A DNA stretch of 64,000 bases from Halosolutus amylolyticus (lineage in GTDB: Archaea; Halobacteriota; Halobacteria; Halobacteriales; Natrialbaceae): the NCBI RefSeq assembly GCF_023566055.1, contig NZ_JALIQP010000005.1, forward strand, positions 1 to 64,000, written 5' to 3'. This document shows, piece by piece, positions 1-64,000 of this stretch; position 1 is the stretch's first letter; every line of letters begins with the position of its first letter. The position numbers and the translations under genes are program-made. The notes below the pieces were generated by a model. That model worked only from the letters and a program-made list of their open reading frames with translations, was not told the origin of the DNA and made no database searches.

Positions 1-119
1 GGCGGGGCAGTCCGGCCAGCGCAAAACGCTGGCTCAGACGCTTCAGACACCACTACAACTACGATCGACCGAATCAAGCACTCAATGGCCGAACGCCAGC
101 CGAGGAGGTGCTGAACTAG
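1..119 (+). CDS. Integrase-core transposase, C-terminal fragment (cut by window edge)
   Basis: The frame entering the window from the left ends at a TAG at 117-119. It encodes a tail containing the short motifs HHYNYDRPNQAL and GRTPAEEV. This YNxxRPxxAL...RTPAE pattern is characteristic of the end of DDE integrase-core (rve-type, IS3/IS481-like) transposases. The catalytic residues lie outside the window, so the element's family and integrity cannot be judged. It shows that an insertion sequence or its remnant borders the ABC transporter operon. Confidence 0.6.
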   Translation, partial: RGSPASAKRWLRRFRHHYNYDRPNQALNGRTPAEEVLN

Positions 120-210
120 ACAGTGCCCACGCGCATCGAAGTATAGAATACTGAAATGTTATGATTTCCAAAAGGTATTTATGACCGGATACGAAAGGTT
201 GGGTAGCACC

Positions 211-2007
211 ATGAGCCAAGAGAGTGTGCCACATAGCACCGCAGAGACATCACGGCGGCGACTCCTGCAGTCCACCGGCGCGGCCGGTGCGGCGGCGCTC
301 GCCGGCTGTTTCGGCGGCGGCGACAGCGACGGGCCGACCGGCGGGGAGATTACAGGCGACGAGCCGATGACCGAACGGACGTTCACCGCGCCGACGTCGG
401 TTATCCCGGGCGACATGCAGTGGAACGACTCGAACGACAGCAATTACCCGGACCGTCCCGGATTCGTGGTCTTCGACCGGTTGCTGTACTTCCGTGCGAC
501 GACGGGCGAATTCGTCGAGGGGGCACTCTCCGACTGGGAGGTCGGCGAGGACACGGCGACGCTGACGCTCCAGGAGGGGGTGACCTGGCACAACGGTGAG
601 GACGCCACGGCGGCGGACCTCGAGCGAAAGCTGCACATCTCTCTGTACGACAATCACCCGATGGGGAACTACACCTCGGTCGAGAACGTCGAGGCTGTCG
701 ACGACAGGTCCGTCGAGATCGGGCTCGAAGCCGACGTCTCCGAGCCCGTTTTTCTCAACTCGATTCGGGCTCTGCAACTGGACAGGCCGGCCGAGCAGTA
801 CGAGGATATCCGCCAGGAGTTGGCGGACGATCCCGACTCGACGGCACTGACGGAGTTCGCGCCCGAAGAGCCGATCGGGACCGGCCCGTTCGCGTACGAA
901 AACGCGGGTGAACAGGAACTCGTTACCACGAAGTTCGAGGACTCCCACTGGGCCGACGACGTCAACTTCAGGGAGTACCGGTTCCAGTTCATCGACGGGA
1001 ACGAGCAGGCCTGGCAGGCGATCCGCGGCGGCACGGTCGACGCGCTGCACAACATCTTCACCTCGCCGGACATCAAGGCGTCGTTCCCCGACACTGTCGT
1101 CGAGATCCAACAGCCAACTAACTGGGGGAAATCGATCGCGTTCGACCACGAACACGAGCACCTCGGGCAGCGCGAGGTCCGGCAGGCGATCGCTCACGCG
1201 ATCGATCGGGAGGTCGTCGCGGAGAACTCTGCGGGCGGCGGCGACGCGAAGGCACCCGTGGAGATACCGACCGGCATCGCCGGGAACTTCGATGGGTCGG
1301 CCCAGGACTGGCTCGACGATCCGGACGACTTCGAGGATTACTCCGGGCAGAACACCGAGCGGGCCGCCGAACTGCTCGAGGAGGCCGGCTTCTCGCGGGA
1401 GAACGGCACCTGGGTCGACGAGGACGGCGAGACACTCGAGTTCGAGTACAAGGTGCCTGCCGCCTGGAACGACTGGGTCGACGCGGCGATCACGATGAAC
1501 CAGCACCTCCAGGACTTCGGCATCGAGACGAATCTCGTCACCCGTGACGACGGCGTCTACTTCGGGGAGGACCTCTACGGCGACACCGGCTTCGACGCGG
1601 CCGGGTTCTGGTTCTCGGACGGGTGGACGTATCCGTACCACTCCCTCAACTGGAGTCTCAACAGCTGGGACGCCCGGAACGTCTACAACTATCCCGAGTC
1701 GGTCGACGTTCCGCCGATCGGGGAGCCGGACGGCGAGTCCGAGACGATCGAGTTCGGTCCCGAGTTCGAAGCGCTCGTCGGCATGGATCCCGACAGCGAC
1801 GGAACACGCCAGAAGATCAACGAGCTGGCGTGGGCGTTCAACTACGACCTCCCGCTGCTTCCACTCATGGAGAAGGTCGACCAGTGTTTCGTCTCGACCG
1901 AGAATTTCAAAGTCGTCGACGAGTCGGATGCGGACGCGTCCGGGATCCAGTATCCGACGACGTTCCTCCCCCGAGTCGGGAAGCTCGTAGCGAGAGCCGA
2001 GGAGTAG
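211..2007 (+). CDS. ABC transporter substrate-binding lipoprotein (SBP family 5, Opp/Dpp type)
   Basis: This is a 598-aa extracytoplasmic solute-binding protein of the oligopeptide/dipeptide type (SBP_bac_5), a subfamily that in archaea often binds oligosaccharides. The N-terminus has a Tat motif (SRRRLLQ) followed by a lipobox (ALAGC), so it should be exported folded and lipid-anchored. The ATG at 211 is preferred to the in-frame ATG at 181, because 181 overlaps a TATA-like TATTTATG at 176-183 and 211 places the Tat motif close to the N-terminus. The gene is first in an operon with two permeases and two ATPases. The ligand is not evident; the nearby GH81 glucanase suggests beta-1,3-gluco-oligosaccharides, but peptides remain possible. 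Confidence 0.9.
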   Translation: MSQESVPHSTAETSRRRLLQSTGAAGAAALAGCFGGGDSDGPTGGEITGDEPMTERTFTAPTSVIPGDMQWNDSNDSNYPDRPGFVVFDRLLYFRATTGEFVEGALSDWEVGEDTATLTLQEGVTWHNGEDATAADLERKLHISLYDNHPMGNYTSVENVEAVDDRSVEIGLEADVSEPVFLNSIRALQLDRPAEQYEDIRQELADDPDSTALTEFAPEEPIGTGPFAYENAGEQELVTTKFEDSHWADDVNFREYRFQFIDGNEQAWQAIRGGTVDALHNIFTSPDIKASFPDTVVEIQQPTNWGKSIAFDHEHEHLGQREVRQAIAHAIDREVVAENSAGGGDAKAPVEIPTGIAGNFDGSAQDWLDDPDDFEDYSGQNTERAAELLEEAGFSRENGTWVDEDGETLEFEYKVPAAWNDWVDAAITMNQHLQDFGIETNLVTRDDGVYFGEDLYGDTGFDAAGFWFSDGWTYPYHSLNWSLNSWDARNVYNYPESVDVPPIGEPDGESETIEFGPEFEALVGMDPDSDGTRQKINELAWAFNYDLPLLPLMEKVDQCFVSTENFKVVDESDADASGIQYPTTFLPRVGKLVARAEE

Positions 2008-2073
2008 CTCGGACGAGTCCAATGACGCTTTCAATAACGGGACGAATCCTATACGGTATCAAATAATAGATTC

Positions 2074-3099
2074 ATGCAAAAATACTACGTTGAACGCACA
2101 TTCCAGGCGATCGTCACGGTTGTGTCGGTGATGACCCTCGCGTTCTTCCTGCTTCGGTTGATGCCGGGGAACCCTGCGGACGCCTACCGCGCCGAACTCA
2201 TCCAGAACAATCCCGAGATGTCACAGGCCGTGATCGACCAGCGCGTCGAGCGCAAGCTCAACGTCCTCCCGTCCGACCCACTCCACGAGCAGTACCTGAC
2301 CTACGTGGGCGGGCTGCTTCGGGGCGACCTGGGCGAGTCGATCAACGAGGGCGTCCCGGTATCGGAGATCATCGCGGGTGCGCTCCCCTGGACGATCTTC
2401 ACGATGTCTATCGCGCTGTTGCTCTCGTTCACCATCGGCATCTCGCTCGGCGCCGCAATGGCGTACAAGGAGGGGAGCAGATTCGACTACGGGTCCTCCG
2501 TGCTCTCGATCCTGCTCAACTCGATCCCGAACTACATCGTCGGCATCCTGCTCATCTGGTTCCTCGGCTACCGGCTCGAACTGTTCCCTACTGGCGGCCG
2601 GTACTCGAACGACATGGAACCGGCGATGTCGCCGCTGGAGCCACTGGCGACGGCCGCGTTCCTCGGCGACGCGTTCTGGCACGCGTCGCTGTTGATCGCG
2701 TCGTTCACGATCGTCGCTGCCGGGGGCTGGGCGCTGGGAATGCGAGGGAACAGCATCCAGGTGCTCGGTGAGGACTACCTGCGGGTCGCGCGTCTCCGCG
2801 GGCTGTCCGAGCGGCGGATCGCGACGCGGTACGTCGGGCGGAACGCGGTACTCCCGCTGTACACGGCGCTCCTGATCGCGATCGGGTTCGCGCTCGGCGG
2901 CAGCGTCATCCTCGAACAGGTGTTTACCTACCCCGGCGTGGGGTACTACATGATCGAGGCGCTCGAGGCCCGCGACTATCCGCTCATGATGGGCATCTTC
3001 CTGGTGATGACGATCGCGGTGGTGATCGGCGTCTACATCGCCGACCTCACCTACGGGATCATCGACCCCCGCGCCCAGGCTCGAGGAGGTGAGCACTGA
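2074..3099 (+). CDS. ABC transporter permease (DppB/OppB-type)
   Basis: This 341-aa integral membrane protein has about six transmembrane segments and the classic N-terminus of DppB/OppB permeases (FFLLRLMPGNPAD). The cytoplasmic loop near residues 220-240 (GEDYLRVARLRGLS) is the EAA-like coupling motif that contacts the ATPases. It forms the transmembrane channel with the next gene. It starts 66 nt after the binding-protein gene and its stop codon overlaps the start of the next permease by one base, which indicates one operon. Confidence 0.93.
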   Translation: MQKYYVERTFQAIVTVVSVMTLAFFLLRLMPGNPADAYRAELIQNNPEMSQAVIDQRVERKLNVLPSDPLHEQYLTYVGGLLRGDLGESINEGVPVSEIIAGALPWTIFTMSIALLLSFTIGISLGAAMAYKEGSRFDYGSSVLSILLNSIPNYIVGILLIWFLGYRLELFPTGGRYSNDMEPAMSPLEPLATAAFLGDAFWHASLLIASFTIVAAGGWALGMRGNSIQVLGEDYLRVARLRGLSERRIATRYVGRNAVLPLYTALLIAIGFALGGSVILEQVFTYPGVGYYMIEALEARDYPLMMGIFLVMTIAVVIGVYIADLTYGIIDPRAQARGGEH

Positions 3100-4139
3100 T
3101 GAGCGAACGAACGGAGTCGCTTGGCGCGCTCAACGACGGCGATGCGTTCGAGACCGTCGCCGACAATACGCTGAGCCGGAGAGAACGGTACCGGCGGCTG
3201 GTCGATCGCTGGGTCCTCGCCCCGGGGAGGATCGTCTGGAGCGACGTCCGCGCTCGCATCGGCGCGCTCATCCTTCTGCTGTACGTGCTCGTGGGTCTGC
3301 TCGGCCCGAGACTCTACCCGGAACCGGCGGTCAACCAGGGGCCGAGATCGGTCACGCCGCTCGCTGAGGGGCTGACCTACCCCCTGGGGACCGACAACCT
3401 CGGCCGCGACATCCTCGGCCAGATCATCTGGGCGACGCCGTCGATGCTGCAGATGATCATGGCTGGAGGGTTGTTCGTAACGGTCATGGGAGTGGCCGTT
3501 GGCACGACCGCGGGGTACGCTGGCGGGCGGACCGACCGGGTGATCTCGCTGATTACGGATATCGTGATGACGATCCCGGGGCTCCCGCTCATCGTCATCC
3601 TGGCTGCGATACTCGAACCGCAGAATCCGATCGTTATGGGACTCATCCTGACGATCAACGTCTGGGCGGGCCTCGCCCGAGAGATCCGGTCGCAGGTCCT
3701 CTCTATCAGCCGACACTCGTACGTCGAGGCGTCGAAAGCGATGGGGCTGTCGACGCCGTCGATCATGGTCAAAGACGTCCTTCCCAACATCATGCCATAC
3801 GTACTGATTACGTTCGTCAACGCAGCGAGACAGGTCATCTTCGCATCGGTCGGACTGTACTTCCTCGGCGTGTTGCCTTACGACAGCGTCGTCAACTGGG
3901 GCGTCATGATCGACCAGGCGGTCAGCGGCGGTGCGATGCACGTCACGTCGATGGCCCACTGGCTGATCGCGCCGCTGGCGACGATCACGCTCCTGTCGTT
4001 CGGGCTGATCCTGTTCTCCCAGGGTACCGATCGGATGTTCAACCCGCGCGTTCGCGCCCGTCACTCCTCGACGACTAGCTCGGACGGCGAGCCGACCGAC
4101 GACGGAGCGACGCCGACGACCGGAGGTGGTGTCCGATGA
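3099..4139 (+). CDS. ABC transporter permease (DppC/OppC-type)
   Basis: This 346-aa permease is the DppC/OppC partner. It has an N-terminal extension of about 45 residues before the first membrane helix, a periplasmic segment with the family motif PLGTDNLGRD, and a coupling loop (SYVEASKAMGLS). Translation starts at an ATG overlapping the upstream stop (TGATG), with a good ribosome-binding site (GGAGGTGA) just ahead at about 3085-3092. Its end overlaps the next gene by 4 nt. The protein should heterodimerise with the upstream permease. Confidence 0.93.
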   Translation: MSERTESLGALNDGDAFETVADNTLSRRERYRRLVDRWVLAPGRIVWSDVRARIGALILLLYVLVGLLGPRLYPEPAVNQGPRSVTPLAEGLTYPLGTDNLGRDILGQIIWATPSMLQMIMAGGLFVTVMGVAVGTTAGYAGGRTDRVISLITDIVMTIPGLPLIVILAAILEPQNPIVMGLILTINVWAGLAREIRSQVLSISRHSYVEASKAMGLSTPSIMVKDVLPNIMPYVLITFVNAARQVIFASVGLYFLGVLPYDSVVNWGVMIDQAVSGGAMHVTSMAHWLIAPLATITLLSFGLILFSQGTDRMFNPRVRARHSSTTSSDGEPTDDGATPTTGGGVR

Positions 4140-5194
4140 GCCGAGGCACCGACGCCGCAAGCGCCGTCGGGACCGGCTCGGGCTCCGACCACGTCCTCGA
4201 ATGTCGCGACGTCACCGTCGAGTTTCACATGGATCGGGGCACCTCGAAGGTCCTCAACGGGATGGATATCGACATCGAGCGCAACGAGATCATCGGCATC
4301 GTCGGCGAATCCGGCTCCGGGAAGTCGATGTTCGCGTCCGCGCTGCTGGACGCCGTCGTCGAACCCGGCGTCACCTCTGGGTCGATCAGCTACCGGCCGT
4401 CGGAGGGCGACCCGGTCGACGTTCTGGACCTCTCGACGGACCGGCTTCGCCAGCTTCGCTGGGAGGAAATTTCGATGGTGTTCCAGGGCGCCCTCTCGTC
4501 GTTCAACCCGACGCTGAAGCTTCGTGGACACTTCGTGGAGACCCTCGACGCGCACGGGTACGACGTCGAGACGGGGATGGAACGCACGCGCGAACTCCTT
4601 GCGGACCTGTACCTCGATCCCGATCGGGTGCTCGATTCGTACCCGCACGAACTCTCGGGCGGGATGAAACAGCGCGCGCTTATCGCGCTCTCGCTCGTCC
4701 TCGAACCGGAAGTGCTCGTGATGGACGAACCGACGGCAGCGCTGGACCTGCTGATGCAGCGATCGATCGTCAGCCTGCTCTCGGACCTCCGGGACAAGTA
4801 CGACCTGACGATGGTATTCATTACGCACGACCTCCCGCTCGTGACGAAACTCGCGGATCGGATCGGCGTCCTCTACGCGTTCGAACTCGCGGAGGTGGGC
4901 CGGACCGAGGAGATCCTTCGATCCCCGAAGCATCCGTACACGCGAGCGCTGCTGAACTCGACGCCCGACATCGAGTCGCCGCTCGAAGAGATGCGACCGA
5001 TCGACGGATCGGCGCCCGATCCCGTCGACGTCCCGTCGGGCTGCCCGTACCACGAGCGCTGTCCCCTTGCGACCGACGACTGCGCGACGGTCACGCCCGA
5101 GATGGAGGCGGCCACCGAGACCCACGACATCGCCTGTCACCACTGGAACCGCGTCGACGACGAGATTGCCCTCACCACGGAGGTGGACCGATGA
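4136..5194 (+). CDS. ABC transporter ATP-binding protein (DppD/OppD-type)
   Basis: This 352-aa ATPase has a Walker A (GESGSGKS), the signature LSGGMKQR and a Walker B (VMDEPTAALD). The C-terminal oligopeptide/dipeptide transporter extension contains the Cys-rich GCPYHERCPLATDDC motif, which in OppD/DppD proteins can carry an Fe-S cluster. It overlaps the upstream permease and the downstream ATPase by ATGA junctions, so translation is coupled. It powers import through the two permeases. Confidence 0.93.
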   Translation: MSRGTDAASAVGTGSGSDHVLECRDVTVEFHMDRGTSKVLNGMDIDIERNEIIGIVGESGSGKSMFASALLDAVVEPGVTSGSISYRPSEGDPVDVLDLSTDRLRQLRWEEISMVFQGALSSFNPTLKLRGHFVETLDAHGYDVETGMERTRELLADLYLDPDRVLDSYPHELSGGMKQRALIALSLVLEPEVLVMDEPTAALDLLMQRSIVSLLSDLRDKYDLTMVFITHDLPLVTKLADRIGVLYAFELAEVGRTEEILRSPKHPYTRALLNSTPDIESPLEEMRPIDGSAPDPVDVPSGCPYHERCPLATDDCATVTPEMEAATETHDIACHHWNRVDDEIALTTEVDR

Positions 5195-6276
5195 GCGTCG
5201 ACGATCCCGTCGTCTCTCTGGAGAACGTCGAAGTCCACTTCGAGCAGGAGAGCGGGTTCAATCCGTTCGACGACCCGGAGACGGTCCGGGCCGTCGACGG
5301 CGTCGACCTCGAGATCCCCGAGAACGACGTCGTCGCGATCGTCGGCGAGTCCGGCAGCGGAAAAACGACGATCGGCAAGGCGGCTGTCGGCTTGCAGAAA
5401 CCGACCGGCGGGTCCGTCAAATTCCGGGGGCAGGACATCTGGGAGGCAAAACGGCGATTCTCGAATTCGTCGATTCCGTACGACGAGATCCGTCGATCGC
5501 TCCAGATCATCCACCAGGACCCCGGCTCGTCGCTGAATCCCCACCGAACCGTCGAAGCCTCGCTCGCCGAACCGCTGAAGAAACACCAGGCCGACCTGGG
5601 GCCCGAGGACCGCGAGGCGCGGATCCTCGCGATGCTCGATCGCGTCGGCATGTCGCCGCCACACGACTACGCTAGGCGGTATCCCCACCAGCTCAGCGGC
5701 GGGGAGAAACAGCGCGTCGCGCTGGTCCGGGCGCTGCTGATGAACCCGGATCTCATCCTGGCCGACGAGGCCGTCAGCGCGCTCGACGTCTCGCTTCGGG
5801 TCGAAGTGATGGACCTGATGCTCGACCTGCAAGCGCAGTTCGACACGTCGTTCCTGTTCATCTCTCACGACCTCTCGAACGCGCGCTACCTGGCCGAACA
5901 CGCCGACGGCCGACTCGGCGTGATGTACCTCGGCGAACTCGTCGAACTCGGGAAGGCCGAGGAGGTCCTCCGGAACCCACAACACCCCTACACGAAGGTG
6001 CTGAAGTGGGCGACGCCGTCGCTCGGTCTCGAGGAGGGCGCGGCCGAACCGCCGGTCCGGGAGATCGACATCCCCGATCCGATCGATCCGCCGTCTGGCT
6101 GCCGGTTCCACACGCGATGCCCGTACGCGACGGAGTACTGCCGGGAGTCGACGCCCGATCGCCGGTCGGTCGGTGAGGGAACCCATCGCGCGTCCTGCTT
6201 CCGTCTCGACGTGGGCAGCGACTACTGGCGCAGCGATCCCCTGGAGGGCGCCAGTCTGGAAGCGGACGAGCGGTAA
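5191..6276 (+). CDS. ABC transporter ATP-binding protein (DppF/OppF-type)
   Basis: This is the second ATPase of the importer (361 aa), with Walker A (GESGSGKTT), signature LSGGEKQR, Walker B with DEAVSALD, and the C-terminal GCRFHTRCPYATEYC motif. The same frame stays open far upstream, but the ATG at 5191 is chosen because it gives the normal family N-terminus (SLENVEVHF) and an ATGA overlap with the preceding ATPase. It is the last gene of the five-gene operon. Confidence 0.92.
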   Translation: MSVDDPVVSLENVEVHFEQESGFNPFDDPETVRAVDGVDLEIPENDVVAIVGESGSGKTTIGKAAVGLQKPTGGSVKFRGQDIWEAKRRFSNSSIPYDEIRRSLQIIHQDPGSSLNPHRTVEASLAEPLKKHQADLGPEDREARILAMLDRVGMSPPHDYARRYPHQLSGGEKQRVALVRALLMNPDLILADEAVSALDVSLRVEVMDLMLDLQAQFDTSFLFISHDLSNARYLAEHADGRLGVMYLGELVELGKAEEVLRNPQHPYTKVLKWATPSLGLEEGAAEPPVREIDIPDPIDPPSGCRFHTRCPYATEYCRESTPDRRSVGEGTHRASCFRLDVGSDYWRSDPLEGASLEADER

Positions 6277-6369
6277 GCGACGACCGCTTTGTGCCGACTC
6301 GTCGGTTGCCACCTTTCCGGACGAGATTCGCTTCTGTCGAGCGATAGCTGTCCGGTCCTGGGCGTCGTC

Positions 6370-6617
6370 GCCTCGCTCTCGGGGTCCATCCGGGCGGTCA
6401 GATCGCCGTCTGGGGCGGCCTCCACGATGGTCCGATACCCGTCGGCCTCGCGTTCGAGGTACCGGTTTCGTTGCCCGGTCTCGGCACGGGCCTGCTCGGT
6501 GTCTTCGCGAGCGTTTCGCGCCTCTCGGATCCGATCGCGCAACGCGTCGCGCATATCGCGCCGCGGCACCCTCTCACCTCGTCGGATGGTCGGACGCGGT
6601 TTCGGGAACCGTCTCAT
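6370..6617 (-). pseudogene. Fragment of a haloarchaeal methyl-accepting transducer (Htr/HAMP-linker region)
   Basis: On the minus strand a short open stretch reads like the coiled-coil and HAMP-like linker of halobacterial Htr signal transducers: a helical run of RIREARNAREDTEQARAE, then GDLTARMDPESEAT. Htr proteins typically carry GDLTxRMDPE(S/T) at this point, followed by the signalling domain. Here the similarity stops after a few residues and no sensor or signalling domain follows, so it appears to be a decayed fragment. It lies between the transporter operon and the glucanase. Confidence 0.5.
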
Positions 6618-6626
6618 TTCGAACGA

Positions 6627-6636
6627 CTTATCATAT
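6627..6636 (+). promoter_or_regulatory. TATA-like box of the GH81 gene
   Basis: An AT-rich CTTATCATAT lies about 27 nt upstream of the ATG at 6659 in otherwise GC-rich DNA. That is the spacing expected for a leaderless haloarchaeal transcript starting at or next to the start codon. The sequence is seen; promoter activity is inferred. Confidence 0.45.
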
Positions 6637-6658
6637 CGATAACCGAACCAATTTGTCG

Positions 6659-9028
6659 ATGGTTGGAAAATGTAGCCGCCGCTCTCTCCTGGCGATCGGG
6701 ACGACGGGCGTAACGGGCGTGATTGCCGGCTGTTCGGGTATCGGAACGACGGACGAACCAGCGGACGACGACTCGACCGAAGCCAATCAAGCGGAGGCCG
6801 GGACCGACGACGAGGATATCGGCGCGGTAGGCAAAGCCAGCTACCGGACGACCAAACCGGCCGTCAGACAGGAGCCGCCGACGGAGGTCTACGTCGCCGA
6901 GGAACGGCGGGACGATCCCCTGCCGACCAACAACTGGTGGGGGTCGCTCGTGTGGGAGGGCCACCTACTCGAGAGCGACGCGTCTCTCTGGAGCCACCCG
7001 CTCGTGAGTTCGACCGGCCCGCAGGGGTTCGTCATCGGCGGCCAGGGCGAGTGGGAGGTCGGGAGTGGGCCGGCCGGGCCGAACTTCGCGACGCGCCCGA
7101 TCGAACTCGCGGCGACCGTCGGCTTCGACGGGGCGACGTTCGACGAGTCCGTGGTGACCGACTGGACGGACTGGTCGGTCTCGTTCGCCATGGAGAGTTC
7201 GAACGGACGCATCGACGCGACGCTGGTTCGAGGATCGCCGTACGCGTACCTACGCGTAGACGGTGACCCCGTGACCGTCGCCTTCGACCAGGCGGACGCG
7301 GACCCCTCAGTGTGGGTGGACGACGGCTCGACGATCGGTCTCAGCGTCGGCGACACCCACTACGGCCTGTACGCCCCCTCGGAGGCGGAGTGGTCGTTCG
7401 ACGGGGACGGGACGTTCTCCTCGTCGCTCGGCGACGGTGAGTACCTCACGGTCGCGTTGCTTCCCGAGGCGGGCGAGGAGGTGCTCGAAACCTTCGGTGC
7501 ATACGCTCACGCCCACGTCGTCGATACGCGACTCGACTGGGAGTACGACGAGTCGACGAGCGAGGTCCACACCACGTACCACTTCGAGACCGAAGCGATG
7601 GAGGGCGATGCGTCGGGGACGATTACGGGTATGTTCCCACACCAGCACGAGTACACCGACGAACAGCCACTCGGGTACACGTTCGACTCGCCGCGGGGGA
7701 CGATGGAGACGATCGAGACCAGTTCCTACCGCGTCACGCACACCTATCACGGGATCCTTCCCCACCTGCCGGACGTCGGCGGCTACGACCGCGATCGCCT
7801 CGCCTCGTACCTCTCCGAGGCGACGAACGGCCAGATCATCCGGCCCGGCCAGGAAGGCGACGGGGAGGGCGCCTACTGGACCGGGAAGAACTTCAATCGT
7901 GCCAGCGACCTCGTCGGCATCGCCCAGCACCTCGGTGACGAAGAGCGGGCCCAGCAGATCCTCGATACGATGCGAGAGCGCCTCGAGGACTGGTTCCAGG
8001 CGACCGACGACGACGGGCAACTCGCTCAATCCCGCGTGTTCTACTACAACGAGCTGTGGGGGACGCTGATCGCCTATCCCGCCCTCCACGGCGCGCCCGA
8101 GTTCCTGAACGACCACCACTTCCACTACGGCTACTACCTCCGCGGAGCGGCCGAGATCGCGCGTAACGACCCCGACTGGGCCGCCGAGTCCGAGTGGGGC
8201 GGGATGGTAGAGCTGTTGATCCGCGACTTCGCGAACCCCGATCGAGACGACGACACCTTCCCGTTCCTGCGAACGTTCGATCCCTACAGCGGCCACTCGT
8301 GGGCTGGCGGGGCGTCCGGCGGCGCCTTCGGGAACAACCAGGAGTCGAGTTCCGAGGCGATAAACGCCTACGCGGCGATCATCCAGTGGGGCGAGTACAC
8401 GGACGACGAGGAGCTTCGAGACCTCGGCGTCTTCCTGTACACCCGGGAGGTAAACGCCGCTCGCGAGTACTGGTTCGACGAGGACGGCGACTCTCTACCG
8501 GTGCTCGACGAGTGGCAGTTCGACCAGACGACGATGGTCTGGGATAGCGGGGTCGCGTACACGACGTGGTGGACCGACCATCCCGAACCGGTCCACGGCA
8601 TCAACTGGTTGCCCCTCGGCGGCCACTCGCTGTACCTCGGTCTCGACGACGCGTACGCGGACGCCAACTACGGGACCGTCGAGGACGCCGTCGACGGCAC
8701 CTTCTCCTACTGGGAGGACCTGCTGTGGAAGTACCGTGCGCTCTCCGATCCGGACGACGCGATGGGGCAGTTCGACGCCGACGGCGACGCGTACGATCCG
8801 GAGTTCGGCGACTCTCGGGCACACACCTACCACTGGCTCGCCACGTTCCGGCGGGTCGGCTCGCCCGATCCGACGATCACCGCGGACGCGCCGCTGGCCG
8901 TCGTCTTCGGTGACGACGAGAGAACGTACGCCGCGTACAACCCGGACGACGAGGAGACGATCGTCTCGTTCTCTGACGGGACGACGATCGTCGTCGGTCC
9001 GGGAGAACTGGCAACCGCACAGGGGTAG
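6659..9028 (+). CDS. Secreted GH81 endo-beta-1,3-glucanase (lipoprotein)
   Basis: This 789-aa protein looks like a glycoside hydrolase family 81 enzyme, which hydrolyses internal beta-1,3-glucosidic bonds (laminarin-type glucans) with inversion. Visible signatures are the N-terminal PLPTNNWWGSLV, the YYYNELWGTL/HDHHFHYGYY-type region (NDHHFHYGYYLRGAAEIA), and the catalytic segment NNQESSSEAINAY near residue 560, where GH81 enzymes carry their catalytic glutamates. The N-terminus has a Tat-like SRRSLLAI and a lipobox (IAGC), so it is exported and membrane-anchored outside the cell. The start at 6659 is chosen because upstream codons give no signal peptide and a TATA-like box sits at the right distance. 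Its position next to an oligosaccharide-type importer and a TrmB regulator fits a glucan-utilisation locus. Confidence 0.85.
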   Translation: MVGKCSRRSLLAIGTTGVTGVIAGCSGIGTTDEPADDDSTEANQAEAGTDDEDIGAVGKASYRTTKPAVRQEPPTEVYVAEERRDDPLPTNNWWGSLVWEGHLLESDASLWSHPLVSSTGPQGFVIGGQGEWEVGSGPAGPNFATRPIELAATVGFDGATFDESVVTDWTDWSVSFAMESSNGRIDATLVRGSPYAYLRVDGDPVTVAFDQADADPSVWVDDGSTIGLSVGDTHYGLYAPSEAEWSFDGDGTFSSSLGDGEYLTVALLPEAGEEVLETFGAYAHAHVVDTRLDWEYDESTSEVHTTYHFETEAMEGDASGTITGMFPHQHEYTDEQPLGYTFDSPRGTMETIETSSYRVTHTYHGILPHLPDVGGYDRDRLASYLSEATNGQIIRPGQEGDGEGAYWTGKNFNRASDLVGIAQHLGDEERAQQILDTMRERLEDWFQATDDDGQLAQSRVFYYNELWGTLIAYPALHGAPEFLNDHHFHYGYYLRGAAEIARNDPDWAAESEWGGMVELLIRDFANPDRDDDTFPFLRTFDPYSGHSWAGGASGGAFGNNQESSSEAINAYAAIIQWGEYTDDEELRDLGVFLYTREVNAAREYWFDEDGDSLPVLDEWQFDQTTMVWDSGVAYTTWWTDHPEPVHGINWLPLGGHSLYLGLDDAYADANYGTVEDAVDGTFSYWEDLLWKYRALSDPDDAMGQFDADGDAYDPEFGDSRAHTYHWLATFRRVGSPDPTITADAPLAVVFGDDERTYAAYNPDDEETIVSFSDGTTIVVGPGELATAQG

Positions 9029-9177
9029 AACGCTGTCCGATCGGAAAATCACGTACGGGCCGATAGACGCCTTGGCGCGAGCTACGACGGAGTGCCGGGT
9101 CGACGCAACTAGCGTCACGTGTGCAGCTGCCAACGCGCGTCCAGTTCGCTCGACGTCGCCGCCGCGGCCACGGGCGA

Positions 9178-9417
9178 TCAGGCAGTCCGTCGACGTTTCC
9201 GACAGCGGTACAGGACGTAGCCCGCGGCGAAGAAGCCCGCGACGACGAGGGCGAAATCGGCGACGAGGATGGTTCTCGTTTCTGTGTCTTCGGGTCGTAG
9301 CCAGAGCGCGATCAACAAAAGCACCAACAGGACGGCTTCGAGCCCTAGCAGTAGTGCGACCGCGGAGCGGTACGCGCAGATCGTCTTCCAGAACCGATCC
9401 GAGTACGTGGCGCCCAT
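9178..9417 (-). CDS. Small membrane protein, two predicted helices
   Basis: This 79-aa protein has two hydrophobic helices (about residues 16-38 and 48-68) and a basic C-terminus (RCRKRRRTA), which suggests both ends face the cytoplasm. The frame is open further upstream to 9537, but the extra 40 residues are Ser/Pro/Arg-rich and look non-coding, so the ATG at 9417 is preferred. No family is recognised. It lies between the GH81 and TrmB genes and may be cotranscribed with the latter. Confidence 0.5.
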   Translation of the reverse strand: MGATYSDRFWKTICAYRSAVALLLGLEAVLLVLLLIALWLRPEDTETRTILVADFALVVAGFFAAGYVLYRCRKRRRTA

Positions 9418-9537
9418 CGATAGAGACCTCCGGGCGCTACTACTTGGAGATACTGGTCGTCGCGAAGGCGATCCGGTCGCGACGGCGGTCGAACGACCGA
9501 GCGAATCCGTCGGACTCATACGGACTACTGTAGTCAA

Positions 9538-9578
9538 TTACCGCCGATCAACAGAACGGGGTCGGTGATCGGCGGTAA
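9538..9578 (-). terminator. Perfect 13-bp inverted repeat after the TrmB-type gene
   Basis: TTACCGCCGATCA at 9538-9550 is repeated as its exact reverse complement at 9566-9578, with a 15-nt loop. It begins 20 nt past the stop of the minus-strand regulator gene at 9598. The position suits a terminator or mRNA-stabilising hairpin; it could also be an operator dyad. Confidence 0.45.
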
Positions 9579-9597
9579 ATAATTACAGCGATCCGTA

Positions 9598-10740
9598 TCA
9601 GTCGTCTTCCGACGCGCGCTCGATCGCCGGCACGTCGGCGGCGCCGGGGTCGACTTCGACCCCGCTCGTCGGGTCTTCGAGCGCGATCTCCTCGAGGGTG
9701 ATCCGAACCGCCTCGATGTCCTCGTAGACGGCACCCCACCCGCCGACGCTGTACAGGTCGCCGTCCGCGGCGAGTTCCAGTTGCAAGAATCCGGCGAGTT
9801 CCTCGAACGACGGGCGCCCCTCGGAGCGGTACACGCCCGGGTACCAGATGTCGGTGACGACGCCGGTGATCTGACAGGGCTCGTTCGTCTCGACCCATGC
9901 CCCCTCGATCGTCACTGCGACGTTCGCGACGTCCTCCCACAGCGGCCCCACGTCGCGCACGAACTCCTCGAGGGTCATGTAGACGTACGGCGGCGCAGTG
10001 TCCTCGTAGACCGTCTCCCAGAGCGCCCAGACGCCCGTCTGGAAGTACCAGTGGAAGATAAACGAGAGGAGGTAGTCGTCGATCAGGACGCCGAACGGTC
10101 TGTTGGCCCAGTCGTTCGGCGTGAAGCACGTCTGCGTGCGATCCGCGATGAGCAGAAACGGCCCGGGGATCTGGCAGGCGCGGATTTCTGTTACCGTCTC
10201 GTCGAGTTCGACGTTCGCGATCCCGTCCTCCACCTCGGTTCCGTACACGGCGACGTTCGTAATGACGCCGCGATCGCGGGCATCGGCCAGGGCGCTCGTC
10301 AGGGAGCGGAACTGGTCGACGTTCGCGGACAGTTCGATGAAACTCTCGGCGTCCCGGATCAGGTCTCGTGCGCGGTCGATCACCGTCTCCTCGTGTTTGA
10401 CGACGCCGACCTTGTGATCGCTGACGGCCGGTTGCTCCCACCGGTCCTCGATCGAGTCCGCGGCCTCGTTCATCCGCTCGCCCCGGGATCGCAGTTCCCG
10501 GAGGACGTCGATCGGCTCTTTGGGACGAGCGTGGAGTTTGTCCTGATCGTGCGTCTCGATGTAGTCCATCCGCTCGAGCGCGCGGAGGACGTCGTAAATC
10601 TGGGACACCGGAACGGAACACTGCTTTGCAACCTCCACGGCCGGCATCATCCCCTGTTCTAACAGCGTGATGTAGGCGTCGGCCTGGTACGAGGTCAACC
10701 CCGCGTCCTCCAGCGCGTTCCGGAGTGGATCCCTGTCCAT
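9598..10740 (-). CDS. TrmB-family sugar-responsive transcriptional regulator
   Basis: This roughly 380-aa protein has an N-terminal TrmB winged helix-turn-helix (residues 1-75, LTSYQADAYITLL...VPVSQIYDVLRALERM), a short coiled-coil linker (about 80-115), and a long C-terminal sugar-binding-like domain typical of full-length TrmB. TrmB proteins bind mono- or oligosaccharides and control sugar transporters and catabolic operons. The ATG at 10740 is preferred; an in-frame start at 10761 adds seven residues. Placement behind the GH81 glucanase and the importer makes it the likely local regulator (inference). Confidence 0.85.
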   Translation of the reverse strand: MDRDPLRNALEDAGLTSYQADAYITLLEQGMMPAVEVAKQCSVPVSQIYDVLRALERMDYIETHDQDKLHARPKEPIDVLRELRSRGERMNEAADSIEDRWEQPAVSDHKVGVVKHEETVIDRARDLIRDAESFIELSANVDQFRSLTSALADARDRGVITNVAVYGTEVEDGIANVELDETVTEIRACQIPGPFLLIADRTQTCFTPNDWANRPFGVLIDDYLLSFIFHWYFQTGVWALWETVYEDTAPPYVYMTLEEFVRDVGPLWEDVANVAVTIEGAWVETNEPCQITGVVTDIWYPGVYRSEGRPSFEELAGFLQLELAADGDLYSVGGWGAVYEDIEAVRITLEEIALEDPTSGVEVDPGAADVPAIERASEDD

Positions 10741-10764
10741 GCTCACAGACGGAAACACCAACTA

Positions 10765-11952
10765 ATCAGTCTTTTGCAACGTAGAGGTGGCGACCGCAGT
10801 CGTCACGTCCATCGCGCTCGTGTTTGCGTTCGTAGGCTATGTCGGCTTCGACCGCGCCAGCCACGCGTGTCCGTGGAGGCCGGATCGGCACGGGAGTGAT
10901 ACTCGAAAGCGAACTGATCGATCGGACGCGTCCGGCGTTGCTCACGGAGTCTGTAGCTCCCGGTTGTAGAGTACGCGCTCCCCAGGTCAGGATCGGGCCG
11001 ACGATCAACCTGGAGGTCAGCGCGGCGATCGAATGGGACGCATACGGTCGCCGTAGTCGATTTACGGCAGTTGCGATCGATTCCCGTACCGCGGGGAAAC
11101 GCTCACCTCTTGGAACCGCGCCGATATCGGCTCTGGGCGGAGCACTACGCCGGTGACGCGACGCCGAGTGCGCGCTCGGAGGTTGCGCATCACGTCTTCT
11201 CGGAGGATCATACCATTTTCAAGTACTATTTCTATATTAGATAGTACTGTGTCAAATAGGTAGTAGTGATTACAAGAACTGGTACGATACGGTACGTGCT
11301 CGTCAACAGAGGGTACGTCAACCGGAGCACCGTCCGATCGACAACACCCGGAAATAATCAACGCTGGCGCCTGTACGTCACGTTCGATCCAGACCCGAAC
11401 GGATTTCACGCTCCGAAGGCGTTCTTCAACGCGACCGACGGGACGTATTTAACCGTCCAGTGTACGACGAGAGGAACTGACGTCGTAGGCGGCGTTTTTC
11501 CGTCGATTCAGCGTCGATATCGAGGCTGCTCTCTACAGTTACCGAGTCCAACGTCGAGTCAACAATCCTGGAAATTGGAACGCTGATAGACCTTTCAGAT
11601 ACAATACTATACTGTGTATCTATCAGACCAGGCACCTCTCCGGACGATCGATCTTGCAACCACGAATAGACTGTGTGTGTACCGAGACAGGGAGTCACGG
11701 CGTACGGAGACACAACGACGCTGTCGGCGGGAGTTCCCGGAACGCGTCACCAGAGGGATCGAACGATCGGCATCGTTCCGTCGCTGGCCAGGCGACGCCC
11801 CTGTTCGTGGACGTGTTCCCAGTCCCGGACGAACCTTCGAAGATAGTTCGGGTCGTTTGCTTCGCTCGTGAACGTGCGTCTTCCGTACTTCGAACCGTGT
11901 CTGATCGGATTTCTGCCGTTCGCGAATTTGCTCGCGGCGAGAACGTGGTCTC
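10765..11952. other. Long poorly coding interval
   Basis: This stretch of about 1.2 kb between the TrmB-type gene and the tRNA-Ile region has no gene I can recognise. GC drops around 11200-11280 and again at 11580-11640. A 106-codon frame at 11266-11586 (plus) has no recognisable domain and unconvincing composition. At 11583-11626 nested inverted repeats occur (outer CTGATA/TATCAG, inner GATACA/TGTATC). The interval may be remnant DNA left by past insertions next to the tRNA. Confidence 0.4.
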
Positions 11953-12083
11953 ACTCGGATTTGAACCGTAAGAAGACATTCCTGCTCGCTTCGCTGCGCG
12001 GGCTGTGACTTCCAGGATTCAAATCCGAGTTCGATCAACGTTTGACGCTCACGGCTCACTCCGTTCGCGTTGTTCGCGTCAAA
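11953..12083 (-). repeat. tRNA-Ile 3'-end copy and two hairpins downstream of tRNA-Ile
   Basis: The 16-bp segment at 12093-12108, inside the tRNA T-arm, recurs exactly at 11953-11968, 140 bp away on the 3' side of the tRNA. An inverted copy with one mismatch sits at 12016-12030, so 11953-11967 and 12016-12030 can form a long stem with a GC-rich inner hairpin. Between this and the tRNA lies a second hairpin (TTTGACGC at 12041-12048 with GCGTCAAA at 12076-12083). The tRNA-iMet gene in this window shows the same layout. Confidence 0.7.
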
Positions 12084-12085
12084 AG

Positions 12086-12159
12086 TGGGCCAACTCGGAT
12101 TTGAACCGAGAGCCTCCACCTTATCAGAGTGGCGCTCAACCTGATTGAGCTATTGGCCC
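12086..12159 (-). tRNA. tRNA-Ile (GAU)
   Basis: The reverse complement folds into a complete cloverleaf: acceptor GGGCCAA paired with TTGGCCC, D-arm with AGCTCAATCAGGTTGAGCG, an anticodon loop CTGATAA giving GAU, and a T-arm with GGTTCAAATCC. The discriminator base is A (position 12086). The 3' CCA is not encoded. Its 3' flank contains a duplicated T-arm sequence. Confidence 0.95.
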
Positions 12160-12227
12160 GCGTCGGCATCAGTCAGTTGTCCGCTGGTATGTTTAAGCGT
12201 TTCTTTCTTCGGGAGCCGTGAGAACCG

Positions 12228-12839
12228 CTACCGAGCGAGGGGGTCGCGATCGTCGCCCTCGTCCCCGTCCCCGTTTCGATCGTCCTCGCCGAAACCGATC
12301 GTATAGGATTCGTCGGTGCTCGAATCGACGCTGTAGGCGTCTTCGCCGAGGTCGTAGGTGCCGCCGTCGGACGATTCGGACGCGCCGACGCCGGCTTCGC
12401 GAGCCGCGCCGTCGTCCGGGAAGCCGTACGTCCAGACCCCGCCGCTCGCGAAGCCGCCGGTCTTCTTGTCCGCGTAGGGGACGATCACGAAGCGTTTGAG
12501 CGCCATCCGGATCGGGATCCGGCTGATCGGGAGCACCAGCAGGAACCCGAGCAGGTCCGTGACCAGCCCGGGCGTGAGCAGGAATGCCCCGGCGGCGATG
12601 AGCAGGCCGCCGTCGACCAGTTCGTTCGTCGGCGGCGTGCCCTGGGCAAGCTGGCGTTGCATCTTCCGGATCGTCCGCCGCCCCTCGGCGCGGACCAGCA
12701 GCATACCGACGAGTCCAGTCAGGACGACGAGCAGGATCATCCCGACCCAGCTCACGAAGCCGAACTGGGTGACGATGACGGCGAGTAGCACCGCGTCGAG
12801 AAAGGGGATGAGCAACAGCGCGAAGATCCACCGGAGCAT
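12228..12839 (-). CDS. FxsA family membrane protein
   Basis: This 203-aa protein contains the FxsA (cytoplasmic membrane) domain in its first 130 residues: helices starting LRWIFALLLIPFLDAVLLA, the conserved LVRAEGRRTIRKMQRQLAQG segment, and the helix GGLLIAAGAFLLTPGLVTD. A haloarchaeal acidic tail of about 60 residues follows. The ATG at 12839 matches the normal family N-terminus. FxsA was named for suppression of phage F exclusion in E. coli; its molecular role is unknown. Confidence 0.85.
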   Translation of the reverse strand: MLRWIFALLLIPFLDAVLLAVIVTQFGFVSWVGMILLVVLTGLVGMLLVRAEGRRTIRKMQRQLAQGTPPTNELVDGGLLIAAGAFLLTPGLVTDLLGFLLVLPISRIPIRMALKRFVIVPYADKKTGGFASGGVWTYGFPDDGAAREAGVGASESSDGGTYDLGEDAYSVDSSTDESYTIGFGEDDRNGDGDEGDDRDPLAR

Positions 12840-13189
12840 GCCTCGACATAGCCGACGAAGGGTCAAAACCCTTTACTCTCGTCGCGTCGCTCGCGCTTCG
12901 TGCCGGGAACGGGTTGTCTCTCCGAACCCGCTACGACGTCCTCCTCGAAAGCCCCCGAACTCCTCGACTCCTGCGGCTCGCTGCGCGCTCGCTCACTGCG
13001 TTCGCGGAGTGCTTACGTCGCCGGGGTTCGCCGAGGAGTTCGGCCCCTTTCAGTCCCGCCCGCGTCGGCTGGTCGGACGGGCTACTGTGGAAAACGTTCG
13101 TGGCGATATTGTCGATCGAACAGCAATGCCGCGCCGTTTCGATCGATTCACAGCGAAGGGCTTACGCCCGCGACACCCGAGGCACCGGT
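12840..13189. other. Intergenic region with a large imperfect hairpin
   Basis: No gene is seen here. GAACTCCTCG at 12957-12966 is matched by CGAGGAGTTC at 13032-13041, enclosing GC-rich inner repeats with GCTCGCTGCGCG. The motif CTCACTGCGTTCGCG at 12992-13006 differs by one base from a motif in the hairpin beside tRNA-Ile (12055-12069). Confidence 0.5.
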
Positions 13190-14836
13190 ATGGACGATCC
13201 GACACGCGTCGAGTGGCGCGAGTGGGGCCAGGACGCTTTCGACGAGGCCGAAGCGACGGACAGGCCCGTGTTGCTCTCGCTCACTGCGACGTGGTGTGAC
13301 CACTGCCACGAGATGGACGCGGAGACGTACGCGGAGCCCCGAATCGCCGCGAACGTCAACGACAGCTTCGTCCCCGTACGCGTCGACGTCGATCGCCACC
13401 CCCGGGTGCGCGATCGGTACAACATGGGTGGGTTCCCGTCGACGGTCTTCTGTGCGCCTGACGGCGGCGTTCTCACCGGTGCGGGCTATCTCGGCCCCGA
13501 CGGGATGCGACAGGTGCTCGACAGCGTCCGGACCATGTGGGAGACGAAGGGGAGCGGCGCGGCACGGATCCCGCGCCCGTTGCGCGAAGACAACCCGCCT
13601 GCCGGCGACCTGACGCCCGAGATCGAGTCGGCGATGCTCGGCCAGTTGACCGAGACCTACGACGAGGTCGCCGGCGGCTGGGGTGACGGGCCGAAGTTCC
13701 CGCTCCCGGACGCCCTCGAGTTCGCGCTCAAGCGCGATCGGGAGATGGCGCTTCGCTCCTTCGACGCCGTCGGGGCGAACCTGCTGGACGAGTACGACGG
13801 CGGCTTCTACCGCTTCGCGACCGATCGGGACTGGTCGGGGCTCCAGTACGAGAAACTGCTCGACTCCAACGGCGCGCTCGTGCGGGCGTTCGCCAACGCC
13901 TACCTCCACACCGGCGCGGACGAGTACCGCGACCCCGCCGAGCGCACGATCGAGTATCTGACGACGACGCTGTGGAACGGCAGTGCGGATGCGTTCGCGA
14001 ACAGCCAGGCCCCCGGCGAGCCGGACGCGCACGGCCTCGACGCGACCGATCGGGCGACGGCCGACGAGCCGCCGGTCGACGAGGGGGTCTTCGCCGGGTC
14101 GAACGCGCTCGCGATCGAGGGCCTGCTCACGTACTACGCCTACACGGACGACGAGCGCGCCCGTCGGTACGCCGAACGGGCGCTCGCGACGCTCCGGGAA
14201 GACCTGCTCGAAGAGGGCGTCGCACGCCACGAGCGCGACGCGACACTCCAGGCCGGCGACGACCCGACGTGCCTGCTCGCGACCCAGGCGCGCGTCCTGG
14301 GCGCGCTCACGACGGCCGCCAGCACGATCGAGACGGCCCTGCTCGAGGACGCCCGTGCGGTCGCGGACGCGACGATCGACCGGCTCCACGACGAGGACTC
14401 GTTCCTCGACGGCCCGGCGACGGGCGTCGGCCTCTGTGATCGGCCGCTGCGGCCGCTGGATTCGAACGTCGCGTTCGCCGACGGATTGCTCGAACTCGCG
14501 GTGCTCTCCGGAGAGGACCGGTACCGGACGTACGCCCGCGAGACGCTCGAGGCGTTCGCGGGAGCGAGCGATCGGTTCGGCGTCCAGATCGCCCGCTACG
14601 GGACGGCCGTCGCCCGCCTGCTCGAGGGACCGCTGGTGATCCGGGTGGCCGGGGAACCGGGAACCGACCTCCACCGTGCCGCACTCCGACTCGCCGACCA
14701 CGAGAAAGTCGTCGTCCCGGACGCGACGGACGACCTCGAACCGGGGAGGGCACGGGTCGAACGCGACGGCCGCCGTTCGACGCCGGCCGAAACTCCGGAG
14801 CAGTTGAGCAACCGCGTTCAGGACGTGCACGAGTAA
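13190..14836 (+). CDS. DUF255 / thioredoxin-fold protein (YyaL-like)
   Basis: This 548-aa protein has an N-terminal thioredoxin-like DUF255 domain (about residues 5-130) with the redox motif WCDHCHEM and a cis-Pro region GGFPSTVF. An alpha-helical segment related to six-hairpin glycosidase folds follows (EVAGGWGDGPKFPLPDALE, DEYDGGFYRFATDRDWSGLQYEKLL). This combination is the YyaL/spermatogenesis-associated-protein-20-like family, commonly around 550-700 aa. The ATG at 13190 is chosen because the upstream open frame runs through the hairpin region and lacks family residues. Biochemical function is unknown; a thiol-redox role is plausible. Confidence 0.85.
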   Translation: MDDPTRVEWREWGQDAFDEAEATDRPVLLSLTATWCDHCHEMDAETYAEPRIAANVNDSFVPVRVDVDRHPRVRDRYNMGGFPSTVFCAPDGGVLTGAGYLGPDGMRQVLDSVRTMWETKGSGAARIPRPLREDNPPAGDLTPEIESAMLGQLTETYDEVAGGWGDGPKFPLPDALEFALKRDREMALRSFDAVGANLLDEYDGGFYRFATDRDWSGLQYEKLLDSNGALVRAFANAYLHTGADEYRDPAERTIEYLTTTLWNGSADAFANSQAPGEPDAHGLDATDRATADEPPVDEGVFAGSNALAIEGLLTYYAYTDDERARRYAERALATLREDLLEEGVARHERDATLQAGDDPTCLLATQARVLGALTTAASTIETALLEDARAVADATIDRLHDEDSFLDGPATGVGLCDRPLRPLDSNVAFADGLLELAVLSGEDRYRTYARETLEAFAGASDRFGVQIARYGTAVARLLEGPLVIRVAGEPGTDLHRAALRLADHEKVVVPDATDDLEPGRARVERDGRRSTPAETPEQLSNRVQDVHE

Positions 14837-14918
14837 CGTCTGGCCCTGAGGCGGCCGAGATCGATCGAGCGGCAAACCACCACAGCGTTTATGTTGCTAC
14901 AGTCAGTGGTGCCTGCAT

Positions 14919-15722
14919 ATGGCCAGCCTCAGGGACCTCGGGCTCTCCGAATACGAAGCCCGGGCGTATCGAGCACTGCTGAACACCGGTCCGACGACGG
15001 CGAAGGAACTCTCACGCGCGAGCGACGTCCCGATGGGTCGGATCTACGACGTGCTGAACAGCATCGAGCAGTACAACCTCGTCCGTAGCCAGACCGCGAG
15101 CCGCCCGAAGAAGTACGTCGCGGTCGAACCCTCGACCGCCCTCGATCGGCTGCTCGACGACAAGAAACGCGAACTCGAGGAGAAGGCCGACCAGTACGAG
15201 TCGATCGTCGACGACCTCGCCGACGAACTCGACGCGGCCGAACCCGTCGAGGAGCAGTTCTGGACCGCCGCCGTCGGCCCCGAGGAGACGATCGATCTCC
15301 TCCTCGAGCGGCTCGCGGCTGCGGACCGGGACATCGTGATGGTCGCCGCGGATCCGGTCCCCCAGATGGACATCCGGACGGTCGGCGACGAGGTGCTTGC
15401 CCAGCTCGAGGACGCCCTCGACCGCGGCGTCTCGGTCGACATCCTGATGACCCGGGAACTCGTCGCCTCTCTCTCCGAGAACGTCGGCGAACGGTACCGG
15501 GAGACGTTACAGGCGCGAAAGGATTTCGACGTGCGAACGAGCGAGGAGGTCACCGGCTCGTTCAACATCATCGACGGCGTCGAAGTCTGTATCCAGGTGC
15601 CGAACCCGCTCACCTCGAGCGAGGCGTTCGGCATGATCGACCTGAAAGATCCCGAGTTCGCCGCGGACGTCCACGACGAGTTCACGCCACACTGGCAGAA
15701 CGCCGAACCGCTCGAGTTCTGA
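14919..15722 (+). CDS. TrmB-family transcriptional regulator (short form)
   Basis: This 267-aa protein has an N-terminal TrmB winged HTH (LGLSEYEARAYRALLNTGPTTAKELS...VPMGRIYDVLNSIE), a coiled-coil (about 75-105) and a C-terminal TrmB regulatory/PLD-like domain (about 110-260). It lacks the extra sugar-binding region of the longer TrmB protein at 9598-10740. It stands alone, so its target cannot be inferred from neighbours. Confidence 0.85.
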   Translation: MASLRDLGLSEYEARAYRALLNTGPTTAKELSRASDVPMGRIYDVLNSIEQYNLVRSQTASRPKKYVAVEPSTALDRLLDDKKRELEEKADQYESIVDDLADELDAAEPVEEQFWTAAVGPEETIDLLLERLAAADRDIVMVAADPVPQMDIRTVGDEVLAQLEDALDRGVSVDILMTRELVASLSENVGERYRETLQARKDFDVRTSEEVTGSFNIIDGVEVCIQVPNPLTSSEAFGMIDLKDPEFAADVHDEFTPHWQNAEPLEF

Positions 15723-15988
15723 CCGGTCGAATCGTCCGTCACGCCGCACCGATCGTCTCGTCCGTTCGTTCCGTCGTCTAGACTGCACGGTACCGGTTCG
15801 TTCGTGGTCCGACGCCCTCGCCTGCCCGGACCCGACTCCGTTGCTCCGGATCCACTCACTGCGCCCGTCTCGACGTACCGATCGATCGCTCGAGACGGTA
15901 CCCGACCGACCCGGATCGGAGCGTCCGTCTTCGATCGCTGGTCGCGAGAATCCCTCGTTTTTATATCATGGATATTCAATATCGATAT

Positions 15989-16852
15989 ATGATAGGTCAG
16001 GGCCGCTATTCGAATCGATCGGCCGTCGCGGTCGCGATCGTCGTGTTGGTGCTGGGGGTCGCTTCGGGACCCGTCGCGGCACAGGAGGCCGAATCGACGA
16101 AGTTCGAGGTGACGGTGACCGAAGACGGGGCGATCGACTCCGTGGACATTCACTGGACGATCACCGACGAGACGTACGCGGATCTCAACGAGGCTACCGG
16201 GACCGAGGATGACGAATCGGTCGCGGACGGGCTAGAGGCAATCTACGAGGATACCCCGTCGATCGGGTCCGCATCGGTAACGGAACGAGAACTGAATTCG
16301 GGCTACGAACTGTCTATCGCACTCTCCGACGTCGAGCAGTCGGAGGAGGACGATCTCGACGTGACGGTCGAAGACGACACCGTCGTCTACGAGGAGATCG
16401 CGGTCGCCGACCCCGCCGACTCCAGCACGCCGGACGAGATCACGTACCGGGTCGTCATGCCCGGCGAAATCTCGGAGACGAACGCCGACGTCGTCGACGG
16501 GAACGAAGCGACGTGGCACCTCCACGAAACGTATACGAGCGACCTGTACGTCGAATCCTCACTCGACGGCACAACCGACGACGCCGACGACGCGGTCGAT
16601 GAGGACGAGACGGCGGACGCGATCGACGACGAGGCGGACGACGAAACGACGACTGTCGAGGATGAGGAGTCGACCGACGACGCAGACGCAGACGAATCGA
16701 CTGACGATGTCGAGGGCGACGGCGATCAGTCTGACGACAGCGGGGCCGACGTAACCGATGACGACAGCGTCCCCGGCTTCGGCGCCGCGGTCACGATCGT
16801 CGCGGTCGTCGGGTCGGGTCTCGCAGTCGGCCGACGGACAGATCGACGATAA
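15989..16852 (+). CDS. Secreted PGF-CTERM surface protein
   Basis: This protein of about 287 aa has an N-terminal signal peptide (hydrophobic VAVAIVVLVLGVASGPVAA), a globular region of about 165 residues without a recognised domain, then an extremely Asp/Glu/Thr-rich linker. It ends in a PGF-CTERM signal (VPGFGAAVTIVAVVGSGLAVGRR). PGF-CTERM tails are processed by archaeosortase A and link proteins to membrane lipid at the S-layer. The ATG at 15989 is preferred; an in-frame ATG at 15968 adds seven residues. AT-rich DNA at 15958-15985 (TTTTTATATCATGG...) may contain its promoter. Confidence 0.8.
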   Translation: MIGQGRYSNRSAVAVAIVVLVLGVASGPVAAQEAESTKFEVTVTEDGAIDSVDIHWTITDETYADLNEATGTEDDESVADGLEAIYEDTPSIGSASVTERELNSGYELSIALSDVEQSEEDDLDVTVEDDTVVYEEIAVADPADSSTPDEITYRVVMPGEISETNADVVDGNEATWHLHETYTSDLYVESSLDGTTDDADDAVDEDETADAIDDEADDETTTVEDEESTDDADADESTDDVEGDGDQSDDSGADVTDDDSVPGFGAAVTIVAVVGSGLAVGRRTDRR

Positions 16853-16876
16853 TCGATCGGTCGCCTCGCGCCGCGT

Positions 16877-17809
16877 TCAGTTCTCGCCGTTGACTTCGTC
16901 GCGCAGGGTCGCCATCTCGACGACGCGCTCGGCGTGGGCGTTGTGCTGGTGGATCGACTCGTCGTTTGACTGTTTCATCGTGATCACCGCGTCGTCGGGG
17001 AGGTGATCGAACTCGTCGACGACGCCCTCGGCCATCGATCGGACGCAGTCCTCGACGAACTTCGCGTCGGCGTGGGCGGCGTAGGTCATGTGGTCCTCGT
17101 CGGGTCGTTTCGCGAGGTTGTAGATCCGCGCGCTCATCGAGTCGCGGGCGACGTCGATGAGGTCGTTCAGGTCGACGTCCGGATCGCCGTTCGCCTCGAC
17201 GGTCAGCGTCGCGTGGCCACGCTGGGAGTGGCCCGCCTGTGGCACTTCGTCGAGGAACTGCGTGATCGTCTCCTCCTCGACGCCCAGGTCCTCGAGCGTC
17301 TGCTTCGCGCGGGCGGCGGACATCCCCTGCGAGCACGGGCAGACGGTCATCCCGGTGACCGTCGCGCCGATCTCCTCGCGGGTCCCCTCGTCGGTCGCCG
17401 TCGCGGCGGCCACGATGTCGACCGTGTGCTGGGTCTCGCGATCGCTCGCGGGCGTTTGCTCGCGGCGCAGCAACTCGGCCTCCATGGAGACCTCGGCGCG
17501 CGTGGTGTAGTCGTGCTTCTCGAGGAGTCGTTCGGCGGCCTCGCCGCAGACTTCCTCGACGCGGTAGGCCTCTTCGCGGGTCGCGTCCTCGAGGATTTCG
17601 TCGATGACCTCCATGTTGCGGCTCATGTCCGCGCCCTTTCGCCAGGCGGGGAGGTCGACGAAGACCTCGAACTCGGCGGTGTATACGATCGGCCGCTTGT
17701 CCTCGCGCGCGATCTTGACGAGCTTTTCGACGCCGGTGACGCCGACCTGGCTCAGGCCGACGGTGACGTCGGGGGACGTAGCCTGCACGTCCGGCAGTTG
17801 GTGACTCAT
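16877..17809 (-). CDS. mptA: GTP cyclohydrolase MptA (GTP cyclohydrolase IV, FolE2-type)
   Basis: This 310-aa enzyme belongs to the FolE2/MptA tunnelling-fold family, which opens the GTP imidazole ring and makes 7,8-dihydroneopterin 2',3'-cyclic phosphate at the start of archaeal pterin (tetrahydrofolate/methanopterin-type) synthesis; the archaeal enzyme is Fe(II)-dependent. Visible signatures include the metal-binding Cys in [11 protein letters not shown], the [10 protein letters not shown] motif and the C-terminal [16 protein letters not shown]. The ATG at 17809 gives the usual MSHQLPDVQ start. It is a single gene convergent with the PGF-CTERM gene. Confidence 0.92.
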
Positions 17810-17923
17810 TGGCCGCATTCAGGGTAGCAGGCGATTATGGCTTTCGGAAGCCGTAGTATACGGACGACGGCGTGGACGGCGGCGATTTTCGGCGGTCCGG
17901 CCTATCGATAGCGCTCGATCGCT

Positions 17924-17962
17924 CTTTAAGTGCTTCTGGTCACAAGGTGAAGATACGACGGG
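17924..17962 (+). repeat. 39-bp interspersed repeat, copy 1
   Basis: First of six copies of a 39-bp sequence with the core CTTTAAGTGCTTCTGGTCAC then AAGGTGAAG and TACGACGGG. It contains a small dyad TCAC-AAG-GTGA. Copy 2 starts 112 bp downstream. Each copy begins with a TTTAAG/TTTACG box. Confidence 0.85.
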
Positions 17963-18035
17963 AGATCGCGGCTTCTCCGGATGCTATCCTACGGAGCGAC
18001 AGCGTCGTTTCCGATCGGGCCGGCCACCGATCGCT

Positions 18036-18074
18036 CTTTAAGTGCTTCTGGTCACAAGGTGGAGCTACGAAGGG
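18036..18074 (+). repeat. 39-bp interspersed repeat, copy 2
   Basis: This copy differs from copy 1 at three positions (GTGGAGCTACGAAGGG at its 3' half). It continues into GCTTTTCGG, as does copy 6, whereas the other copies continue GAG. It lies 63 bp before the nucleotidyltransferase start. Confidence 0.85.
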
Positions 18075-18136
18075 CTTTTCGGAGCGACGATCGAACTGGA
18101 CAGCCGGCGCTCCGCCGGTCGATCGATGGTCCATTC

Positions 18137-19057
18137 ATGACGTCCGTCCCACAGCAGGTTCACGAGACCGTCGCGGCACACCTGGACGCGATCGAGCGCC
18201 GCCACGACGTCACTGTCGCCTTCGCGGCCGCTCGCGGGAGCCACGCCTGGGGTGCGGCCGCTCCGGACAGCGACTACGACGTCGGGTTCGTCTTCGTGCC
18301 GACCGATCTGCGGGTCTACGTTCACCTCGACGGTCCGGACGACGTCATCACGTCCGATCGCGGCGAGTTCGAGTATCAGGGCTGGGACGTCCGGACTGTC
18401 GCCTCCCTGCTCGCGGACTCCAACGACGGCGCGATCGACCTGCTCCGGAGTCCGATCCGGTACCGGTCCGCGTACGACCCCGACGACCTTCGCGCGTACG
18501 TCGAGCGGACGTACAACCCGATCGACCTCTATCACGCCTGGCGCGGCATCGCGATGAGCAACTACCGGAAGTATCTCTCCGACCACCTGGTTCGTACCGA
18601 CGACGCGATTTTTCCGATCGTCGAGGAGCGCGACGACGAGTACGTCGTCGAGACGGACGACGGACCGACGACGATCGATCGGGACGACGACCGATACGCC
18701 CAAACGCGGACGCGGCCGACGGTGAAGCGAAACCTCACGATCTGTCGGGCGGCGATGTCGGCCCGCTACCTGAAAGCGACCGGCGAGCGCGGGGGACACG
18801 ACCTGCCGGCACTCGACGTCGGTCGGTTCCTGACGGAACAGGCACCGGCCGTCTTCGACGAGGATCGAATCGCCCTCGCGACGGACCTGCTCGAACGAAA
18901 ACGACGCGGCGAGGGTGCGGCGACGATCGGCGACGCCGTCGGCCGCGAGTTCGCACGCCCGCCGAGGGAGATCGACCCCGCGATCCACGCGCGCGACGGC
19001 CCCGATCACGATCGACTTGACGCGTTCGTCGACGAGATGATCGGGGCGGTCCAGTGA
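18137..19057 (+). CDS. RlaP/YcgL-type predicted nucleotidyltransferase
   Basis: This 306-aa protein resembles the DNA polymerase beta-superfamily nucleotidyltransferases of the RlaP/YcgL family (COG3541). GSHAWG at residues 34-39 and DSDYD at 44-48 form the active-site GS...DxD pattern, with acidic residues of the partner strand near FEYQGWDVRT. RlaP proteins are linked to RNA ligase/repair operons in bacteria, but here no ligase is adjacent. The gene sits inside the 39-bp repeat array, with copies 1-2 upstream and copies 3-6 downstream. The ATG at 18137 is used because upstream in-frame sequence consists of repeat DNA. Confidence 0.82.
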   Translation: MTSVPQQVHETVAAHLDAIERRHDVTVAFAAARGSHAWGAAAPDSDYDVGFVFVPTDLRVYVHLDGPDDVITSDRGEFEYQGWDVRTVASLLADSNDGAIDLLRSPIRYRSAYDPDDLRAYVERTYNPIDLYHAWRGIAMSNYRKYLSDHLVRTDDAIFPIVEERDDEYVVETDDGPTTIDRDDDRYAQTRTRPTVKRNLTICRAAMSARYLKATGERGGHDLPALDVGRFLTEQAPAVFDEDRIALATDLLERKRRGEGAATIGDAVGREFARPPREIDPAIHARDGPDHDRLDAFVDEMIGAVQ

Positions 19058-19079
19058 TCGAACGGTCGAGGTCGGCCCC

Positions 19080-19118
19080 CTTTAAGTGCTTCTGGTAACA
19101 AGGTGGAGCTATGACGGG
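19080..19118 (+). repeat. 39-bp interspersed repeat, copy 3
   Basis: It begins 22 bp after the nucleotidyltransferase stop codon. It has TGGTAACAAGG instead of TGGTCACAAGG and ends CTATGACGGG. An ATG lies 30-31 nt after its TTTAAG box and would encode only 14 codons. Confidence 0.85.
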
Positions 19119-19221
19119 AGAGACGGCAGTTCTCACTGACTCGCTTTTCGACTAGCCACGGTTTTCTCACGCCAGATAGCGCCCTCGTCGTCGATTCCGG
19201 TCCGGTTCGAACACGATCGTC

Positions 19222-19260
19222 CTTTACGTACTTCTGGTCACAAGGTGAAGATACGACGGG
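19222..19260 (+). repeat. 39-bp interspersed repeat, copy 4
   Basis: TTTACGTACTTC variant of the box, otherwise close to copy 1. It starts 142 bp after copy 3. DNA between the copies is not conserved and has no recognisable gene. Confidence 0.85.
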
Positions 19261-19406
19261 AGAGTCGGTCGTTCTCGTGGTCTCACCGCTCGACCAGCGA
19301 CGCCGATCGCGCTCCCGGCACGTCGGCCACTTCGTCGCCGAGGCCGGGCCAGTTCGGGGCCAGTTCGGATCGAATTCGTCCACCGAGTCCGTTCGGGTCG
19401 ATCCGT

Positions 19407-19445
19407 CTTTAAGTGCTTCTAGTCACAAGGTAGAGCTATGACGGG
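19407..19445 (+). repeat. 39-bp interspersed repeat, copy 5
   Basis: Variant with TCTAGTCACAAGGTAGAG. It starts 185 bp after copy 4. The ATG within it opens a 37-codon frame that ends inside copy 6; no protein family is recognised. Confidence 0.85.
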
Positions 19446-19527
19446 AGGACGGCGATTCTGGGGGATTCTTCGATCCGTAGCGACTGGACCGTTCCACGTG
19501 GCCGAGGCCGGCCAGTTCCCGATCGGC

Positions 19528-19566
19528 CTTTACGTACTTCTGGTCACAAGGTGAAGCTATGAAGGG
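19528..19566 (+). repeat. 39-bp interspersed repeat, copy 6
   Basis: TTTACGTACTTC variant, continuing into GCTTTTCGG like copy 2. It starts 121 bp after copy 5 and is the last copy before the RNA polymerase epsilon gene. Confidence 0.85.
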
Positions 19567-19762
19567 CTTTTCGGCACACTCGATTCGGAAGCGACAGCCT
19601 CGCGTCCGGACCGCGTAATCGTCTGCGCGCGGTTGCGCGATTCTCGTGATCGCGGTCCGCGCGATCGGCACGAAGACGTATCACGAGGACTGTCAGTCCC
19701 GTCTAGAGGTCCGGGAAAACGAGCGAGCCTTTTTCCGTCTCCCTGTCCGAGCGGAACACGAG

Positions 19763-20497
19763 ATGCAATACGACGGTGCCGACCCCGGGGCGGGCGGTGA
19801 GCAAGCGGTGGCCGTCGGTGAGGACTCCGACCGCCGTCTCGAGATGCGTCCCGGCTCCGGGTCGCTCTCGCGAGCGGAGGTCCAGCGGGACTCGACAGTC
19901 CGTCGATGGGGCGTCGTCACGCCGAGCGCGACCGTCATCGGGCGCGCGGAGTCGTCCGACGCGGATCTCTCCGAGAGTATCCGGCGACTCCACGACGAGC
20001 AGCACGGCGCGACGCCGGGGTACAGCGAACGCGCTCACCACCTCGATCGACTCCGGACGACCCAGGCGCTGTGTAACGCGCTCGATCTGACGCCGTGGCA
20101 GCGGGACCTCGCGCTGGGCGTGATGGACGAAATCGACCTCACGGAGTTCGGCAGCCAGCGGGCCATTCCGAAGGTCGCGCTGGTGGTGATCCGCCACGTC
20201 GTCGACGTCGATCGCCAGCGGTACTTCGGCCTCGACGACATCGACGCGCAGGCGCTCTCGCCCGATCGGATGGACGACCTGTTCGGTCAGTACCGCGCCC
20301 ACGACATCACCGAGGAGACGGCGTTCAGGCGGCTCGCGGCCGAGTACGGGCTCGACACGACGAGCCTGAACCGGCTCCGACGCGTGCTGAAGGCCCAGCT
20401 CGAGGACGACCTTCCGGCCTACGGGCGGAACCCGTACCGGGATCCGAACCTCCCTGAATCGACGGGCGGCGATGCGACCGAACCCGAAGAGACGTAA
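19763..20497 (+). CDS. Haloarchaeal 'DNA-directed RNA polymerase subunit epsilon' protein
   Basis: This protein of about 244 aa matches the haloarchaeal family annotated as RNA polymerase subunit epsilon: RRWGVVTPSATVIGRAE, IRRLHDEQHGATPGYSERAHHLDRLRTTQALCNAL, then a cyclin-like helical stretch (QRAIPKVALVVIRHVVDVDRQRYF). Its biochemical role in transcription is poorly defined. The start is uncertain: ATGs at 19763 and 19844 are both in frame, and family similarity begins only after the second, so residues 1-27 may be untranslated. Confidence 0.75.
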   Translation: MQYDGADPGAGGEQAVAVGEDSDRRLEMRPGSGSLSRAEVQRDSTVRRWGVVTPSATVIGRAESSDADLSESIRRLHDEQHGATPGYSERAHHLDRLRTTQALCNALDLTPWQRDLALGVMDEIDLTEFGSQRAIPKVALVVIRHVVDVDRQRYFGLDDIDAQALSPDRMDDLFGQYRAHDITEETAFRRLAAEYGLDTTSLNRLRRVLKAQLEDDLPAYGRNPYRDPNLPESTGGDATEPEET

Positions 20498-20595
20498 CTC
20501 GCTTCAGGTGGGAGAGCCGAATCCACGCTGGGACGACAGCGTCGCCCTTCTCATGCAGGAGGGCAGTTGAGGTTCCCTGCACACCTCAGTCGGCT

Positions 20596-21147
20596 ATGAC
20601 TGACGCAGTTATCGTCCTCGACATGCTGAACGACTTCGTGACCGGCGAGATCGCCGCCGAACGGGCCGAACGGATCATCCCGACGCTCCGCGACGAACTG
20701 CTCCCCAGCGCTCGTGAACACGGGATCCCGGTCATCTACGCGAACGATGCTCACCGGCCCGAGGACACCGAACTCGACGTCTGGGGCGAGCACGCGATGG
20801 CCGGCACGGAGGGTGCCGAAGTAATTTCGGAGCTCACTCCCACCGATGCGGACGACGTCTTCGAGAAGCGCTTCTACGACGCGTTCTACGGCACCGGTCT
20901 GGACGAGCACCTTCGAAGTCTGGGTGTCGATCGGATCGTCGTGACTGGACTCCATACGAACATGTGTGCACGTCACACGTCCGCAAGCGCGTTCTTCCGG
21001 GGCTACGACGTCGTTGCGCCAGCCGACTGCCTCGAGGCGTTCAGCGAGGAGGCCCATCAGGATGGACTGACCTACCTCGAGGACGTCTACGACGCCGAAC
21101 GAACCACGAGCGAGGAACTCGTCGAGGCGTGGAAAACTGACGGATAA
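20596..21147 (+). CDS. Isochorismatase-family cysteine hydrolase
   Basis: This 183-aa protein has the catalytic triad layout of the isochorismatase/nicotinamidase superfamily: Asp9 (VLDMLNDF), Lys91 (EKRFYDAFYG) and Cys124 (HTNMCARHTS). Such enzymes hydrolyse amides or vinyl ethers; the HTNMCARHT motif resembles nicotinamidase-like members, so nicotinamide is a possible substrate, but this is not decided by sequence alone. It is a single gene with a start at 20596. Confidence 0.85.
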   Translation: MTDAVIVLDMLNDFVTGEIAAERAERIIPTLRDELLPSAREHGIPVIYANDAHRPEDTELDVWGEHAMAGTEGAEVISELTPTDADDVFEKRFYDAFYGTGLDEHLRSLGVDRIVVTGLHTNMCARHTSASAFFRGYDVVAPADCLEAFSEEAHQDGLTYLEDVYDAERTTSEELVEAWKTDG

Positions 21148-21255
21148 GTGGGATGCGGATCGACACTCGGCCCGGCACGATCCGCCAGCCTGACTGGCCC
21201 CCGTTCGTTCGTTCGAGGAGTGTCACTTTTGTCGCCAGCGCCGCTACTACCCGCC

Positions 21256-21891
21256 ATGGTTTCGACCTCTTCGGACTCCGAGTCGCTCGTACTCTACGCC
21301 GACTACGTCTGTCCGTTCTGTTACCTTGGGAAGCGATCGCTCGAACAGTATCGCGAGAGCCGCGACGAGCCGCTCGCGATCGACTGGCGGCCGTTCGACC
21401 TCCGGCGCGGGAAGCGCAGGCCGGACGGCTCGATCGACCACGACGTCGACGACGGGAAAGACGAGGACTACTTCGCGCAGGCGCGGGAGAACGTCCGTCG
21501 ACTCCAGGACGAGTACGGCGTCGAGATGGCCCAGGAGATCGCGGTCGAAGTCGACTCGCTGCCGGCCCAGCAGGCCTCGTGGTACGTCGAGAACACTTAC
21601 CCCAGGGAGTGGGCCGACTTCGACGCGGCGATCTACGAGGCGCTCTGGCAGGACGGCCGCGACATCGGCGACGTCGAGGTGCTGGCCGACCTGGCCGCGG
21701 ACGTCGGACTGCCCGTGGACGAAATCCGGGACGCGATCGACGACGACGGACTCCGGGCGGAACTCGAGGAGCGCTTCGACGCGGCACGGGAGCAACGCAT
21801 CACCGGCGTCCCGACGTTCGTCTACGAGGGGCAGGCCGCCCGCGGCGCGGTACCGCCGGCCCAGCTCGAGCGACTGATCGACGGAACGTGA
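21256..21891 (+). CDS. DsbA-family (FrnE-like) thiol oxidoreductase
   Basis: This 211-aa cytoplasmic protein has a thioredoxin fold with an inserted helical domain, as in FrnE/2-hydroxychromene isomerase-like DsbA proteins. The redox motif CPFC is at residues 19-22 and the cis-Pro loop is GVPTFVYEG. There is no signal peptide. The ATG at 21256 gives a normal N-terminus. The substrate is unknown; a role in disulfide handling or oxidative stress is plausible. Confidence 0.85.
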   Translation: MVSTSSDSESLVLYADYVCPFCYLGKRSLEQYRESRDEPLAIDWRPFDLRRGKRRPDGSIDHDVDDGKDEDYFAQARENVRRLQDEYGVEMAQEIAVEVDSLPAQQASWYVENTYPREWADFDAAIYEALWQDGRDIGDVEVLADLAADVGLPVDEIRDAIDDDGLRAELEERFDAAREQRITGVPTFVYEGQAARGAVPPAQLERLIDGT

Positions 21892-21941
21892 GCACTGATC
21901 GACGGAACGTAGCCGACGCCGATCGGCGCGCCTGAGCCGAC

Positions 21942-22772
21942 CTACTCCAGCTTTTCCAGGCCGTCGAAGAAGTTCACCTGCGGACCGACCAGCCGGACCG
22001 GCTCGTCCGCGATCGAGACGGAGACGGTCGCGGGCGGCGAGAGTTCTCGTCTGTTCCGCCCGTCGCTGATCGCGTAGGCAGTCTCGGCGTCGGTGACTCG
22101 CAGGGAGAGCGTGGCGTCGCGGTCCACGACGAGCGGCGGCATCGACTCCGGGGCGGCCATCTGCGTGACGACGAGGGCCTCTGCGGTGGGGTGGACTAGC
22201 GGCCCGCCCTCGCTCAGGTTGTAGGCGGTCGATCCCGTCGGCGTCGCCACGAGGACGCCGTCGGCGTGGCTCTCGGTGTACCGATCGCCATCGACGCGAA
22301 TCTCGACGGTCGCGCCGCCGCCGTGGCCGCGGCGGGGGCCGTGGACGACGACCTCGTTGAGGGCGGGTTCGAGCGCCCAGTCGTCGCCGGTCGCCTGCAG
22401 GCGGGCGAGGGTCCGTCCCGGGCGATCCTCGCCCGCACGGAGGTCGGCGACGAGGTCGGTCACGACGGTCACCGCGTCGGCGGGGGCGACGGCGTTGAGG
22501 AAGCCGACTTCGCCGAGGTTGACCCCGAGAACCGGCGTTTCGCCGACCTCGCGGGCGACGAACAGCAGGGTCCCGTCGCCGCCGATACTCACGACGAGGT
22601 CGCGCTCGCTCATCGCGGCGACCGGGACGGCGGGGCGATCGATCGCCGCGCCAGTGGCCTCGTCGACGACGACGGAGGCCGTGCCGTCGTCGATCGCCTC
22701 GGCGATGGTCGCGGCCAGTTCCTGTGCGCGCTCGTTGTCCCGCTGTGCGACCAGTCCGACGTCGACGTCCAT
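21942..22772 (-). CDS. nadK: NAD kinase
   Basis: This 276-aa enzyme phosphorylates NAD+ to NADP+ with ATP or polyphosphate. It shows GGDGT at residues 64-68, the second motif NLGEVGFLN, the NE of PALNEVVVHG and ATPTGSTAYNLSEGGP, all hallmarks of NAD/sphingosine-kinase family NAD kinases. The ATG at 22772 (MDVDVGLVAQ) is preferred over 22796. It is a single gene convergent with the DsbA-like gene. Confidence 0.92.
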   Translation of the reverse strand: MDVDVGLVAQRDNERAQELAATIAEAIDDGTASVVVDEATGAAIDRPAVPVAAMSERDLVVSIGGDGTLLFVAREVGETPVLGVNLGEVGFLNAVAPADAVTVVTDLVADLRAGEDRPGRTLARLQATGDDWALEPALNEVVVHGPRRGHGGGATVEIRVDGDRYTESHADGVLVATPTGSTAYNLSEGGPLVHPTAEALVVTQMAAPESMPPLVVDRDATLSLRVTDAETAYAISDGRNRRELSPPATVSVSIADEPVRLVGPQVNFFDGLEKLE

Positions 22773-23018
22773 CGGTGGCGGATAGCCCTCCCGCACTCAA
22801 AAAGGTCTGCTTCGAGCCCCGACGGCAACAACATTCATCTGGATGGGCCGCTACGACGTACCTGAACTGTCCCGCGAGGACACCGCACACCCCCGTATGG
22901 AACGTTTCCCTTCGATGCCGATCGTCCCCTGCCGTCGCTTCCCACCGGCGCGTGGCGTCACGGTCGCCGAACCCGCGAGTCGTCTCGCCCGGGCCGGACC
23001 ACGGCGAGGTGAGTCGCC

Positions 23019-24191
23019 GTGAGTGACGACGCCGACGACTGGTTCGAACGCGCGCTCGAGGGGGACGGCGAGGAGGCCGACGCGGCGGCCGCCGACGAGC
23101 CAGCCCCGGGTTCGGCGGCGATCGATCGCGACGACGATCCGGATCGGGGCCCGGACCCGGACACCGACGACGCCACGGTGGACCGGGACCGCGATCGGGC
23201 GCTCCCGATCGGCGAGGACGCCGACACCGCGGTCGGGACGCCGGGGACGGCGGATCTCGACGGGGGCCTCTCACCGGACGATCTCGACGGGGAGTCCGGG
23301 TCGGATCTGGAACCGACCACCGACGACGCGAGCGGGTCGGCCGACGCCGACGACTCGCTGTTCGACGAGGGCTTTGGCGACGCGCTGCAGGACGCACCCG
23401 CGATCGGCGGCGACGACCCCGAGGGTTTCTCGGACGTCGACTTCGGGCTGGCGGGCGGCGAGGAACCCGACTTCGACGCGGACGTGGAGTCCGATCTCCC
23501 CCGTCTCGAACTCGGTATCGACGGCCTCGATCGGATGATCCAGGGCGGCGTTCCGGAGCGATCGCTGATCGTCGCGATGGGGAGCGCCGGGACGGGCAAG
23601 ACCACGTTCGGCCTCCAGTTTCTCGACTACGGCCTCGAGCAGGGCGAAAACGCGGTGTTTATCACGCTCGAGGAGAGCCGCGATCGCGTCATCGACAGCG
23701 CAATCGAGAAGGGGTACGCGTTCGACGAGTACGTGGCCGAGGGCCGACTCGCCGTCGTCGACGTCGATCCGGTCGAGATGGCCAACAGTCTCGCGTCGAT
23801 ACGCACCGAACTCCCGGCGCTCGTCGAGGAGTTCGGGGCCAGCCGACTCGTGCTGGACTCGGTCTCCTTGCTCGAGATGATGTACGAGGACCGGGCGAAA
23901 CGGCGCAACGAGATCTACGATTTCACCCGGAGCCTGAAGGAGGCGGGAGTCACCGCCCTGCTGACCAGCGAAGCGTCCGAGGAGTCGCCCTACGCCTCCC
24001 GGTACGGGATCGTCGAATACCTCACGGACGCGGTCTTCGTCCTGCAGTACGTCCGCCCCGACGACTTCCGCGAGACGCGACTGGCCGTCGAGATCCAGAA
24101 GATCCGGGACGCGAACCACTCCCGGGAGAAGAAACCCTACGAGATCACCGGCGAGGGAATCTCCGTCTACCAGCAGGCGAACCTGTTCTGA
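23019..24191 (+). CDS. KaiC-like RecA-superfamily ATPase with acidic N-terminal extension
   Basis: This 390-aa protein has a single KaiC-type ATPase domain (about residues 160-390): LELGIDGLDRMIQGGVPERS, Walker A GSAGTGKTT, VFITLEESRDRV, and Walker B RLVLDSVSLLEM. The first 160 residues are almost entirely Asp/Glu/Ala/Pro and probably disordered. The start is GTG at 23019, supported by a GAGGTGA ribosome-binding site at about 23005-23011. Single-domain KaiC homologues in haloarchaea act in signalling rather than as circadian clocks; the partner is not apparent. Confidence 0.88.
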   Translation: MSDDADDWFERALEGDGEEADAAAADEPAPGSAAIDRDDDPDRGPDPDTDDATVDRDRDRALPIGEDADTAVGTPGTADLDGGLSPDDLDGESGSDLEPTTDDASGSADADDSLFDEGFGDALQDAPAIGGDDPEGFSDVDFGLAGGEEPDFDADVESDLPRLELGIDGLDRMIQGGVPERSLIVAMGSAGTGKTTFGLQFLDYGLEQGENAVFITLEESRDRVIDSAIEKGYAFDEYVAEGRLAVVDVDPVEMANSLASIRTELPALVEEFGASRLVLDSVSLLEMMYEDRAKRRNEIYDFTRSLKEAGVTALLTSEASEESPYASRYGIVEYLTDAVFVLQYVRPDDFRETRLAVEIQKIRDANHSREKKPYEITGEGISVYQQANLF

Positions 24192-24398
24192 TCGCGGCAC
24201 GTCGTCTCGATTCCCTCGGCGGGACGGCGGATCGCCAGGATGGCGAGCCGGCATATCGCCAGAACGCCGGGCCGGCACATCGGCATCGCGGAGCGTCGTC
24301 CGTAGTGGAGCGTTTCTGCGCACACCCGCACAGTAATCCGGTGTTGGCGTTCCGTTCGCGGCCCATACTTTTGCGGACAGCGTCGTCAAGGGGTCCGT

Positions 24399-24638
24399 AT
24401 GGCCGAACGGACGACAGCCGACGAGACGATGACGCGATCGGAACTCGCAGCGTACCTCGCGTCCCTCGGCGACGAGTTCGAGGGCGGCGGCGACGAGATC
24501 AACGTCACGGTCGGGAACAAGACCGTCGATCTCAACCCGCCAGAGAGCGTCAGCGTCTCCGTCGACGTCGTGGAACGATCGTCGATGCTGCGGGGGAACC
24601 GCGAGACGATCACGATCGAACTGAACTGGAAGCCCTGA
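24399..24638 (+). CDS. Amphi-Trp domain protein
   Basis: This 79-aa protein matches the small amphi-Trp domain family: TRSELAAYLASLGDEFEGG followed by alternating beta strands (INVTVGNKTVDLNPPESVSVSVDVVE) and the closing ITIELNWKP with the conserved Trp near the end. Function is unknown. It ends four bases before the next membrane-protein gene, so the two are likely cotranscribed. Confidence 0.8.
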   Translation: MAERTTADETMTRSELAAYLASLGDEFEGGGDEINVTVGNKTVDLNPPESVSVSVDVVERSSMLRGNRETITIELNWKP

Positions 24639-24642
24639 ATTC

Positions 24643-25005
24643 ATGTCTGTCCTGGCCGTCTCCCTCGCGTTCGTCGTCAGCCTCCTCGTCGGAACGATCG
24701 CGATCCTGGCCGGCGTGCGCCTCGTCGTCGACAGCGACGCCGGCGTCACGAACGCCGCGTTGACCGCCCTCATCGGCGCGCTCGTCTGGGCGGCCGCGAG
24801 CTACTTCGTCGGCTGGATCCCGCTTCTGGGCGTCCTCCTGATGCTCGTCGCCTGGGTCGGCGTCATCAACTGGCGGTATCCCGGCGGCTGGGGGACCGCC
24901 GCCGCGATCGGGTTCGTCGCGTGGATCGTCGCGGTGGGCCTCGTCTACGCGCTTGCCGTCGTCGGGATCTTCGCGCCCGACGCGATCGGCGTCCCGGGCG
25001 TCTGA
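24643..25005 (+). CDS. Four-helix membrane protein, unknown function
   Basis: This 120-aa hydrophobic protein has about four transmembrane helices (roughly residues 5-28, 37-57, 59-77 and 84-108). No recognised family. It begins immediately after the amphi-Trp gene (ATG at 24643), which suggests a two-gene unit. Confidence 0.7.
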   Translation: MSVLAVSLAFVVSLLVGTIAILAGVRLVVDSDAGVTNAALTALIGALVWAAASYFVGWIPLLGVLLMLVAWVGVINWRYPGGWGTAAAIGFVAWIVAVGLVYALAVVGIFAPDAIGVPGV

Positions 25006-25186
25006 GCCGCGGGTCCCCGGCGTCTGAGCCACGGGGGCTTGCCGGGTCGATCTCGACGCCCGTTCTCGATCGGCGTCGCGTTGCCCCAGCGCTCTCATCC
25101 GCGTCCGCACCGTCCCCGAGTTCCCGGGCCGGGGGAACGATGAGAAGGGCTTTCCCCCCGGCGGCCGGACTGCCGATCGTAACGCG

Positions 25187-25615
25187 ATGTACGAGACGAT
25201 CCTCTATCCGACCGATGGGAGCGAGCACGCGGCGACCGTTCTCGATCACGCGATCGACGTCGCCCGGACCCGGAACGCGACCCTCCACGTCCTCTCGGTG
25301 GTCGACGACCGCGCGTTCCTCGTGCTCGACGACGAGCGCGTCGAGCAGGTTCGCGCCGAACTCCAGGAGACCGCCCGCGAGGCGACCGACGCGGCCGCGA
25401 CGCGTGCCGCCGACCACGACGTCGAGACGGTGACGGCGATCGATACCGGGAACCCCGCCGAGTGCATCGTCGACTACGCCGACGCGGCCGACGCCGACCT
25501 GATCGTGATGGGGACCAGCGGCGACGAATACGAGCGCAACGTCGTCGGCAGCGTCTCCCAGCGGGTCGTTCGCGAGGCTCCCGTCCCCGTTACCACCGTC
25601 GGTCCCCACGTGTAA
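25187..25615 (+). CDS. Universal stress protein (UspA family)
   Basis: This 142-aa Rossmann-like Usp domain begins YETILYPTDGSEHA and ends with the nucleotide-binding pattern GTSGDEYERNVVGSVSQRVVREAPVPV, close to the G-2x-G-9x-G(S/T) motif of ATP-binding Usp proteins. It is a single-domain, probably dimeric cytoplasmic stress protein. Confidence 0.92.
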   Translation: MYETILYPTDGSEHAATVLDHAIDVARTRNATLHVLSVVDDRAFLVLDDERVEQVRAELQETAREATDAAATRAADHDVETVTAIDTGNPAECIVDYADAADADLIVMGTSGDEYERNVVGSVSQRVVREAPVPVTTVGPHV

Positions 25616-25711
25616 ACTCGATCGACCCGGTCCCGACGTGTCGGCGCTCGAATCAGTCGCTGGTGCCGATACACACGGTTTGATGTATCCCCCGACAGTA
25701 ACGACGGAGAG

Positions 25712-27178
25712 ATGCGTCGTTCGATCGTGATCGGGGCCGTGTTGCTCGCACTCGCGTTTCTGCTCGTCGGCGGTCCGTCGCTGTTGCTGTCGATCTCGAC
25801 GGATCAGACCGCACCCGACGCGCCAACCGAGTCGCCGTCCGAGCGGGAATCGACGCCGGAACTCGTCGCGCCCGACGACTCCGAGAGCCGTTTCTGGGAG
25901 TATCTCAGTCCTCAGCAGGAGTTCCAGAAGCGGAGCCCGATCAACGTGATCGTCCGGGGCGACGTCGAGGACGTCGAGCGGATACTGGTCGACGCCGATG
26001 CCGGCGGGGACTGGTCCGAGATCGACGAGTCGGAAGAGGAAGCGCTGCCGGAAACCTACTCGCTGACCGGTGGCAACGCCTCCGAGAACGAGACGCGATC
26101 GGTGAACGGAACGCTCGACGCCGGGGCGACGAACGACTCGGCGGAGAACGCGACCAACGAGACGGAAACCGACCCGCCAGGTCCGCTCCCGGATCTGGAC
26201 TGGGGCGAAGCCGACGGCGGCACCCGCTACGCCTACGTGGACCCCGGTCCGAACGAGAGCGGGTACTGGACGACCGAGACCCGCCAGCTCGAGGATGGCG
26301 ACTACTACGGACACCGATACCACATCCGGCTCTACGAGAGTCCCAACGAGGAGGACAACTGGGTCATCATGCAGACCCACTCCGAACACTTCGACTGGTT
26401 CACCCTCCGGCACCGCGTTCACGGCTCGCAGGACGCCCAGACCAAGATCGAGGCCGACTTCATGGAACACCCGCGGATCGACGTTCAGGACGACGTGCGA
26501 CGCGTGTATCTCGACAACAGGAACTCCGCCGACGCCGACGGCTGGGCGACCGTCGTCGAACTCGCCGGACTGCTCGTCGTGCCCGCGCTGGTCGGCATCA
26601 GAGCCAGCAGGCGCACGGGGAAGACGCCCGGCGAAACCGGGGACACGGACGAGCGCATCGCCCAGCAAACCCCGGACGTGATCGACGACCACCTCACCGA
26701 CGTCGACCGCCAGCGACTCGCCGCCGCCTACGCTCGCCTGGAGGCCGGTCACATCCTCCTCGTCTTTACCATCCTGGCGCTGTACCTCGGCGTCCGAATG
26801 GGCGGACTCGTCCTCGAACGGTACGCCGGGTTCCTCACGCCCCACCAGATCGCCGCGTTGCTGTACCCGGTGGTCGGGGTCGGAATTCCGATCGCGACAT
26901 ACCTGATCGCGCGCGGGCTCACGCGCCGACTCGACGCCGCCGTCGTCGCCGCGGGCTCGCTCGCGGTCGCGATCTGGCTCGACTACAGCCTGCTCGGCGT
27001 CAGTGCGCTGCCCGTGGGTGTCGTCCTCCAGCGGATGCTCGTCGTCGTCGCGCTCGGGCTGATCGCCGGCGGCGCGGCCAAGCGGGCCGCTCGGAGTTCG
27101 AAGTTCAACGACATGCTGCTGGTCGGGACCGTGCTGTGGGTGCTGGTGCTCGTCGGAACGCTGTTCGGCTACCTGTGA
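25712..27178 (+). CDS. Large membrane protein with extracellular domain, unknown function
   Basis: This 488-aa protein has an N-terminal helix (residues 5-27), a hydrophilic acidic domain of about 240 residues with several N-glycosylation sequons (NASENETRSVNGT, NDS, NAT, NET), then about six helices after residue 270. The domain is probably outside the cell. It resembles haloarchaeal hypothetical proteins, but I recognise no functional family. It stands alone before tRNA-Gly. Confidence 0.7.
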   Translation: MRRSIVIGAVLLALAFLLVGGPSLLLSISTDQTAPDAPTESPSERESTPELVAPDDSESRFWEYLSPQQEFQKRSPINVIVRGDVEDVERILVDADAGGDWSEIDESEEEALPETYSLTGGNASENETRSVNGTLDAGATNDSAENATNETETDPPGPLPDLDWGEADGGTRYAYVDPGPNESGYWTTETRQLEDGDYYGHRYHIRLYESPNEEDNWVIMQTHSEHFDWFTLRHRVHGSQDAQTKIEADFMEHPRIDVQDDVRRVYLDNRNSADADGWATVVELAGLLVVPALVGIRASRRTGKTPGETGDTDERIAQQTPDVIDDHLTDVDRQRLAAAYARLEAGHILLVFTILALYLGVRMGGLVLERYAGFLTPHQIAALLYPVVGVGIPIATYLIARGLTRRLDAAVVAAGSLAVAIWLDYSLLGVSALPVGVVLQRMLVVVALGLIAGGAAKRAARSSKFNDMLLVGTVLWVLVLVGTLFGYL

Positions 27179-27441
27179 CCGATCGTCGGGAACGCTGTGG
27201 TGCGCACTCCAGTTCCGTCAATACGAGCCGTCGTATCACGTTGATACGGGCCCTGATGATTTCTTAGCCGCTGTCCAGACCTCACACTGGCACAACGAAC
27301 GTCGAGATTACTACAACAGTACGATCCGGGTTCCATAGCGGATCGTCAGAACGCCCTCTACCGTATATGGGTTGGCGGACTCTCCGGGAACGGGGAGCGG
27401 AGGGCTTAAATCCGTCCAACGGAATGCTTCGCTTGCGGAGC

Positions 27442-27512
27442 GCGCGGTTGGTCCAGTGGTAGGACAACTGCCTCCCACGCAGTTAGCCCGGGTTCAATTC
27501 CCGGACCGCGCA
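27442..27512 (+). tRNA. tRNA-Gly (CCC)
   Basis: Complete 71-nt cloverleaf: acceptor GCGCGGT paired with ACCGCGC, D-arm GGTCCAGTGGTAGGAC, anticodon loop CTCCCAC giving CCC, T-arm with GGGTTCAATTCCC, discriminator A. The low-GC, scarred interval with a broken HNH gene starts just downstream. Confidence 0.95.
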
Positions 27513-27715
27513 CTTTTCACAGATCCATCCGAGCCTAACTTCTCCGTTTTCAGCGTAACCTCTCCGCGGAGTCGGAATCGAGTTCTGTACTCTGGAACAG
27601 GCCCGATTCCCGTAGATGTCGGTCTGCATTTCGAAGTCGGCCTCTGCACCTTCCGGAACGGTCGACACAGTGAATGATCGGGTTATTTGATGGAATGGTT
27701 GCAAGTGGCCACTAT

Positions 27716-28176
27716 ATGTCAACCGAGTATACGGAGCAAGATTGTATATCGTCGCTCCGAGAAGCAGCGCTGAAGTTGGAAAAGTCCCCGACTCAAGCGG
27801 AATATAGGAACCTTGACCTTTCGCCGTGCGTAACACACATTTGTGACATAGTGGGTAGCTGGAACGAAGCCAAACGTGCCGCCGGCATTGAGACGTACGA
27901 TCAGGTCGGAGAAGCGTAGACCACGTTCCGCTCTACCCAGATTCAAACGGCTATGTGCGATGGGTACATACGCATAACGGAGAGCAAACCGAGGTTAGCG
28001 TTCATCGTCTCCTTGCGGTGTCTGAATTCGGTTTCGACGCTATAGAAGACAAGCAGATACACCACAGAGTGCCGATCCCCTGGCTCAACACTCCGGATAA
28101 TATCTTGGAGCTAACAAAACGTCAACACCTTGCTCTACATATCCTCATGGAAGATTTCGACGTGACTCTGGAGTAA
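27716..28176 (+). pseudogene. Frameshifted HNH endonuclease with homing-associated repeat
   Basis: The first part (27716-27919) encodes a homing-endonuclease-associated repeat (LREAALKLEKSPTQAEYRNLDL...GSWNEAKRAAGIE). The second part, in a different frame (about 27916-28176), encodes PDSNGYVRWVHT, VHRLLAVSEFGF and an HNH-like motif QIHHRVPIPWLNTPDNILELTKRQHLALH. Joined at about 27915 they read as one coherent protein of about 150 residues, so a single-base shift has split one gene. It lies next to tRNA-Gly in DNA of lower GC than its surroundings, which suggests acquisition. Confidence 0.7.
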
Positions 28177-28355
28177 CTGGAAATAGGGCTACTTCAGTCA
28201 GTGCTGGAGATGCTGCTGGTGAGCGATTCCTGTGCGGTGCCGACAGTATTCGTGTCCGTTCGGGATCGCGTCCTCCGTCCCCGAAAACCGATTGTTCGGT
28301 CACTTTTTTCCCGTAGGGAGTGTCTATTAGTCCGATCGACCCGTACGGTCGGTCG

Positions 28356-29150
28356 ATGCTTGACCTTCGGTTCTCGGAGGCGGAACTGGAACAGCGACGC
28401 GAACACATCACCGACTTCGTCCGCGGGCAGGTCGAGGCCGCCGGCGCGTCGGGCGTCGTCCTCGGGCTCTCGGGCGGGATCGACAGCACGCTCGTGGCCT
28501 ACCTCGCGGTCGACGCGCTCGGTACCGAGAACGTCCACGGGCTCGTCCTCCCCGGCGAGGTCAGCCGCGAGGCCAACATGAGCGACGCCGAACGGGTCGC
28601 CCGCGACCTCGAGATCGGGTACGACGTCATCGAGATCGACCCGATCGTCGACGCCGTGGTTGCCGCCTACCCCGACGCGGAGGGCGATCACGAAGCGGTC
28701 GGAAACGCCCGCGCCCGCGTTCGGGCAGTCCTGAACTACCTCGTCGCCAACCACGAGAGCCGTCTCGTGCTGGGGACGGGCAACCGGAGCGAGGCCGCGG
28801 TCGGCTACTTCACCAAGTACGGCGACGGGGCCGTCGACTGCCACCCGATCGGGAACCTCTACAAGGGACAGGTCCGCCAGCTCGCCCGTCACGTGGGCGT
28901 CCCCGAGGAACTCGCGGCCAAGACCGCCACCGCGGAACTGTGGGCCGACCAGACAGACGAGGACGAACTGGGAATCAGCTACGAGACGCTGGACTCGATC
29001 CTCGTGACCCACGTCGACGGCCCGCTGTCGGTCGCCGCAACCTGCCGGCTGCTCGACGTCGACGAGGAGACGGTCGAACGCGTCCGCCGGATGTACGAGC
29101 GGAGCGAGCACAAACGACGGGTTCCGCCAGCGCCCGATCCGTTGCACTGA
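28356..29150 (+). CDS. nadE: NH3-dependent NAD+ synthetase
   Basis: This 264-aa enzyme makes NAD+ from nicotinate adenine dinucleotide, ATP and ammonia. It has the PP-loop motif LGLSGGIDST, the LGTGNRSEAAVGYFTKYGDG signature and TAELWADQTDEDELG. No glutaminase domain is present, so it should be ammonia-dependent. The ATG at 28356 is chosen over upstream in-frame starts because it gives the family N-terminus (LRFSEAELEQRREHI). Confidence 0.92.
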   Translation: MLDLRFSEAELEQRREHITDFVRGQVEAAGASGVVLGLSGGIDSTLVAYLAVDALGTENVHGLVLPGEVSREANMSDAERVARDLEIGYDVIEIDPIVDAVVAAYPDAEGDHEAVGNARARVRAVLNYLVANHESRLVLGTGNRSEAAVGYFTKYGDGAVDCHPIGNLYKGQVRQLARHVGVPEELAAKTATAELWADQTDEDELGISYETLDSILVTHVDGPLSVAATCRLLDVDEETVERVRRMYERSEHKRRVPPAPDPLH

Positions 29151-29165
29151 ATGGATGCGCTGGCG

Positions 29166-29693
29166 TCAGCGTCTCTCCTCGCGCCACTCGTCTTCGAGGA
29201 GGCCGTACCAGTAGACGTCCTGGTACTCGCCGTCGATGAACTCCGCGTCGCGATGGACGCCTTCACGGGTGAAGCCGAGCGATTCCAGAAGTCGCCGTGA
29301 CGGCTCGTTGAACTCGAACACGCGCGCGGCGATCCGGTGTAGCCGGAGCTGGTCGAATCCGTAGCCGGCGACGAGCGTCGCCGCTTCGGTGCCGTACCCC
29401 TGACCGTGGTGGTCGGGAGCGACCCAGTAGCCGATCTCCGCCGATCCGGTCTCTCGATCGAGGGCGTGGAGGCCGATCGTCCCGACCGGCTCCGCGTCGA
29501 CGGCGATCAGGAGCTGTACCCCGTCGTCCTCGCAGACGACGTTCTCGTAGAACTCCCGCTCCTGCTCCGCGGTGACGGGGTTCGATCGGCCGATCGCCCG
29601 CCAGATGCGCGGGTCGTTGATCTGGGTCTGCAGGAACTCGAGGTCCTCCTCCTCGATCGTTCGGAGCGCGACGCCGTCGCCGTCGAGAAACAC
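29166..29693 (-). CDS. GNAT acetyltransferase (RimJ/RimL type)
   Basis: This 175-aa N-acetyltransferase has the acceptor-side LRTIEEEDLEFLQTQINDPRIW, the acetyl-CoA-binding motif VAPDHHGQGYGTEAA and the end NEPSRRLLESLGFTREGVHRDAEF. The only usable start seen is GTG at 29693. The in-frame codons upstream read EEEVTPGP and run into DNA that looks like a mobile-element end, so the original start may have been lost. Convergent with nadE. Substrate unknown (a protein N-terminus, antibiotic or small amine are all possible). Confidence 0.8.
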   Translation of the reverse strand: MFLDGDGVALRTIEEEDLEFLQTQINDPRIWRAIGRSNPVTAEQEREFYENVVCEDDGVQLLIAVDAEPVGTIGLHALDRETGSAEIGYWVAPDHHGQGYGTEAATLVAGYGFDQLRLHRIAARVFEFNEPSRRLLESLGFTREGVHRDAEFIDGEYQDVYWYGLLEDEWREERR

Positions 29694-29705
29694 GGGACCG
29701 GGCGT

Positions 29706-30240
29706 GACCTCCTCCTCGCCGTAAACGGAGAGGGATCAAAGATCCCTCAGGCAGTCGGGCTACGCCCGGCGACGGCGAGGTCGTCCGAGAGAGCGAAGCT
29801 CTCTCGTGATCACGAAAGATCTCCGATCTTTCGAACGACTTCCCACGGAACCGCACCGCTGAGTTGGGATATTTGCTGGTTCGTAACCCGGTCGGCATGA
29901 CTGGGCTACTGGCGGGGCCACACCGCCGTTACTCCTATCCCGACATGGGACTCGGAGTTATCTTGACCAAGACACCACAGCGGTTCGAGAGGGTGTCTCG
30001 AACATGCTGGTTCTCGGAGTCCCGATATTGTGCATTTGAGTGGCGGTGTGACCGCCTCGGTGTATATCATTCTACGCTCCGTTTCTACTTAAATATCCGT
30101 ATTGCTGCTGGACAGTGTTTGTATCGGCGTTGTCGGATTCACGCCCGTCCTCAGAACGCTTCGCGTTCTGATGTGCGAACGAGAGCTTCGCTCTCGTCAA
30201 CGCCGTGAACGGCGGGATTCTCTCCTCGAAGTAAGATAGC
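29706..30240 (-). mobile_element. Decayed IS1341/IS605-type (TnpB) element end, omega-RNA-like structure
   Basis: Read on the minus strand, this stretch has palindromic hairpins (GAGAGCGAAGCTCTC-type at 29792-29806 and 30181-30198), the 15-bp core GATAGGAGTAACGGC (29925-29939), a following hairpin GGCGG/CCGCC, and a GGTGCGGTTCCGTGGGAAG segment, and it ends GGCGAGGAGGAGGTCAC. The same core, with a different but compensating hairpin, occurs at 32471-32485. The layout resembles the right end of haloarchaeal TnpB-only elements, where the guide RNA is encoded. No intact tnpB is present. Confidence 0.45.
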
Positions 30241-30384
30241 TTATCGATCCGAGCCGACGGAGAAGAATCGATCTGTGGTGTGCTATTTAGTCACACGATC
30301 GCCGTCCGTCCGTCCGATCGCGCGACTCCCGTTCCCGGCGATCGCTCCAGGTCGGTGGGGCGATCGGTCGACGGCGTCGAGTGG

Positions 30385-31095
30385 CTACTCCAGCACGGCG
30401 TCGATATCGTCCGCGTGGGCCGCCACGAGATCGCCGAACACCTGGGCCTCGTGTCGCTCCTGGGTGGCCCGCTCGCGATCGTCCCGCAAGCGCCGTTTGA
30501 GCACCGCGAGCGCGTCGTGTGCGTTGTCGGCGATCTCCTCGGCGACCGATCGCGGATCGTCCTCGATCCGGGAGATGAGCCCCATTCGCCGGGCCTCCTC
30601 GGCGTCGATCACTCGCCCCGACAGCGCGAACTCGAGCGCGTCGCCCTCGCCAATCACCCGCGGCAGGCGGACGGTGCCGCCCCACGCGCCGAACAGGCCG
30701 AAGGTGACGCCGGGTTCGCCGTACGTCGAGTCGGGCGTCCCGACGCGGACGTCACAGGCCAGCGCCAGTTCGAGCCCGCCACCGCGTGCGGGACCGTCGA
30801 TTCCCGCCACGACGATCGCCGGCGAGTCCTCGATCGTCCGGGCGACGCGCTGGCCCAGCCGGGCGAACTCCGCGGCCCGGTCGCGGTCGCCGTCGAGATC
30901 GCCGACGACCTCGAGGTCGGCACCGGCACAGAACGCCGGGCCGCGTCCCTGGAGGTAGATCACCGCTTCGTCCGCGTCCGCGATCGCCGCCTCGAGCGCC
31001 TCCAGCCCCGCGACTGTCAGCGCGTTGCGCGCGTCGGGCCGGTCGAGCGTGACCGTCCGGATCGATCTCCGGTCGTCAGTATCGATCGTTATCAT
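30385..31095 (-). CDS. Enoyl-CoA hydratase/isomerase family protein
   Basis: This 236-aa crotonase-fold enzyme has the oxyanion-hole segments RGPAFCAGADLEV and GPARGGGLELALACDVRVG, and the hydratase-type glutamate in TYGEPGVTFGL. The usual reaction is hydration of enoyl-CoA in fatty-acid or aromatic degradation, but this superfamily is catalytically diverse. The ATG at 31095 is preferred. It is divergent from the DUF7114-like gene, and the two starts are about 60 bp apart. Confidence 0.87.
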   Translation of the reverse strand: MITIDTDDRRSIRTVTLDRPDARNALTVAGLEALEAAIADADEAVIYLQGRGPAFCAGADLEVVGDLDGDRDRAAEFARLGQRVARTIEDSPAIVVAGIDGPARGGGLELALACDVRVGTPDSTYGEPGVTFGLFGAWGGTVRLPRVIGEGDALEFALSGRVIDAEEARRMGLISRIEDDPRSVAEEIADNAHDALAVLKRRLRDDRERATQERHEAQVFGDLVAAHADDIDAVLE

Positions 31096-31156
31096 ATCCG
31101 GACCCTCTCTGGCACTTTCCAAAGGTCTTTGCGTGCTCCGTCGTAACCCCCCGGTA

Positions 31157-31960
31157 ATGGACCAGGCCGACAACTGTCGGCGTGCCGCCGCCGAGGCCGT
31201 CGCGGACGTCGAACCGCCCCGGTTGCACGACCGCATCGACGCGGTGCTCGACAGTGCATCGATGCTCCCCGGGGTCCTCACCCTCGAAAGCGCCGCCGCA
31301 GTCGCCCCCGAGACGACCGGTGGGCTCGATCCGGCGCTCGATCACGGACACGACGGCGCCGTCGAACCCAGCGCACAGACCGGCGGCCCCGCCAACGATC
31401 CGTCCGACGACCCGACGGAGGCAGTTCTCACCCACGCCGCGGGCGTACAGCTCATCTACGAGGGACTCCGGCTGACCCGATCGCTCTCTCACGATCCGCC
31501 GTGGGCCGACTCCGACGACGCCGCCGAGGACGGCGACCTGACGATCCTCGCCGCCGACATCCTCGTCGCCCGCGGGTTCTACCTCCTCGCCCGGACCGAC
31601 GCCGCCGGCAAGGCGGTCCGGACCGTCCAGGCGTTCGGCCGCGACCAGACGCGCCGCGACGCCGCCGCTCGCGACGAGCAGGACCCCGACGCCGCGTTCG
31701 GCCACGACGACCCCACGGACCCCGCGTCGATCGACGCCAACCTCGAACGCGACGTCCTCGAACTCGCCGTCCTCGCCGGGGCCGCCGCCGTCGACGAGAC
31801 GCCCTCGACGCGGTTGCTCGGGATCGCCGACCAACTCGCCGACACCGTCGGCACTTCCCTCCCGGCGGCCACCGACTGCCTGGCCCGCTTCGAGACGCCA
31901 CCCGACCGATCGATCGACGATCCGACCACCGATCGGGCGACCTCGGCGACCGATCCATGA
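31157..31960 (+). CDS. Haloarchaeal conserved protein (DUF7114-like)
   Basis: This 267-aa acidic, mostly helical protein has conserved-looking segments AVLTHAAGVQLIYEGLRLTRSL, ILAADILVARGFYLLARTDAAGKAVRTVQAFGRDQT and LELAVLAGAAAV. It appears to be the haloarchaeal family I know as DUF7114; the helical pattern faintly recalls polyprenyl-synthase-like folds. No function is established. It is divergent from the enoyl-CoA hydratase gene. Confidence 0.65.
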   Translation: MDQADNCRRAAAEAVADVEPPRLHDRIDAVLDSASMLPGVLTLESAAAVAPETTGGLDPALDHGHDGAVEPSAQTGGPANDPSDDPTEAVLTHAAGVQLIYEGLRLTRSLSHDPPWADSDDAAEDGDLTILAADILVARGFYLLARTDAAGKAVRTVQAFGRDQTRRDAAARDEQDPDAAFGHDDPTDPASIDANLERDVLELAVLAGAAAVDETPSTRLLGIADQLADTVGTSLPAATDCLARFETPPDRSIDDPTTDRATSATDP

Positions 31961-32037
31961 TGGGGTGGAATCGCCTGACACGGCACCCGTAGATGGAAAG
32001 CAATATAACCCGTGGCGCCACTCCATCTGAATGTGGT

Positions 32038-32109
32038 GCCTGGGTAGCTTAGCGGTAAAGCGCGTCCTTGGTAAGGACGAGAGCCCGGGTTCAAATCCCG
32101 GCCTAGGCT
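32038..32109 (+). tRNA. tRNA-Thr (GGU)
   Basis: 72-nt cloverleaf: acceptor GCCTGGG pairing with CCTAGGC through one G-U pair, D-arm AGCTTAGCGGTAAAGC, anticodon stem GTCCT/AGGAC with loop TGGTA giving GGU, T-arm with GGGTTCAAATCCC, discriminator U on the RNA. It is immediately followed by a strong hairpin and then by mobile-element debris. Confidence 0.93.
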
Positions 32110-32124
32110 CTTATATGCGGAACA

Positions 32125-32162
32125 GGCGCGATACCACGGTGGTTACGCCGTGGATACGCGCC
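32125..32162 (+). terminator. Hairpin downstream of tRNA-Thr
   Basis: GGCGCG at 32125-32130 pairs with CGCGCC at 32157-32162, and inside it CCACGG pairs with CCGTGG. The almost uninterrupted stem of about 15 bp starts 15 nt past the tRNA. It could terminate or process the tRNA transcript, or be part of the left end of the adjoining decayed element. Confidence 0.45.
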
Positions 32163-32623
32163 GTCACTCCTGAAACTTCCTCCCGTCAGGAGCATAGTCC
32201 GAGTTTCCAATCCCAACGTTCGAGTCAAAAGACACCCCGCATAATGACAAGGTCTGGTCGGAACGGGGCGGATTCCGAACGACCTTCAGAGGCGGTCTAC
32301 CCGCCAGTTCAATGAGACAGTATCCGAAACGTCGACGCGGTGAACGCGAATCCTCGAAGGGTTCGTCTCGTGCCCGTCGGTCGAGCAAGCCCGACGATAC
32401 CTCCGAGTCCGTCGACGTGTCAGCGACTCCCTGCTGGCAAAAACAACAGCGGGAAGTCACCGACGCCGAGGATAGGAGTAACGGCCACCTGGCGTGGCCA
32501 GACAGCCACCGACCACCACGAATGGGTTAGACGCGAACGCCCGTGAAGTGGCGGGGTCATGGTTGCAAACCTGAAACTCCCACCGCTCGGGATTCCTGCG
32601 TCTTCAGGCGCGGGAGGATGTCA
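32163..32623 (+). mobile_element. Decayed IS1341/IS605-type (TnpB) element, right end intact
   Basis: Short overlapping open frames occur but no intact gene. The recognisable part is 32471-32623: the core GATAGGAGTAACGGC, a hairpin GGCCAC/GTGGCC, a GAAGTGGCGGGGTCATGG segment, CTGAAACTCCC, and a closing CGCGGGAGGATGTCAA. GGAGGATGTCA-type ends are what I know from haloarchaeal TnpB-only elements. Upstream (32163-32470) only broken coding remains. The right end abuts a beta-lactamase-fold gene and appears to have removed its 5' part. Confidence 0.5.
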
Positions 32624-32625
32624 AC

Positions 32626-33489
32626 GGAAGTGTAACGAAGTTCTTCACGGCAACGTTCGTGTTGCACCACGTACAACGCGGATCCATCTCGTTAGCGGAG
32701 ACGATCGACGAGTGGTTCGATCTGGAGTACGCCGAGAACGTGAGTGTCAGGATGCTCCTGAACCATACCAGCGGCGTTCCGAGTTACACCGAGGATGCGA
32801 GGTGGCTGAGCCGGTCTTTCGGTCAACCGGTGAGACGGTGGCAGCCGGAGGAACTCGTCGACGTGATTCGGGACAAACCGCTAAAATTCGACCCCGGTTC
32901 TGACCACGAGTACTCGAACACGAACCACGTGCTGTTGGGTCTCATCCTCGAACGGGAGACAAACACCTCGTATCAGGAGCTAGTTCGGAGTCTCGTACGT
33001 GACGAGTTCGACTACGATCGAACGTATTATCTCGACTACCCCGACGATGCGCCGATTGCCAACGGGTACGACGAATCCATAATCGGATTCGGCCGTTGGA
33101 ATCTCACGGGATTCCGAAGGTCGCTCGAAACGGGCGGGTATGCCGCCGGTGGAATCCTTTCGACAGCTCCGGATGTAGCCCGCTTCGTCCGATCGGTATT
33201 TACCGGTACAGTTCTGGGCGACGACGTACTCAGAGAAATGCAGACGTTCGTCGACGCACCCGACGAGGATGTTCCGGAGCAACAGGGCTACGGCCTCGGT
33301 ATTCGACACTTGCAGATCGACGGTGAGGACGTCTTCGGACACACTGGGACGATTCCTGGCTACTCAGCGATCGCGATGCACCACGAGAACCCACAGTACA
33401 CGATCGCCGTCTTGAGCAACGTCTCGACGATCGACCAGGCGGCTGTGTACAGTTCTCTCCAGGAAGTTCTCTTCGAGGAGGTGTACTGA
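32626..33489 (+). pseudogene. Beta-lactamase/class C-like serine hydrolase, 5'-truncated
   Basis: This protein of the PF00144 (serine beta-lactamase-like) family keeps all three catalytic motifs: SVTK encoded at 32629-32640, YSN in HEYSNTNH, and HTG in GHTGTIPGYS in place of KTG. Everything before the SVTK motif is missing; the reading frame runs backwards directly into the right end of a TnpB-type element at 32623. An in-frame GTG at 32659 could start a shorter protein, but that product would lack the catalytic serine. The gene is therefore probably dead. Substrate class (peptide, ester or lactam) cannot be told. Confidence 0.8.
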
Positions 33490-33504
33490 TTCGACGTGCG
33501 GCCT

Positions 33505-33586
33505 ATAGTAGCCACTGAAAGTCACTGCACACCTGATCGCAGGACGGCTTAGCGATCAGTGTGTAACTCGTTTCAGTGGCTACTAT
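33505..33586. mobile_element. 82-bp palindromic MITE-like element
   Basis: Perfect 16-bp terminal inverted repeats (ATAGTAGCCACTGAAA at 33505-33520 and its complement at 33571-33586) enclose a centre that is itself partly palindromic (CACACCTGATCGC / GCGATCAGTGTG). There is no coding capacity. The structure is that of a miniature inverted-repeat transposable element mobilised by a transposase elsewhere. No clear target-site duplication is seen. Confidence 0.7.
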
Positions 33587-33969
33587 CCTTCGGGAATCCC
33601 TGACTCTATTGAAAGCCGCAGAAATTTGCGAGACGCTGGCAAAATTACAAAAGCACAATCACTGTGACTACCACCTCAATCAGTTGGAAAGTGAGTGACT
33701 ACGTGTCTACTCCTGTTGCCCTCTAAGAGACGTCCTTACCGCAGTAGTTCGCTTCTCTCCGACATCCGGGAGTACTTACGTGCGGAGCGCGGTTGTTCAC
33801 CTAACCGAAAGAGGCGCTGTCCTCGACGCGGCAGGGACCGAACGTTTGATTTTGGGATCTAAGGGCGCGATCGACTCGCCCGCTCACATTTTCGAACGTT
33901 TGCGTTCACGAAGGCGGCCGTTCCGGCTGCGCGGCCGTGTCGTCCGGATTGCTATGATCGGGTCTACCA
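33587..33969. other. Intergenic debris between MITE and RNase J gene
   Basis: About 380 bp without a recognisable gene. A short frame at about 33597-33700 reads ESLTLLKAAEICETLAKLQ before a stop and could be a gene remnant, but I cannot assign it. GGCGGCCGTTCCGGCTGCGCGGCCG at about 33911-33935 forms a local hairpin 35 bp before the RNase J start. Confidence 0.4.
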
Positions 33970-35307
33970 ATGGAAATTGAAATTGCGACGATTGGCGGAT
34001 ACGAGGAAGTCGGCCGGCAGATGACTGCCGTCCGCGCCGGTACCGACATCGTGATCTTCGACATGGGGCTGAACCTGTCGAAGGTCCTCATTCACGATAA
34101 CATCCGAACGGAAGGAATGCACAGTCTCGACCTGATCGACATGGGTGCGATTCCTGACGATCGAGTCATGAACGACCTCGAAGGTGACGTACAAGCGATC
34201 GTTCCGACGCACGGGCACCTGGATCACATCGGGGCGATCAGCAAACTCGCTCATCGATACGACGCACCAATCGTCGGGACACCGTTCACGATCGAGCTCG
34301 TGAGCGACGAGGTCGAGGAAGAGCAGAAGTTCGACTTCGACAACGATCTCGTCAAAATGGAGGCCGGCGAAACGATGACGATCGGTGACCACGGCTGTGA
34401 ACTCGAATTCGTCAACGTCACCCACTCGATCATCCAGGCGATCAACCCGGTCCTGCACACGCCCGAGGGTGCGATCGTCTACGGACTGGACAAGCGGATT
34501 GACCACACCCCGGTCATTGGCGACCCGATCGATATGGATCGCTTCCGTGAGATCGGTCGGGAGGGCGTTCTCTGTTACATCGAGGACTGTACAAACGCGA
34601 ACAAGAAAGGCAGGACTCCCAGCGAGAACGTCGCGCGAGAACACCTCCGAGACGTCCTCTACAGCATGGAGGACTACGACGGGGCAATCCTCGCGTCAAC
34701 GTTCTCCAGCCATATTGCCCGGGTCAAATCGCTCATCGAATTTGCACGAGATATCGGACGGACGCCGATCTTGCTCGGACGATCGATGGAGACGTACTCG
34801 GGGACCGCGAAGCGGATCGGCGTCGATTTCCCATCGGACGTCGAGATGGTTGGCTACCGCCGCTCCATCGAACAGACCCTGGAACGGATCATGAACGACG
34901 GCAAAGAAAACTTCCTGCCGGTCGTCACGGGCCATCAGGGCGAACCGCGGGCACTCCTCACGCGAATGGCTCGTGGCGAAACCGCGTTCGAACTCGAACC
35001 CGGCGACAAGGTGGTCTACTCCGCACGCGTAATTCCCGAACCGACCAACGAGGGGCAACGCTATCAAGCGGAGAAATTGCTCGGCATGCAAGGGGCGCGC
35101 GTCTACTCCGACATTCACGTCTCGGGCCACCTCTGCCAGGAGGGACACTACACGATGCTCGATGCGCTTCAACCGGAGAACATCATCCCTGCACACCAGG
35201 ACCTCCGCGGATTCTCGGGATACGTGGATCTCGCATCCGATCGAGGATACACACTTGGGCGGGATTTACACCCCACGTCGAACGGGAACATCATTCAAAT
35301 AAACTGA
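33970..35307 (+). CDS. Ribonuclease J (archaeal beta-CASP exonuclease)
   Basis: This 445-aa metallo-beta-lactamase/beta-CASP protein has the zinc-binding motif THGHLDH, further motifs [15 protein letters not shown] and [14 protein letters not shown], and the terminal [11 protein letters not shown] and IPAHQD motifs. It matches archaeal RNase J, a 5'-3' exoribonuclease in mRNA decay. In several haloarchaea I recall the main RNase J gene sitting beside a prenyl-synthase gene; here it lies alone among element remnants, so it may be a second copy (inference). It faces a convergent aCPSF1-family gene across tRNA-iMet. Confidence 0.88.
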
Positions 35308-35371
35308 ATCGCCTCGCACACCGTTTTGACGAGCGGTAGTACGGGAGCCAACCGTCGAAAGTTCGCAAAAA

Positions 35372-35483
35372 ATAGCGGGAGATAGATTTGAACCACGCCG
35401 AGACGTGCTCACTTCGTTGTGCGCGTCTCGTCTGGTTCAAACTACCGCCGTGCTATACTTGCCGCTCGCGGCAAAAGTATAGC
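35372..35483 (-). repeat. tRNA-iMet 3'-end copy and two hairpins downstream of tRNA-iMet
   Basis: A 22-bp segment covering the tRNA 3' end (35479-35500) recurs exactly at 35372-35393, 107 bp away on the 3' side; GCAAAA also precedes both copies. The displaced copy forms a hairpin with 35433-35441 (TTTGAACCA/TGGTTCAAA, inner CGAGACG/CGTCTCG). A second hairpin, GCTATACTTGCCGC (35452-35465) with GCGGCAAAAGTATAGC (35468-35483), touches the tRNA 3' end. tRNA-Ile shows the same arrangement. Confidence 0.75.
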
Positions 35484-35554
35484 GGGAGATAGATTTGAAC
35501 TATCGATCTGCGGGTTATGAGCCCGCCGGAATCTCCTGGCTATCCCATCCCGCT
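35480..35554 (-). tRNA. Initiator tRNA-Met (CAU)
   Basis: The reverse complement is a 75-nt cloverleaf beginning AGCGGGATGGGATAGCCAGG, with anticodon loop CTCATAA flanked by three G-C pairs (GGG/CCC), T-arm GATAGTTCAAATCTATC and acceptor AGCGGGA/TCCCGCT. The A-U closing pair of the acceptor and the GGG/CCC anticodon stem are initiator hallmarks. Discriminator A. Confidence 0.93.
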
Positions 35555-35682
35555 ACCCACACGTCTTTGACGGCCACGATTAAGGGTTGTTATTCGCTCG
35601 GTGTCCGCGGAAAACGTACTGCGCCGAAGCCAGGATGACCCACAACGTCGCACGCGTCTTCGACGAATTCGCCACGGTGATG

Positions 35683-37578
35683 TCAGGGGAACCGGAACGT
35701 CTCCAGATTCTTCGGCTGGTGGGTCCGAATATTGTGTTTCTGGTACAATGCCGAAGAGAGTTGGTCCGTCGCCTGCTCGTCCCCGTGGACGCAGAGAATC
35801 CGTTCCGGACGCGGGTTCATCTCCTCGACGTACTGTTCGAGTCCCTCTCGATCCGCGTGCCCGGAGAACCCACTTACAGATTCGATTCGGCAGTGCAACG
35901 TGAGATGGGTGCCCTCAAGCGTGACATCTGTGCGACCGCTTTCGATTCTACGACCGAGCGTTCCTTCAGCCTGATAGCCGACGAACAGGAGTGTGTTCTC
36001 CGAATCCGGACCGAGTAACTCTATCCAGGACATAATCGGTCCCCCAGTCACCATCCCTGAAGTCGAGAGGATGATCGAAGGCTCGCCACTCGCAATCTCC
36101 TCGCGCATCGGCTGTCCGCCGTCAACCTGCTGGAACTGGTCAGCTATGAACGGGTTTTCGTCCTCGTGGAGGATACGTTGACGCAGTCCGTCGCGGAGAT
36201 ACTCTGGATACGCCGTGTGGATTGCGGTCGCTTCCCGAATCATCCCGTCGAGGTAGATCGGCATCGTGGGGATCTCGTCCTCCCGCATCGCCTCTTCGAG
36301 AACCAACATCAGTTCCTGCGATCGACCCACGGCGAACGCGGGGATGACGACCGTGCCATCCCGATCGTACGTCTCTCGAATGATCTGTCGAACCCGCGCT
36401 TCGCTCTTTTCGGTATCCGTCTGATAGTCGTTTTGGCGGCCGTACGTGGATTCTAGAACCATCGCTTCGGCTCGGGGGAAATTGTTGACGGCACCGTTGA
36501 ACAGCCGCGTCGGTTCGTGGTGGATGTCACCAGAGAACACGAGGTTGTAGAACCCATCTCCCACGTGGAAGTGAGCAGTTGCGCTACCCAGGATGTGGCC
36601 CGCGTTGTGCATCGTCAACTTGATATCCGGTGCGATATCGGTGACGTCGCCGTATTCGACCGGGATCGTTCGTTTGATCGCTTGGCGGACTTGTTCGCTC
36701 GAATACGGCGGCGTCCGACCCTCTTTCGACGCTACGTCGAGGTAGTCGAGTTGCAGCAGTCCCATCAGGTCTCGCGTGGGTTCCGTCGTGTAGATCGGCC
36801 CGTCGTAGCCGTACTTGAACAGCAGGGGAAGCAACGCACTGTGATCGAGGTGAGCGTGCGTGAGGACGACAGCGTCGATCTCTGTTAGCGGCATCGCTTC
36901 CGGAACGTGGAGGTACGGAACTTCTCCTTCGGCACCTGGTTTGTCCCCACAGTCGATGAGGACGCGGGTGTTCGGTGTGTGAAGGACGAAGCTCGCACGA
37001 CCGACTTCTCGACAGCAGCCGAGCGTCGTTACTCGAATCCAGTCAACGTCCTTCTCCGGACTGCCATGGATTTGTTGCCCAACGTCTGCGAGGAAGTCGC
37101 GTCGCTCCGCTCGTTCCTGCGTGAGGTAATTCCGGACGTTCTCGACCGTCGAAGACTCCATCGGCGGCGTCCGGACGACTTCCGGATGCCACCCTACGTT
37201 TTTCGTGATTTCGCGGATCGTACTCCCCCGTTGGCCGATCACTAGTCCCGGTTTCTCGGCTTCGATGAGTACTTCGCCGGTCGTCGGATGGAACTCGAGG
37301 TCGCGTATGGTCGCCTCGTCAGGGACGACATCGTGAATGACCTGTTCGGCTTCTTCGATGCTCGAATGTGTTCCCGAAACTGGTCGAATAGTGACTCGTT
37401 TTCGCAGTGATCGAGCGAGCTGACCGAGAAGATCACTGTCCTCTGCGAACTTCTGAGCCGTCTCGGTATAGATAACGAGATCGGGGCCTTCGAACTGTAC
37501 GTCAGTAACGTCAAGATGCGAGGGAACTTCGTCTCTCACGCGCTCGTGCAAGTCGGAATGGGTCGTGTCGTCGCTCAT
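35683..37578 (-). CDS. aCPSF1-family KH/beta-CASP ribonuclease
   Basis: This 631-aa protein has the aCPSF1 (FttA) architecture: two N-terminal KH-like domains (to about residue 150, with VIGQRGSTIREITKNVGW), a metallo-beta-lactamase domain (VLTHAHLDHSALLPLL), a beta-CASP domain (LDGMIREATAIHTAYPEYL) and the closing VSGFSGHADREGLEQYV and VHGDEQA motifs. aCPSF1 cleaves nascent RNA and drives 3'-end formation and transcription termination in archaea. The ATG at 37578 gives the usual acidic N-terminus. It lies in the scarred region and may be a paralogue of the chromosomal copy (inference). Confidence 0.9.
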   Translation of the reverse strand: MSDDTTHSDLHERVRDEVPSHLDVTDVQFEGPDLVIYTETAQKFAEDSDLLGQLARSLRKRVTIRPVSGTHSSIEEAEQVIHDVVPDEATIRDLEFHPTTGEVLIEAEKPGLVIGQRGSTIREITKNVGWHPEVVRTPPMESSTVENVRNYLTQERAERRDFLADVGQQIHGSPEKDVDWIRVTTLGCCREVGRASFVLHTPNTRVLIDCGDKPGAEGEVPYLHVPEAMPLTEIDAVVLTHAHLDHSALLPLLFKYGYDGPIYTTEPTRDLMGLLQLDYLDVASKEGRTPPYSSEQVRQAIKRTIPVEYGDVTDIAPDIKLTMHNAGHILGSATAHFHVGDGFYNLVFSGDIHHEPTRLFNGAVNNFPRAEAMVLESTYGRQNDYQTDTEKSEARVRQIIRETYDRDGTVVIPAFAVGRSQELMLVLEEAMREDEIPTMPIYLDGMIREATAIHTAYPEYLRDGLRQRILHEDENPFIADQFQQVDGGQPMREEIASGEPSIILSTSGMVTGGPIMSWIELLGPDSENTLLFVGYQAEGTLGRRIESGRTDVTLEGTHLTLHCRIESVSGFSGHADREGLEQYVEEMNPRPERILCVHGDEQATDQLSSALYQKHNIRTHQPKNLETFRFP

Positions 37579-37679
37579 AGATAGGCTCGCCGTCTCCCGG
37601 TGATCGCGTACGTCCCGCCAATAGACCGACTCTCCAGAATCGTACAAGGAGAATCGGTTATCCAGATACGCGAAGCAGG

Positions 37680-38353
37680 CTAACGAACTGGTAGTAGTGA
37701 CTTTGTCAGGGGAAATAAAAAACTTCGCACCGCATAGTGCGCCCCATGACACCAAGACACACAATAGTAACCGTTAATCCCGAACGCGACACGCTCTACG
37801 ACCTCGGCTACTCGTTCGCTCGTTTCGTCGAGATCGAACTCGCGGACGATTTCGCCGTCACGGGGGAGGGGTTGCAGTAATTCCTCTCCGTCCGTCGGTC
37901 CCTCTCGATCCGCTACTCCGACGTGATGGCCGCCATCTCGTGTTCGGTAGACAGATCTCTTCCCGGAAAGTTTCCGGCGCTTTGCCGTTGGCTTCCCCTC
38001 TACCTCGACGATATCGAGTGCGAAATCGATCGGATCGGCCTTACTGATGTAGCCGCCGACGCCGAATCCCGTGGCGCACTCGCGGTGTTCACGCATTGCT
38101 TCCGGCGTGATCCCGCCACTGACGAAGATATCGACGTCGTCGTACCCGCGTGCATCGAGTTCCCAGCGGACTTCACGAACGATGTGTTCGAAACACCGCG
38201 CCGAGATTCAGTCGTGTTGAGGCGGACGCTGTCGAGACTATCAGCGGGGGTGTCGGCGACTCGAAGGACCTCATCAACTTCGTCGGAATCGGTATCACAG
38301 AGCGTCACTCGGGTCACATCCGCATCGTCGGCCTCATTGAAAGCCTGCCACAC
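37680..38353 (-). pseudogene. Nicotinate phosphoribosyltransferase remnant, truncated and frameshifted
   Basis: On the minus strand, 38353 to about 38195 encodes VWQAFNEADDADVTRVTLCDTDSDEVDEVLRVA...DSVRLNTTESRRG. After a frame change at about 38180-38195 the reading continues with REVRWELDARGYDDVDIFVSGGITPEAMREHRE, FGVGGYISKADPIDFALDIVEVEGKPTAKR and DGGHHVGVADREGP. These are consecutive segments of the C-terminal half of haloarchaeal nicotinate phosphoribosyltransferase. The N-terminal half is absent and the normal end (about 37778) runs on to 37680. The gene cannot make a functional enzyme. Confidence 0.8.
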
Positions 38354-38721
38354 CGCTTCTTGATTTCTCTTTCCGATCTACACGAATTCTCAGTAGTTCT
38401 GAAGACCGTCGTTCAAATTCGGCCGCCGTTCACGGCCCGGGGTCTTATCGTTTTGTTGATAGCAACGGGTTGAACCGCGAGTCTCGCGGGCAAAAGACGT
38501 ACCAAATCGATCGAAGGTCTGGAAAATAACTGCCGAGAACGGCGTGCTGAATATGGAGGAAGCGTAGTTCGAAACCCGTGTGGCCCTAACTATCGGAAAA
38601 TTTATGAGTATGTGTGAGATACGCGCTTCGAGTTCGGCAGTCACCGAACGTGACCTGTCAGAACCAATGTGGACGTCTCAGAGGACGTATCCAGCGGCAG
38701 CATCCTGACGACGTATCCGAG
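38354..38721. other. Intergenic interval, no gene recognised
   Basis: About 370 bp between the broken nicotinate phosphoribosyltransferase and the membrane-protein gene. GC is lower than in the flanks and only short, unconvincing frames are present. No repeat or RNA is recognised. Confidence 0.4.
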
Positions 38722-39096
38722 TTATATGAACTGTGAATATACCACAGCGACAAGTATTCCCAGGTTGACGACGATGCCGGCGTAGGCGACTGTGTAGTCG
38801 AGGACGGTCAGGGCTAGCGAAAAGACCGCAACCGCGCCCACCAGCAACGGCCAGCGCCCCCAGTCTGTGAGCAATGCGCCGGCACCGGCGACGAACCCGA
38901 AGGCAGCAACCGCCCAAAGAACTCCGAACACACGCATACCTACGTCTCCTACGTTCACCGCACTGCCGAGGAGCGTCGTCTTGTAGGGGAATTCGGCGAC
39001 GTCGGCGAGTTCGAAATACACGGCGGTGCCGAGAAGATGAACCATCCCATGTCCGAGGAGAGTGATCGATCCCACGTACGTCAGGAGACTTCTCAT
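38722..39096 (-). CDS. Small four-helix membrane protein
   Basis: This 124-aa protein begins RSLLTYVGSITLLGHGMVHLLGTAVYF and has about four transmembrane helices. The first helix and GHGMVH motif recall small DoxX-like or hypothetical haloarchaeal membrane proteins, but no function can be assigned. The ATG at 39096 is chosen over an upstream in-frame start at 39171 because it directly precedes the first helix. Confidence 0.65.
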   Translation of the reverse strand: MRSLLTYVGSITLLGHGMVHLLGTAVYFELADVAEFPYKTTLLGSAVNVGDVGMRVFGVLWAVAAFGFVAGAGALLTDWGRWPLLVGAVAVFSLALTVLDYTVAYAGIVVNLGILVAVVYSQFI

Positions 39097-39228
39097 GCCT
39101 ACACCTATACAGTCTCTCAGAATGATGGTTTCGATATATGAATTCCTGCGACGAATGCAACGTCCCGTCACCGCCCACGTCGAAGGCCGTGCTGGCGCAC
39201 TGCGACACCAATCGGAGCAACTACTGAG

Positions 39229-40095
39229 ATGGTGAGCGTGTCCCGGCCACCGGTCCCCCGCACGTACCGTCTCGCATCGCTCACGACGCTACTGCTGACG
39301 ACAGTTGCCACCGTCGTCGGCCTGTTCGCTCCGAACTTCTACCGCGACGACCCGGTGTTGCTTCCCCAGATCTACGGGCAAGACCTGTTGACGCTCGTGG
39401 TTGGCGTCCCAGCCCTCGCTGTTTCGCTGTACTACGCAGACCGTGGGTCGCTACGGGGCTACGTCGTTTGGCTCGGCGTGACTGGCTACCTGTTGTACAC
39501 CTATGCTTCATACGCCTTCATGACCGCGTTCAACGAACTGTACCTCGTGTATACGACGTTGCTCTGGCTGACGCTGTTCACGTTCGTCGGCGGGATGGTT
39601 CGGCTCGACGCGGCGGCGCTGAAACGGGACCTCGGTGAGGCGTCCGTCCGCCCCTACGTCGCCTTCCAGTTGTTGCTGGCGGTATTGGTCTCGCTGCTGT
39701 GGCTCTCGGAGATTCTGCCGGCGACCCTCGCGGGGACGTCACCAGCGGCCATCGCCGAGGCGGGACTCCCCACGGCAGTCATCTACTCGCTGGATCTGGG
39801 CATCATCGTCCCCGCGTTTGCCCTGACGGCCTACTGGCTCTGGAACCGTCGATCCTGGGGATACGCGTTCACCGCCGTCTTGCTCGTGAAGATCGCTACG
39901 CTCGGCGGCGCCGTCCTCGCAATGATCGTTTTCATGATCCTCGATGGCCAGGTCGTGCCGCTGCCCCAGATTCTCATCTTTGGAACGCTGACGGCCGTCA
40001 GTCTGGTGCTGATGGGTCGATTTCTGGTGGCGATCGATCCCGAGTCCGACCCAGTCCAGGCAGGAACGAGTCCCGATAGTGGGGGTGAAGCGTAG
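39229..40095 (+). CDS. Multi-pass membrane protein, unknown function
   Basis: This 288-aa protein has about eight hydrophobic helices (first at residues 16-34, last at about 245-265) and a hydrophilic acidic tail. Segments such as PNFYRDDPVLLPQIYGQDLLTLVVGVPAL look conserved, but no characterised family is recognised. It is divergent from the small membrane-protein gene at 38722-39096. Confidence 0.7.
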   Translation: MVSVSRPPVPRTYRLASLTTLLLTTVATVVGLFAPNFYRDDPVLLPQIYGQDLLTLVVGVPALAVSLYYADRGSLRGYVVWLGVTGYLLYTYASYAFMTAFNELYLVYTTLLWLTLFTFVGGMVRLDAAALKRDLGEASVRPYVAFQLLLAVLVSLLWLSEILPATLAGTSPAAIAEAGLPTAVIYSLDLGIIVPAFALTAYWLWNRRSWGYAFTAVLLVKIATLGGAVLAMIVFMILDGQVVPLPQILIFGTLTAVSLVLMGRFLVAIDPESDPVQAGTSPDSGGEA

Positions 40096-40197
40096 CGAGA
40101 GGCCGAGCTACACTTGCTCGACGAAGGACTTCTCCGGCGACCAGCGAGAGGTGTAATCTGCAACTTTCCCTACGAGAGACGCGACGAGAGCAGTCGG

Positions 40198-40989
40198 TTA
40201 GTACGACGAATCACGGTATAGCGCCTCTGGCTCTTCGACGAGTTCCTTCAGTCGTCGAACGAATCGGGTTGCGGGTGCACCGTCGACGACATCGTGATCG
40301 AACGTCGCTGTGATGGAAAGATACTCGCGGGGTTCGATGTCGCCGTTGACGACCCCCGGCTTCTGGCCGATTCCGCCAACCGTGAGTTGAAGTGTGTAGT
40401 TTGTCGGAGTAATTCCCCACCCGCCGCCGGTACCGAACATTCCGACGGAACTCACAGCGACTGTGCCTGCGACTCGTTTCCAGCGTCGAGGAAACCACTG
40501 TGGGAGTCGAAAGAATAGCCGTCGTACAGGCCCGGGGAGGCGGACGGCCAGGGAGGCGATCCCCGACTGCTGTCGTTCGTCCGGGTCCCGCTGGGCCCTC
40601 CGGATCTCGTCGTGAATCGACTGCAGTGACCGCCGATTTGCCGCTCTGATGACGTGTGGAACGCCGATTCGTTTCCCGTCGATTTCGACCTCGATGATGA
40701 CCATCACGTCAACGTCATCGAACTGGACGATCCGCCCCCGCCAGTCACGATATGCGTTGATCTGGGGGTGATCGTCGAGGGCCCGGGCCAGACACAACAC
40801 GAGAAAGGCGGTGAACGAGAGTTCCGTTCCCGTCCGTTCTTCTCGGTCGTCAATCCGCCGTCGGGCCTCGGTTACGTCGAACTCGACGAGTCCATGTACG
40901 ACGCTTCGTCGGCCAGCCGTGCGCATCGCGTCAACGGTCCCTCGCCGCTGTATCGGAAACGGCTCGATCGTGTCACGCTGGTCGGTCAT
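40198..40989 (-). CDS. Stand-alone E2-type (2-oxoacid dehydrogenase) acyltransferase domain
   Basis: This 263-aa protein corresponds to the catalytic domain of dihydrolipoyl acyltransferases (CAT superfamily): RRSVVHGLVEFDVTEARRRI, SFTAFLVLCLARALDDHPQINAY and the active-site motif FDHDVVDGAPATRFVRRL with catalytic His and Asp. It lacks the lipoyl and E1/E3-binding domains of true E2, and no dehydrogenase genes are nearby, so it may acylate another CoA-linked substrate. The ATG at 40989 gives the start TDQRDTIEPFPIQRR. Confidence 0.8.
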   Translation of the reverse strand: MTDQRDTIEPFPIQRRGTVDAMRTAGRRSVVHGLVEFDVTEARRRIDDREERTGTELSFTAFLVLCLARALDDHPQINAYRDWRGRIVQFDDVDVMVIIEVEIDGKRIGVPHVIRAANRRSLQSIHDEIRRAQRDPDERQQSGIASLAVRLPGPVRRLFFRLPQWFPRRWKRVAGTVAVSSVGMFGTGGGWGITPTNYTLQLTVGGIGQKPGVVNGDIEPREYLSITATFDHDVVDGAPATRFVRRLKELVEEPEALYRDSSY

Positions 40990-41245
40990 GCGTAGTACTG
41001 GCCGACGAAACGCATAGCTCTTGGTTCGACTCTCAAACGACTCATCCGCGTCGTACACCGAATCGTGCGCCCTGGCACAGGATGTGCGAGGACCGAGAGA
41101 ATGTGCGAGGAGGGAGTTTTTGCGGTACGGTTCCTGCGGTTCGCCCGGGAGGCGTCACTGGTGGTTCGGTTGGCAGTCACCCGATACTGGCCACACTGGC
41201 CGAATGGCCAATACATGGGCGGTAGCGAACGCGATCACGATGGAC

Positions 41246-42115
41246 CTACCGGCGGGCAGGCGGTGGTCGTGGCACGTCCTCTGCCTTCGTCAGGGTCTTC
41301 GCGCCCCAGATTGCGGTAATTAGCACTGCGAGCAGCGCCCACTGGAGGTAGTAGACGGCGTCTGTAACCTCGATCGTTTCGGAGACGAAATTGACCCACC
41401 CGTGCAACAGGATGATGCCGAGGGTGCTGCGCGAGGTGTGGTTGTACACCCACGTGAAGGCGACCGAGAGTGGAACGATGCCAATCGTGAACAGCCAGAA
41501 TCCTGGCGTGCCGAACCCGACTGTATCGTGCTGATACGTCCCGTCGATGAAAAACAGCGGGAGGTGCCAGACCGACCAGACGACCCCGAGAATCAGGCTG
41601 GCCCCCAGCGCGGACCAGGTCAGCTGGAGTCGGTCCAGTGCATACCCTCGCCACCCCAATTCTTCGAGGAGCGGTGGGAGCGTTGCAAAGAATAGTGCCG
41701 GGAGGATCGCAAGTGGATTGGCGTCAAATTCCCGTACCCCTTCGCCCCACGTTGCGCCTGGCCCACCCAGTAACGTATCTACTACTGCAGCGACGATCGT
41801 CACGGCCAGGGGGACCAGAAGAATTACCAGACCCCATCGGACGCCGATCCGGCGGACCTGTTTGATACGATCCCAGAAATCCGTTCGTCCTCGTTCATCG
41901 TAGACGAGGTACACGAACCCGATGCCGGCAATCCCGGGGCCGACGAGTCCCGCCAGTAACAACACGAGTCCTGCGGCGCTGGTAAAACTCACCCCGAGGG
42001 CGATGGCCGAGAGCCAGAAGAACCACGTTATGGCGAACGTCACGGCAAAGAACACCCACGGATTTCCGACAGCGAGGGCTGTGTTGCCGATCGATAGCTG
42101 TGCCGTCTCGGTCAT
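41246..42115 (-). CDS. CPBP-family intramembrane metalloprotease
   Basis: This 289-aa protein has about eight transmembrane helices and the CPBP (Abi/CAAX-protease-like) motifs: EELGWRGYALDRLQ (motif 1, EExxxR), a second region SVWHLPLFF and a later HGWVNF. In this family the glutamates and histidines bind the catalytic metal. Haloarchaea have many such genes; the substrate is unknown. The ATG at 42115 is preferred over 42145. Confidence 0.87.
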   Translation of the reverse strand: MTETAQLSIGNTALAVGNPWVFFAVTFAITWFFWLSAIALGVSFTSAAGLVLLLAGLVGPGIAGIGFVYLVYDERGRTDFWDRIKQVRRIGVRWGLVILLVPLAVTIVAAVVDTLLGGPGATWGEGVREFDANPLAILPALFFATLPPLLEELGWRGYALDRLQLTWSALGASLILGVVWSVWHLPLFFIDGTYQHDTVGFGTPGFWLFTIGIVPLSVAFTWVYNHTSRSTLGIILLHGWVNFVSETIEVTDAVYYLQWALLAVLITAIWGAKTLTKAEDVPRPPPARR

Positions 42116-42926
42116 ACTGTGGTATCCCCGTTCGGCAGGGTACATCGTCGGTCAGCCACCGCGTCTCTGACCGTCGATCCCTCACCTGTCAGTACGCTTC
42201 GTGATGTGCCTTTCTCCTGAAACGTCCTTCGGAGGACAGGTTCTGTCGTTCTTCTCCGGGTCATTATTCTTGACTGCCCTGCTGGTAGTACGCGTAGGCC
42301 GCGTGAGTAAATAAGCAAATTTCACGATTCACAGGACGATCTGTAATCGTCTCGGTATTCGTCGCCCGTTTCGTGTTGGCAACGGACGTTCGATACTCAC
42401 CCTTCCCGACTGCTCGTGTCGATCCGATGATCCCGACACCCCTCCAAACAGGGACCCGAGATATACGCCAGCCACTACCGCACATGTCTTTGCCCTCGTG
42501 GCCTTTCGATTCGTATCCTTCACCGAATCCGTACGCTACCTTCGCGACGGGAACGATCGTTGTACAGAGCGACAGGACCGCCGATATAGCTTCGTCACCT
42601 CCGATGCTACCAGTCCTGTCGAAACCGAGAATTGGTTTGATGCGAATAGCACGGGTGCAGGATCAGGGCAGGATCAATCTTCCGTTCTCCCGAACGCGAT
42701 CGCTAGTCGGCACGCGTCCCTGGCAGCGACTCGGGAGTTCGTCACAGTGGATGGCCACACCGTCGTCCGTGGTTGCGGGTGACACAGGCGACGACCTACG
42801 ACGTGAACACCGTTCTCTCGTACAATACGGGGATTCTAGTGAATCCGTATTCTGGTATTAGCTCTGACACCAAGGGTCGGTTTTGAGTGAACAAACGGTT
42901 ATTGCGCTGGTGTGTGTACTACTAAC
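42116..42926. other. Long interval without a recognisable gene
   Basis: About 800 bp between the CPBP protease and the HTH regulator. Open frames exist on both strands (for example 42373-42861 plus and 42264-42485 minus), but their compositions look random and no family is recognised. It may be a decayed gene region. Confidence 0.4.
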
Positions 42927-43748
42927 ATGGCATACGATGGCGTGATACCACGCACCGACGAACCGATAGACGACATCGCGTACCTCGCGCGGTCCGAACA
43001 TCGCGTCCCGACGCTCGTCGCGCTGACTACCCGTCCCCGGAGTCGCTCCGAACTCTGTGAACTGACCGGGGTTTCGTCGTCCACGATGCGACGGACGTTG
43101 GGCGAATTCGAAGCCCGTTCCTGGATCCGAAAGGAGGGGTACCAGTACGTTGCGACGCGGCTAGGAGAGACGATCGCGTCCGGGATGGAGGACGTGATCG
43201 AACGGGTCGAAACCGAGCGGAAGTTGCGTGACGTCTGGCACTGGCTCCCGGCCGAGGTCAGCGAATTTCCGATCGAGACGTGGGCGGATATGACCGTCAC
43301 TGTCGCCGAGCCCGATTTCCCGTATCGGCCGGTGGACCGCTTCGAGTCGCTTCTCCGGGAGACGAACGAGTTTCGATCGCTTCGACCCGAGGTCGCCCTG
43401 ATGGATCCCTGTCTGGACGTTCTTTCTCAGCTGATCGACGACGGAGTCGGTATCACGCTGATCGATCGGCCGAGCTGTCATACGTACTTTTTATCGACGT
43501 ACCCGGACCGTAGTTCGGAGATGCTGAAGCAGGACAATTTCACGGTTCTGGAGCACGACGAACTACCCCCGTACGGAATCGGCCTTCTCGATGACCGAGT
43601 CGCCATCAGCTGTTACGAGCAAGACAGCGGGACGGTCCGGGCGGTGATCGATACCGACGCACCGGCGGTTCGCGAGTGGGCGGAATCGGTCTATACGTCC
43701 TACCGATCCGATGCCCAGCCACTCGAACCCCACCGCATCGTAGAGTGA
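42927..43748 (+). CDS. HTH transcriptional regulator with DUF1724-like output domain
   Basis: This 273-aa protein has an N-terminal winged HTH (HRVPTLVALTTRPRSRSELCELTGVSSSTMRRTLGEFEAR) and a C-terminal domain typical of the archaeal HTH/FilR1 (DUF1724) regulators (LMDPCLDVLSQLIDDGVGITLIDRP...PYGIGLLDDRVAISCYE). The ATG at 42927 is preferred to 42912. A target cannot be inferred; the OsmC gene follows 211 bp later in the same direction. Confidence 0.82.
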   Translation: MAYDGVIPRTDEPIDDIAYLARSEHRVPTLVALTTRPRSRSELCELTGVSSSTMRRTLGEFEARSWIRKEGYQYVATRLGETIASGMEDVIERVETERKLRDVWHWLPAEVSEFPIETWADMTVTVAEPDFPYRPVDRFESLLRETNEFRSLRPEVALMDPCLDVLSQLIDDGVGITLIDRPSCHTYFLSTYPDRSSEMLKQDNFTVLEHDELPPYGIGLLDDRVAISCYEQDSGTVRAVIDTDAPAVREWAESVYTSYRSDAQPLEPHRIVE

Positions 43749-43959
43749 CGATTTTGGCGACGGGAGTCTGTCTTCGGGTCCCTGTTCTCATCCATTCGCT
43801 GGAGTCTAACGACCAGCGGTGGCGTCCGTCACAAGCGTCCCGGATCGCAACTGGTGGTTCCGTTGCAGCGAGTGCACGACCGGTACCGTCTGCCACAATG
43901 GCACGAATTAGCTACTCGACCCTCGACGCCGTACTGTCCTGGCGGGAGGCGACACGAAG

Positions 43960-44565
43960 ATGACTGACCACAAGCAACTCACACACGGTATCGACCCCGA
44001 AACATTCGACGCGTTCGCCGAACACGCGGCCGACAATCCCGAAGAAGTCCAACTCGGTCTCGGGGCGACCGCGACCTACGAGGGGACGTGCGCCCACAGC
44101 CTGGCGAAAATCGATAGCTACGAACTCGGTGACGAAACGATCGCTCGCGAGACGCGCGAGTACACCCTTCCGTACGGCGGCTGGCAGGAGGTGCTGGAGG
44201 CCGGCGGCTGGGTGGGTGCGACCGATCGGATAGAGCCGATCGAAGCCGCACTCTCCGCGCTGGCCGCCTGCATCAACGTCGGTATCAGTATCAATGCCGT
44301 CGCAAACGGCGTCGATATCGAGCGACTCCAGACACGCGTTCGGACCGACTTCGATCCGGCCGTGCTCTTTAGCCTGGCGGAACTCAAGGAGGCCGATTCT
44401 GTTTTCGAGAATCTGACCGCCGACATCGAGATCGACGGCGCGGGACTCGACGACGATCTGGCCGACGAGTGGGCACGACGAGCGCCCGTCTACACGCTCG
44501 TCTCCCTCGCGCAGGACGTCCAGTTGACGATCAATACCCCCGCCCAGGTGGCGGGCGACGACTAG
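43960..44565 (+). CDS. OsmC family protein
   Basis: This 201-aa OsmC/Ohr-type protein has the pattern EPIEAALSALAACINVGISINAVANGVDIERLQTRV. The second-helix cysteine (AACINVG) is the peroxidatic Cys position of the family; the first Cys of Ohr proteins is not evident. Members reduce organic hydroperoxides or act in sulfur/selenium handling. Start ATG at 43960. Confidence 0.83.
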   Translation: MTDHKQLTHGIDPETFDAFAEHAADNPEEVQLGLGATATYEGTCAHSLAKIDSYELGDETIARETREYTLPYGGWQEVLEAGGWVGATDRIEPIEAALSALAACINVGISINAVANGVDIERLQTRVRTDFDPAVLFSLAELKEADSVFENLTADIEIDGAGLDDDLADEWARRAPVYTLVSLAQDVQLTINTPAQVAGDD

Positions 44566-44857
44566 CCGGTCCTCCTCTCACGAATCCGACCGGTAATCCC
44601 GGTCGGATATTCTGTCCGTTTGCTGATGAGTCCTCGGCACTCTCTTCGCCTCCGGAACCGTTCACTCGCGACACCCATGGGTTCTGGCTACGGTGGCGAC
44701 TCACGATTTGCCAGCCGTACAGAGAAACCGATCTGGTCGTACATCAACGCGTGGGGGCTGGAAACTCACGTATCGTGGTCGTCGACGATCGACGACACCG
44801 GATCGGGGAGCACCAGTCCGCCCCGGGTCCGGCCTGAGGTCGCAATAGTTGCAGGTT

Positions 44858-44889
44858 ATATTAGGCGCCGGCTAATATTACTGTAATAT
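44858..44889 (+). promoter_or_regulatory. Two overlapping dyads upstream of the cystathionine gene
   Basis: ATATTAG (44858-44864) and CTAATAT (44872-44878) form an inverted repeat spaced by GCGCCGG. Overlapping it, ATATTACTGTAATAT (44875-44889) is a perfect palindrome around a central T. They end 37 bp before the ATG at 44927, where promoter elements are expected. Otherwise the interval 44566-44926 holds no recognisable gene. A role as operator/TATA region is inferred. Confidence 0.5.
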
Positions 44890-44926
44890 AGAAAACATTA
44901 TTCGGGTTCGTCGGCGTCGTTCTATC

Positions 44927-46165
44927 ATGGACGCAGACGATCGGACGTTCGAGACGCTCGCCGTCACCGCCGGCGAGGAACCGTTCCGAACCGGAAGCGA
45001 GGCGGGCGACGCCGTCTCGCCGCTCCATCTCGCCTCGACCTTCGCGCTCCCGGGACTCGACACCGAGATGAGCCTCGAAGACGTCGATCCCGACGCGGGG
45101 GAGTTCGTCTACTCGCGGCTCTCGAACCCGACCCGGCACGCCCTCGAGACGCGACTGGCCGCGCTCGAGGGCGGCGAGTACGCGATGGCGTTCTCGTCGG
45201 GGACCGCGGCGATCTTTACGGCGATTCTCTCGGTCGTCGAACCCGGCGATCACCTCGTTGCCTTCGACGACCTCTACGCCGGCACGCGGCGGATGCTCGA
45301 GGACGTCTTCGCGGCGCGTCTGGACGTCGACGTGACGTTCGTGGACGCGACCGACACCGCGGCGGTCGAACGGGCGGTCACCGACGAGACGGCGTTCGTC
45401 TGGATGGAGACGCCGACGAACCCCCGACTCGACCTCTGTGACGTCGCGGCGATCGCCGAAATCGCCGATCGCGCGGACGCGACGTTCGGCGTCGACAACA
45501 CGTTCGCGAGTTCGTACTTCCAGCGCCCGCTCGAACTGGGCGCGGACGTCGTCGCCCACAGCACGACGAAGTACCTCAACGGTCACTCGGACTCGGTCGG
45601 CGGGGCGGTCGTCACCAGCGACGACGCGCTCGCCGACGAGTTGCAGTTCCTCCAGCAGGTCGGCGTCGGCGATATGCTCGCGCCGTTCGACAGCTACCTC
45701 GTGCTCCGCGGGCTGAAGACACTCCACATGCGGATGCGCCAGCACGAACGCAACGCCACGGCGATCGCGGAGTTCCTCGAGGGCCACGAGAAGGTCTCGG
45801 ACGTCTACTACCCCGGTCTCGAGAGCCACCCACAGCACGACCTCGCCCGCGAGCAGATGGACGGCTTCGGCGGGATTCTCTCGTTCGAACTCGAGGGGGA
45901 CATCGACGACGCCGCGGCGTTCCTGGAGGCGCTCGAGGAGTTCACCCTCGCGGTGTCGGTCGGCGGCGTCGAGAGCCTGATCGAACTCCCGGCCGGGATG
46001 ACCCACGAACCGCTCCCGAAGGCGGAACGCGAGGAACTGGGGATCACCGATACGCTGGTTCGCGTCTCCGCCGGCGTCGAGGGAACCGCCGATCTGCTCG
46101 CCGACCTCGAACGCGGGTTCGACGCGATCGAGCAACGTTCGGCGGCGGTCGCGGACGACGATTAA
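44927..46165 (+). CDS. Cystathionine gamma-synthase/lyase family PLP enzyme
   Basis: This 412-aa enzyme of the Cys/Met-metabolism PLP family has EFVYSRLSNPTRHALETRLAALEGG, AFSSGTAAIF, the Asp region FGVDNTFASSYFQRP and the PLP lysine in HSTTKYLNGHSD. Such enzymes make or cleave cystathionine or use homoserine derivatives; sequence alone does not separate synthase, lyase and sulfhydrylase. It appears monocistronic with an unusual palindromic promoter region. Confidence 0.88.
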   Translation: MDADDRTFETLAVTAGEEPFRTGSEAGDAVSPLHLASTFALPGLDTEMSLEDVDPDAGEFVYSRLSNPTRHALETRLAALEGGEYAMAFSSGTAAIFTAILSVVEPGDHLVAFDDLYAGTRRMLEDVFAARLDVDVTFVDATDTAAVERAVTDETAFVWMETPTNPRLDLCDVAAIAEIADRADATFGVDNTFASSYFQRPLELGADVVAHSTTKYLNGHSDSVGGAVVTSDDALADELQFLQQVGVGDMLAPFDSYLVLRGLKTLHMRMRQHERNATAIAEFLEGHEKVSDVYYPGLESHPQHDLAREQMDGFGGILSFELEGDIDDAAAFLEALEEFTLAVSVGGVESLIELPAGMTHEPLPKAEREELGITDTLVRVSAGVEGTADLLADLERGFDAIEQRSAAVADDD

Positions 46166-46264
46166 GCCCGTCGATCCGGCGCGAATTCCTGACAGCGAGA
46201 GCGAATTCTCGGTCGCGGGGAACGAGAGTGCGACTATATGCTCGTTCTCGACGTACCTGTCAGT

Positions 46265-46957
46265 ATGGCCACGTCAACGACCGAACGCCGTCTTCCGACC
46301 AGTCAGTTCCTCCTCGGAGCGATCGTCATCCTGGTCGGCGTATTGCTCCTGCTCGAGACGACCGGCATTTCGCCGACGCGAAACGCCCTGCTGTACGTCC
46401 CGTCACTGTTCGTCCTCGTCGGCGTCTGGGCGCTCGTCCAGAGCCGGTTCCGGAACCTCGTCGGCCCGGTCGTCCTGATCGCGGTCGCCGGAGCGTGGCA
46501 GCTGGTCGCGATTGATTACGCGACCGTCGACCAGGTCGTCGTCTTCTGGCCGGTCCTCGTGATCGCGTTCGGACTCTCGATCGTCCTAGGCCAGTTCCGA
46601 TCGCGCGTCCGCGCCACCGACGACGCCTTCACGTCCGCGTTCGCCGCGTTCGGCGGCGTCGAAAAGCGCAACACCTCGTCGGCGTTCACCGGGGCCGATC
46701 TCACCGCCGTGTTTGGTGGCACCGAACTCGACCTCCGCGACGCCGACCTCGCGGAGCGCCCGGCACGGGTCAACGCCGTCGCCATGTTCGGCGGGGTCGA
46801 CGTCGTCGTTCCCCGGGAGTGGAACGTCCAGCTGGACGTCCTGCCCGTGCTGGGCGGTGCCTCCGACGACCGGCCGCGACGCGAGGACCACCACGATGGG
46901 ATCGATCTCGTCGTGACCGGCTTCGCCGCCTTCGGCGGCGTCACCGTGACGGACTGA
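46265..46957 (+). CDS. LiaF-like membrane protein (DUF5668 plus LiaF C-terminal domain)
   Basis: This 230-aa protein has four N-terminal transmembrane helices (residues about 15-105) and a C-terminal beta-rich LiaF-like domain with the repeating pattern AAFGGVEKR, AVFGGTELDLRDA, AMFGGVDVVVP and AAFGGVTVTD. In bacteria LiaF-type proteins modulate envelope-stress two-component systems; none is adjacent here. The ATG at 46265 is preferred to 46238. Confidence 0.8.
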   Translation: MATSTTERRLPTSQFLLGAIVILVGVLLLLETTGISPTRNALLYVPSLFVLVGVWALVQSRFRNLVGPVVLIAVAGAWQLVAIDYATVDQVVVFWPVLVIAFGLSIVLGQFRSRVRATDDAFTSAFAAFGGVEKRNTSSAFTGADLTAVFGGTELDLRDADLAERPARVNAVAMFGGVDVVVPREWNVQLDVLPVLGGASDDRPRREDHHDGIDLVVTGFAAFGGVTVTD

Positions 46958-47003
46958 GACAGCCGATCTCGCTCCGCGGTGGGACCGGGGACGATCCACC
47001 GAC

Positions 47004-48401
47004 CTATCGTTCGTGAACCCGGACGCGAACCGGCTCGGCGGGTCGTAACGTCGCCCCGGCCGCGAATTCCGGATCGGAATCGCTCAGGAGTTCGAACTCG
47101 AACCGCCGTGCGAGCGTCGCGACGACGAGTTGCAGTTCGAGCGTGGCAAAGCGCATCCCGATACAGTGGCGCGGGCCGCCGCCGAACGGGAAGTAGGCGT
47201 ACTCCGGCCGATCGGCCGCGCGCTCGTCGGTCCACCGATCGGGCCTGAATGCCTCGGGGTCGTCGTAGAACCGATCGTCGGTGTGGACGTGAAATTGCGG
47301 GAACGTCAGGATGGTCCCCTCGGGAACGCGGTAGCCGTCGAAAACGGCGTCCTCAGTGGCCCGCCGGAAGAGGATGAATACGGGCGGGTACAGGCGTAGC
47401 GCCTCCCTGATCACTCGCTCCGTGCGTTCCAGTTGCGACACGTGCTCGATCCCCGGCGTCTCGCCGTCCAGCACGTCGTCCAGTTCGGCGCGCAGGTCGG
47501 CCGCGACGTCGTCGTGCGTGGCGAGGAGCATGATCGTGTAAGTGAGTCCGAGCGCCGTCGTCTCGTGGCCCGCGAACATGAACGTCAGCAGGTTGTCGCG
47601 GATCTCCGCCTCCGAGAGTTCGTACCCGTCCGGCCCCGTCGCCGTGAGCAGGAGCGACAGCAGGTCGTCGGCGTCTCGATCGCTCGATCGACGCCGTTCG
47701 ATCAGTTCGCCGAGCACCGCGTCGACGTCGCGCATCGCCCGGTTGTACCGACGATTGCCGGGCGTCGGCACCCAGTCGGGGACGAACATCGTGAGGTTTC
47801 GCTCCGGCCCGGTGCGCTCGTTGATCGCCCTCGCCGCGCGGGGGATCGCTCCGTCGGCCGCCGTCGGATCGAGTTCCAGGTCGAATAGCGTCTTCGAGAG
47901 GATCGCCAGCGTGAGTTCCGAGAACGCCTCGTCGAGCGCGAGCGTCTGCCCGTCGGACCACTCGTCGGCGACCCGATCGGCGTAGCCGGCCATCGCGTCG
48001 GCGTACGATCGAATCCGGTCCGTCGTGAACATCGGCTGCATGAGTTGGCGCTGCCCCTGCCACTGCTCGCGATCGCTGGAGAGGAGTCCCTCCGGCGCGA
48101 AGTCCAGTCCGACGTCCGCGAACTCCCACCGCTCGAACCGCCACGGTTCCTCGACGAGGACGCGCTCGACGTGTTCGGGTGTGAGTAGTGCGGTGAACGA
48201 TCGGCCGGCGACCTCGTAGCGGACGACGTCGCCGTACTCCGCGATCGTCTCGTAGAAGTCGAACGGATCGCGGACCACCGGAATCGTGTTCCCAACGATC
48301 GGATAGCCGTCCGGGCCCGGCGGCAGGGGTGCGTCGTCGATCGCGGGTTCGCCGTCCGCGGACTCGGCGTGGCGATCGTCGGCCGAATGGCGTGCTACCA
48401 T
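47004..48401 (-). CDS. Cytochrome P450
   Basis: This 465-aa P450 has the I-helix motif FAGHETTALG, the ExxR (REALR), the PERF-like RPDRW and the haem-binding loop FGGGPRHCIG with the axial Cys at about residue 413. The N-terminus has an acidic tail and no membrane anchor, so the enzyme is probably soluble. The substrate is unknown; haloarchaeal P450s of this kind are often linked to carotenoid or lipid oxidation, but nothing nearby supports that. It is divergent from a Bat-type HTH gene. Confidence 0.9.
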   Translation of the reverse strand: MVARHSADDRHAESADGEPAIDDAPLPPGPDGYPIVGNTIPVVRDPFDFYETIAEYGDVVRYEVAGRSFTALLTPEHVERVLVEEPWRFERWEFADVGLDFAPEGLLSSDREQWQGQRQLMQPMFTTDRIRSYADAMAGYADRVADEWSDGQTLALDEAFSELTLAILSKTLFDLELDPTAADGAIPRAARAINERTGPERNLTMFVPDWVPTPGNRRYNRAMRDVDAVLGELIERRRSSDRDADDLLSLLLTATGPDGYELSEAEIRDNLLTFMFAGHETTALGLTYTIMLLATHDDVAADLRAELDDVLDGETPGIEHVSQLERTERVIREALRLYPPVFILFRRATEDAVFDGYRVPEGTILTFPQFHVHTDDRFYDDPEAFRPDRWTDERAADRPEYAYFPFGGGPRHCIGMRFATLELQLVVATLARRFEFELLSDSDPEFAAGATLRPAEPVRVRVHER

Positions 48402-48489
48402 ACCGGGGAGTTGCGGCCCCGTCCGAATCGGGATTCTGTCGAAGTTCCTAGCTAGTTTTTATGAACCGCGGATCTAACGTGACAGCAGT

Positions 48490-49209
48490 GTGAAGTACCT
48501 CGACGCGCGCTTACGTCAACCGGACCGGATGCTACACCCGATGCAGCGGTTCGTCCGGGACGAGAACGTCGTCCGGTACGAGGAACTGCGTGCCTGGGAC
48601 GTTCGCACCGGATCGAACGTAGAGTACGCGCTGTACTACGTCGAACTGGCGGGAGACCGCGATCGGTATCGGGCGGCGATCGATCGCGTCGACTCGATCG
48701 TCGAGTACGAACTCGCGCCGATCGACGACGACGCGCTCCACGTCTGGGTCTGCGAGGAGAGCCGACCCGAGATCCAGGCGTGGCGGGCCGCGTTCGAGGA
48801 TCGGCACCTGATCGTCGTCCCGCCGATCCGGTACGACGCCGACGCCGCGCTGGGGCTGACGATCGTCGGCGACGGCGGTGACATCCAGGCCGTCCTCGCC
48901 GACCTCCCCGACGCGATCGACGTGACGATCAACGAGATCGGCACCTACGATCGCCGCGGGGGCACGATCGCGGGTGCCCTCACCGAGCGGCAACTCGACG
49001 CGGTCGAGACGGCGCTCGCGATCGGCTACTACGCGGTGCCGCGGGAGGCGTCGCTCGCCGACGTCGCCGACGCGCTCGACTGCGCCGAGAGCACCGCTTC
49101 GGTCCTGCTCCGGCGGGCCGAGCGGGAACTGTTCACCCGCGTGCTCGATCGGTACGGCGGCGCGATCGGCCGGGATCGGGGCACGGGTCGGTCAGCCCCG
49201 GAGCGATAG
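48490..49209 (+). CDS. Bat-like HTH_10 transcriptional regulator
   Basis: This 239-aa protein has a C-terminal HTH_10 (bacterio-opsin activator) domain: LTERQLDAVETALAIGYYAVPREASLADVADALDCAESTASVLLRRAERELF. The N-terminal domain of about 150 residues, with no recognised ligand fold, probably senses a signal. The start is GTG at 48490; a TATA-like GTTTTTATG lies about 33 nt upstream. It shares an 88-bp divergent intergenic region with the P450 gene, which it may regulate. Confidence 0.83.
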   Translation: MKYLDARLRQPDRMLHPMQRFVRDENVVRYEELRAWDVRTGSNVEYALYYVELAGDRDRYRAAIDRVDSIVEYELAPIDDDALHVWVCEESRPEIQAWRAAFEDRHLIVVPPIRYDADAALGLTIVGDGGDIQAVLADLPDAIDVTINEIGTYDRRGGTIAGALTERQLDAVETALAIGYYAVPREASLADVADALDCAESTASVLLRRAERELFTRVLDRYGGAIGRDRGTGRSAPER

Positions 49210-49271
49210 GTCGGCGGTACTGTGGCGGCCGAGCGGCGGCGGTGTGTCGCGAGTCCTCGTCTATCCCCCGG

Positions 49272-49778
49272 TTAGCTACGGGCCGCGGCGTCCACGATGC
49301 CGGCGGTCTGTCCGAGTCCGACGAGCGCGAATCCCGCCAGGGCGATCGGGTCGCCGACGCCGGCCAGCCACCAGGCGAGGTAACACCCGGCACCGAGCGT
49401 CGACGACAGCGCGGCCCCGGCGTAGCGCACCCGTGCGGCGGGGAGTTCGCGAGCGGTGTACGCCAGCCCGGCGGCCGGGAGGAGCATCCACCCGACGAGA
49501 CTGACGGCGAGCGCCGGTTCGGCGGATTCGAGAAAGCCGACGATCCCGGTCAGCGTGACTCCGAACCCGACGACCATGACGGCCCGCCAGCCGGCCAGTG
49601 CCCCCGTGGTCATCGCCGACCAGCCGGTGACGACGAAGCCCGCGATGAAGACGGCCATCACCAGGTGAGCGACGAAGATCGCATCGTCGCCGACGAGGTC
49701 CAGGTGCGCGCCGGTGACGACGACCCAGGCGAGCGGTACGAGGAGGACCGGCCCCCGCTCGCGAATTCGACGGAGCAT
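49272..49778 (-). CDS. Membrane protein, about five helices
   Basis: This 168-aa protein has about five hydrophobic helices (first around residues 9-27, last around 140-163). No recognised family. It is convergent with the HTH_10 gene, whose stop lies about 60 bp away. Confidence 0.65.
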   Translation of the reverse strand: MLRRIRERGPVLLVPLAWVVVTGAHLDLVGDDAIFVAHLVMAVFIAGFVVTGWSAMTTGALAGWRAVMVVGFGVTLTGIVGFLESAEPALAVSLVGWMLLPAAGLAYTARELPAARVRYAGAALSSTLGAGCYLAWWLAGVGDPIALAGFALVGLGQTAGIVDAAARS

Positions 49779-50011
49779 TACCGATCGATACAGGGGAGTG
49801 ACACAAGAGCGTGGCTGTTCGATCCAGCAGGAGATGGGGACCGTCGTTCGGTGCCGGAGGAGCGAGGAGCTACCACTAAGGCGTGCTATCTGGTACTATT
49901 GGTCGTGATGTTCGGCTATCACCGTTCCGTCGACCGACGTCACAGGATCGTTCGTCGGAATCGCGTACCGTCCGCCCACGATCAGCGCTACGGGGATCGG
50001 AGGTGACGACG

Positions 50012-50722
50012 ATGGCGACCGACTCCCGCACGGCGGCACGCGACAGCGGCCCGGCGGCGCGCCGTCCGATGTCGATCGAGGAGATCCGCGACTCGTACGC
50101 GGAGTGTGCCGACTGGGCCGCCCGGTTCGACTGGCTCGAACGGCGGCTCACCGGTCGGTACCGCCGCGAACTATTCCAGGGGGCGGAGGGACGCGTCCTC
50201 GACGTCGCCTGCGGCACGGGACCGAACTTCGAGTACCTGCCGCAGACGGTCGATCTCGTCGGGATCGACGTCAGCCCGGAGATGCTCGGGAAAGCACGGG
50301 ACCGACTCGATCGACTCGCGATCGACGGGACGCTCCGGGAGATGGACGCGCAGGACCTCGCGTTCGACGACGACAGTTTCGACACCGTCATCTCGTCGCT
50401 GTCGACCTGTACGTTTCCCGACCCCGTGGCCGCACTCGAGGAGATGGACCGGGTCTGCCGGCCCGGCGGGCGAATCCTCCTGTTCGAACACGGGCGGAGC
50501 GACGTCGGCCCGATCGCGCGGTTCCAGGACTGGCGGGCCGACGCTCACTACGCGCAGGCGGGGTGTCGATGGAATCAGGACCCGCTGGAACTACTCGTGG
50601 CGGCCGATCTGCCGGTTCGAGAGGTCCGCAACCGGGCGCTCGGGATCGTCACGCTCGTCGAGGCCCGGCCGTCGCGCGACTCGCTGCTCGACGCCGTCCG
50701 GGCGCACGTCATAGAAGGGTAG
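50012..50722 (+). CDS. Class I SAM-dependent methyltransferase
   Basis: This 236-aa methyltransferase has motif I VLDVACGTGPNFEYLP, the acidic residue in LVGIDVSPEML, motif II/III MDAQDLAFDDDSFDTVISS and post-I ALEEMDRVCRPGGRILLFEHG, as in UbiE/Methyltransf_11 small-molecule or quinone methyltransferases. The ATG at 50012 is supported by a GGAGGTGA ribosome-binding site at 49999-50006. Substrate unknown. Confidence 0.87.
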   Translation: MATDSRTAARDSGPAARRPMSIEEIRDSYAECADWAARFDWLERRLTGRYRRELFQGAEGRVLDVACGTGPNFEYLPQTVDLVGIDVSPEMLGKARDRLDRLAIDGTLREMDAQDLAFDDDSFDTVISSLSTCTFPDPVAALEEMDRVCRPGGRILLFEHGRSDVGPIARFQDWRADAHYAQAGCRWNQDPLELLVAADLPVREVRNRALGIVTLVEARPSRDSLLDAVRAHVIEG

Positions 50723-50766
50723 GGCGCGCGTCGTCACGGTCCCGACCGATGGCCGGGCCCGGCCGT

Positions 50767-51027
50767 TCAGAGTCGGCCGAGTCGTATCTCGTCGTCCGTG
50801 ATCCGATCGACGCTGTCGGTATCGAGTGCGTATGTCTCCTGGTCGGCCTCGCCCCAGCCGAGTTTGGACTTGATCGTGTCCGTCATCCCCGGGTCGGGTT
50901 TGACGTGGGCCGTTCCGCGTTCGACCTCGTGGACGACGCCGATTTCGTCTCCCTGTGCGTTGACGACTCGTTTCCCCTCGTCGTCGGCTGTGATGTTTGC
51001 GCTCACAGGGACGTCTTGCCGCCCCAT
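50767..51027 (-). CDS. PRC-barrel/DUF2171-like small protein
   Basis: This 86-aa protein has a beta-rich pattern (GKRVVNAQGDEIGVVHEVERGTAHVKPDPG) like PRC-barrel or DUF2171 domains, then a helical part and a closing strand (VDRITDDEIRLGRL). Such small haloarchaeal proteins are common and lack known function. The ATG at 51027 is used because upstream in-frame codons look non-coding. Confidence 0.72.
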   Translation of the reverse strand: MGRQDVPVSANITADDEGKRVVNAQGDEIGVVHEVERGTAHVKPDPGMTDTIKSKLGWGEADQETYALDTDSVDRITDDEIRLGRL

Positions 51028-51086
51028 CGAGTAATAGCCGCCGCCGGCTACTGCAGGGGCCGATCGGACACCCGATCGCCCCGCGC

Positions 51087-54000
51087 TCACTCGAGGACGT
51101 CCCTGACGACGGCCAGTTCGTGGCTCTCGTCGATCCGGTCGACGGCCCAGTCGTCGGTGACGGCCACGGTCTCTCCGAGCACGTCCCGGATCGCGGGCCA
51201 GCGATCGTCGAGGCGTCCCTTCCGCTTCGCGTACCGTTCGACGTAGAAGGCGTCGAACAGCGTCTCGACCATCGACGTGTCGGGTCCGCGCCGATCGAGG
51301 GCGCTCGTCCAGCGATCGCGGAGGTCCTCGCGATCGAGGTAACACGCGGCGACGAGCGCCTCCAGCGCCCGTTCGAGGTCGTCGGCCACGTCGTCGAGAG
51401 CCTGGTCCCGATCGTCTCCGTCGACGGGAACGGCCTCGAAGCGCTGTGCGGCTCCACCGGCGGTCGCGTCGATCGCGCCACGCTCCCGATCGACCGCCAG
51501 TTGCCGCGCGAGCGTCAGCGCCCAGGCGAGGCGGGCGACCGCGGCCTCGGTCTCGCGGCCGGGATCGGGGATCGGGATCGGGCACGAGTACTGGCCGTCG
51601 AGCACCCTGGCGGTCTCGGTCGTCTCCGAGAAGATCGTCTTCTGGAGGCAGAACGATGCGAGCGGGTGATTACAGGCGGCGTAGACGAACGCGATCTCGC
51701 GCCCCTCTCGATCGGTCAGCGGGACGTTCACCAGCTTTTCCGTCCCCACGAGCGCGCCGATCGGGTCGAGCCACGCCCGGAGGCGCGACCCCCGCAGTAC
51801 CTTCAGCATCACCCGCGGGACGGCGTAGCGCTCGATCGCGTCCGCGTACTCGCTCAGGTCCGCGTATCGCAGCCTCTGCAGGTGGTACGGCCCGACCCAC
51901 GGGACCTTCTCGACGTAGGGGTCGGAACCCGTCTCCAGGGTCGCCTTTTCGTCGTCCGGGACGTATAGCTGGCGCGTCGTTTCCTCGCTCGTCATCACCT
52001 CGCCAAGTCGTCGATCGGCGGCGAGGATTCGATCGAGCACCGCGCGCTGGTCGTCGGTGATCGGCCGGAAGACGATCGTCCCCGTCTCCGTCACGTACCG
52101 CCGCGGGACCCGGCCGAGGGAGATCGGCTCGTTCGCCGTCGGCTGACGAGGATCACGGCTCCGGTGGATCGTCGGCCCGATCGATCGCCCGCGATCGGCG
52201 CGATCGCGCTCCGCGACGTCGCCGTCGGCACGAGTCGCGACGAGCGCGATCGTCTCGAGGGTCACGCCGGCGAACCCGAGTCCGACGTCGAGGACGTGCT
52301 CGAGCGTCGTCTCCGCGAGGAGCCGTTCGCGGACGTCGCTCCAGGACCCGTAGAACGCGAGGCTCTTGGGGACGACGGCCGCGACGGTCCCGTTCTCGCC
52401 CGCGAGTTCGAGCATCCGTTCGACGAACCACTCGCACGTGTCGCTCGCCCCCTGGCACGCGTAGGCTCCGCTGTGCTTCACCAGCGGCTCGGCTTCGGGC
52501 TCGAGTTCGGCACCGTACGGCGGATTGGAGACGACGACGTCGAAACCGCTGGACTCGAAGACCGCGGGGAACTCCAGGGGCCAGTGGCAGGCGTCGAGCC
52601 CGTCCGGGGCGAAATCCACGCCCGCGTACTCGCGTTCGACGACGATCGACCACGCGTCCCGATCGCCGACCCGATCGTCCAGGAGGGCGAACAGGTCGAC
52701 GATGTCGTCCGGTTCGAGTTCCGGCTCCGCGAACGGCCGTTCGAGACGCGCCCGGTACGTGTAGGTCGTGAACCCGACCGCGTTCAGGGCCGCGTCGAGG
52801 TCGCCCGGAATCCCCGCGGGGACCTCGACGCAGAGGGTCGTCGTGGCGGCCGTCCCGGTCCGGAGACTATCCCATGCCGCACGGGCGGTGTCGACGTGAT
52901 CCTCGAACCGCAGCGGCGATCCCGTCTCCGGGTCGCGCCGGGACTCTGCGTACCGTTCGTCCAGTTCGGCCCGCACTGCGTCGTATCGCTCCGCCAGCGT
53001 CCGGCGACTCGGCCCCTCCCCGTCGGGCGCCGTTTCGGTGTCTCCGTCGGGCACCGGTTCAGTGACGGCCCCGGGATCGGTGATCCCGAGCAGGCTGTTC
53101 CCGGATCGAATCCCGATCTCGCGCGTCGACAGCGGCGGAGGCGTCGATCGGTCCGCGAGCGGCGTCGCGGCGAGCACCCAGCACCGGAGTCGGCGCCTGC
53201 AGCGGGCCGCGACGTCGCCGCGCAGGTCGACGCCGAAGACGGTGTCGGCGACGATCTCGCGCCGGAGCGTGGCCGCGTCAGCGGCCGGGCGACACATCGA
53301 TCGCCACTCGAAGAGGACGTTCGCGGCGGCGAGGACGAACGAGCCGCTACCGACGGCCGGATCACAGACCGTCAGGTCGCGGAGCCTCGCGTCCACGTAG
53401 GCGAGGACGTCCTCGTCGTCCCCGTGGACCTCGTAGAGGGCGTCGAACCCGTCCCGCTGTGCGGCCTCGATCTCCGGCCGCCGATCGTGCGTCGGCCGGT
53501 ACAGCGGCGTCGACTCGAGGGTCTCCGGTGCCGTCCCCGCCGCGAGGTCCTCGTCGATCGCCACCCGGAGCGCCCCCCAGCAGGCGCGTCGCGCCACGAA
53601 GTCGGCGATCCGATCGTCGGTGTAGTACGCGCCCAGTTCGTCGGTTCCATCGGTTTGGGTTCCCGCGCGGGCCGCGTCGGACTCGTTCGGCCGATCGGCG
53701 TCGCGACCCCGGCCGGCGAATCGCTCGCCGCAGTCGCCGAGCACCGCGGGCGTGACCGTCCCCGTTACGGGCCGATCGGGTTCGGGGAGGGACACGTGGC
53801 CGGCGGCCCAGGGGCCGTCGCTCAGTCGCCAGTCGTAGGGTTCGAGGCGATCGAGCAGGCCGTCCCAGTCGAAGCCGTCGACGCGGACGGTCGACTCGCC
53901 GGCGCCGGGTCCACGGCCCGCCGATCGGCCGTCGTCGCGGCCGAGAAACGGCACGCGGAGCCGACACGACTCGGTTACCTGCAGGTGCTCCCGATCGGGG

Positions 54001-54764
54001 GCGTGAAGCGTCTCGACGATCGCCCGCAGGGCCGCCGGGACGTCGTCGCGCTCGCGGACGATCGTTCGCAGGACCGGGCCCGGTCCCTCCGGGGCGGGAG
54101 CGCCGTCGTCGTCGACCGGCACGACGACGCCGCCAGCCACGAGAACGTAACAGTACAGCAGTCGATCGAGCAGGCGCTGGGCCGCGAGCCGCCGTTCCCG
54201 TTCCGTGGCGTCGTCGATCGTCAGCGCCCGCGCGAGTCGTGTTCGTTCCACGTGGAGATCGCCGGCGACTCGATCGACGACGTCGCTTCGATCGAACAGC
54301 GCGGCGACGTCCTCCGCGGCGCGGTCGAGTCGGTCCCGTCGGGACGGCGGGTCGGCCGCCGGATCGTACTCGAACTGGGCGGGACGCCCGGCGGTCCGAA
54401 TCACCCGGACGCGATCGGTCGCCGGGTCGAAAAACCAGCAGTACTGGAGCCGCGTTCGGCGAGCCACGCCCCGCGCGATACGGGCGGGCGTCTCCCGCGG
54501 GAGTGCGGTCAGCGGGGCCTCGAAGTAGCCGAGACGAACTGGGCCGTCGACGCTCGCGGTGTACCTGACGCTGTGGCCCGCGGCGTACGTCGTCTCCCGT
54601 TCGCACGGCTCTGTGAGGTAGCCGGCAGCCTCGAGGAGCCCGTCCCCGTACGCGGCCCCGTCCCGGTCCGAGTCGGCGGCTGCCCTCCCTCGATCACCGC
54701 TCGCCGGCGTCGTGTCGAGCCGCGACGGCAGCGCGTCAGGGATGTCTCGCCCGTCGGAACCCAT
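51087..54764 (-). CDS. Eco57I-type N6-adenine DNA methyltransferase (solitary)
   Basis: This large protein (1225 aa) has a gamma-class adenine methyltransferase core: motif I VCDPAVGSGSFVLAAA near residue 466 and motif IV FDVVVSNPPYG near residue 745. A C-terminal TaqI-like target-recognition region (about 930-1180) contains VGPYHLQRLRYADLSEYADAIERYAVPRVMLK. The N-terminal 400 residues resemble the helper region of Eco57I/BREX-PglX-like enzymes, but I see no clear PD-(D/E)xK nuclease motif. No restriction, BREX or DISARM genes adjoin it, so it may be an orphan methylase or a phase of a type IIG-like system. Confidence 0.83.
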   Translation of the reverse strand: MGSDGRDIPDALPSRLDTTPASGDRGRAAADSDRDGAAYGDGLLEAAGYLTEPCERETTYAAGHSVRYTASVDGPVRLGYFEAPLTALPRETPARIARGVARRTRLQYCWFFDPATDRVRVIRTAGRPAQFEYDPAADPPSRRDRLDRAAEDVAALFDRSDVVDRVAGDLHVERTRLARALTIDDATERERRLAAQRLLDRLLYCYVLVAGGVVVPVDDDGAPAPEGPGPVLRTIVRERDDVPAALRAIVETLHAPDREHLQVTESCRLRVPFLGRDDGRSAGRGPGAGESTVRVDGFDWDGLLDRLEPYDWRLSDGPWAAGHVSLPEPDRPVTGTVTPAVLGDCGERFAGRGRDADRPNESDAARAGTQTDGTDELGAYYTDDRIADFVARRACWGALRVAIDEDLAAGTAPETLESTPLYRPTHDRRPEIEAAQRDGFDALYEVHGDDEDVLAYVDARLRDLTVCDPAVGSGSFVLAAANVLFEWRSMCRPAADAATLRREIVADTVFGVDLRGDVAARCRRRLRCWVLAATPLADRSTPPPLSTREIGIRSGNSLLGITDPGAVTEPVPDGDTETAPDGEGPSRRTLAERYDAVRAELDERYAESRRDPETGSPLRFEDHVDTARAAWDSLRTGTAATTTLCVEVPAGIPGDLDAALNAVGFTTYTYRARLERPFAEPELEPDDIVDLFALLDDRVGDRDAWSIVVEREYAGVDFAPDGLDACHWPLEFPAVFESSGFDVVVSNPPYGAELEPEAEPLVKHSGAYACQGASDTCEWFVERMLELAGENGTVAAVVPKSLAFYGSWSDVRERLLAETTLEHVLDVGLGFAGVTLETIALVATRADGDVAERDRADRGRSIGPTIHRSRDPRQPTANEPISLGRVPRRYVTETGTIVFRPITDDQRAVLDRILAADRRLGEVMTSEETTRQLYVPDDEKATLETGSDPYVEKVPWVGPYHLQRLRYADLSEYADAIERYAVPRVMLKVLRGSRLRAWLDPIGALVGTEKLVNVPLTDREGREIAFVYAACNHPLASFCLQKTIFSETTETARVLDGQYSCPIPIPDPGRETEAAVARLAWALTLARQLAVDRERGAIDATAGGAAQRFEAVPVDGDDRDQALDDVADDLERALEALVAACYLDREDLRDRWTSALDRRGPDTSMVETLFDAFYVERYAKRKGRLDDRWPAIRDVLGETVAVTDDWAVDRIDESHELAVVRDVLE

Positions 54765-54865
54765 GCGACGCTCTCTCCGACGCCACGTTCCCTAATCGTT
54801 TGTCCCCGTCGGCCGAGGTCGGACGGATCGATCGGCGCGAGGGGTTCGGGACGGCGAGAACCCCG

Positions 54866-55159
54866 TCAACTCACGTACAGCGAGTACGCGATCACCAGGA
54901 AGCCGGCGAGCATCAGGAGACTCTCGAACAGGATCCCGAGGTACAGCGAGATGTTCAGCAGTTCGTACACCACGCCGGCGAGGACGAACCCCAGGGTGAC
55001 GAGCCCGAATCCGGCAGCGAGAAACCCGAGCGCCTGCTGTCCCGTCCGGCGGTAGGCCTTGTACGCGAAGAACGTGATGGCGCCGCCGACGAGCAACACG
55101 AGCGTCTTGACGACCGCGAGGGCGACCGCCATCGTCAGTTCGCTGCCGTGCAGGCTCAT
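54866..55159 (-). CDS. Three-helix membrane protein, unknown function
   Basis: This 97-aa protein has three predicted transmembrane helices (about residues 10-35, 44-68 and 72-95) and the motif FFAYKAYRRTGQQALGFLAAGFGLVTLG, found in haloarchaeal DUF7521-like proteins. These small proteins often accompany ArsR-type regulators, but none is seen here. The ATG at 55159 is preferred. It is divergent from the CDGSH gene. Confidence 0.68.
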   Translation of the reverse strand: MSLHGSELTMAVALAVVKTLVLLVGGAITFFAYKAYRRTGQQALGFLAAGFGLVTLGFVLAGVVYELLNISLYLGILFESLLMLAGFLVIAYSLYVS

Positions 55160-55298
55160 CTCTTCGTACGTTCGAGATGAGAGACCGGGGTCAAGTAGTT
55201 TGCCGTTTCGACGGCTGACTCCGGAACCCGGCCCAAATCTTGCGCCAGTAGTCGCGGCCTGGCGAAGCTTTTCGGTCTCGCGGGCCCGACCACACGCC

Positions 55299-55532
55299 AT
55301 GACCCGACTGGTCGAACTCGACGCGACCGGGCCGCGAAAACTCTCCCCCGAGGATCTCGACGACGAGAAGGGCGACGTCGCGGTCTGCCAGTGCGGACTC
55401 TCCGATTCGTTCCCGTTCTGTGACGGCAGCCACCGGCGGACGGCCGACGAGGACGCCGACGAAACGTACGTCTACGAGAACGGGGAGCGGCGGGTGGTCG
55501 ATCGCGTCGTCACCGACGACGAGTCCGAATAA
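55299..55532 (+). CDS. CDGSH iron-sulfur domain protein
   Basis: This 77-aa protein carries a single CDGSH-type zinc-finger-like motif: Cys30, Cys32, Cys41 and His45 in CQCGLSDSFPFCDGSH, the three-Cys one-His ligand set for a redox-active [2Fe-2S] cluster. Single-motif members usually dimerise. It precedes the oxidase-assembly genes on the opposite strand and may serve redox or Fe-S functions there, though this is only proximity. Confidence 0.9.
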   Translation: MTRLVELDATGPRKLSPEDLDDEKGDVAVCQCGLSDSFPFCDGSHRRTADEDADETYVYENGERRVVDRVVTDDESE

Positions 55533-55566
55533 CGACGGTCCCGGGAGCCGATCCCGATCGTCCCCG

Positions 55567-58095
55567 TCAGATCGATCGCGAGGAGTTCACCACGACGATC
55601 ACGCTGCTGCCCGCCATCGCGACGGCGGCGAACAGCGGGTTCAGCAGGCCCGTGATCGCCAGCGGAATCGCGATCGCGTTGTAGGCGAACGCCCACGCGA
55701 GGTTCTGTCGAATCCGGCGGTGCGTGCCGGCCGCGATCGAGAACGTCTCCGCGACGGCCCCGAGGTCGTCGCCGACGATTACCGCGTCCGCGGCCTCGGT
55801 CGCGAGTTTCGTCCCGCTTCCCATCGCGATGCCGACGTCCGCCGCCGCGAGCGCGGGCGCGTCGTTGCTCCCGTCGCCGACCATCGCGACGGTTCCCCTC
55901 GAGCGGAGTCGCCGGACCGTCTCCGCCTTCGCTTCCGGTGGAACGCCGGCGAAGACCTCGTCGACCGCGTCGACGTCCCGGAACCGATCGGCCGCCGCGC
56001 CCTCGTCGCCCGTGAGGACGACGATCTCCCGGCCCGCCGAGAGCGTCTCGACGGCCTCGCGCCACGCCTCGCGGGGTGCGTCGCCGACGACGATCACGCC
56101 GCGGGCGCGCCCGTCCCAGCCGACGACGACCGGCACGTCGCCGCTCGATCGCGCGCGTTCGATCGCGGGGTCGAGCGATTCCGGGACGACGTGGCCCCGC
56201 TCCCGGAGGTAGTCGGGATGGCCGACGACGACGCGGTCTCCCTCGCTGGCCCCGGTCCCGTCTTCGACGATCGCGCTGACCCCGCGGCTGTCGCGCTCGA
56301 ACGTGTCGACGGCCGCGCTCGCCGGCCGATCGGCGACGGCTTCGTTGCCGTCTACGGCTCCGTCGCCGCTCTCGTCCTCGTCGTCCCCCTCCGCCGCCGT
56401 TCCGGCCGCCTCGGCGATCGCGGCCCCGATCGGGTGCTCGGAGAGGGCCTCGACCGCCCCGGCGCGGGCGAGAAGGGTGTCGCGATCGACGCCCGCGTCG
56501 GGGTCGATGCGGACGTCCGCGACGGTCATCGACCCGGTCGTGAGCGTGCCCGTCTTGTCGAGGACGACGACGTCGACGTCGGTGGCGTCCTCGAAGATCG
56601 ACTCCGCGGCGACGACGATCCGGCGCTTCGCGGCCGACTGGACGCCTGAGGCGATCGCGAGCGGGGTCGCGAGTCCGAGCGCGCACGGACAGGAGACAAT
56701 GACGACGGTGAGGCCGACGAGCAGCGCGGTCGAGGGCGCCGACCCGGTGGCGAGCAAGAATACGGCCACGCCCGTCGCGATGGCGAGCACGAGCGGGACG
56801 AAGATCGTCGCGAGTTTGTCCGCGAGCCGCTGGACGCCGGGGCGGGCGCTCTGGATCGACCACAGCAGGGAGACGAGGTGATCGAGCGTGCTCTCGGCGT
56901 CCTCGCCGACTCGGACGACGACCGGGGCGTCGGTGACGACGGTTCCACCCCTGACCGCGTCGCCGGGTTCCTTCTCGACGGGCAGTGACTCGCCGGTGAC
57001 GAGCGATTCGTCGATCGCCGCCGTCCCCTCGACGAGTTCGCCGTCGAGCGGGATCCGTTCGCCGGGCCGGACGAGGAGCCGATCGCCGGGGTCGATCTCC
57101 GAGCGCGGGACGGTCTCGCCGTTCGCCAGGCGCGCCTCGTCGACCTGCTGTTCGGTCAGGTCAGAGAGAAGTCCCGTCGCCTTTCGCTTGATGCGATCCT
57201 CGTAGTAGTTGCCGGCGGTGACCGCGAGGATGATCGCGACGCTGACGTCGAAGTACAGGTCCGTCCGGCCGAGGCCCATCGCGAGCGTGCTATAGGCGTA
57301 GGAGCCGACGGCGGCGACGGCGATCAGCAGGTCCATGTTCGGCATGCCGGCCCGGAGGCTCACGTACGCGCCCCGGAGGATCGGGTAGCCGGTGTAGAAG
57401 AGGACGAACGACGTCATGAGCCAGATGTTCGCCGCAACGTAGTAGCCGTCGTAGCTCCCGAAGTCGGCGATCGGCTCGTAGCCGAAGTAGGTCGGGTACA
57501 GGAAGAGCGCGTACCAGATCATCACCATCATCCCGAACATCCCGCCGCCCACGAGGAACTTCACGAGCGCGGCGTCGCGAGGCTCTTCGTCGCGGCTTTC
57601 AGTCCGATCGTGGGCGTCGTAGCCGTAGCCGGAGACGACGTCAGGGAGGTCCGCGGGGTCGATCTCGTCCGGGTCGTACGTCACCCGAACCGTGTCCGTG
57701 GCGTAACTCGCCGCCGCACCCTGGACGCCCTCGGCGTTCGTCGCCCGGGTCTCGAGAAACGCCTCGCAGGTCGCACAGTGCATGCCGTCGACGGCGAGGA
57801 AGGCGTCTTCCCCCTCGAGGTCGTCCAGGTCGGGCGACTCGTCGTCGACCCGATCGCGGACGGCGTCGGCCGAGACGTCGTCGACCGCGCCGAGCGTGCG
57901 CTGGACCTCGAGACAGCCCCGACAGCAGAACGCGCCGTCGACATCCGGCGCGGTGTAGGGGTCGGCCGGCGTCGGGAACGAACAGAGGGTACACTCGTCG
58001 GCGGCCGCCTCGGAGTCGGCGGCGGCGTCGCCACTCTGCGCATCGGTTCCGTCGGCGAGTGCGTCACCGTCGAGTCGATCGTTCGAGTAGCTCAT
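55567..58095 (-). CDS. Copper-translocating P-type ATPase (CcoI/CopA type)
   Basis: This 842-aa P1B-type ATPase has an N-terminal Cys-rich metal-binding segment (CTLCSFPT, FCCRGCLEV), an HMA domain with GMHCATC (near residue 104), eight predicted helices, the transport motif CPC (VSCPCALGLATP, near 467), phosphorylation site DKTGT (near 511) and GDGSNDAPAL. The double Cys region resembles CcoI/FixI ATPases that supply copper to haem-copper oxidases. It is followed on the same strand, towards the oxidase operon, by a SafE-like gene and a small membrane-protein gene, so it probably serves CuA/CuB assembly. Confidence 0.9.
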   Translation of the reverse strand: MSYSNDRLDGDALADGTDAQSGDAAADSEAAADECTLCSFPTPADPYTAPDVDGAFCCRGCLEVQRTLGAVDDVSADAVRDRVDDESPDLDDLEGEDAFLAVDGMHCATCEAFLETRATNAEGVQGAAASYATDTVRVTYDPDEIDPADLPDVVSGYGYDAHDRTESRDEEPRDAALVKFLVGGGMFGMMVMIWYALFLYPTYFGYEPIADFGSYDGYYVAANIWLMTSFVLFYTGYPILRGAYVSLRAGMPNMDLLIAVAAVGSYAYSTLAMGLGRTDLYFDVSVAIILAVTAGNYYEDRIKRKATGLLSDLTEQQVDEARLANGETVPRSEIDPGDRLLVRPGERIPLDGELVEGTAAIDESLVTGESLPVEKEPGDAVRGGTVVTDAPVVVRVGEDAESTLDHLVSLLWSIQSARPGVQRLADKLATIFVPLVLAIATGVAVFLLATGSAPSTALLVGLTVVIVSCPCALGLATPLAIASGVQSAAKRRIVVAAESIFEDATDVDVVVLDKTGTLTTGSMTVADVRIDPDAGVDRDTLLARAGAVEALSEHPIGAAIAEAAGTAAEGDDEDESGDGAVDGNEAVADRPASAAVDTFERDSRGVSAIVEDGTGASEGDRVVVGHPDYLRERGHVVPESLDPAIERARSSGDVPVVVGWDGRARGVIVVGDAPREAWREAVETLSAGREIVVLTGDEGAAADRFRDVDAVDEVFAGVPPEAKAETVRRLRSRGTVAMVGDGSNDAPALAAADVGIAMGSGTKLATEAADAVIVGDDLGAVAETFSIAAGTHRRIRQNLAWAFAYNAIAIPLAITGLLNPLFAAVAMAGSSVIVVVNSSRSI

Positions 58096-58110
58096 CGGGT
58101 GGGAACGGGG

Positions 58111-58959
58111 TTACAGCGGCTGGTAGAACGGCACTGGCGGGTGCGGGAGGTGGATGCCGTACAGCATCAGTCCGTGCTGGAGCGGGAGGTAGCCCAGCAG
58201 GAGGAAGGCCGCGCCGAGTCCCCGGTGGAGCCGAACCCGGTTTGCCGTCCCGATCGAGGTCAGGACCGTGCCGTACAGGAACAGCGTCGGGATCGTGCCG
58301 ATCCCGAGGACGGCCAGCGAGAGCGCCCCCCGGAGCGGATCGCCGAGCGCGAACGCGTAGAGGTACGCGGGGTAGATGATCGGACACGGCAACAGGCCGT
58401 GGACCGCGCCGAGGCCGACGATACCGGGCGACCCGGCGAGTCGATCGACCCGGCTCGCGAGCAGGCCCGAGAGCCACCCGAAGACGGTGCCGACGACGGG
58501 CAGACCGTGCGGGACGCCGGCCTGGCCCCGCAGGTAGTAGAGGCCGCTGGCGATGATCGCGACCCCGACGAGGATGCCCATCGTCCCCCGGACGGTGTCG
58601 CCGACGGCCGCGACGGTGTCGGCGGATGTAAACGCCAGCCCGCCGAGCAGGCCGAACAGCCCGCCCAGGGCCGCGTAACTCGCCGCCCGGCCGATGTTGA
58701 AGAGGCCGTGCTGACGGACCTCGAACAGCGTCAGCGTGTCCTCGTGCGTTCTCCCGGTCCGGCCGCCGTCGGGCTTGGCTTTGCCCATCCGATCGGCGTA
58801 GGTCGTCACGAGCGGCCCGCACATGCCCAGACAGTGCGCCCCTGCGAGGAGGCCGACGAGCAGGAACACCAGCAGGTCGGCGTGTTCGGCGGTTCCCGTC
58901 GTCGCGTGATCGTGCGTCGCAACGAGCGTCTCGAAAACGATCGCCTCGTACCCGGTCAT
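58111..58959 (-). CDS. DsbD_2/SafE-like membrane protein (sulfite exporter TauE/SafE family)
   Basis: This 282-aa protein has about six helices and the family motifs LLAGAHCLGMCGPLV near the N-terminus and GLLPCPIIYPAYLYAFALGD in the second half, each with a conserved Cys or Pro-Cys pair. In bacteria related proteins (CcoS/CcoH-neighbourhood, or UreH-like) accompany copper ATPases in cytochrome-oxidase assembly. It lies 16 bp upstream of the ATPase gene on the same strand, consistent with one transcript. Confidence 0.8.
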   Translation of the reverse strand: MTGYEAIVFETLVATHDHATTGTAEHADLLVFLLVGLLAGAHCLGMCGPLVTTYADRMGKAKPDGGRTGRTHEDTLTLFEVRQHGLFNIGRAASYAALGGLFGLLGGLAFTSADTVAAVGDTVRGTMGILVGVAIIASGLYYLRGQAGVPHGLPVVGTVFGWLSGLLASRVDRLAGSPGIVGLGAVHGLLPCPIIYPAYLYAFALGDPLRGALSLAVLGIGTIPTLFLYGTVLTSIGTANRVRLHRGLGAAFLLLGYLPLQHGLMLYGIHLPHPPVPFYQPL

Positions 58960-58965
58960 GTGGGA

Positions 58966-59172
58966 TTACGACGCGTCGGTCGGTTCGTGACCGTGGTGGG
59001 CGTCGGGGACGGGTCTGAACGCGACGTAGAGGGCGGTGACGATGATGAGGACGTTGATTCCGGAGACGACGCCCGCCGAGAGGGAGCTCCCGAGCCCGTA
59101 CCACGTGACCGGCAAGAGCGCCAGCAAGCCGACGACGAGTGCGGTCCGCGGGGTGAGATCCTCGAGTACCAT
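58966..59172 (-). CDS. Small two-helix membrane protein of the oxidase locus
   Basis: This 68-aa protein has two helices (residues about 10-29 and 33-52) and a His-rich tail (PDAHHGHEPTDAS) that could bind metal. It is the first gene of the minus-strand accessory operon (with the SafE-like protein and the ATPase) and lies divergently from the oxidase structural genes across a 99-bp gap. Confidence 0.7.
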   Translation of the reverse strand: MVLEDLTPRTALVVGLLALLPVTWYGLGSSLSAGVVSGINVLIIVTALYVAFRPVPDAHHGHEPTDAS

Positions 59173-59230
59173 ACCGGGTCGTTACCAGAGCCAGTGTATA
59201 ATAATAACCCCCGTTCCTACGGGCTGGGAA

Positions 59231-59246
59231 TTAATCCATTGATTAA
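59231..59246 (+). promoter_or_regulatory. Dyad overlapping the presumed oxidase promoter
   Basis: TTAATC-CATT-GATTAA is a perfect inverted repeat 26-41 bp before the ATG of the first oxidase gene. Its right half coincides with where a TATA box should lie for a leaderless transcript, so a bound regulator would block transcription initiation. The site lies between the divergent accessory and structural operons and could control both. Function is inferred from position only. Confidence 0.5.
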
Positions 59247-59271
59247 GGAGTGACTTTCCCAATACGGGCAT

Positions 59272-59478
59272 ATGAGTCAGGTAACGGAAGAGAGAGACGG
59301 AGTACGAACTCCGGAAGAGACGCGGGAGATCGGCCACGACGAGTACGATCCGGTCGGGACGCTCGTTCTGATCGGGCTGTACTTCCTGATCCTGGTCGCC
59401 CTGTGGTTCTTCATGTACTTCGTCGAATTCCTCGGAAACGATCCGACGGTCGTCGGGACGGTGATGGGGGTACTATGA
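59272..59478 (+). CDS. cbaD: ba3-type oxidase small subunit (CbaD-like)
   Basis: This 68-aa protein has a hydrophilic N-terminus and one transmembrane helix (VGTLVLIGLYFLILVALWFFMYFVEFL). Its size, single helix and first position match the small subunit I know as CbaD in the Natronomonas ba3 oxidase cluster (cbaDBAE). It overlaps the next gene by four bases. Confidence 0.72.
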   Translation: MSQVTEERDGVRTPEETREIGHDEYDPVGTLVLIGLYFLILVALWFFMYFVEFLGNDPTVVGTVMGVL

Positions 59479-60278
59479 ACATACACACGTACGAGAAAAT
59501 CTGGCTGGTCGCAGCGCTGCTCCTGATCGTCGGGTTCATCGCGACGATCACCTACGGCTCGGTCGGGCTCGGCATCGCGATGATCGACGACAGCGAGGAG
59601 ACGATCGAGCCGAGCGAACTCAGCGAGGACGAGCGCTTCAGCGAACCGCGCGTCGAGCAGGTCGGCGAGAACGAGTACGAGGCGTACGTCGTCGCCCGGA
59701 CGTTCATCTTCCAGCCCGACCCGATCGAGATCCCGGCCGGAAGCGAGGTGACGTTCTACGTGACGAGTCCGGACGTGATCCACGGCTTCAGCGTCGTCGG
59801 GACGAACGTCAACACGATGGTCATTCCCGGCGAGGTGTCGACGATGACGGCCGAGTTCGACGAGGCCGGAGAGTACGGGATCGTCTGCAACGAGTACTGC
59901 GGCTCCGGTCACCACAACATGGAGGGCCAGATCGTCGTCGTCCCCGAGGACGAGTTCGACATGACCGAACTGTCGGTCGAGGCTCCCGACGAGGTCGAAC
60001 CCGGCAACGAAACCGAGTTCGAGGTCACGGTCGAGAACGGGCAACTCGAGGACCTCGAGACGACGGTCGCGCTCGAGATCGGCAACGAGACGTTCGAGGA
60101 GGACGTGACGGTCGGCGGCGACGACAGCGAGACGGTGACGTTCACGGTCGATACTGCCGATCTCGGCGAGGGCGACCACGACTGGACGGTCACCGTCGAC
60201 GACTACGAGGAGACCGGGACCCTGACCGTGGTCGACCCGGACGCCGAGAACGGTGACGGAGGTGACGGCGATGAGTAA
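59475..60278 (+). CDS. cbaB: Cytochrome c oxidase subunit II (CuA protein, CbaB-like) with added CARDB-like domain
   Basis: This 267-aa protein has one N-terminal membrane anchor (residues 10-33) and a cupredoxin domain with His103 (VIHGFSV) and CNEYCGSGHHNM (Cys138, Cys142, His146, Met149), the full CuA ligand set. About 95 further residues follow (LSVEAPDEVEPGNETEFEVTVENG...GEGDHDWTVTVDDYEETGTLTV) that read like a CARDB immunoglobulin-like adhesion domain. Ordinary CuA subunits of this class stop after the cupredoxin domain. The gene starts at the overlapping ATG at 59475. Confidence 0.85.
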   Translation: MNIHTYEKIWLVAALLLIVGFIATITYGSVGLGIAMIDDSEETIEPSELSEDERFSEPRVEQVGENEYEAYVVARTFIFQPDPIEIPAGSEVTFYVTSPDVIHGFSVVGTNVNTMVIPGEVSTMTAEFDEAGEYGIVCNEYCGSGHHNMEGQIVVVPEDEFDMTELSVEAPDEVEPGNETEFEVTVENGQLEDLETTVALEIGNETFEEDVTVGGDDSETVTFTVDTADLGEGDHDWTVTVDDYEETGTLTVVDPDAENGDGGDGDE

Positions 60279-62058
60279 CGCGTACATCGACGACTTCCCA
60301 GCGGAAGCGAAGATAATCAGGGCGACGTTCTACAGTTCGTTCCTCGCGCTGGCACTCGGGGGGCTGTTCGGTCTCATCCAGACGCTCCATCGGACCGACG
60401 TCTTCCGGTTTATCGACTCGGCGGACTACTACACCGTCCTCACGGCCCACGGCGTCTTCCTCGTGATCTCGTTTACGATCTTCTTCCTCGTCGGGATCTT
60501 CACCTGGGCGGTGACGACCAGCCTCGATCGGGGCCTCGAAGATCTCCGATTTACCTGGGGCTGGTACTCGCTGATGGCGATCGGGATAACGCTGTCCGGG
60601 GTTGCGATCCTGGCCGGCTTCACCGACGCGATCGACATGAGCGCGTCGGTCCTGTTCACGTTCTACGCGCCGTTGCAGGGCCACCCGATCTTCTACCTCG
60701 GCCTCGTGCTGTTCGTCGTCGGGTCGTGGCTCGCAGGCGTCGACTGGTTCCGCTCGTGGTGGGCCTGGAAACAGGAGAACCCCGACGAGCGGATCCCGCT
60801 GCCGACGTTCATGGTGCTGACGACGATGATCATGTGGTATCTCGCCACGCTGGGCGTCGCCGCGGCGATCCTGCTGTTCCTGCTCCCGTGGTCGCTCGGC
60901 CTGATCGAGACCGTCAACCCGCTGCTGACGCGGACGCTGTTCTGGTTCTTCGGCCACCCGGTCGTCTACTTCTGGCTGATGCCGGCGTACATGATGTGGT
61001 ACATCATGCTGCCGAAGTTCTCGGGCGGCAAGCTGTTCAGCGACCCGCTGGCCCGCGTCGTGTTCGTGCTGTTCCTGGTGCTGTCGGTACCGACGGGCAT
61101 CCACCACCAGTACCTCGACCCGGGGATCGCTGAAGGGTTCAAGTTCATCGCGATGACGAACACGATGTTCCTCCTCCTGCCGAGCCTGCTGACGGCGTTC
61201 ACCGTCGTCGCCAGTATGGAACACGGTGCCCGCCAGCGCGGCGGCGAGGGCTATCTCGGCTGGCTGAAAGCGCTCCCGTGGCGCGATCCCGTCTTCACCG
61301 GAATGGCGCTGGCTGGCCTCATGTTCGCCGCTGCCGGCTTCTCCGGGATGATCAACGCCGGGATGAACATCAACTACCTCATCCACAACACGTTCTGGGT
61401 CGTCGGCCACTTCCACCTCACCGTCGGCACCGCGGTCGCGCTGACGTTCATGGCCGTCACGTACTGGTTCCTCCCGCAGGTGACCGGGAAGGAACTGTGG
61501 AACCGATCGGTTGCCCTCGCACAGGTCGTGATCTGGTTCCTCGGGATGACGTTCATGTCCAACGCGATGCACCGGGCCGGCCTGCTCAGCGTGCCGCGCC
61601 GGACCGCCGAACCCCAGTACGAGGGCGTCACGTTCGACGCCGCCGTCGGGAGCATCGGCGAACTCGACGCCCAGATCGCGCTCGGCGGAACCCTGCTGTT
61701 CCTCTCGCTCGTGCTGTTCTTCGCGAACGTGATCGGCACGGCGCTCAACGGCCGGAGCGACGACCTCCCGGCGAACGAGTACGCCGGCACGCTCTCCGGC
61801 CCCGAGGACTCGCCGCAGGTGCTCGACAACCTCAAACTCTGGACCGCGATCGCGATCGTGCTCGTGATCTTCGCGTACTCGTTCCCGCTGCTGAGCATCA
61901 TCGAGCGCGGTGGGCTGTTCGGTCCCGACATCAATCCGTTCCCGGCCAGCGTCGAGTCGGTGACGCTGTTCGCGGCGGCGATCGAACACGCGGCCACGGC
62001 CGCGATCGCATCGGCAGGTGATCTCGCACACTCGACCCTCGCCGGGGTGATCCGATAG
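60271..62058 (+). CDS. cbaA: Cytochrome c oxidase subunit I (ba3-type haem-copper oxidase, CbaA-like)
   Basis: This 595-aa protein has about thirteen helices and the haem-copper oxidase hallmarks: the low-spin haem His (VLTAHGVFL), the CuB Tyr/His region FFGHPVVYFWLMPAYMMWY, the HH pair VPTGIHHQYLDPG, and the haem ligands in NTFWVVGHFHLTVGTA. The pattern is that of B-family (ba3/SoxB-like) oxidases. It terminates oxygen respiration, pumping protons. Its start overlaps the stop of subunit II by eight bases (60271-60278). Confidence 0.9.
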   Translation: MSNAYIDDFPAEAKIIRATFYSSFLALALGGLFGLIQTLHRTDVFRFIDSADYYTVLTAHGVFLVISFTIFFLVGIFTWAVTTSLDRGLEDLRFTWGWYSLMAIGITLSGVAILAGFTDAIDMSASVLFTFYAPLQGHPIFYLGLVLFVVGSWLAGVDWFRSWWAWKQENPDERIPLPTFMVLTTMIMWYLATLGVAAAILLFLLPWSLGLIETVNPLLTRTLFWFFGHPVVYFWLMPAYMMWYIMLPKFSGGKLFSDPLARVVFVLFLVLSVPTGIHHQYLDPGIAEGFKFIAMTNTMFLLLPSLLTAFTVVASMEHGARQRGGEGYLGWLKALPWRDPVFTGMALAGLMFAAAGFSGMINAGMNINYLIHNTFWVVGHFHLTVGTAVALTFMAVTYWFLPQVTGKELWNRSVALAQVVIWFLGMTFMSNAMHRAGLLSVPRRTAEPQYEGVTFDAAVGSIGELDAQIALGGTLLFLSLVLFFANVIGTALNGRSDDLPANEYAGTLSGPEDSPQVLDNLKLWTAIAIVLVIFAYSFPLLSIIERGGLFGPDINPFPASVESVTLFAAAIEHAATAAIASAGDLAHSTLAGVIR

Positions 62059-62288
62059 TGCGCATCTCGAAGGGCGGACTCCTCGTCGTGCTCGCACTGC
62101 TCGCCCCGCTCCTGGTCGAGCTCCGGACGGTGCTCGCCTGGGTCAATATCGAACTGAGCGTGGGCCAGACGGCCCTGGTCGGCCTCGTCATCGTGACCGC
62201 GATCCTCGTCTGGGCGTTCCTGCCCGAAGACGAGAACGGTGGCGCCGAGGACGACTCGCCCGCTCGCGACCTCACGAACGGCGACTGA
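62058..62288 (+). CDS. cbaE: CbaE-like small membrane protein of the oxidase operon
   Basis: This 76-aa protein has two helices (residues about 8-28 and 39-56) and an acidic tail. It starts at GTG 62058, whose G is the last base of the subunit I stop codon (TAGTG), so translation is tightly coupled. Position and size match CbaE of the cbaDBAE cluster. Confidence 0.7.
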   Translation: MRISKGGLLVVLALLAPLLVELRTVLAWVNIELSVGQTALVGLVIVTAILVWAFLPEDENGGAEDDSPARDLTNGD

Positions 62289-62711
62289 TCAGTCGTCCGC
62301 GAGCGACGCGCCGGATCCGCCCCGCTCGCCGGTCCCTTCTGCTGGCTGGACCGCCGACTGCCACGACATAATCGCCATCGCCAGCACCAGCAGGAGTCCC
62401 CAGAGGAACGCGGTCGGGTGGAGGAACTCGAGTTCGAACCCGGCGGCGAGCCACACGGTCAGCGGGAGCGCCCACTGGCCCACGACGAACGCCCACGTCA
62501 CGATCCGCTCGATCGACGCTCCCATTCCGAACGTGGGGAGCACGACCCCGAGGGCGATCGCCAGGATCGAGAGGACGCCGAGGTGTGCGTGCCCGCCGAT
62601 CAGCCACTGCGGGACCGTCCCGCCGGCCGCGATGAGGTAGTTCTGGTACAGTCCGACGACCATCATAACGGTCAGTCCGAGGAATCCGGACGTCTTGAGG
62701 ATCCGTGACAT
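62289..62711 (-). CDS. Four-helix membrane protein next to the oxidase operon
   Basis: This 140-aa protein has about four helices and the segment QWLIGGHAHLGVLSILAIALGVV, with two histidines within a helix, as in haloarchaeal proteins often found near terminal oxidases; haem or copper contact is possible but unproven. It converges directly on the operon (stop codons adjacent at 62288/62289). An AT-rich stretch at 62714-62745 probably carries its promoter. Confidence 0.72.
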   Translation of the reverse strand: MSRILKTSGFLGLTVMMVVGLYQNYLIAAGGTVPQWLIGGHAHLGVLSILAIALGVVLPTFGMGASIERIVTWAFVVGQWALPLTVWLAAGFELEFLHPTAFLWGLLLVLAMAIMSWQSAVQPAEGTGERGGSGASLADD

Positions 62712-62949
62712 ATAGGATCAAATGATAATTCACTTTATTTAGATTTTCGGGCCGGATGTCGGACTCAACCGATCGTTGCGGCTCTTCCGAGCGCTCGGTT
62801 CCGTCGGTGAATCCCTCGTGACGAACTTCGGGGACGTCCCCGACCGGCGCCTCGCGAGGTCTCCGAGTTCCGTGAGACCACGCAATCGGTCCCTCGCGGA
62901 CAGAAAACCAGCAGGAACGCGTCGGTTTCATCGAATCGCTGGTGACGTC

Positions 62950-63261
62950 TCACCAGGTCTCGATCCGGCCCTCCCGGACGTCTTCCGCACACCCCTCGCA
63001 GTCGGGGTGGCCCGCCTCGTAACAGGCCGGTCGGTACTCGTCGTCCAGCATTGCCGCCCGCCGTTCGGCGTAGCGCCGGCAGACGATCTTCGTCCGCCCC
63101 TCCTCGTCCGACGGCAACTCGCGGGCGTTTCTCGCCACCCGGTAGGCCTCGCGGGCCTCGTCGAGTTGCGCGTCGGTCGACGTGCGTAGCTCCTCGTACT
63201 GCTCGCCCGCCTCCCGGAGTTTCGATCGCAGGAACCGCTCGAGTCGGCGACGATCCGCCAT
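62950..63261 (-). CDS. Conserved haloarchaeal Cys/His protein (DUF7091-like)
   Basis: This 103-aa helical protein ends with a potential metal-binding cluster: CRRYAERRAAM followed by ACYEAGHPDCEGCAEDVREGRIETW, with four Cys and one His in 25 residues (RPAC, GHPDCEGC). It appears to belong to a haloarchaeal DUF family (DUF7091 by memory). Function is unknown; a small zinc-binding or nucleic-acid-contacting protein is plausible. Confidence 0.65.
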   Translation of the reverse strand: MADRRRLERFLRSKLREAGEQYEELRTSTDAQLDEAREAYRVARNARELPSDEEGRTKIVCRRYAERRAAMLDDEYRPACYEAGHPDCEGCAEDVREGRIETW

Positions 63262-63333
63262 TGGGATCGTGTTGGGTCGCCGATCACATAGTCCCGTCGC
63301 CGACGCCGCGAGTCGAGCGACGGCTCGATCGGG

Positions 63334-64000
63334 TCACCGGTCGTCGTAGACGACGTCGCCGTCGACCAGCGTCAGCGCCACGTCGATCGCGTCGATCTGA
63401 TCGGTCTGGTTCCACGGCGACGCCTCGAGGACGACCAGGTCGGCCCGTTTCCCGGCCTCGACCGTCCCCAGGCGGTCCTCGTCGAAGCCGGCGTAGGCCG
63501 CGCCACGCGTGTAGGCCCGGAGCGCCTCGGTAACCGACAGTCGCTGGGCGTCGACGGGCGCGTTCACCGCGTGGTGGATCCCGAGCAGGGGATCGAGCGG
63601 CATGCAGTCCGACCCGAACGCGAGCGGGACGTCGTAGTCCAGCGCGCGCCGGAACCGGTTCGTCCGTTTCCGCCGCTCGACGCCGAGGCGCTGGTCGTAG
63701 AGGCCGCCCTCCTGAGCCCAGCGGTGGAAGTTCGGCTGCATCGAGGCCACGATGCCGGTCTCGGCCATCCGCTCGAACTGGTCGTCGGTCGCCAGTTCCG
63801 CGTGCTCGATCCGGTGGCGGCTCCCGGCGGGATCGTCCGTCTCCGCGAGCGCCGACAGCGTCTCCTCGATCGCCTCGTCGCCGATCGCGTGCACGGAGAG
63901 CTGGAAGTCGTTGCCGTCGGCCCGATCGACGAGCGACGCGAGGGCCTCGGGATCGACGACCCACTGGCCGCGGTTGCCGTCCGCGTCGCCGTCGCCCGTC
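63334..64000 (-). CDS. Amidohydrolase family 3 protein, C-terminal part (cut by window edge)
   Basis: The minus-strand frame enters from beyond 64000 and ends at 63334. It encodes the C-terminal half of a YtcJ/amidohydrolase_3-type metal-dependent hydrolase: FQLSVHAIGDEAIEETL, SRHRIEHAELATDDQ, SMQPNFHRWAQEGG, LAFGSDCMPLDPLLGIHHAVNAP and the closing LGTVEAGKRADLVVLEASPW. The histidines and GSD aspartate are the expected metal and catalytic residues. At least 220 residues are visible; the start lies outside the window. Confidence 0.88.
   Translation of the reverse strand, partial: TGDGDADGNRGQWVVDPEALASLVDRADGNDFQLSVHAIGDEAIEETLSALAETDDPAGSRHRIEHAELATDDQFERMAETGIVASMQPNFHRWAQEGGLYDQRLGVERRKRTNRFRRALDYDVPLAFGSDCMPLDPLLGIHHAVNAPVDAQRLSVTEALRAYTRGAAYAGFDEDRLGTVEAGKRADLVVLEASPWNQTDQIDAIDVALTLVDGDVVYDDR

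Follow-up and report, generated by a model that had tools for sequence, protein, structure and literature searches.

On sequence evidence, the partner of the six-copy repeat array at 17924–19566 of the window (the whole 64,000-nucleotide stretch of Halosolutus amylolyticus DNA analysed here) is the haloarchaeal RNA polymerase subunit epsilon, rather than the RlaP nucleotidyltransferase that the array surrounds. The repeats belong to a sequence family that is co-distributed with epsilon among Halobacteria, keeps its position and strand beside genes of the epsilon family, and is independent of RlaP. They are best read as epsilon-linked promoters, and they probably depend on epsilon. We give about even chances to the full reading, in which a promoter-like element of haloarchaea that belongs with epsilon has expanded locally to form the array, and the copies are core promoters lacking a B recognition element (BRE), whose sequence epsilon, or polymerase carrying it, would recognise or need. 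No description of the element–epsilon link was found in the literature searched, and its absence there is no proof of novelty.

The array and its neighbouring genes

All six copies lie at the positions originally given and on the forward strand. Their starts are 112, 1044, 142, 185 and 121 bp apart, and the wide gap holds the nucleotidyltransferase gene, between copies 2 and 3. The features of the region are as follows.

17924–17962, + strand: element copy 1, GACGGGAG type, with no gene directly downstream
17995–18002, + strand: second motif AGCGACAG, downstream of copy 1
18036–18074, + strand: element copy 2, GAAGGGC type; the RlaP start lies ~100 bp downstream
18137–19057, + strand: RlaP nucleotidyltransferase gene (PF10127), 306 aa, by profile match
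19080–19118, + strand: element copy 3, immediately past the RlaP stop
19154–19161, + strand: second motif AGCCACGG, downstream of copy 3
19222–19260, + strand: element copy 4, box TTTACGT
19407–19445, + strand: element copy 5
19479–19486, + strand: second motif AGCGACTG, downstream of copy 5
19528–19566, + strand: element copy 6, GAAGGGC type, box TTTACGT; the epsilon start lies 235 bp downstream
19590–19597, + strand: second motif AGCGACAG, downstream of copy 6
19763–20497, + strand: rpoeps homolog (haloarchaeal RNA polymerase subunit epsilon), 244 aa, the element’s constant partner

Mean pairwise identity among the six copies is 0.85 across positions −5 to +39 of the box (~44 bp) and 0.28–0.33 outside that block, confirming that the intervening DNA is unconserved. 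A degenerate pattern searched across the whole 4.59 Mb genome with ≤3 mismatches returned exactly six matches, all in the array, and the reversed-pattern control returned none; the repeat is therefore not a genome-wide one. The box is exactly CTTTAAGT in four of the six copies and TTTACGT in the other two. Copies 1, 3, 4 and 5 have GACGGGAG-TTCT in the start region, unlike copies 2 and 6, the copies nearest RlaP and epsilon, which have the variant start GAAGGGC-TTTTCG in common. The second motif is clear after copies 1, 3, 5 and 6, slightly changed after copy 4 (AGCGACGC), and present solely in altered form at copy 2. A TCAC/GTGA dyad, which had been proposed as part of every copy, is complete in three of the six and does not define the element, since position 25 is A in 40% of 202 copies from many genomes.

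The product of 19763–20497 is 59–62% identical to annotated epsilon proteins over 84–96% of the length (E ~6e-72 or better), and its homologs in named records are annotated as DNA-directed RNA polymerase subunit epsilon. Orthologs are strongly conserved (~53–94% identity). First described in 1983, epsilon is an additional part of the halobacterial polymerase that permits transcription of native DNA; it was purified as a polymerase component, with co-purification and this activity known for Halobacterium only, and a 2021 review calls its biological relevance “enigmatic” (PMC8305020). For epsilon, nothing of significance came from Pfam, NCBIfam or solved structures by sequence search, and no match to a DNA-binding family was detectable. 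Its AlphaFold model is poor (pLDDT 53.5) and yielded no structural match at Z ≥5, a result of little weight; an hhalign comparison of thin profiles with the archaeal TFB core gave a probability of 1.6%. Phage records and viral contigs contained no epsilon gene.

Distribution of the element across Halobacteria

The aligned copies give the consensus YYC-TTTAAGT-[GA]-N-YTCT-[GC]G-NN-AYAAGG-NNNAG-[AC]TA-[CT]GA-[CA]GGGA, and a 31-base pattern allowing ≤3 mismatches finds the element in 136 of 391 Halobacteria genomes with no control matches. From the genome collection 57 named stretches were taken, and further ones came from plasmids. The strict pattern had no matches in viruses; 24 viral matches obtained with a looser pattern, nearly all in AT-rich viral contigs, were read as chance.

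Presence was called with a more general pattern of the upstream half, with one mismatch allowed (~5 matches overall in the reversed control). By this measure elements occur in 163 of the 391 genomes, and strong epsilon homologs (E below 1e-30) occur in 160. The two are found together in 158 genomes, epsilon alone in 2, the element alone in 5, and neither in 226 (Fisher P 7e-101, with shared ancestry ignored). Presence and absence of the two shift jointly inside genus g6 and inside several families, a pattern that takes several independent events of joint gain or loss to explain. In three of the genomes with the element alone (G068, G270 and G336) there is a distant epsilon paralog (28–35% identity) with a single element just downstream on the same strand, and the more diverged elements of G279 and G384 are laid out in the same way beside a distant epsilon paralog. 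Among the other exceptions, the G354 genome is 87% complete, and the single match in G352 is at control level. Part of this co-distribution arises because the epsilon locus is home to most elements, and a genome that loses it loses both. Elements elsewhere in epsilon-bearing genomes, together with nothing above control in epsilon-free ones, argue that the link is functional too.

In most families, across ~130 epsilon loci, the nearest element lies ~95–280 bp upstream of epsilon on the same strand. This position holds in families with and without RlaP, and a tandem array is frequent. Some loci have a further element just after the gene, on either strand, and a few epsilon genes have no upstream element (L137, L142). 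Divergent epsilon genes are paired with a matching divergent version of the element, for example CTTTAAGTGGTTCTCGTCACAACGGTCTATAGTAAGCGGA, upstream of them. Epsilon is also the most widely shared neighbour of the array, at 44 loci, including families without RlaP in the array. Three or four epsilon paralogs are present in certain genomes of family f8 (G256, G250); in G256 an element precedes every paralog, and for two of them another lies just downstream (L149, L150, L151). On plasmid pSTJ003 of Halobacterium hubeiense, an upstream element accompanies a distant epsilon-like gene (L355 627–3124; NZ_LN831305.1 98626–101123), near plasmid-borne genes for a TATA-box-binding protein and a PadR regulator.

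Element-bearing genomes hold about 1 to 15 elements. Those away from epsilon precede or face mixed neighbours, as judged from annotation or from open reading frames read by eye, including sfsA, a pyrimidine-dimer glycosylase gene, a hisG-like gene and a methyltransferase-like gene; a single functional theme for these elements was rejected on account of this mixture. Several elements face convergent genes within ~60–170 bp, which points to short non-coding transcripts. One plasmid bears a four-copy array ~4.5 kb upstream of epsilon (L154 555–1080, the same region as L027), with strong G+C-rich hairpins directly past the start region in every unit.

As first proposed, RlaP is encoded between copies 2 and 3 (PF10127, E 4e-31). 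The expectation that array and RlaP co-occur was borne out in part: RlaP lies within the array in most genomes of the window’s family, Natrialbaceae, and in 28 loci fetched, but away from the array RlaP is not accompanied by the repeat: 19 RlaP genes distant from epsilon in element-carrying genomes have no element within ~2 kb. RlaP and the element are found together in 86 genomes, RlaP alone in 16 and the element alone in 77. Copies without a link to the gene they surround were to count against the original prediction; such a lack of linkage holds for RlaP but not for epsilon. In arrays of the Halobacterium group (L208–L214), a DsbA-like oxidoreductase gene, read from sequence, replaces RlaP. 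A gene similar to it lies downstream of epsilon in the window, at 21148–21891. The proposal that the array encodes a set of short RNAs on which RlaP acts can point to the 28 loci with RlaP inside the array, but it must contend with RlaP genes that lack elements, with the same kind of arrays flanking a DsbA-like gene, and with the absence of RlaP from 77 of the 163 element genomes, nearly all of which have epsilon. We consider it very improbable. The RlaP link is, by these comparisons, real but incidental.

Promoter-like architecture and rival explanations

The box TTTA[AC]GT is invariant, and strong conservation reaches ~+10. Every window copy has a TATA-like TTTA, and the distance from box to start region fits that of the class I repeats of halovirus HF2. 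The usual haloarchaeal BRE is CGAAA (PMC4983044); it is absent immediately upstream of the box, where pyrimidines rather than A directly precede (A frequencies of 1%, 1% and 5% at the three preceding positions). The element looks like a core promoter of an unusual kind that has no BRE, in keeping with the earlier impression that each copy looks like a haloarchaeal core promoter. The similarly built class I repeats of HF2, with the same box, are experimentally proven promoters with mapped starts that need the TATA box and initiator and not the BRE, and in Haloferax volcanii they work with no viral factor supplied (PMC8707807). The architecture alone therefore does not call for a special factor, which speaks against a need for epsilon, as do the lack of a DNA-binding family match for epsilon and the few epsilon genes with no element upstream. 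From this likeness (same box, mapped starts, BRE unneeded) we infer that the element copies are promoters that epsilon-carrying polymerase uses or needs, their exact start base being uncertain by a few bases.

Each copy would accordingly be a core promoter without a BRE, with TTTAAGT at about −27 and conservation to ~+10, and epsilon, or the polymerase carrying it, would recognise or need the element to initiate. Copy 6 would drive epsilon itself (autoregulation) and copy 2 would drive RlaP, while the remaining copies would drive short transcripts with UUCU and AGCGAC motifs. Epsilon would in this way gain its own small promoter set, about 1 to 15 per genome, somewhat in the manner of an alternative sigma factor. 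An epsilon-linked promoter class with autoregulation appears the most likely function of the element.

The second motif, AGCgaCggCtct, is found with 204 of 249 copies, mostly 32–50 bases past the assumed start, and has a log-likelihood of 516 versus 166–176 in shuffled sets. It lies outside the core promoter, and initiation alone does not explain its presence, which counts against the promoter reading. A set of structured RNAs found no support in the window’s family, where folding energies match those of dinucleotide shuffles (mean z ~0) and no consensus fold emerged; RNAalifold, applied to groups of orthologs, and a duplex test by partner swapping found nothing. No RNA structure follows the elements of Halobacterium. 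Rfam gave no match within the window array, and among related loci one chance-level match below the cut-off and no family at it.

At least two other lineages do show structured RNA. Hairpins in genus g77 have z −2.2 in 6 units. In a distant epsilon subfamily, epsilon-III, a hairpin RNA with compensatory changes comes after the element; of its 19 predicted pairs, 6 have both partners altered. In the alignment 95% of cells are paired versus 84% when shuffled, and its covariation score is 0.387 versus 0.209 shuffled and 0.04–0.12 slid, values from sequences that fall in few clades and are not independent. We regard this hairpin as a candidate new RNA family and an RNA role in some lineages as plausible. 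The element with its hairpin lies 53–140 bp after the epsilon-III stop at L325 1339–1448 (−), L327 2203–2312, L332 1258–1367 (−), L336 2218–2327 and relatives.

These observations bear differently on the rival explanations. Were the elements an operator array, they would be binding sites through which epsilon, as a repressor or titratable regulator, or some other regulator controls epsilon and its neighbours with no role in initiation. Tandem copies upstream of the same gene in an autoregulatory position would suit this account, as would the fact that positions −5 to +39 are conserved throughout, beyond basal promoter elements. Yet the conserved block stops close to where transcription would start, as a promoter does, many of the elements distant from epsilon have no same-strand gene after them, and a regulator other than epsilon would have to match its distribution; we judge an operator array unlikely. 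Somewhat less likely still is that each copy combines a promoter with a short non-coding RNA, bearing UUCU and AGCGAC, that acts on epsilon or RNA polymerase somewhat in the manner of bacterial 6S RNA. The second conserved motif does fall inside the presumed transcript, several elements face nearby convergent genes, and structured RNA occurs in genus g77 and, with covariation, in the epsilon-III subfamily. Against this, motif spacing is variable, copies 2 and 6 lie upstream of genes, and RNA structure is missing from the window’s family and from Halobacterium.

It is highly doubtful that the array is the remnant of a REP-like mobile element with its own gene, epsilon being a former recombinase and the elements its ends. 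Copies on both sides of epsilon in some genomes and scattered solo copies would fit such an origin, but inverted ends, a conserved spacer and a match to a transposase family are all absent, the elements keep their orientation and their place beside epsilon across families, and epsilon was purified as a polymerase component (PMC8305020). The promoter reading, if confirmed, would describe a promoter class set by an accessory polymerase subunit and not by TBP/TFB variants. An element that tracks epsilon across hundreds of genomes, and lies beside the epsilon gene itself and beside distant paralogs, is a concrete candidate target for epsilon, and the link turns the old question of epsilon’s role into a directly testable one.

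Relation to known systems

The closest known counterparts of the element are the HF2 class I intergenic repeats, which are 56–58 bp long, have the same box and are conserved from box to start region; a dispensable BRE and several copies per genome are further shared traits (PMC8707807). They differ in being viral, whereas the window element is cellular, and in a middle part that has CGTCTNNTAGAG and no YTCTNGNNAYAANG. This gamma motif, CGTCTNNTAGAG, is absent from all six window copies, and no AGCGAC motif is reported for the HF2 repeats (PMC8707807).

The window gene at 19763–20497 is homologous to Halobacterium rpoeps (OE_1279R) and ~60% identical to NCBI-named epsilon proteins; for OE_1279R, the literature found describes neither a regulon nor a promoter element that goes with it. 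RlaP, encoded between copies 2 and 3, is a member of the RlaP (PF10127) RNA-repair polymerase beta family, whose loci do not generally have the array.

In bacteria, alternative sigma factors are accessory subunits with their own recurring promoter sequence, and 6S RNA is a polymerase-binding RNA. The likeness that we see by analogy is that a recurring promoter sequence, perhaps along with small RNAs, goes with one accessory subunit of the polymerase; the proteins are unrelated to epsilon, and both factor dependence and a polymerase-binding RNA are hypothetical for the window. Epsilon and the element RNAs could form a paired module on the archaeal polymerase, epsilon directing it to its own promoters and the RNAs, structured in epsilon-III, feeding back on epsilon or the polymerase. 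We hold this to be rather unlikely; if true, such a module would be an archaeal counterpart to an alternative sigma factor plus 6S RNA.
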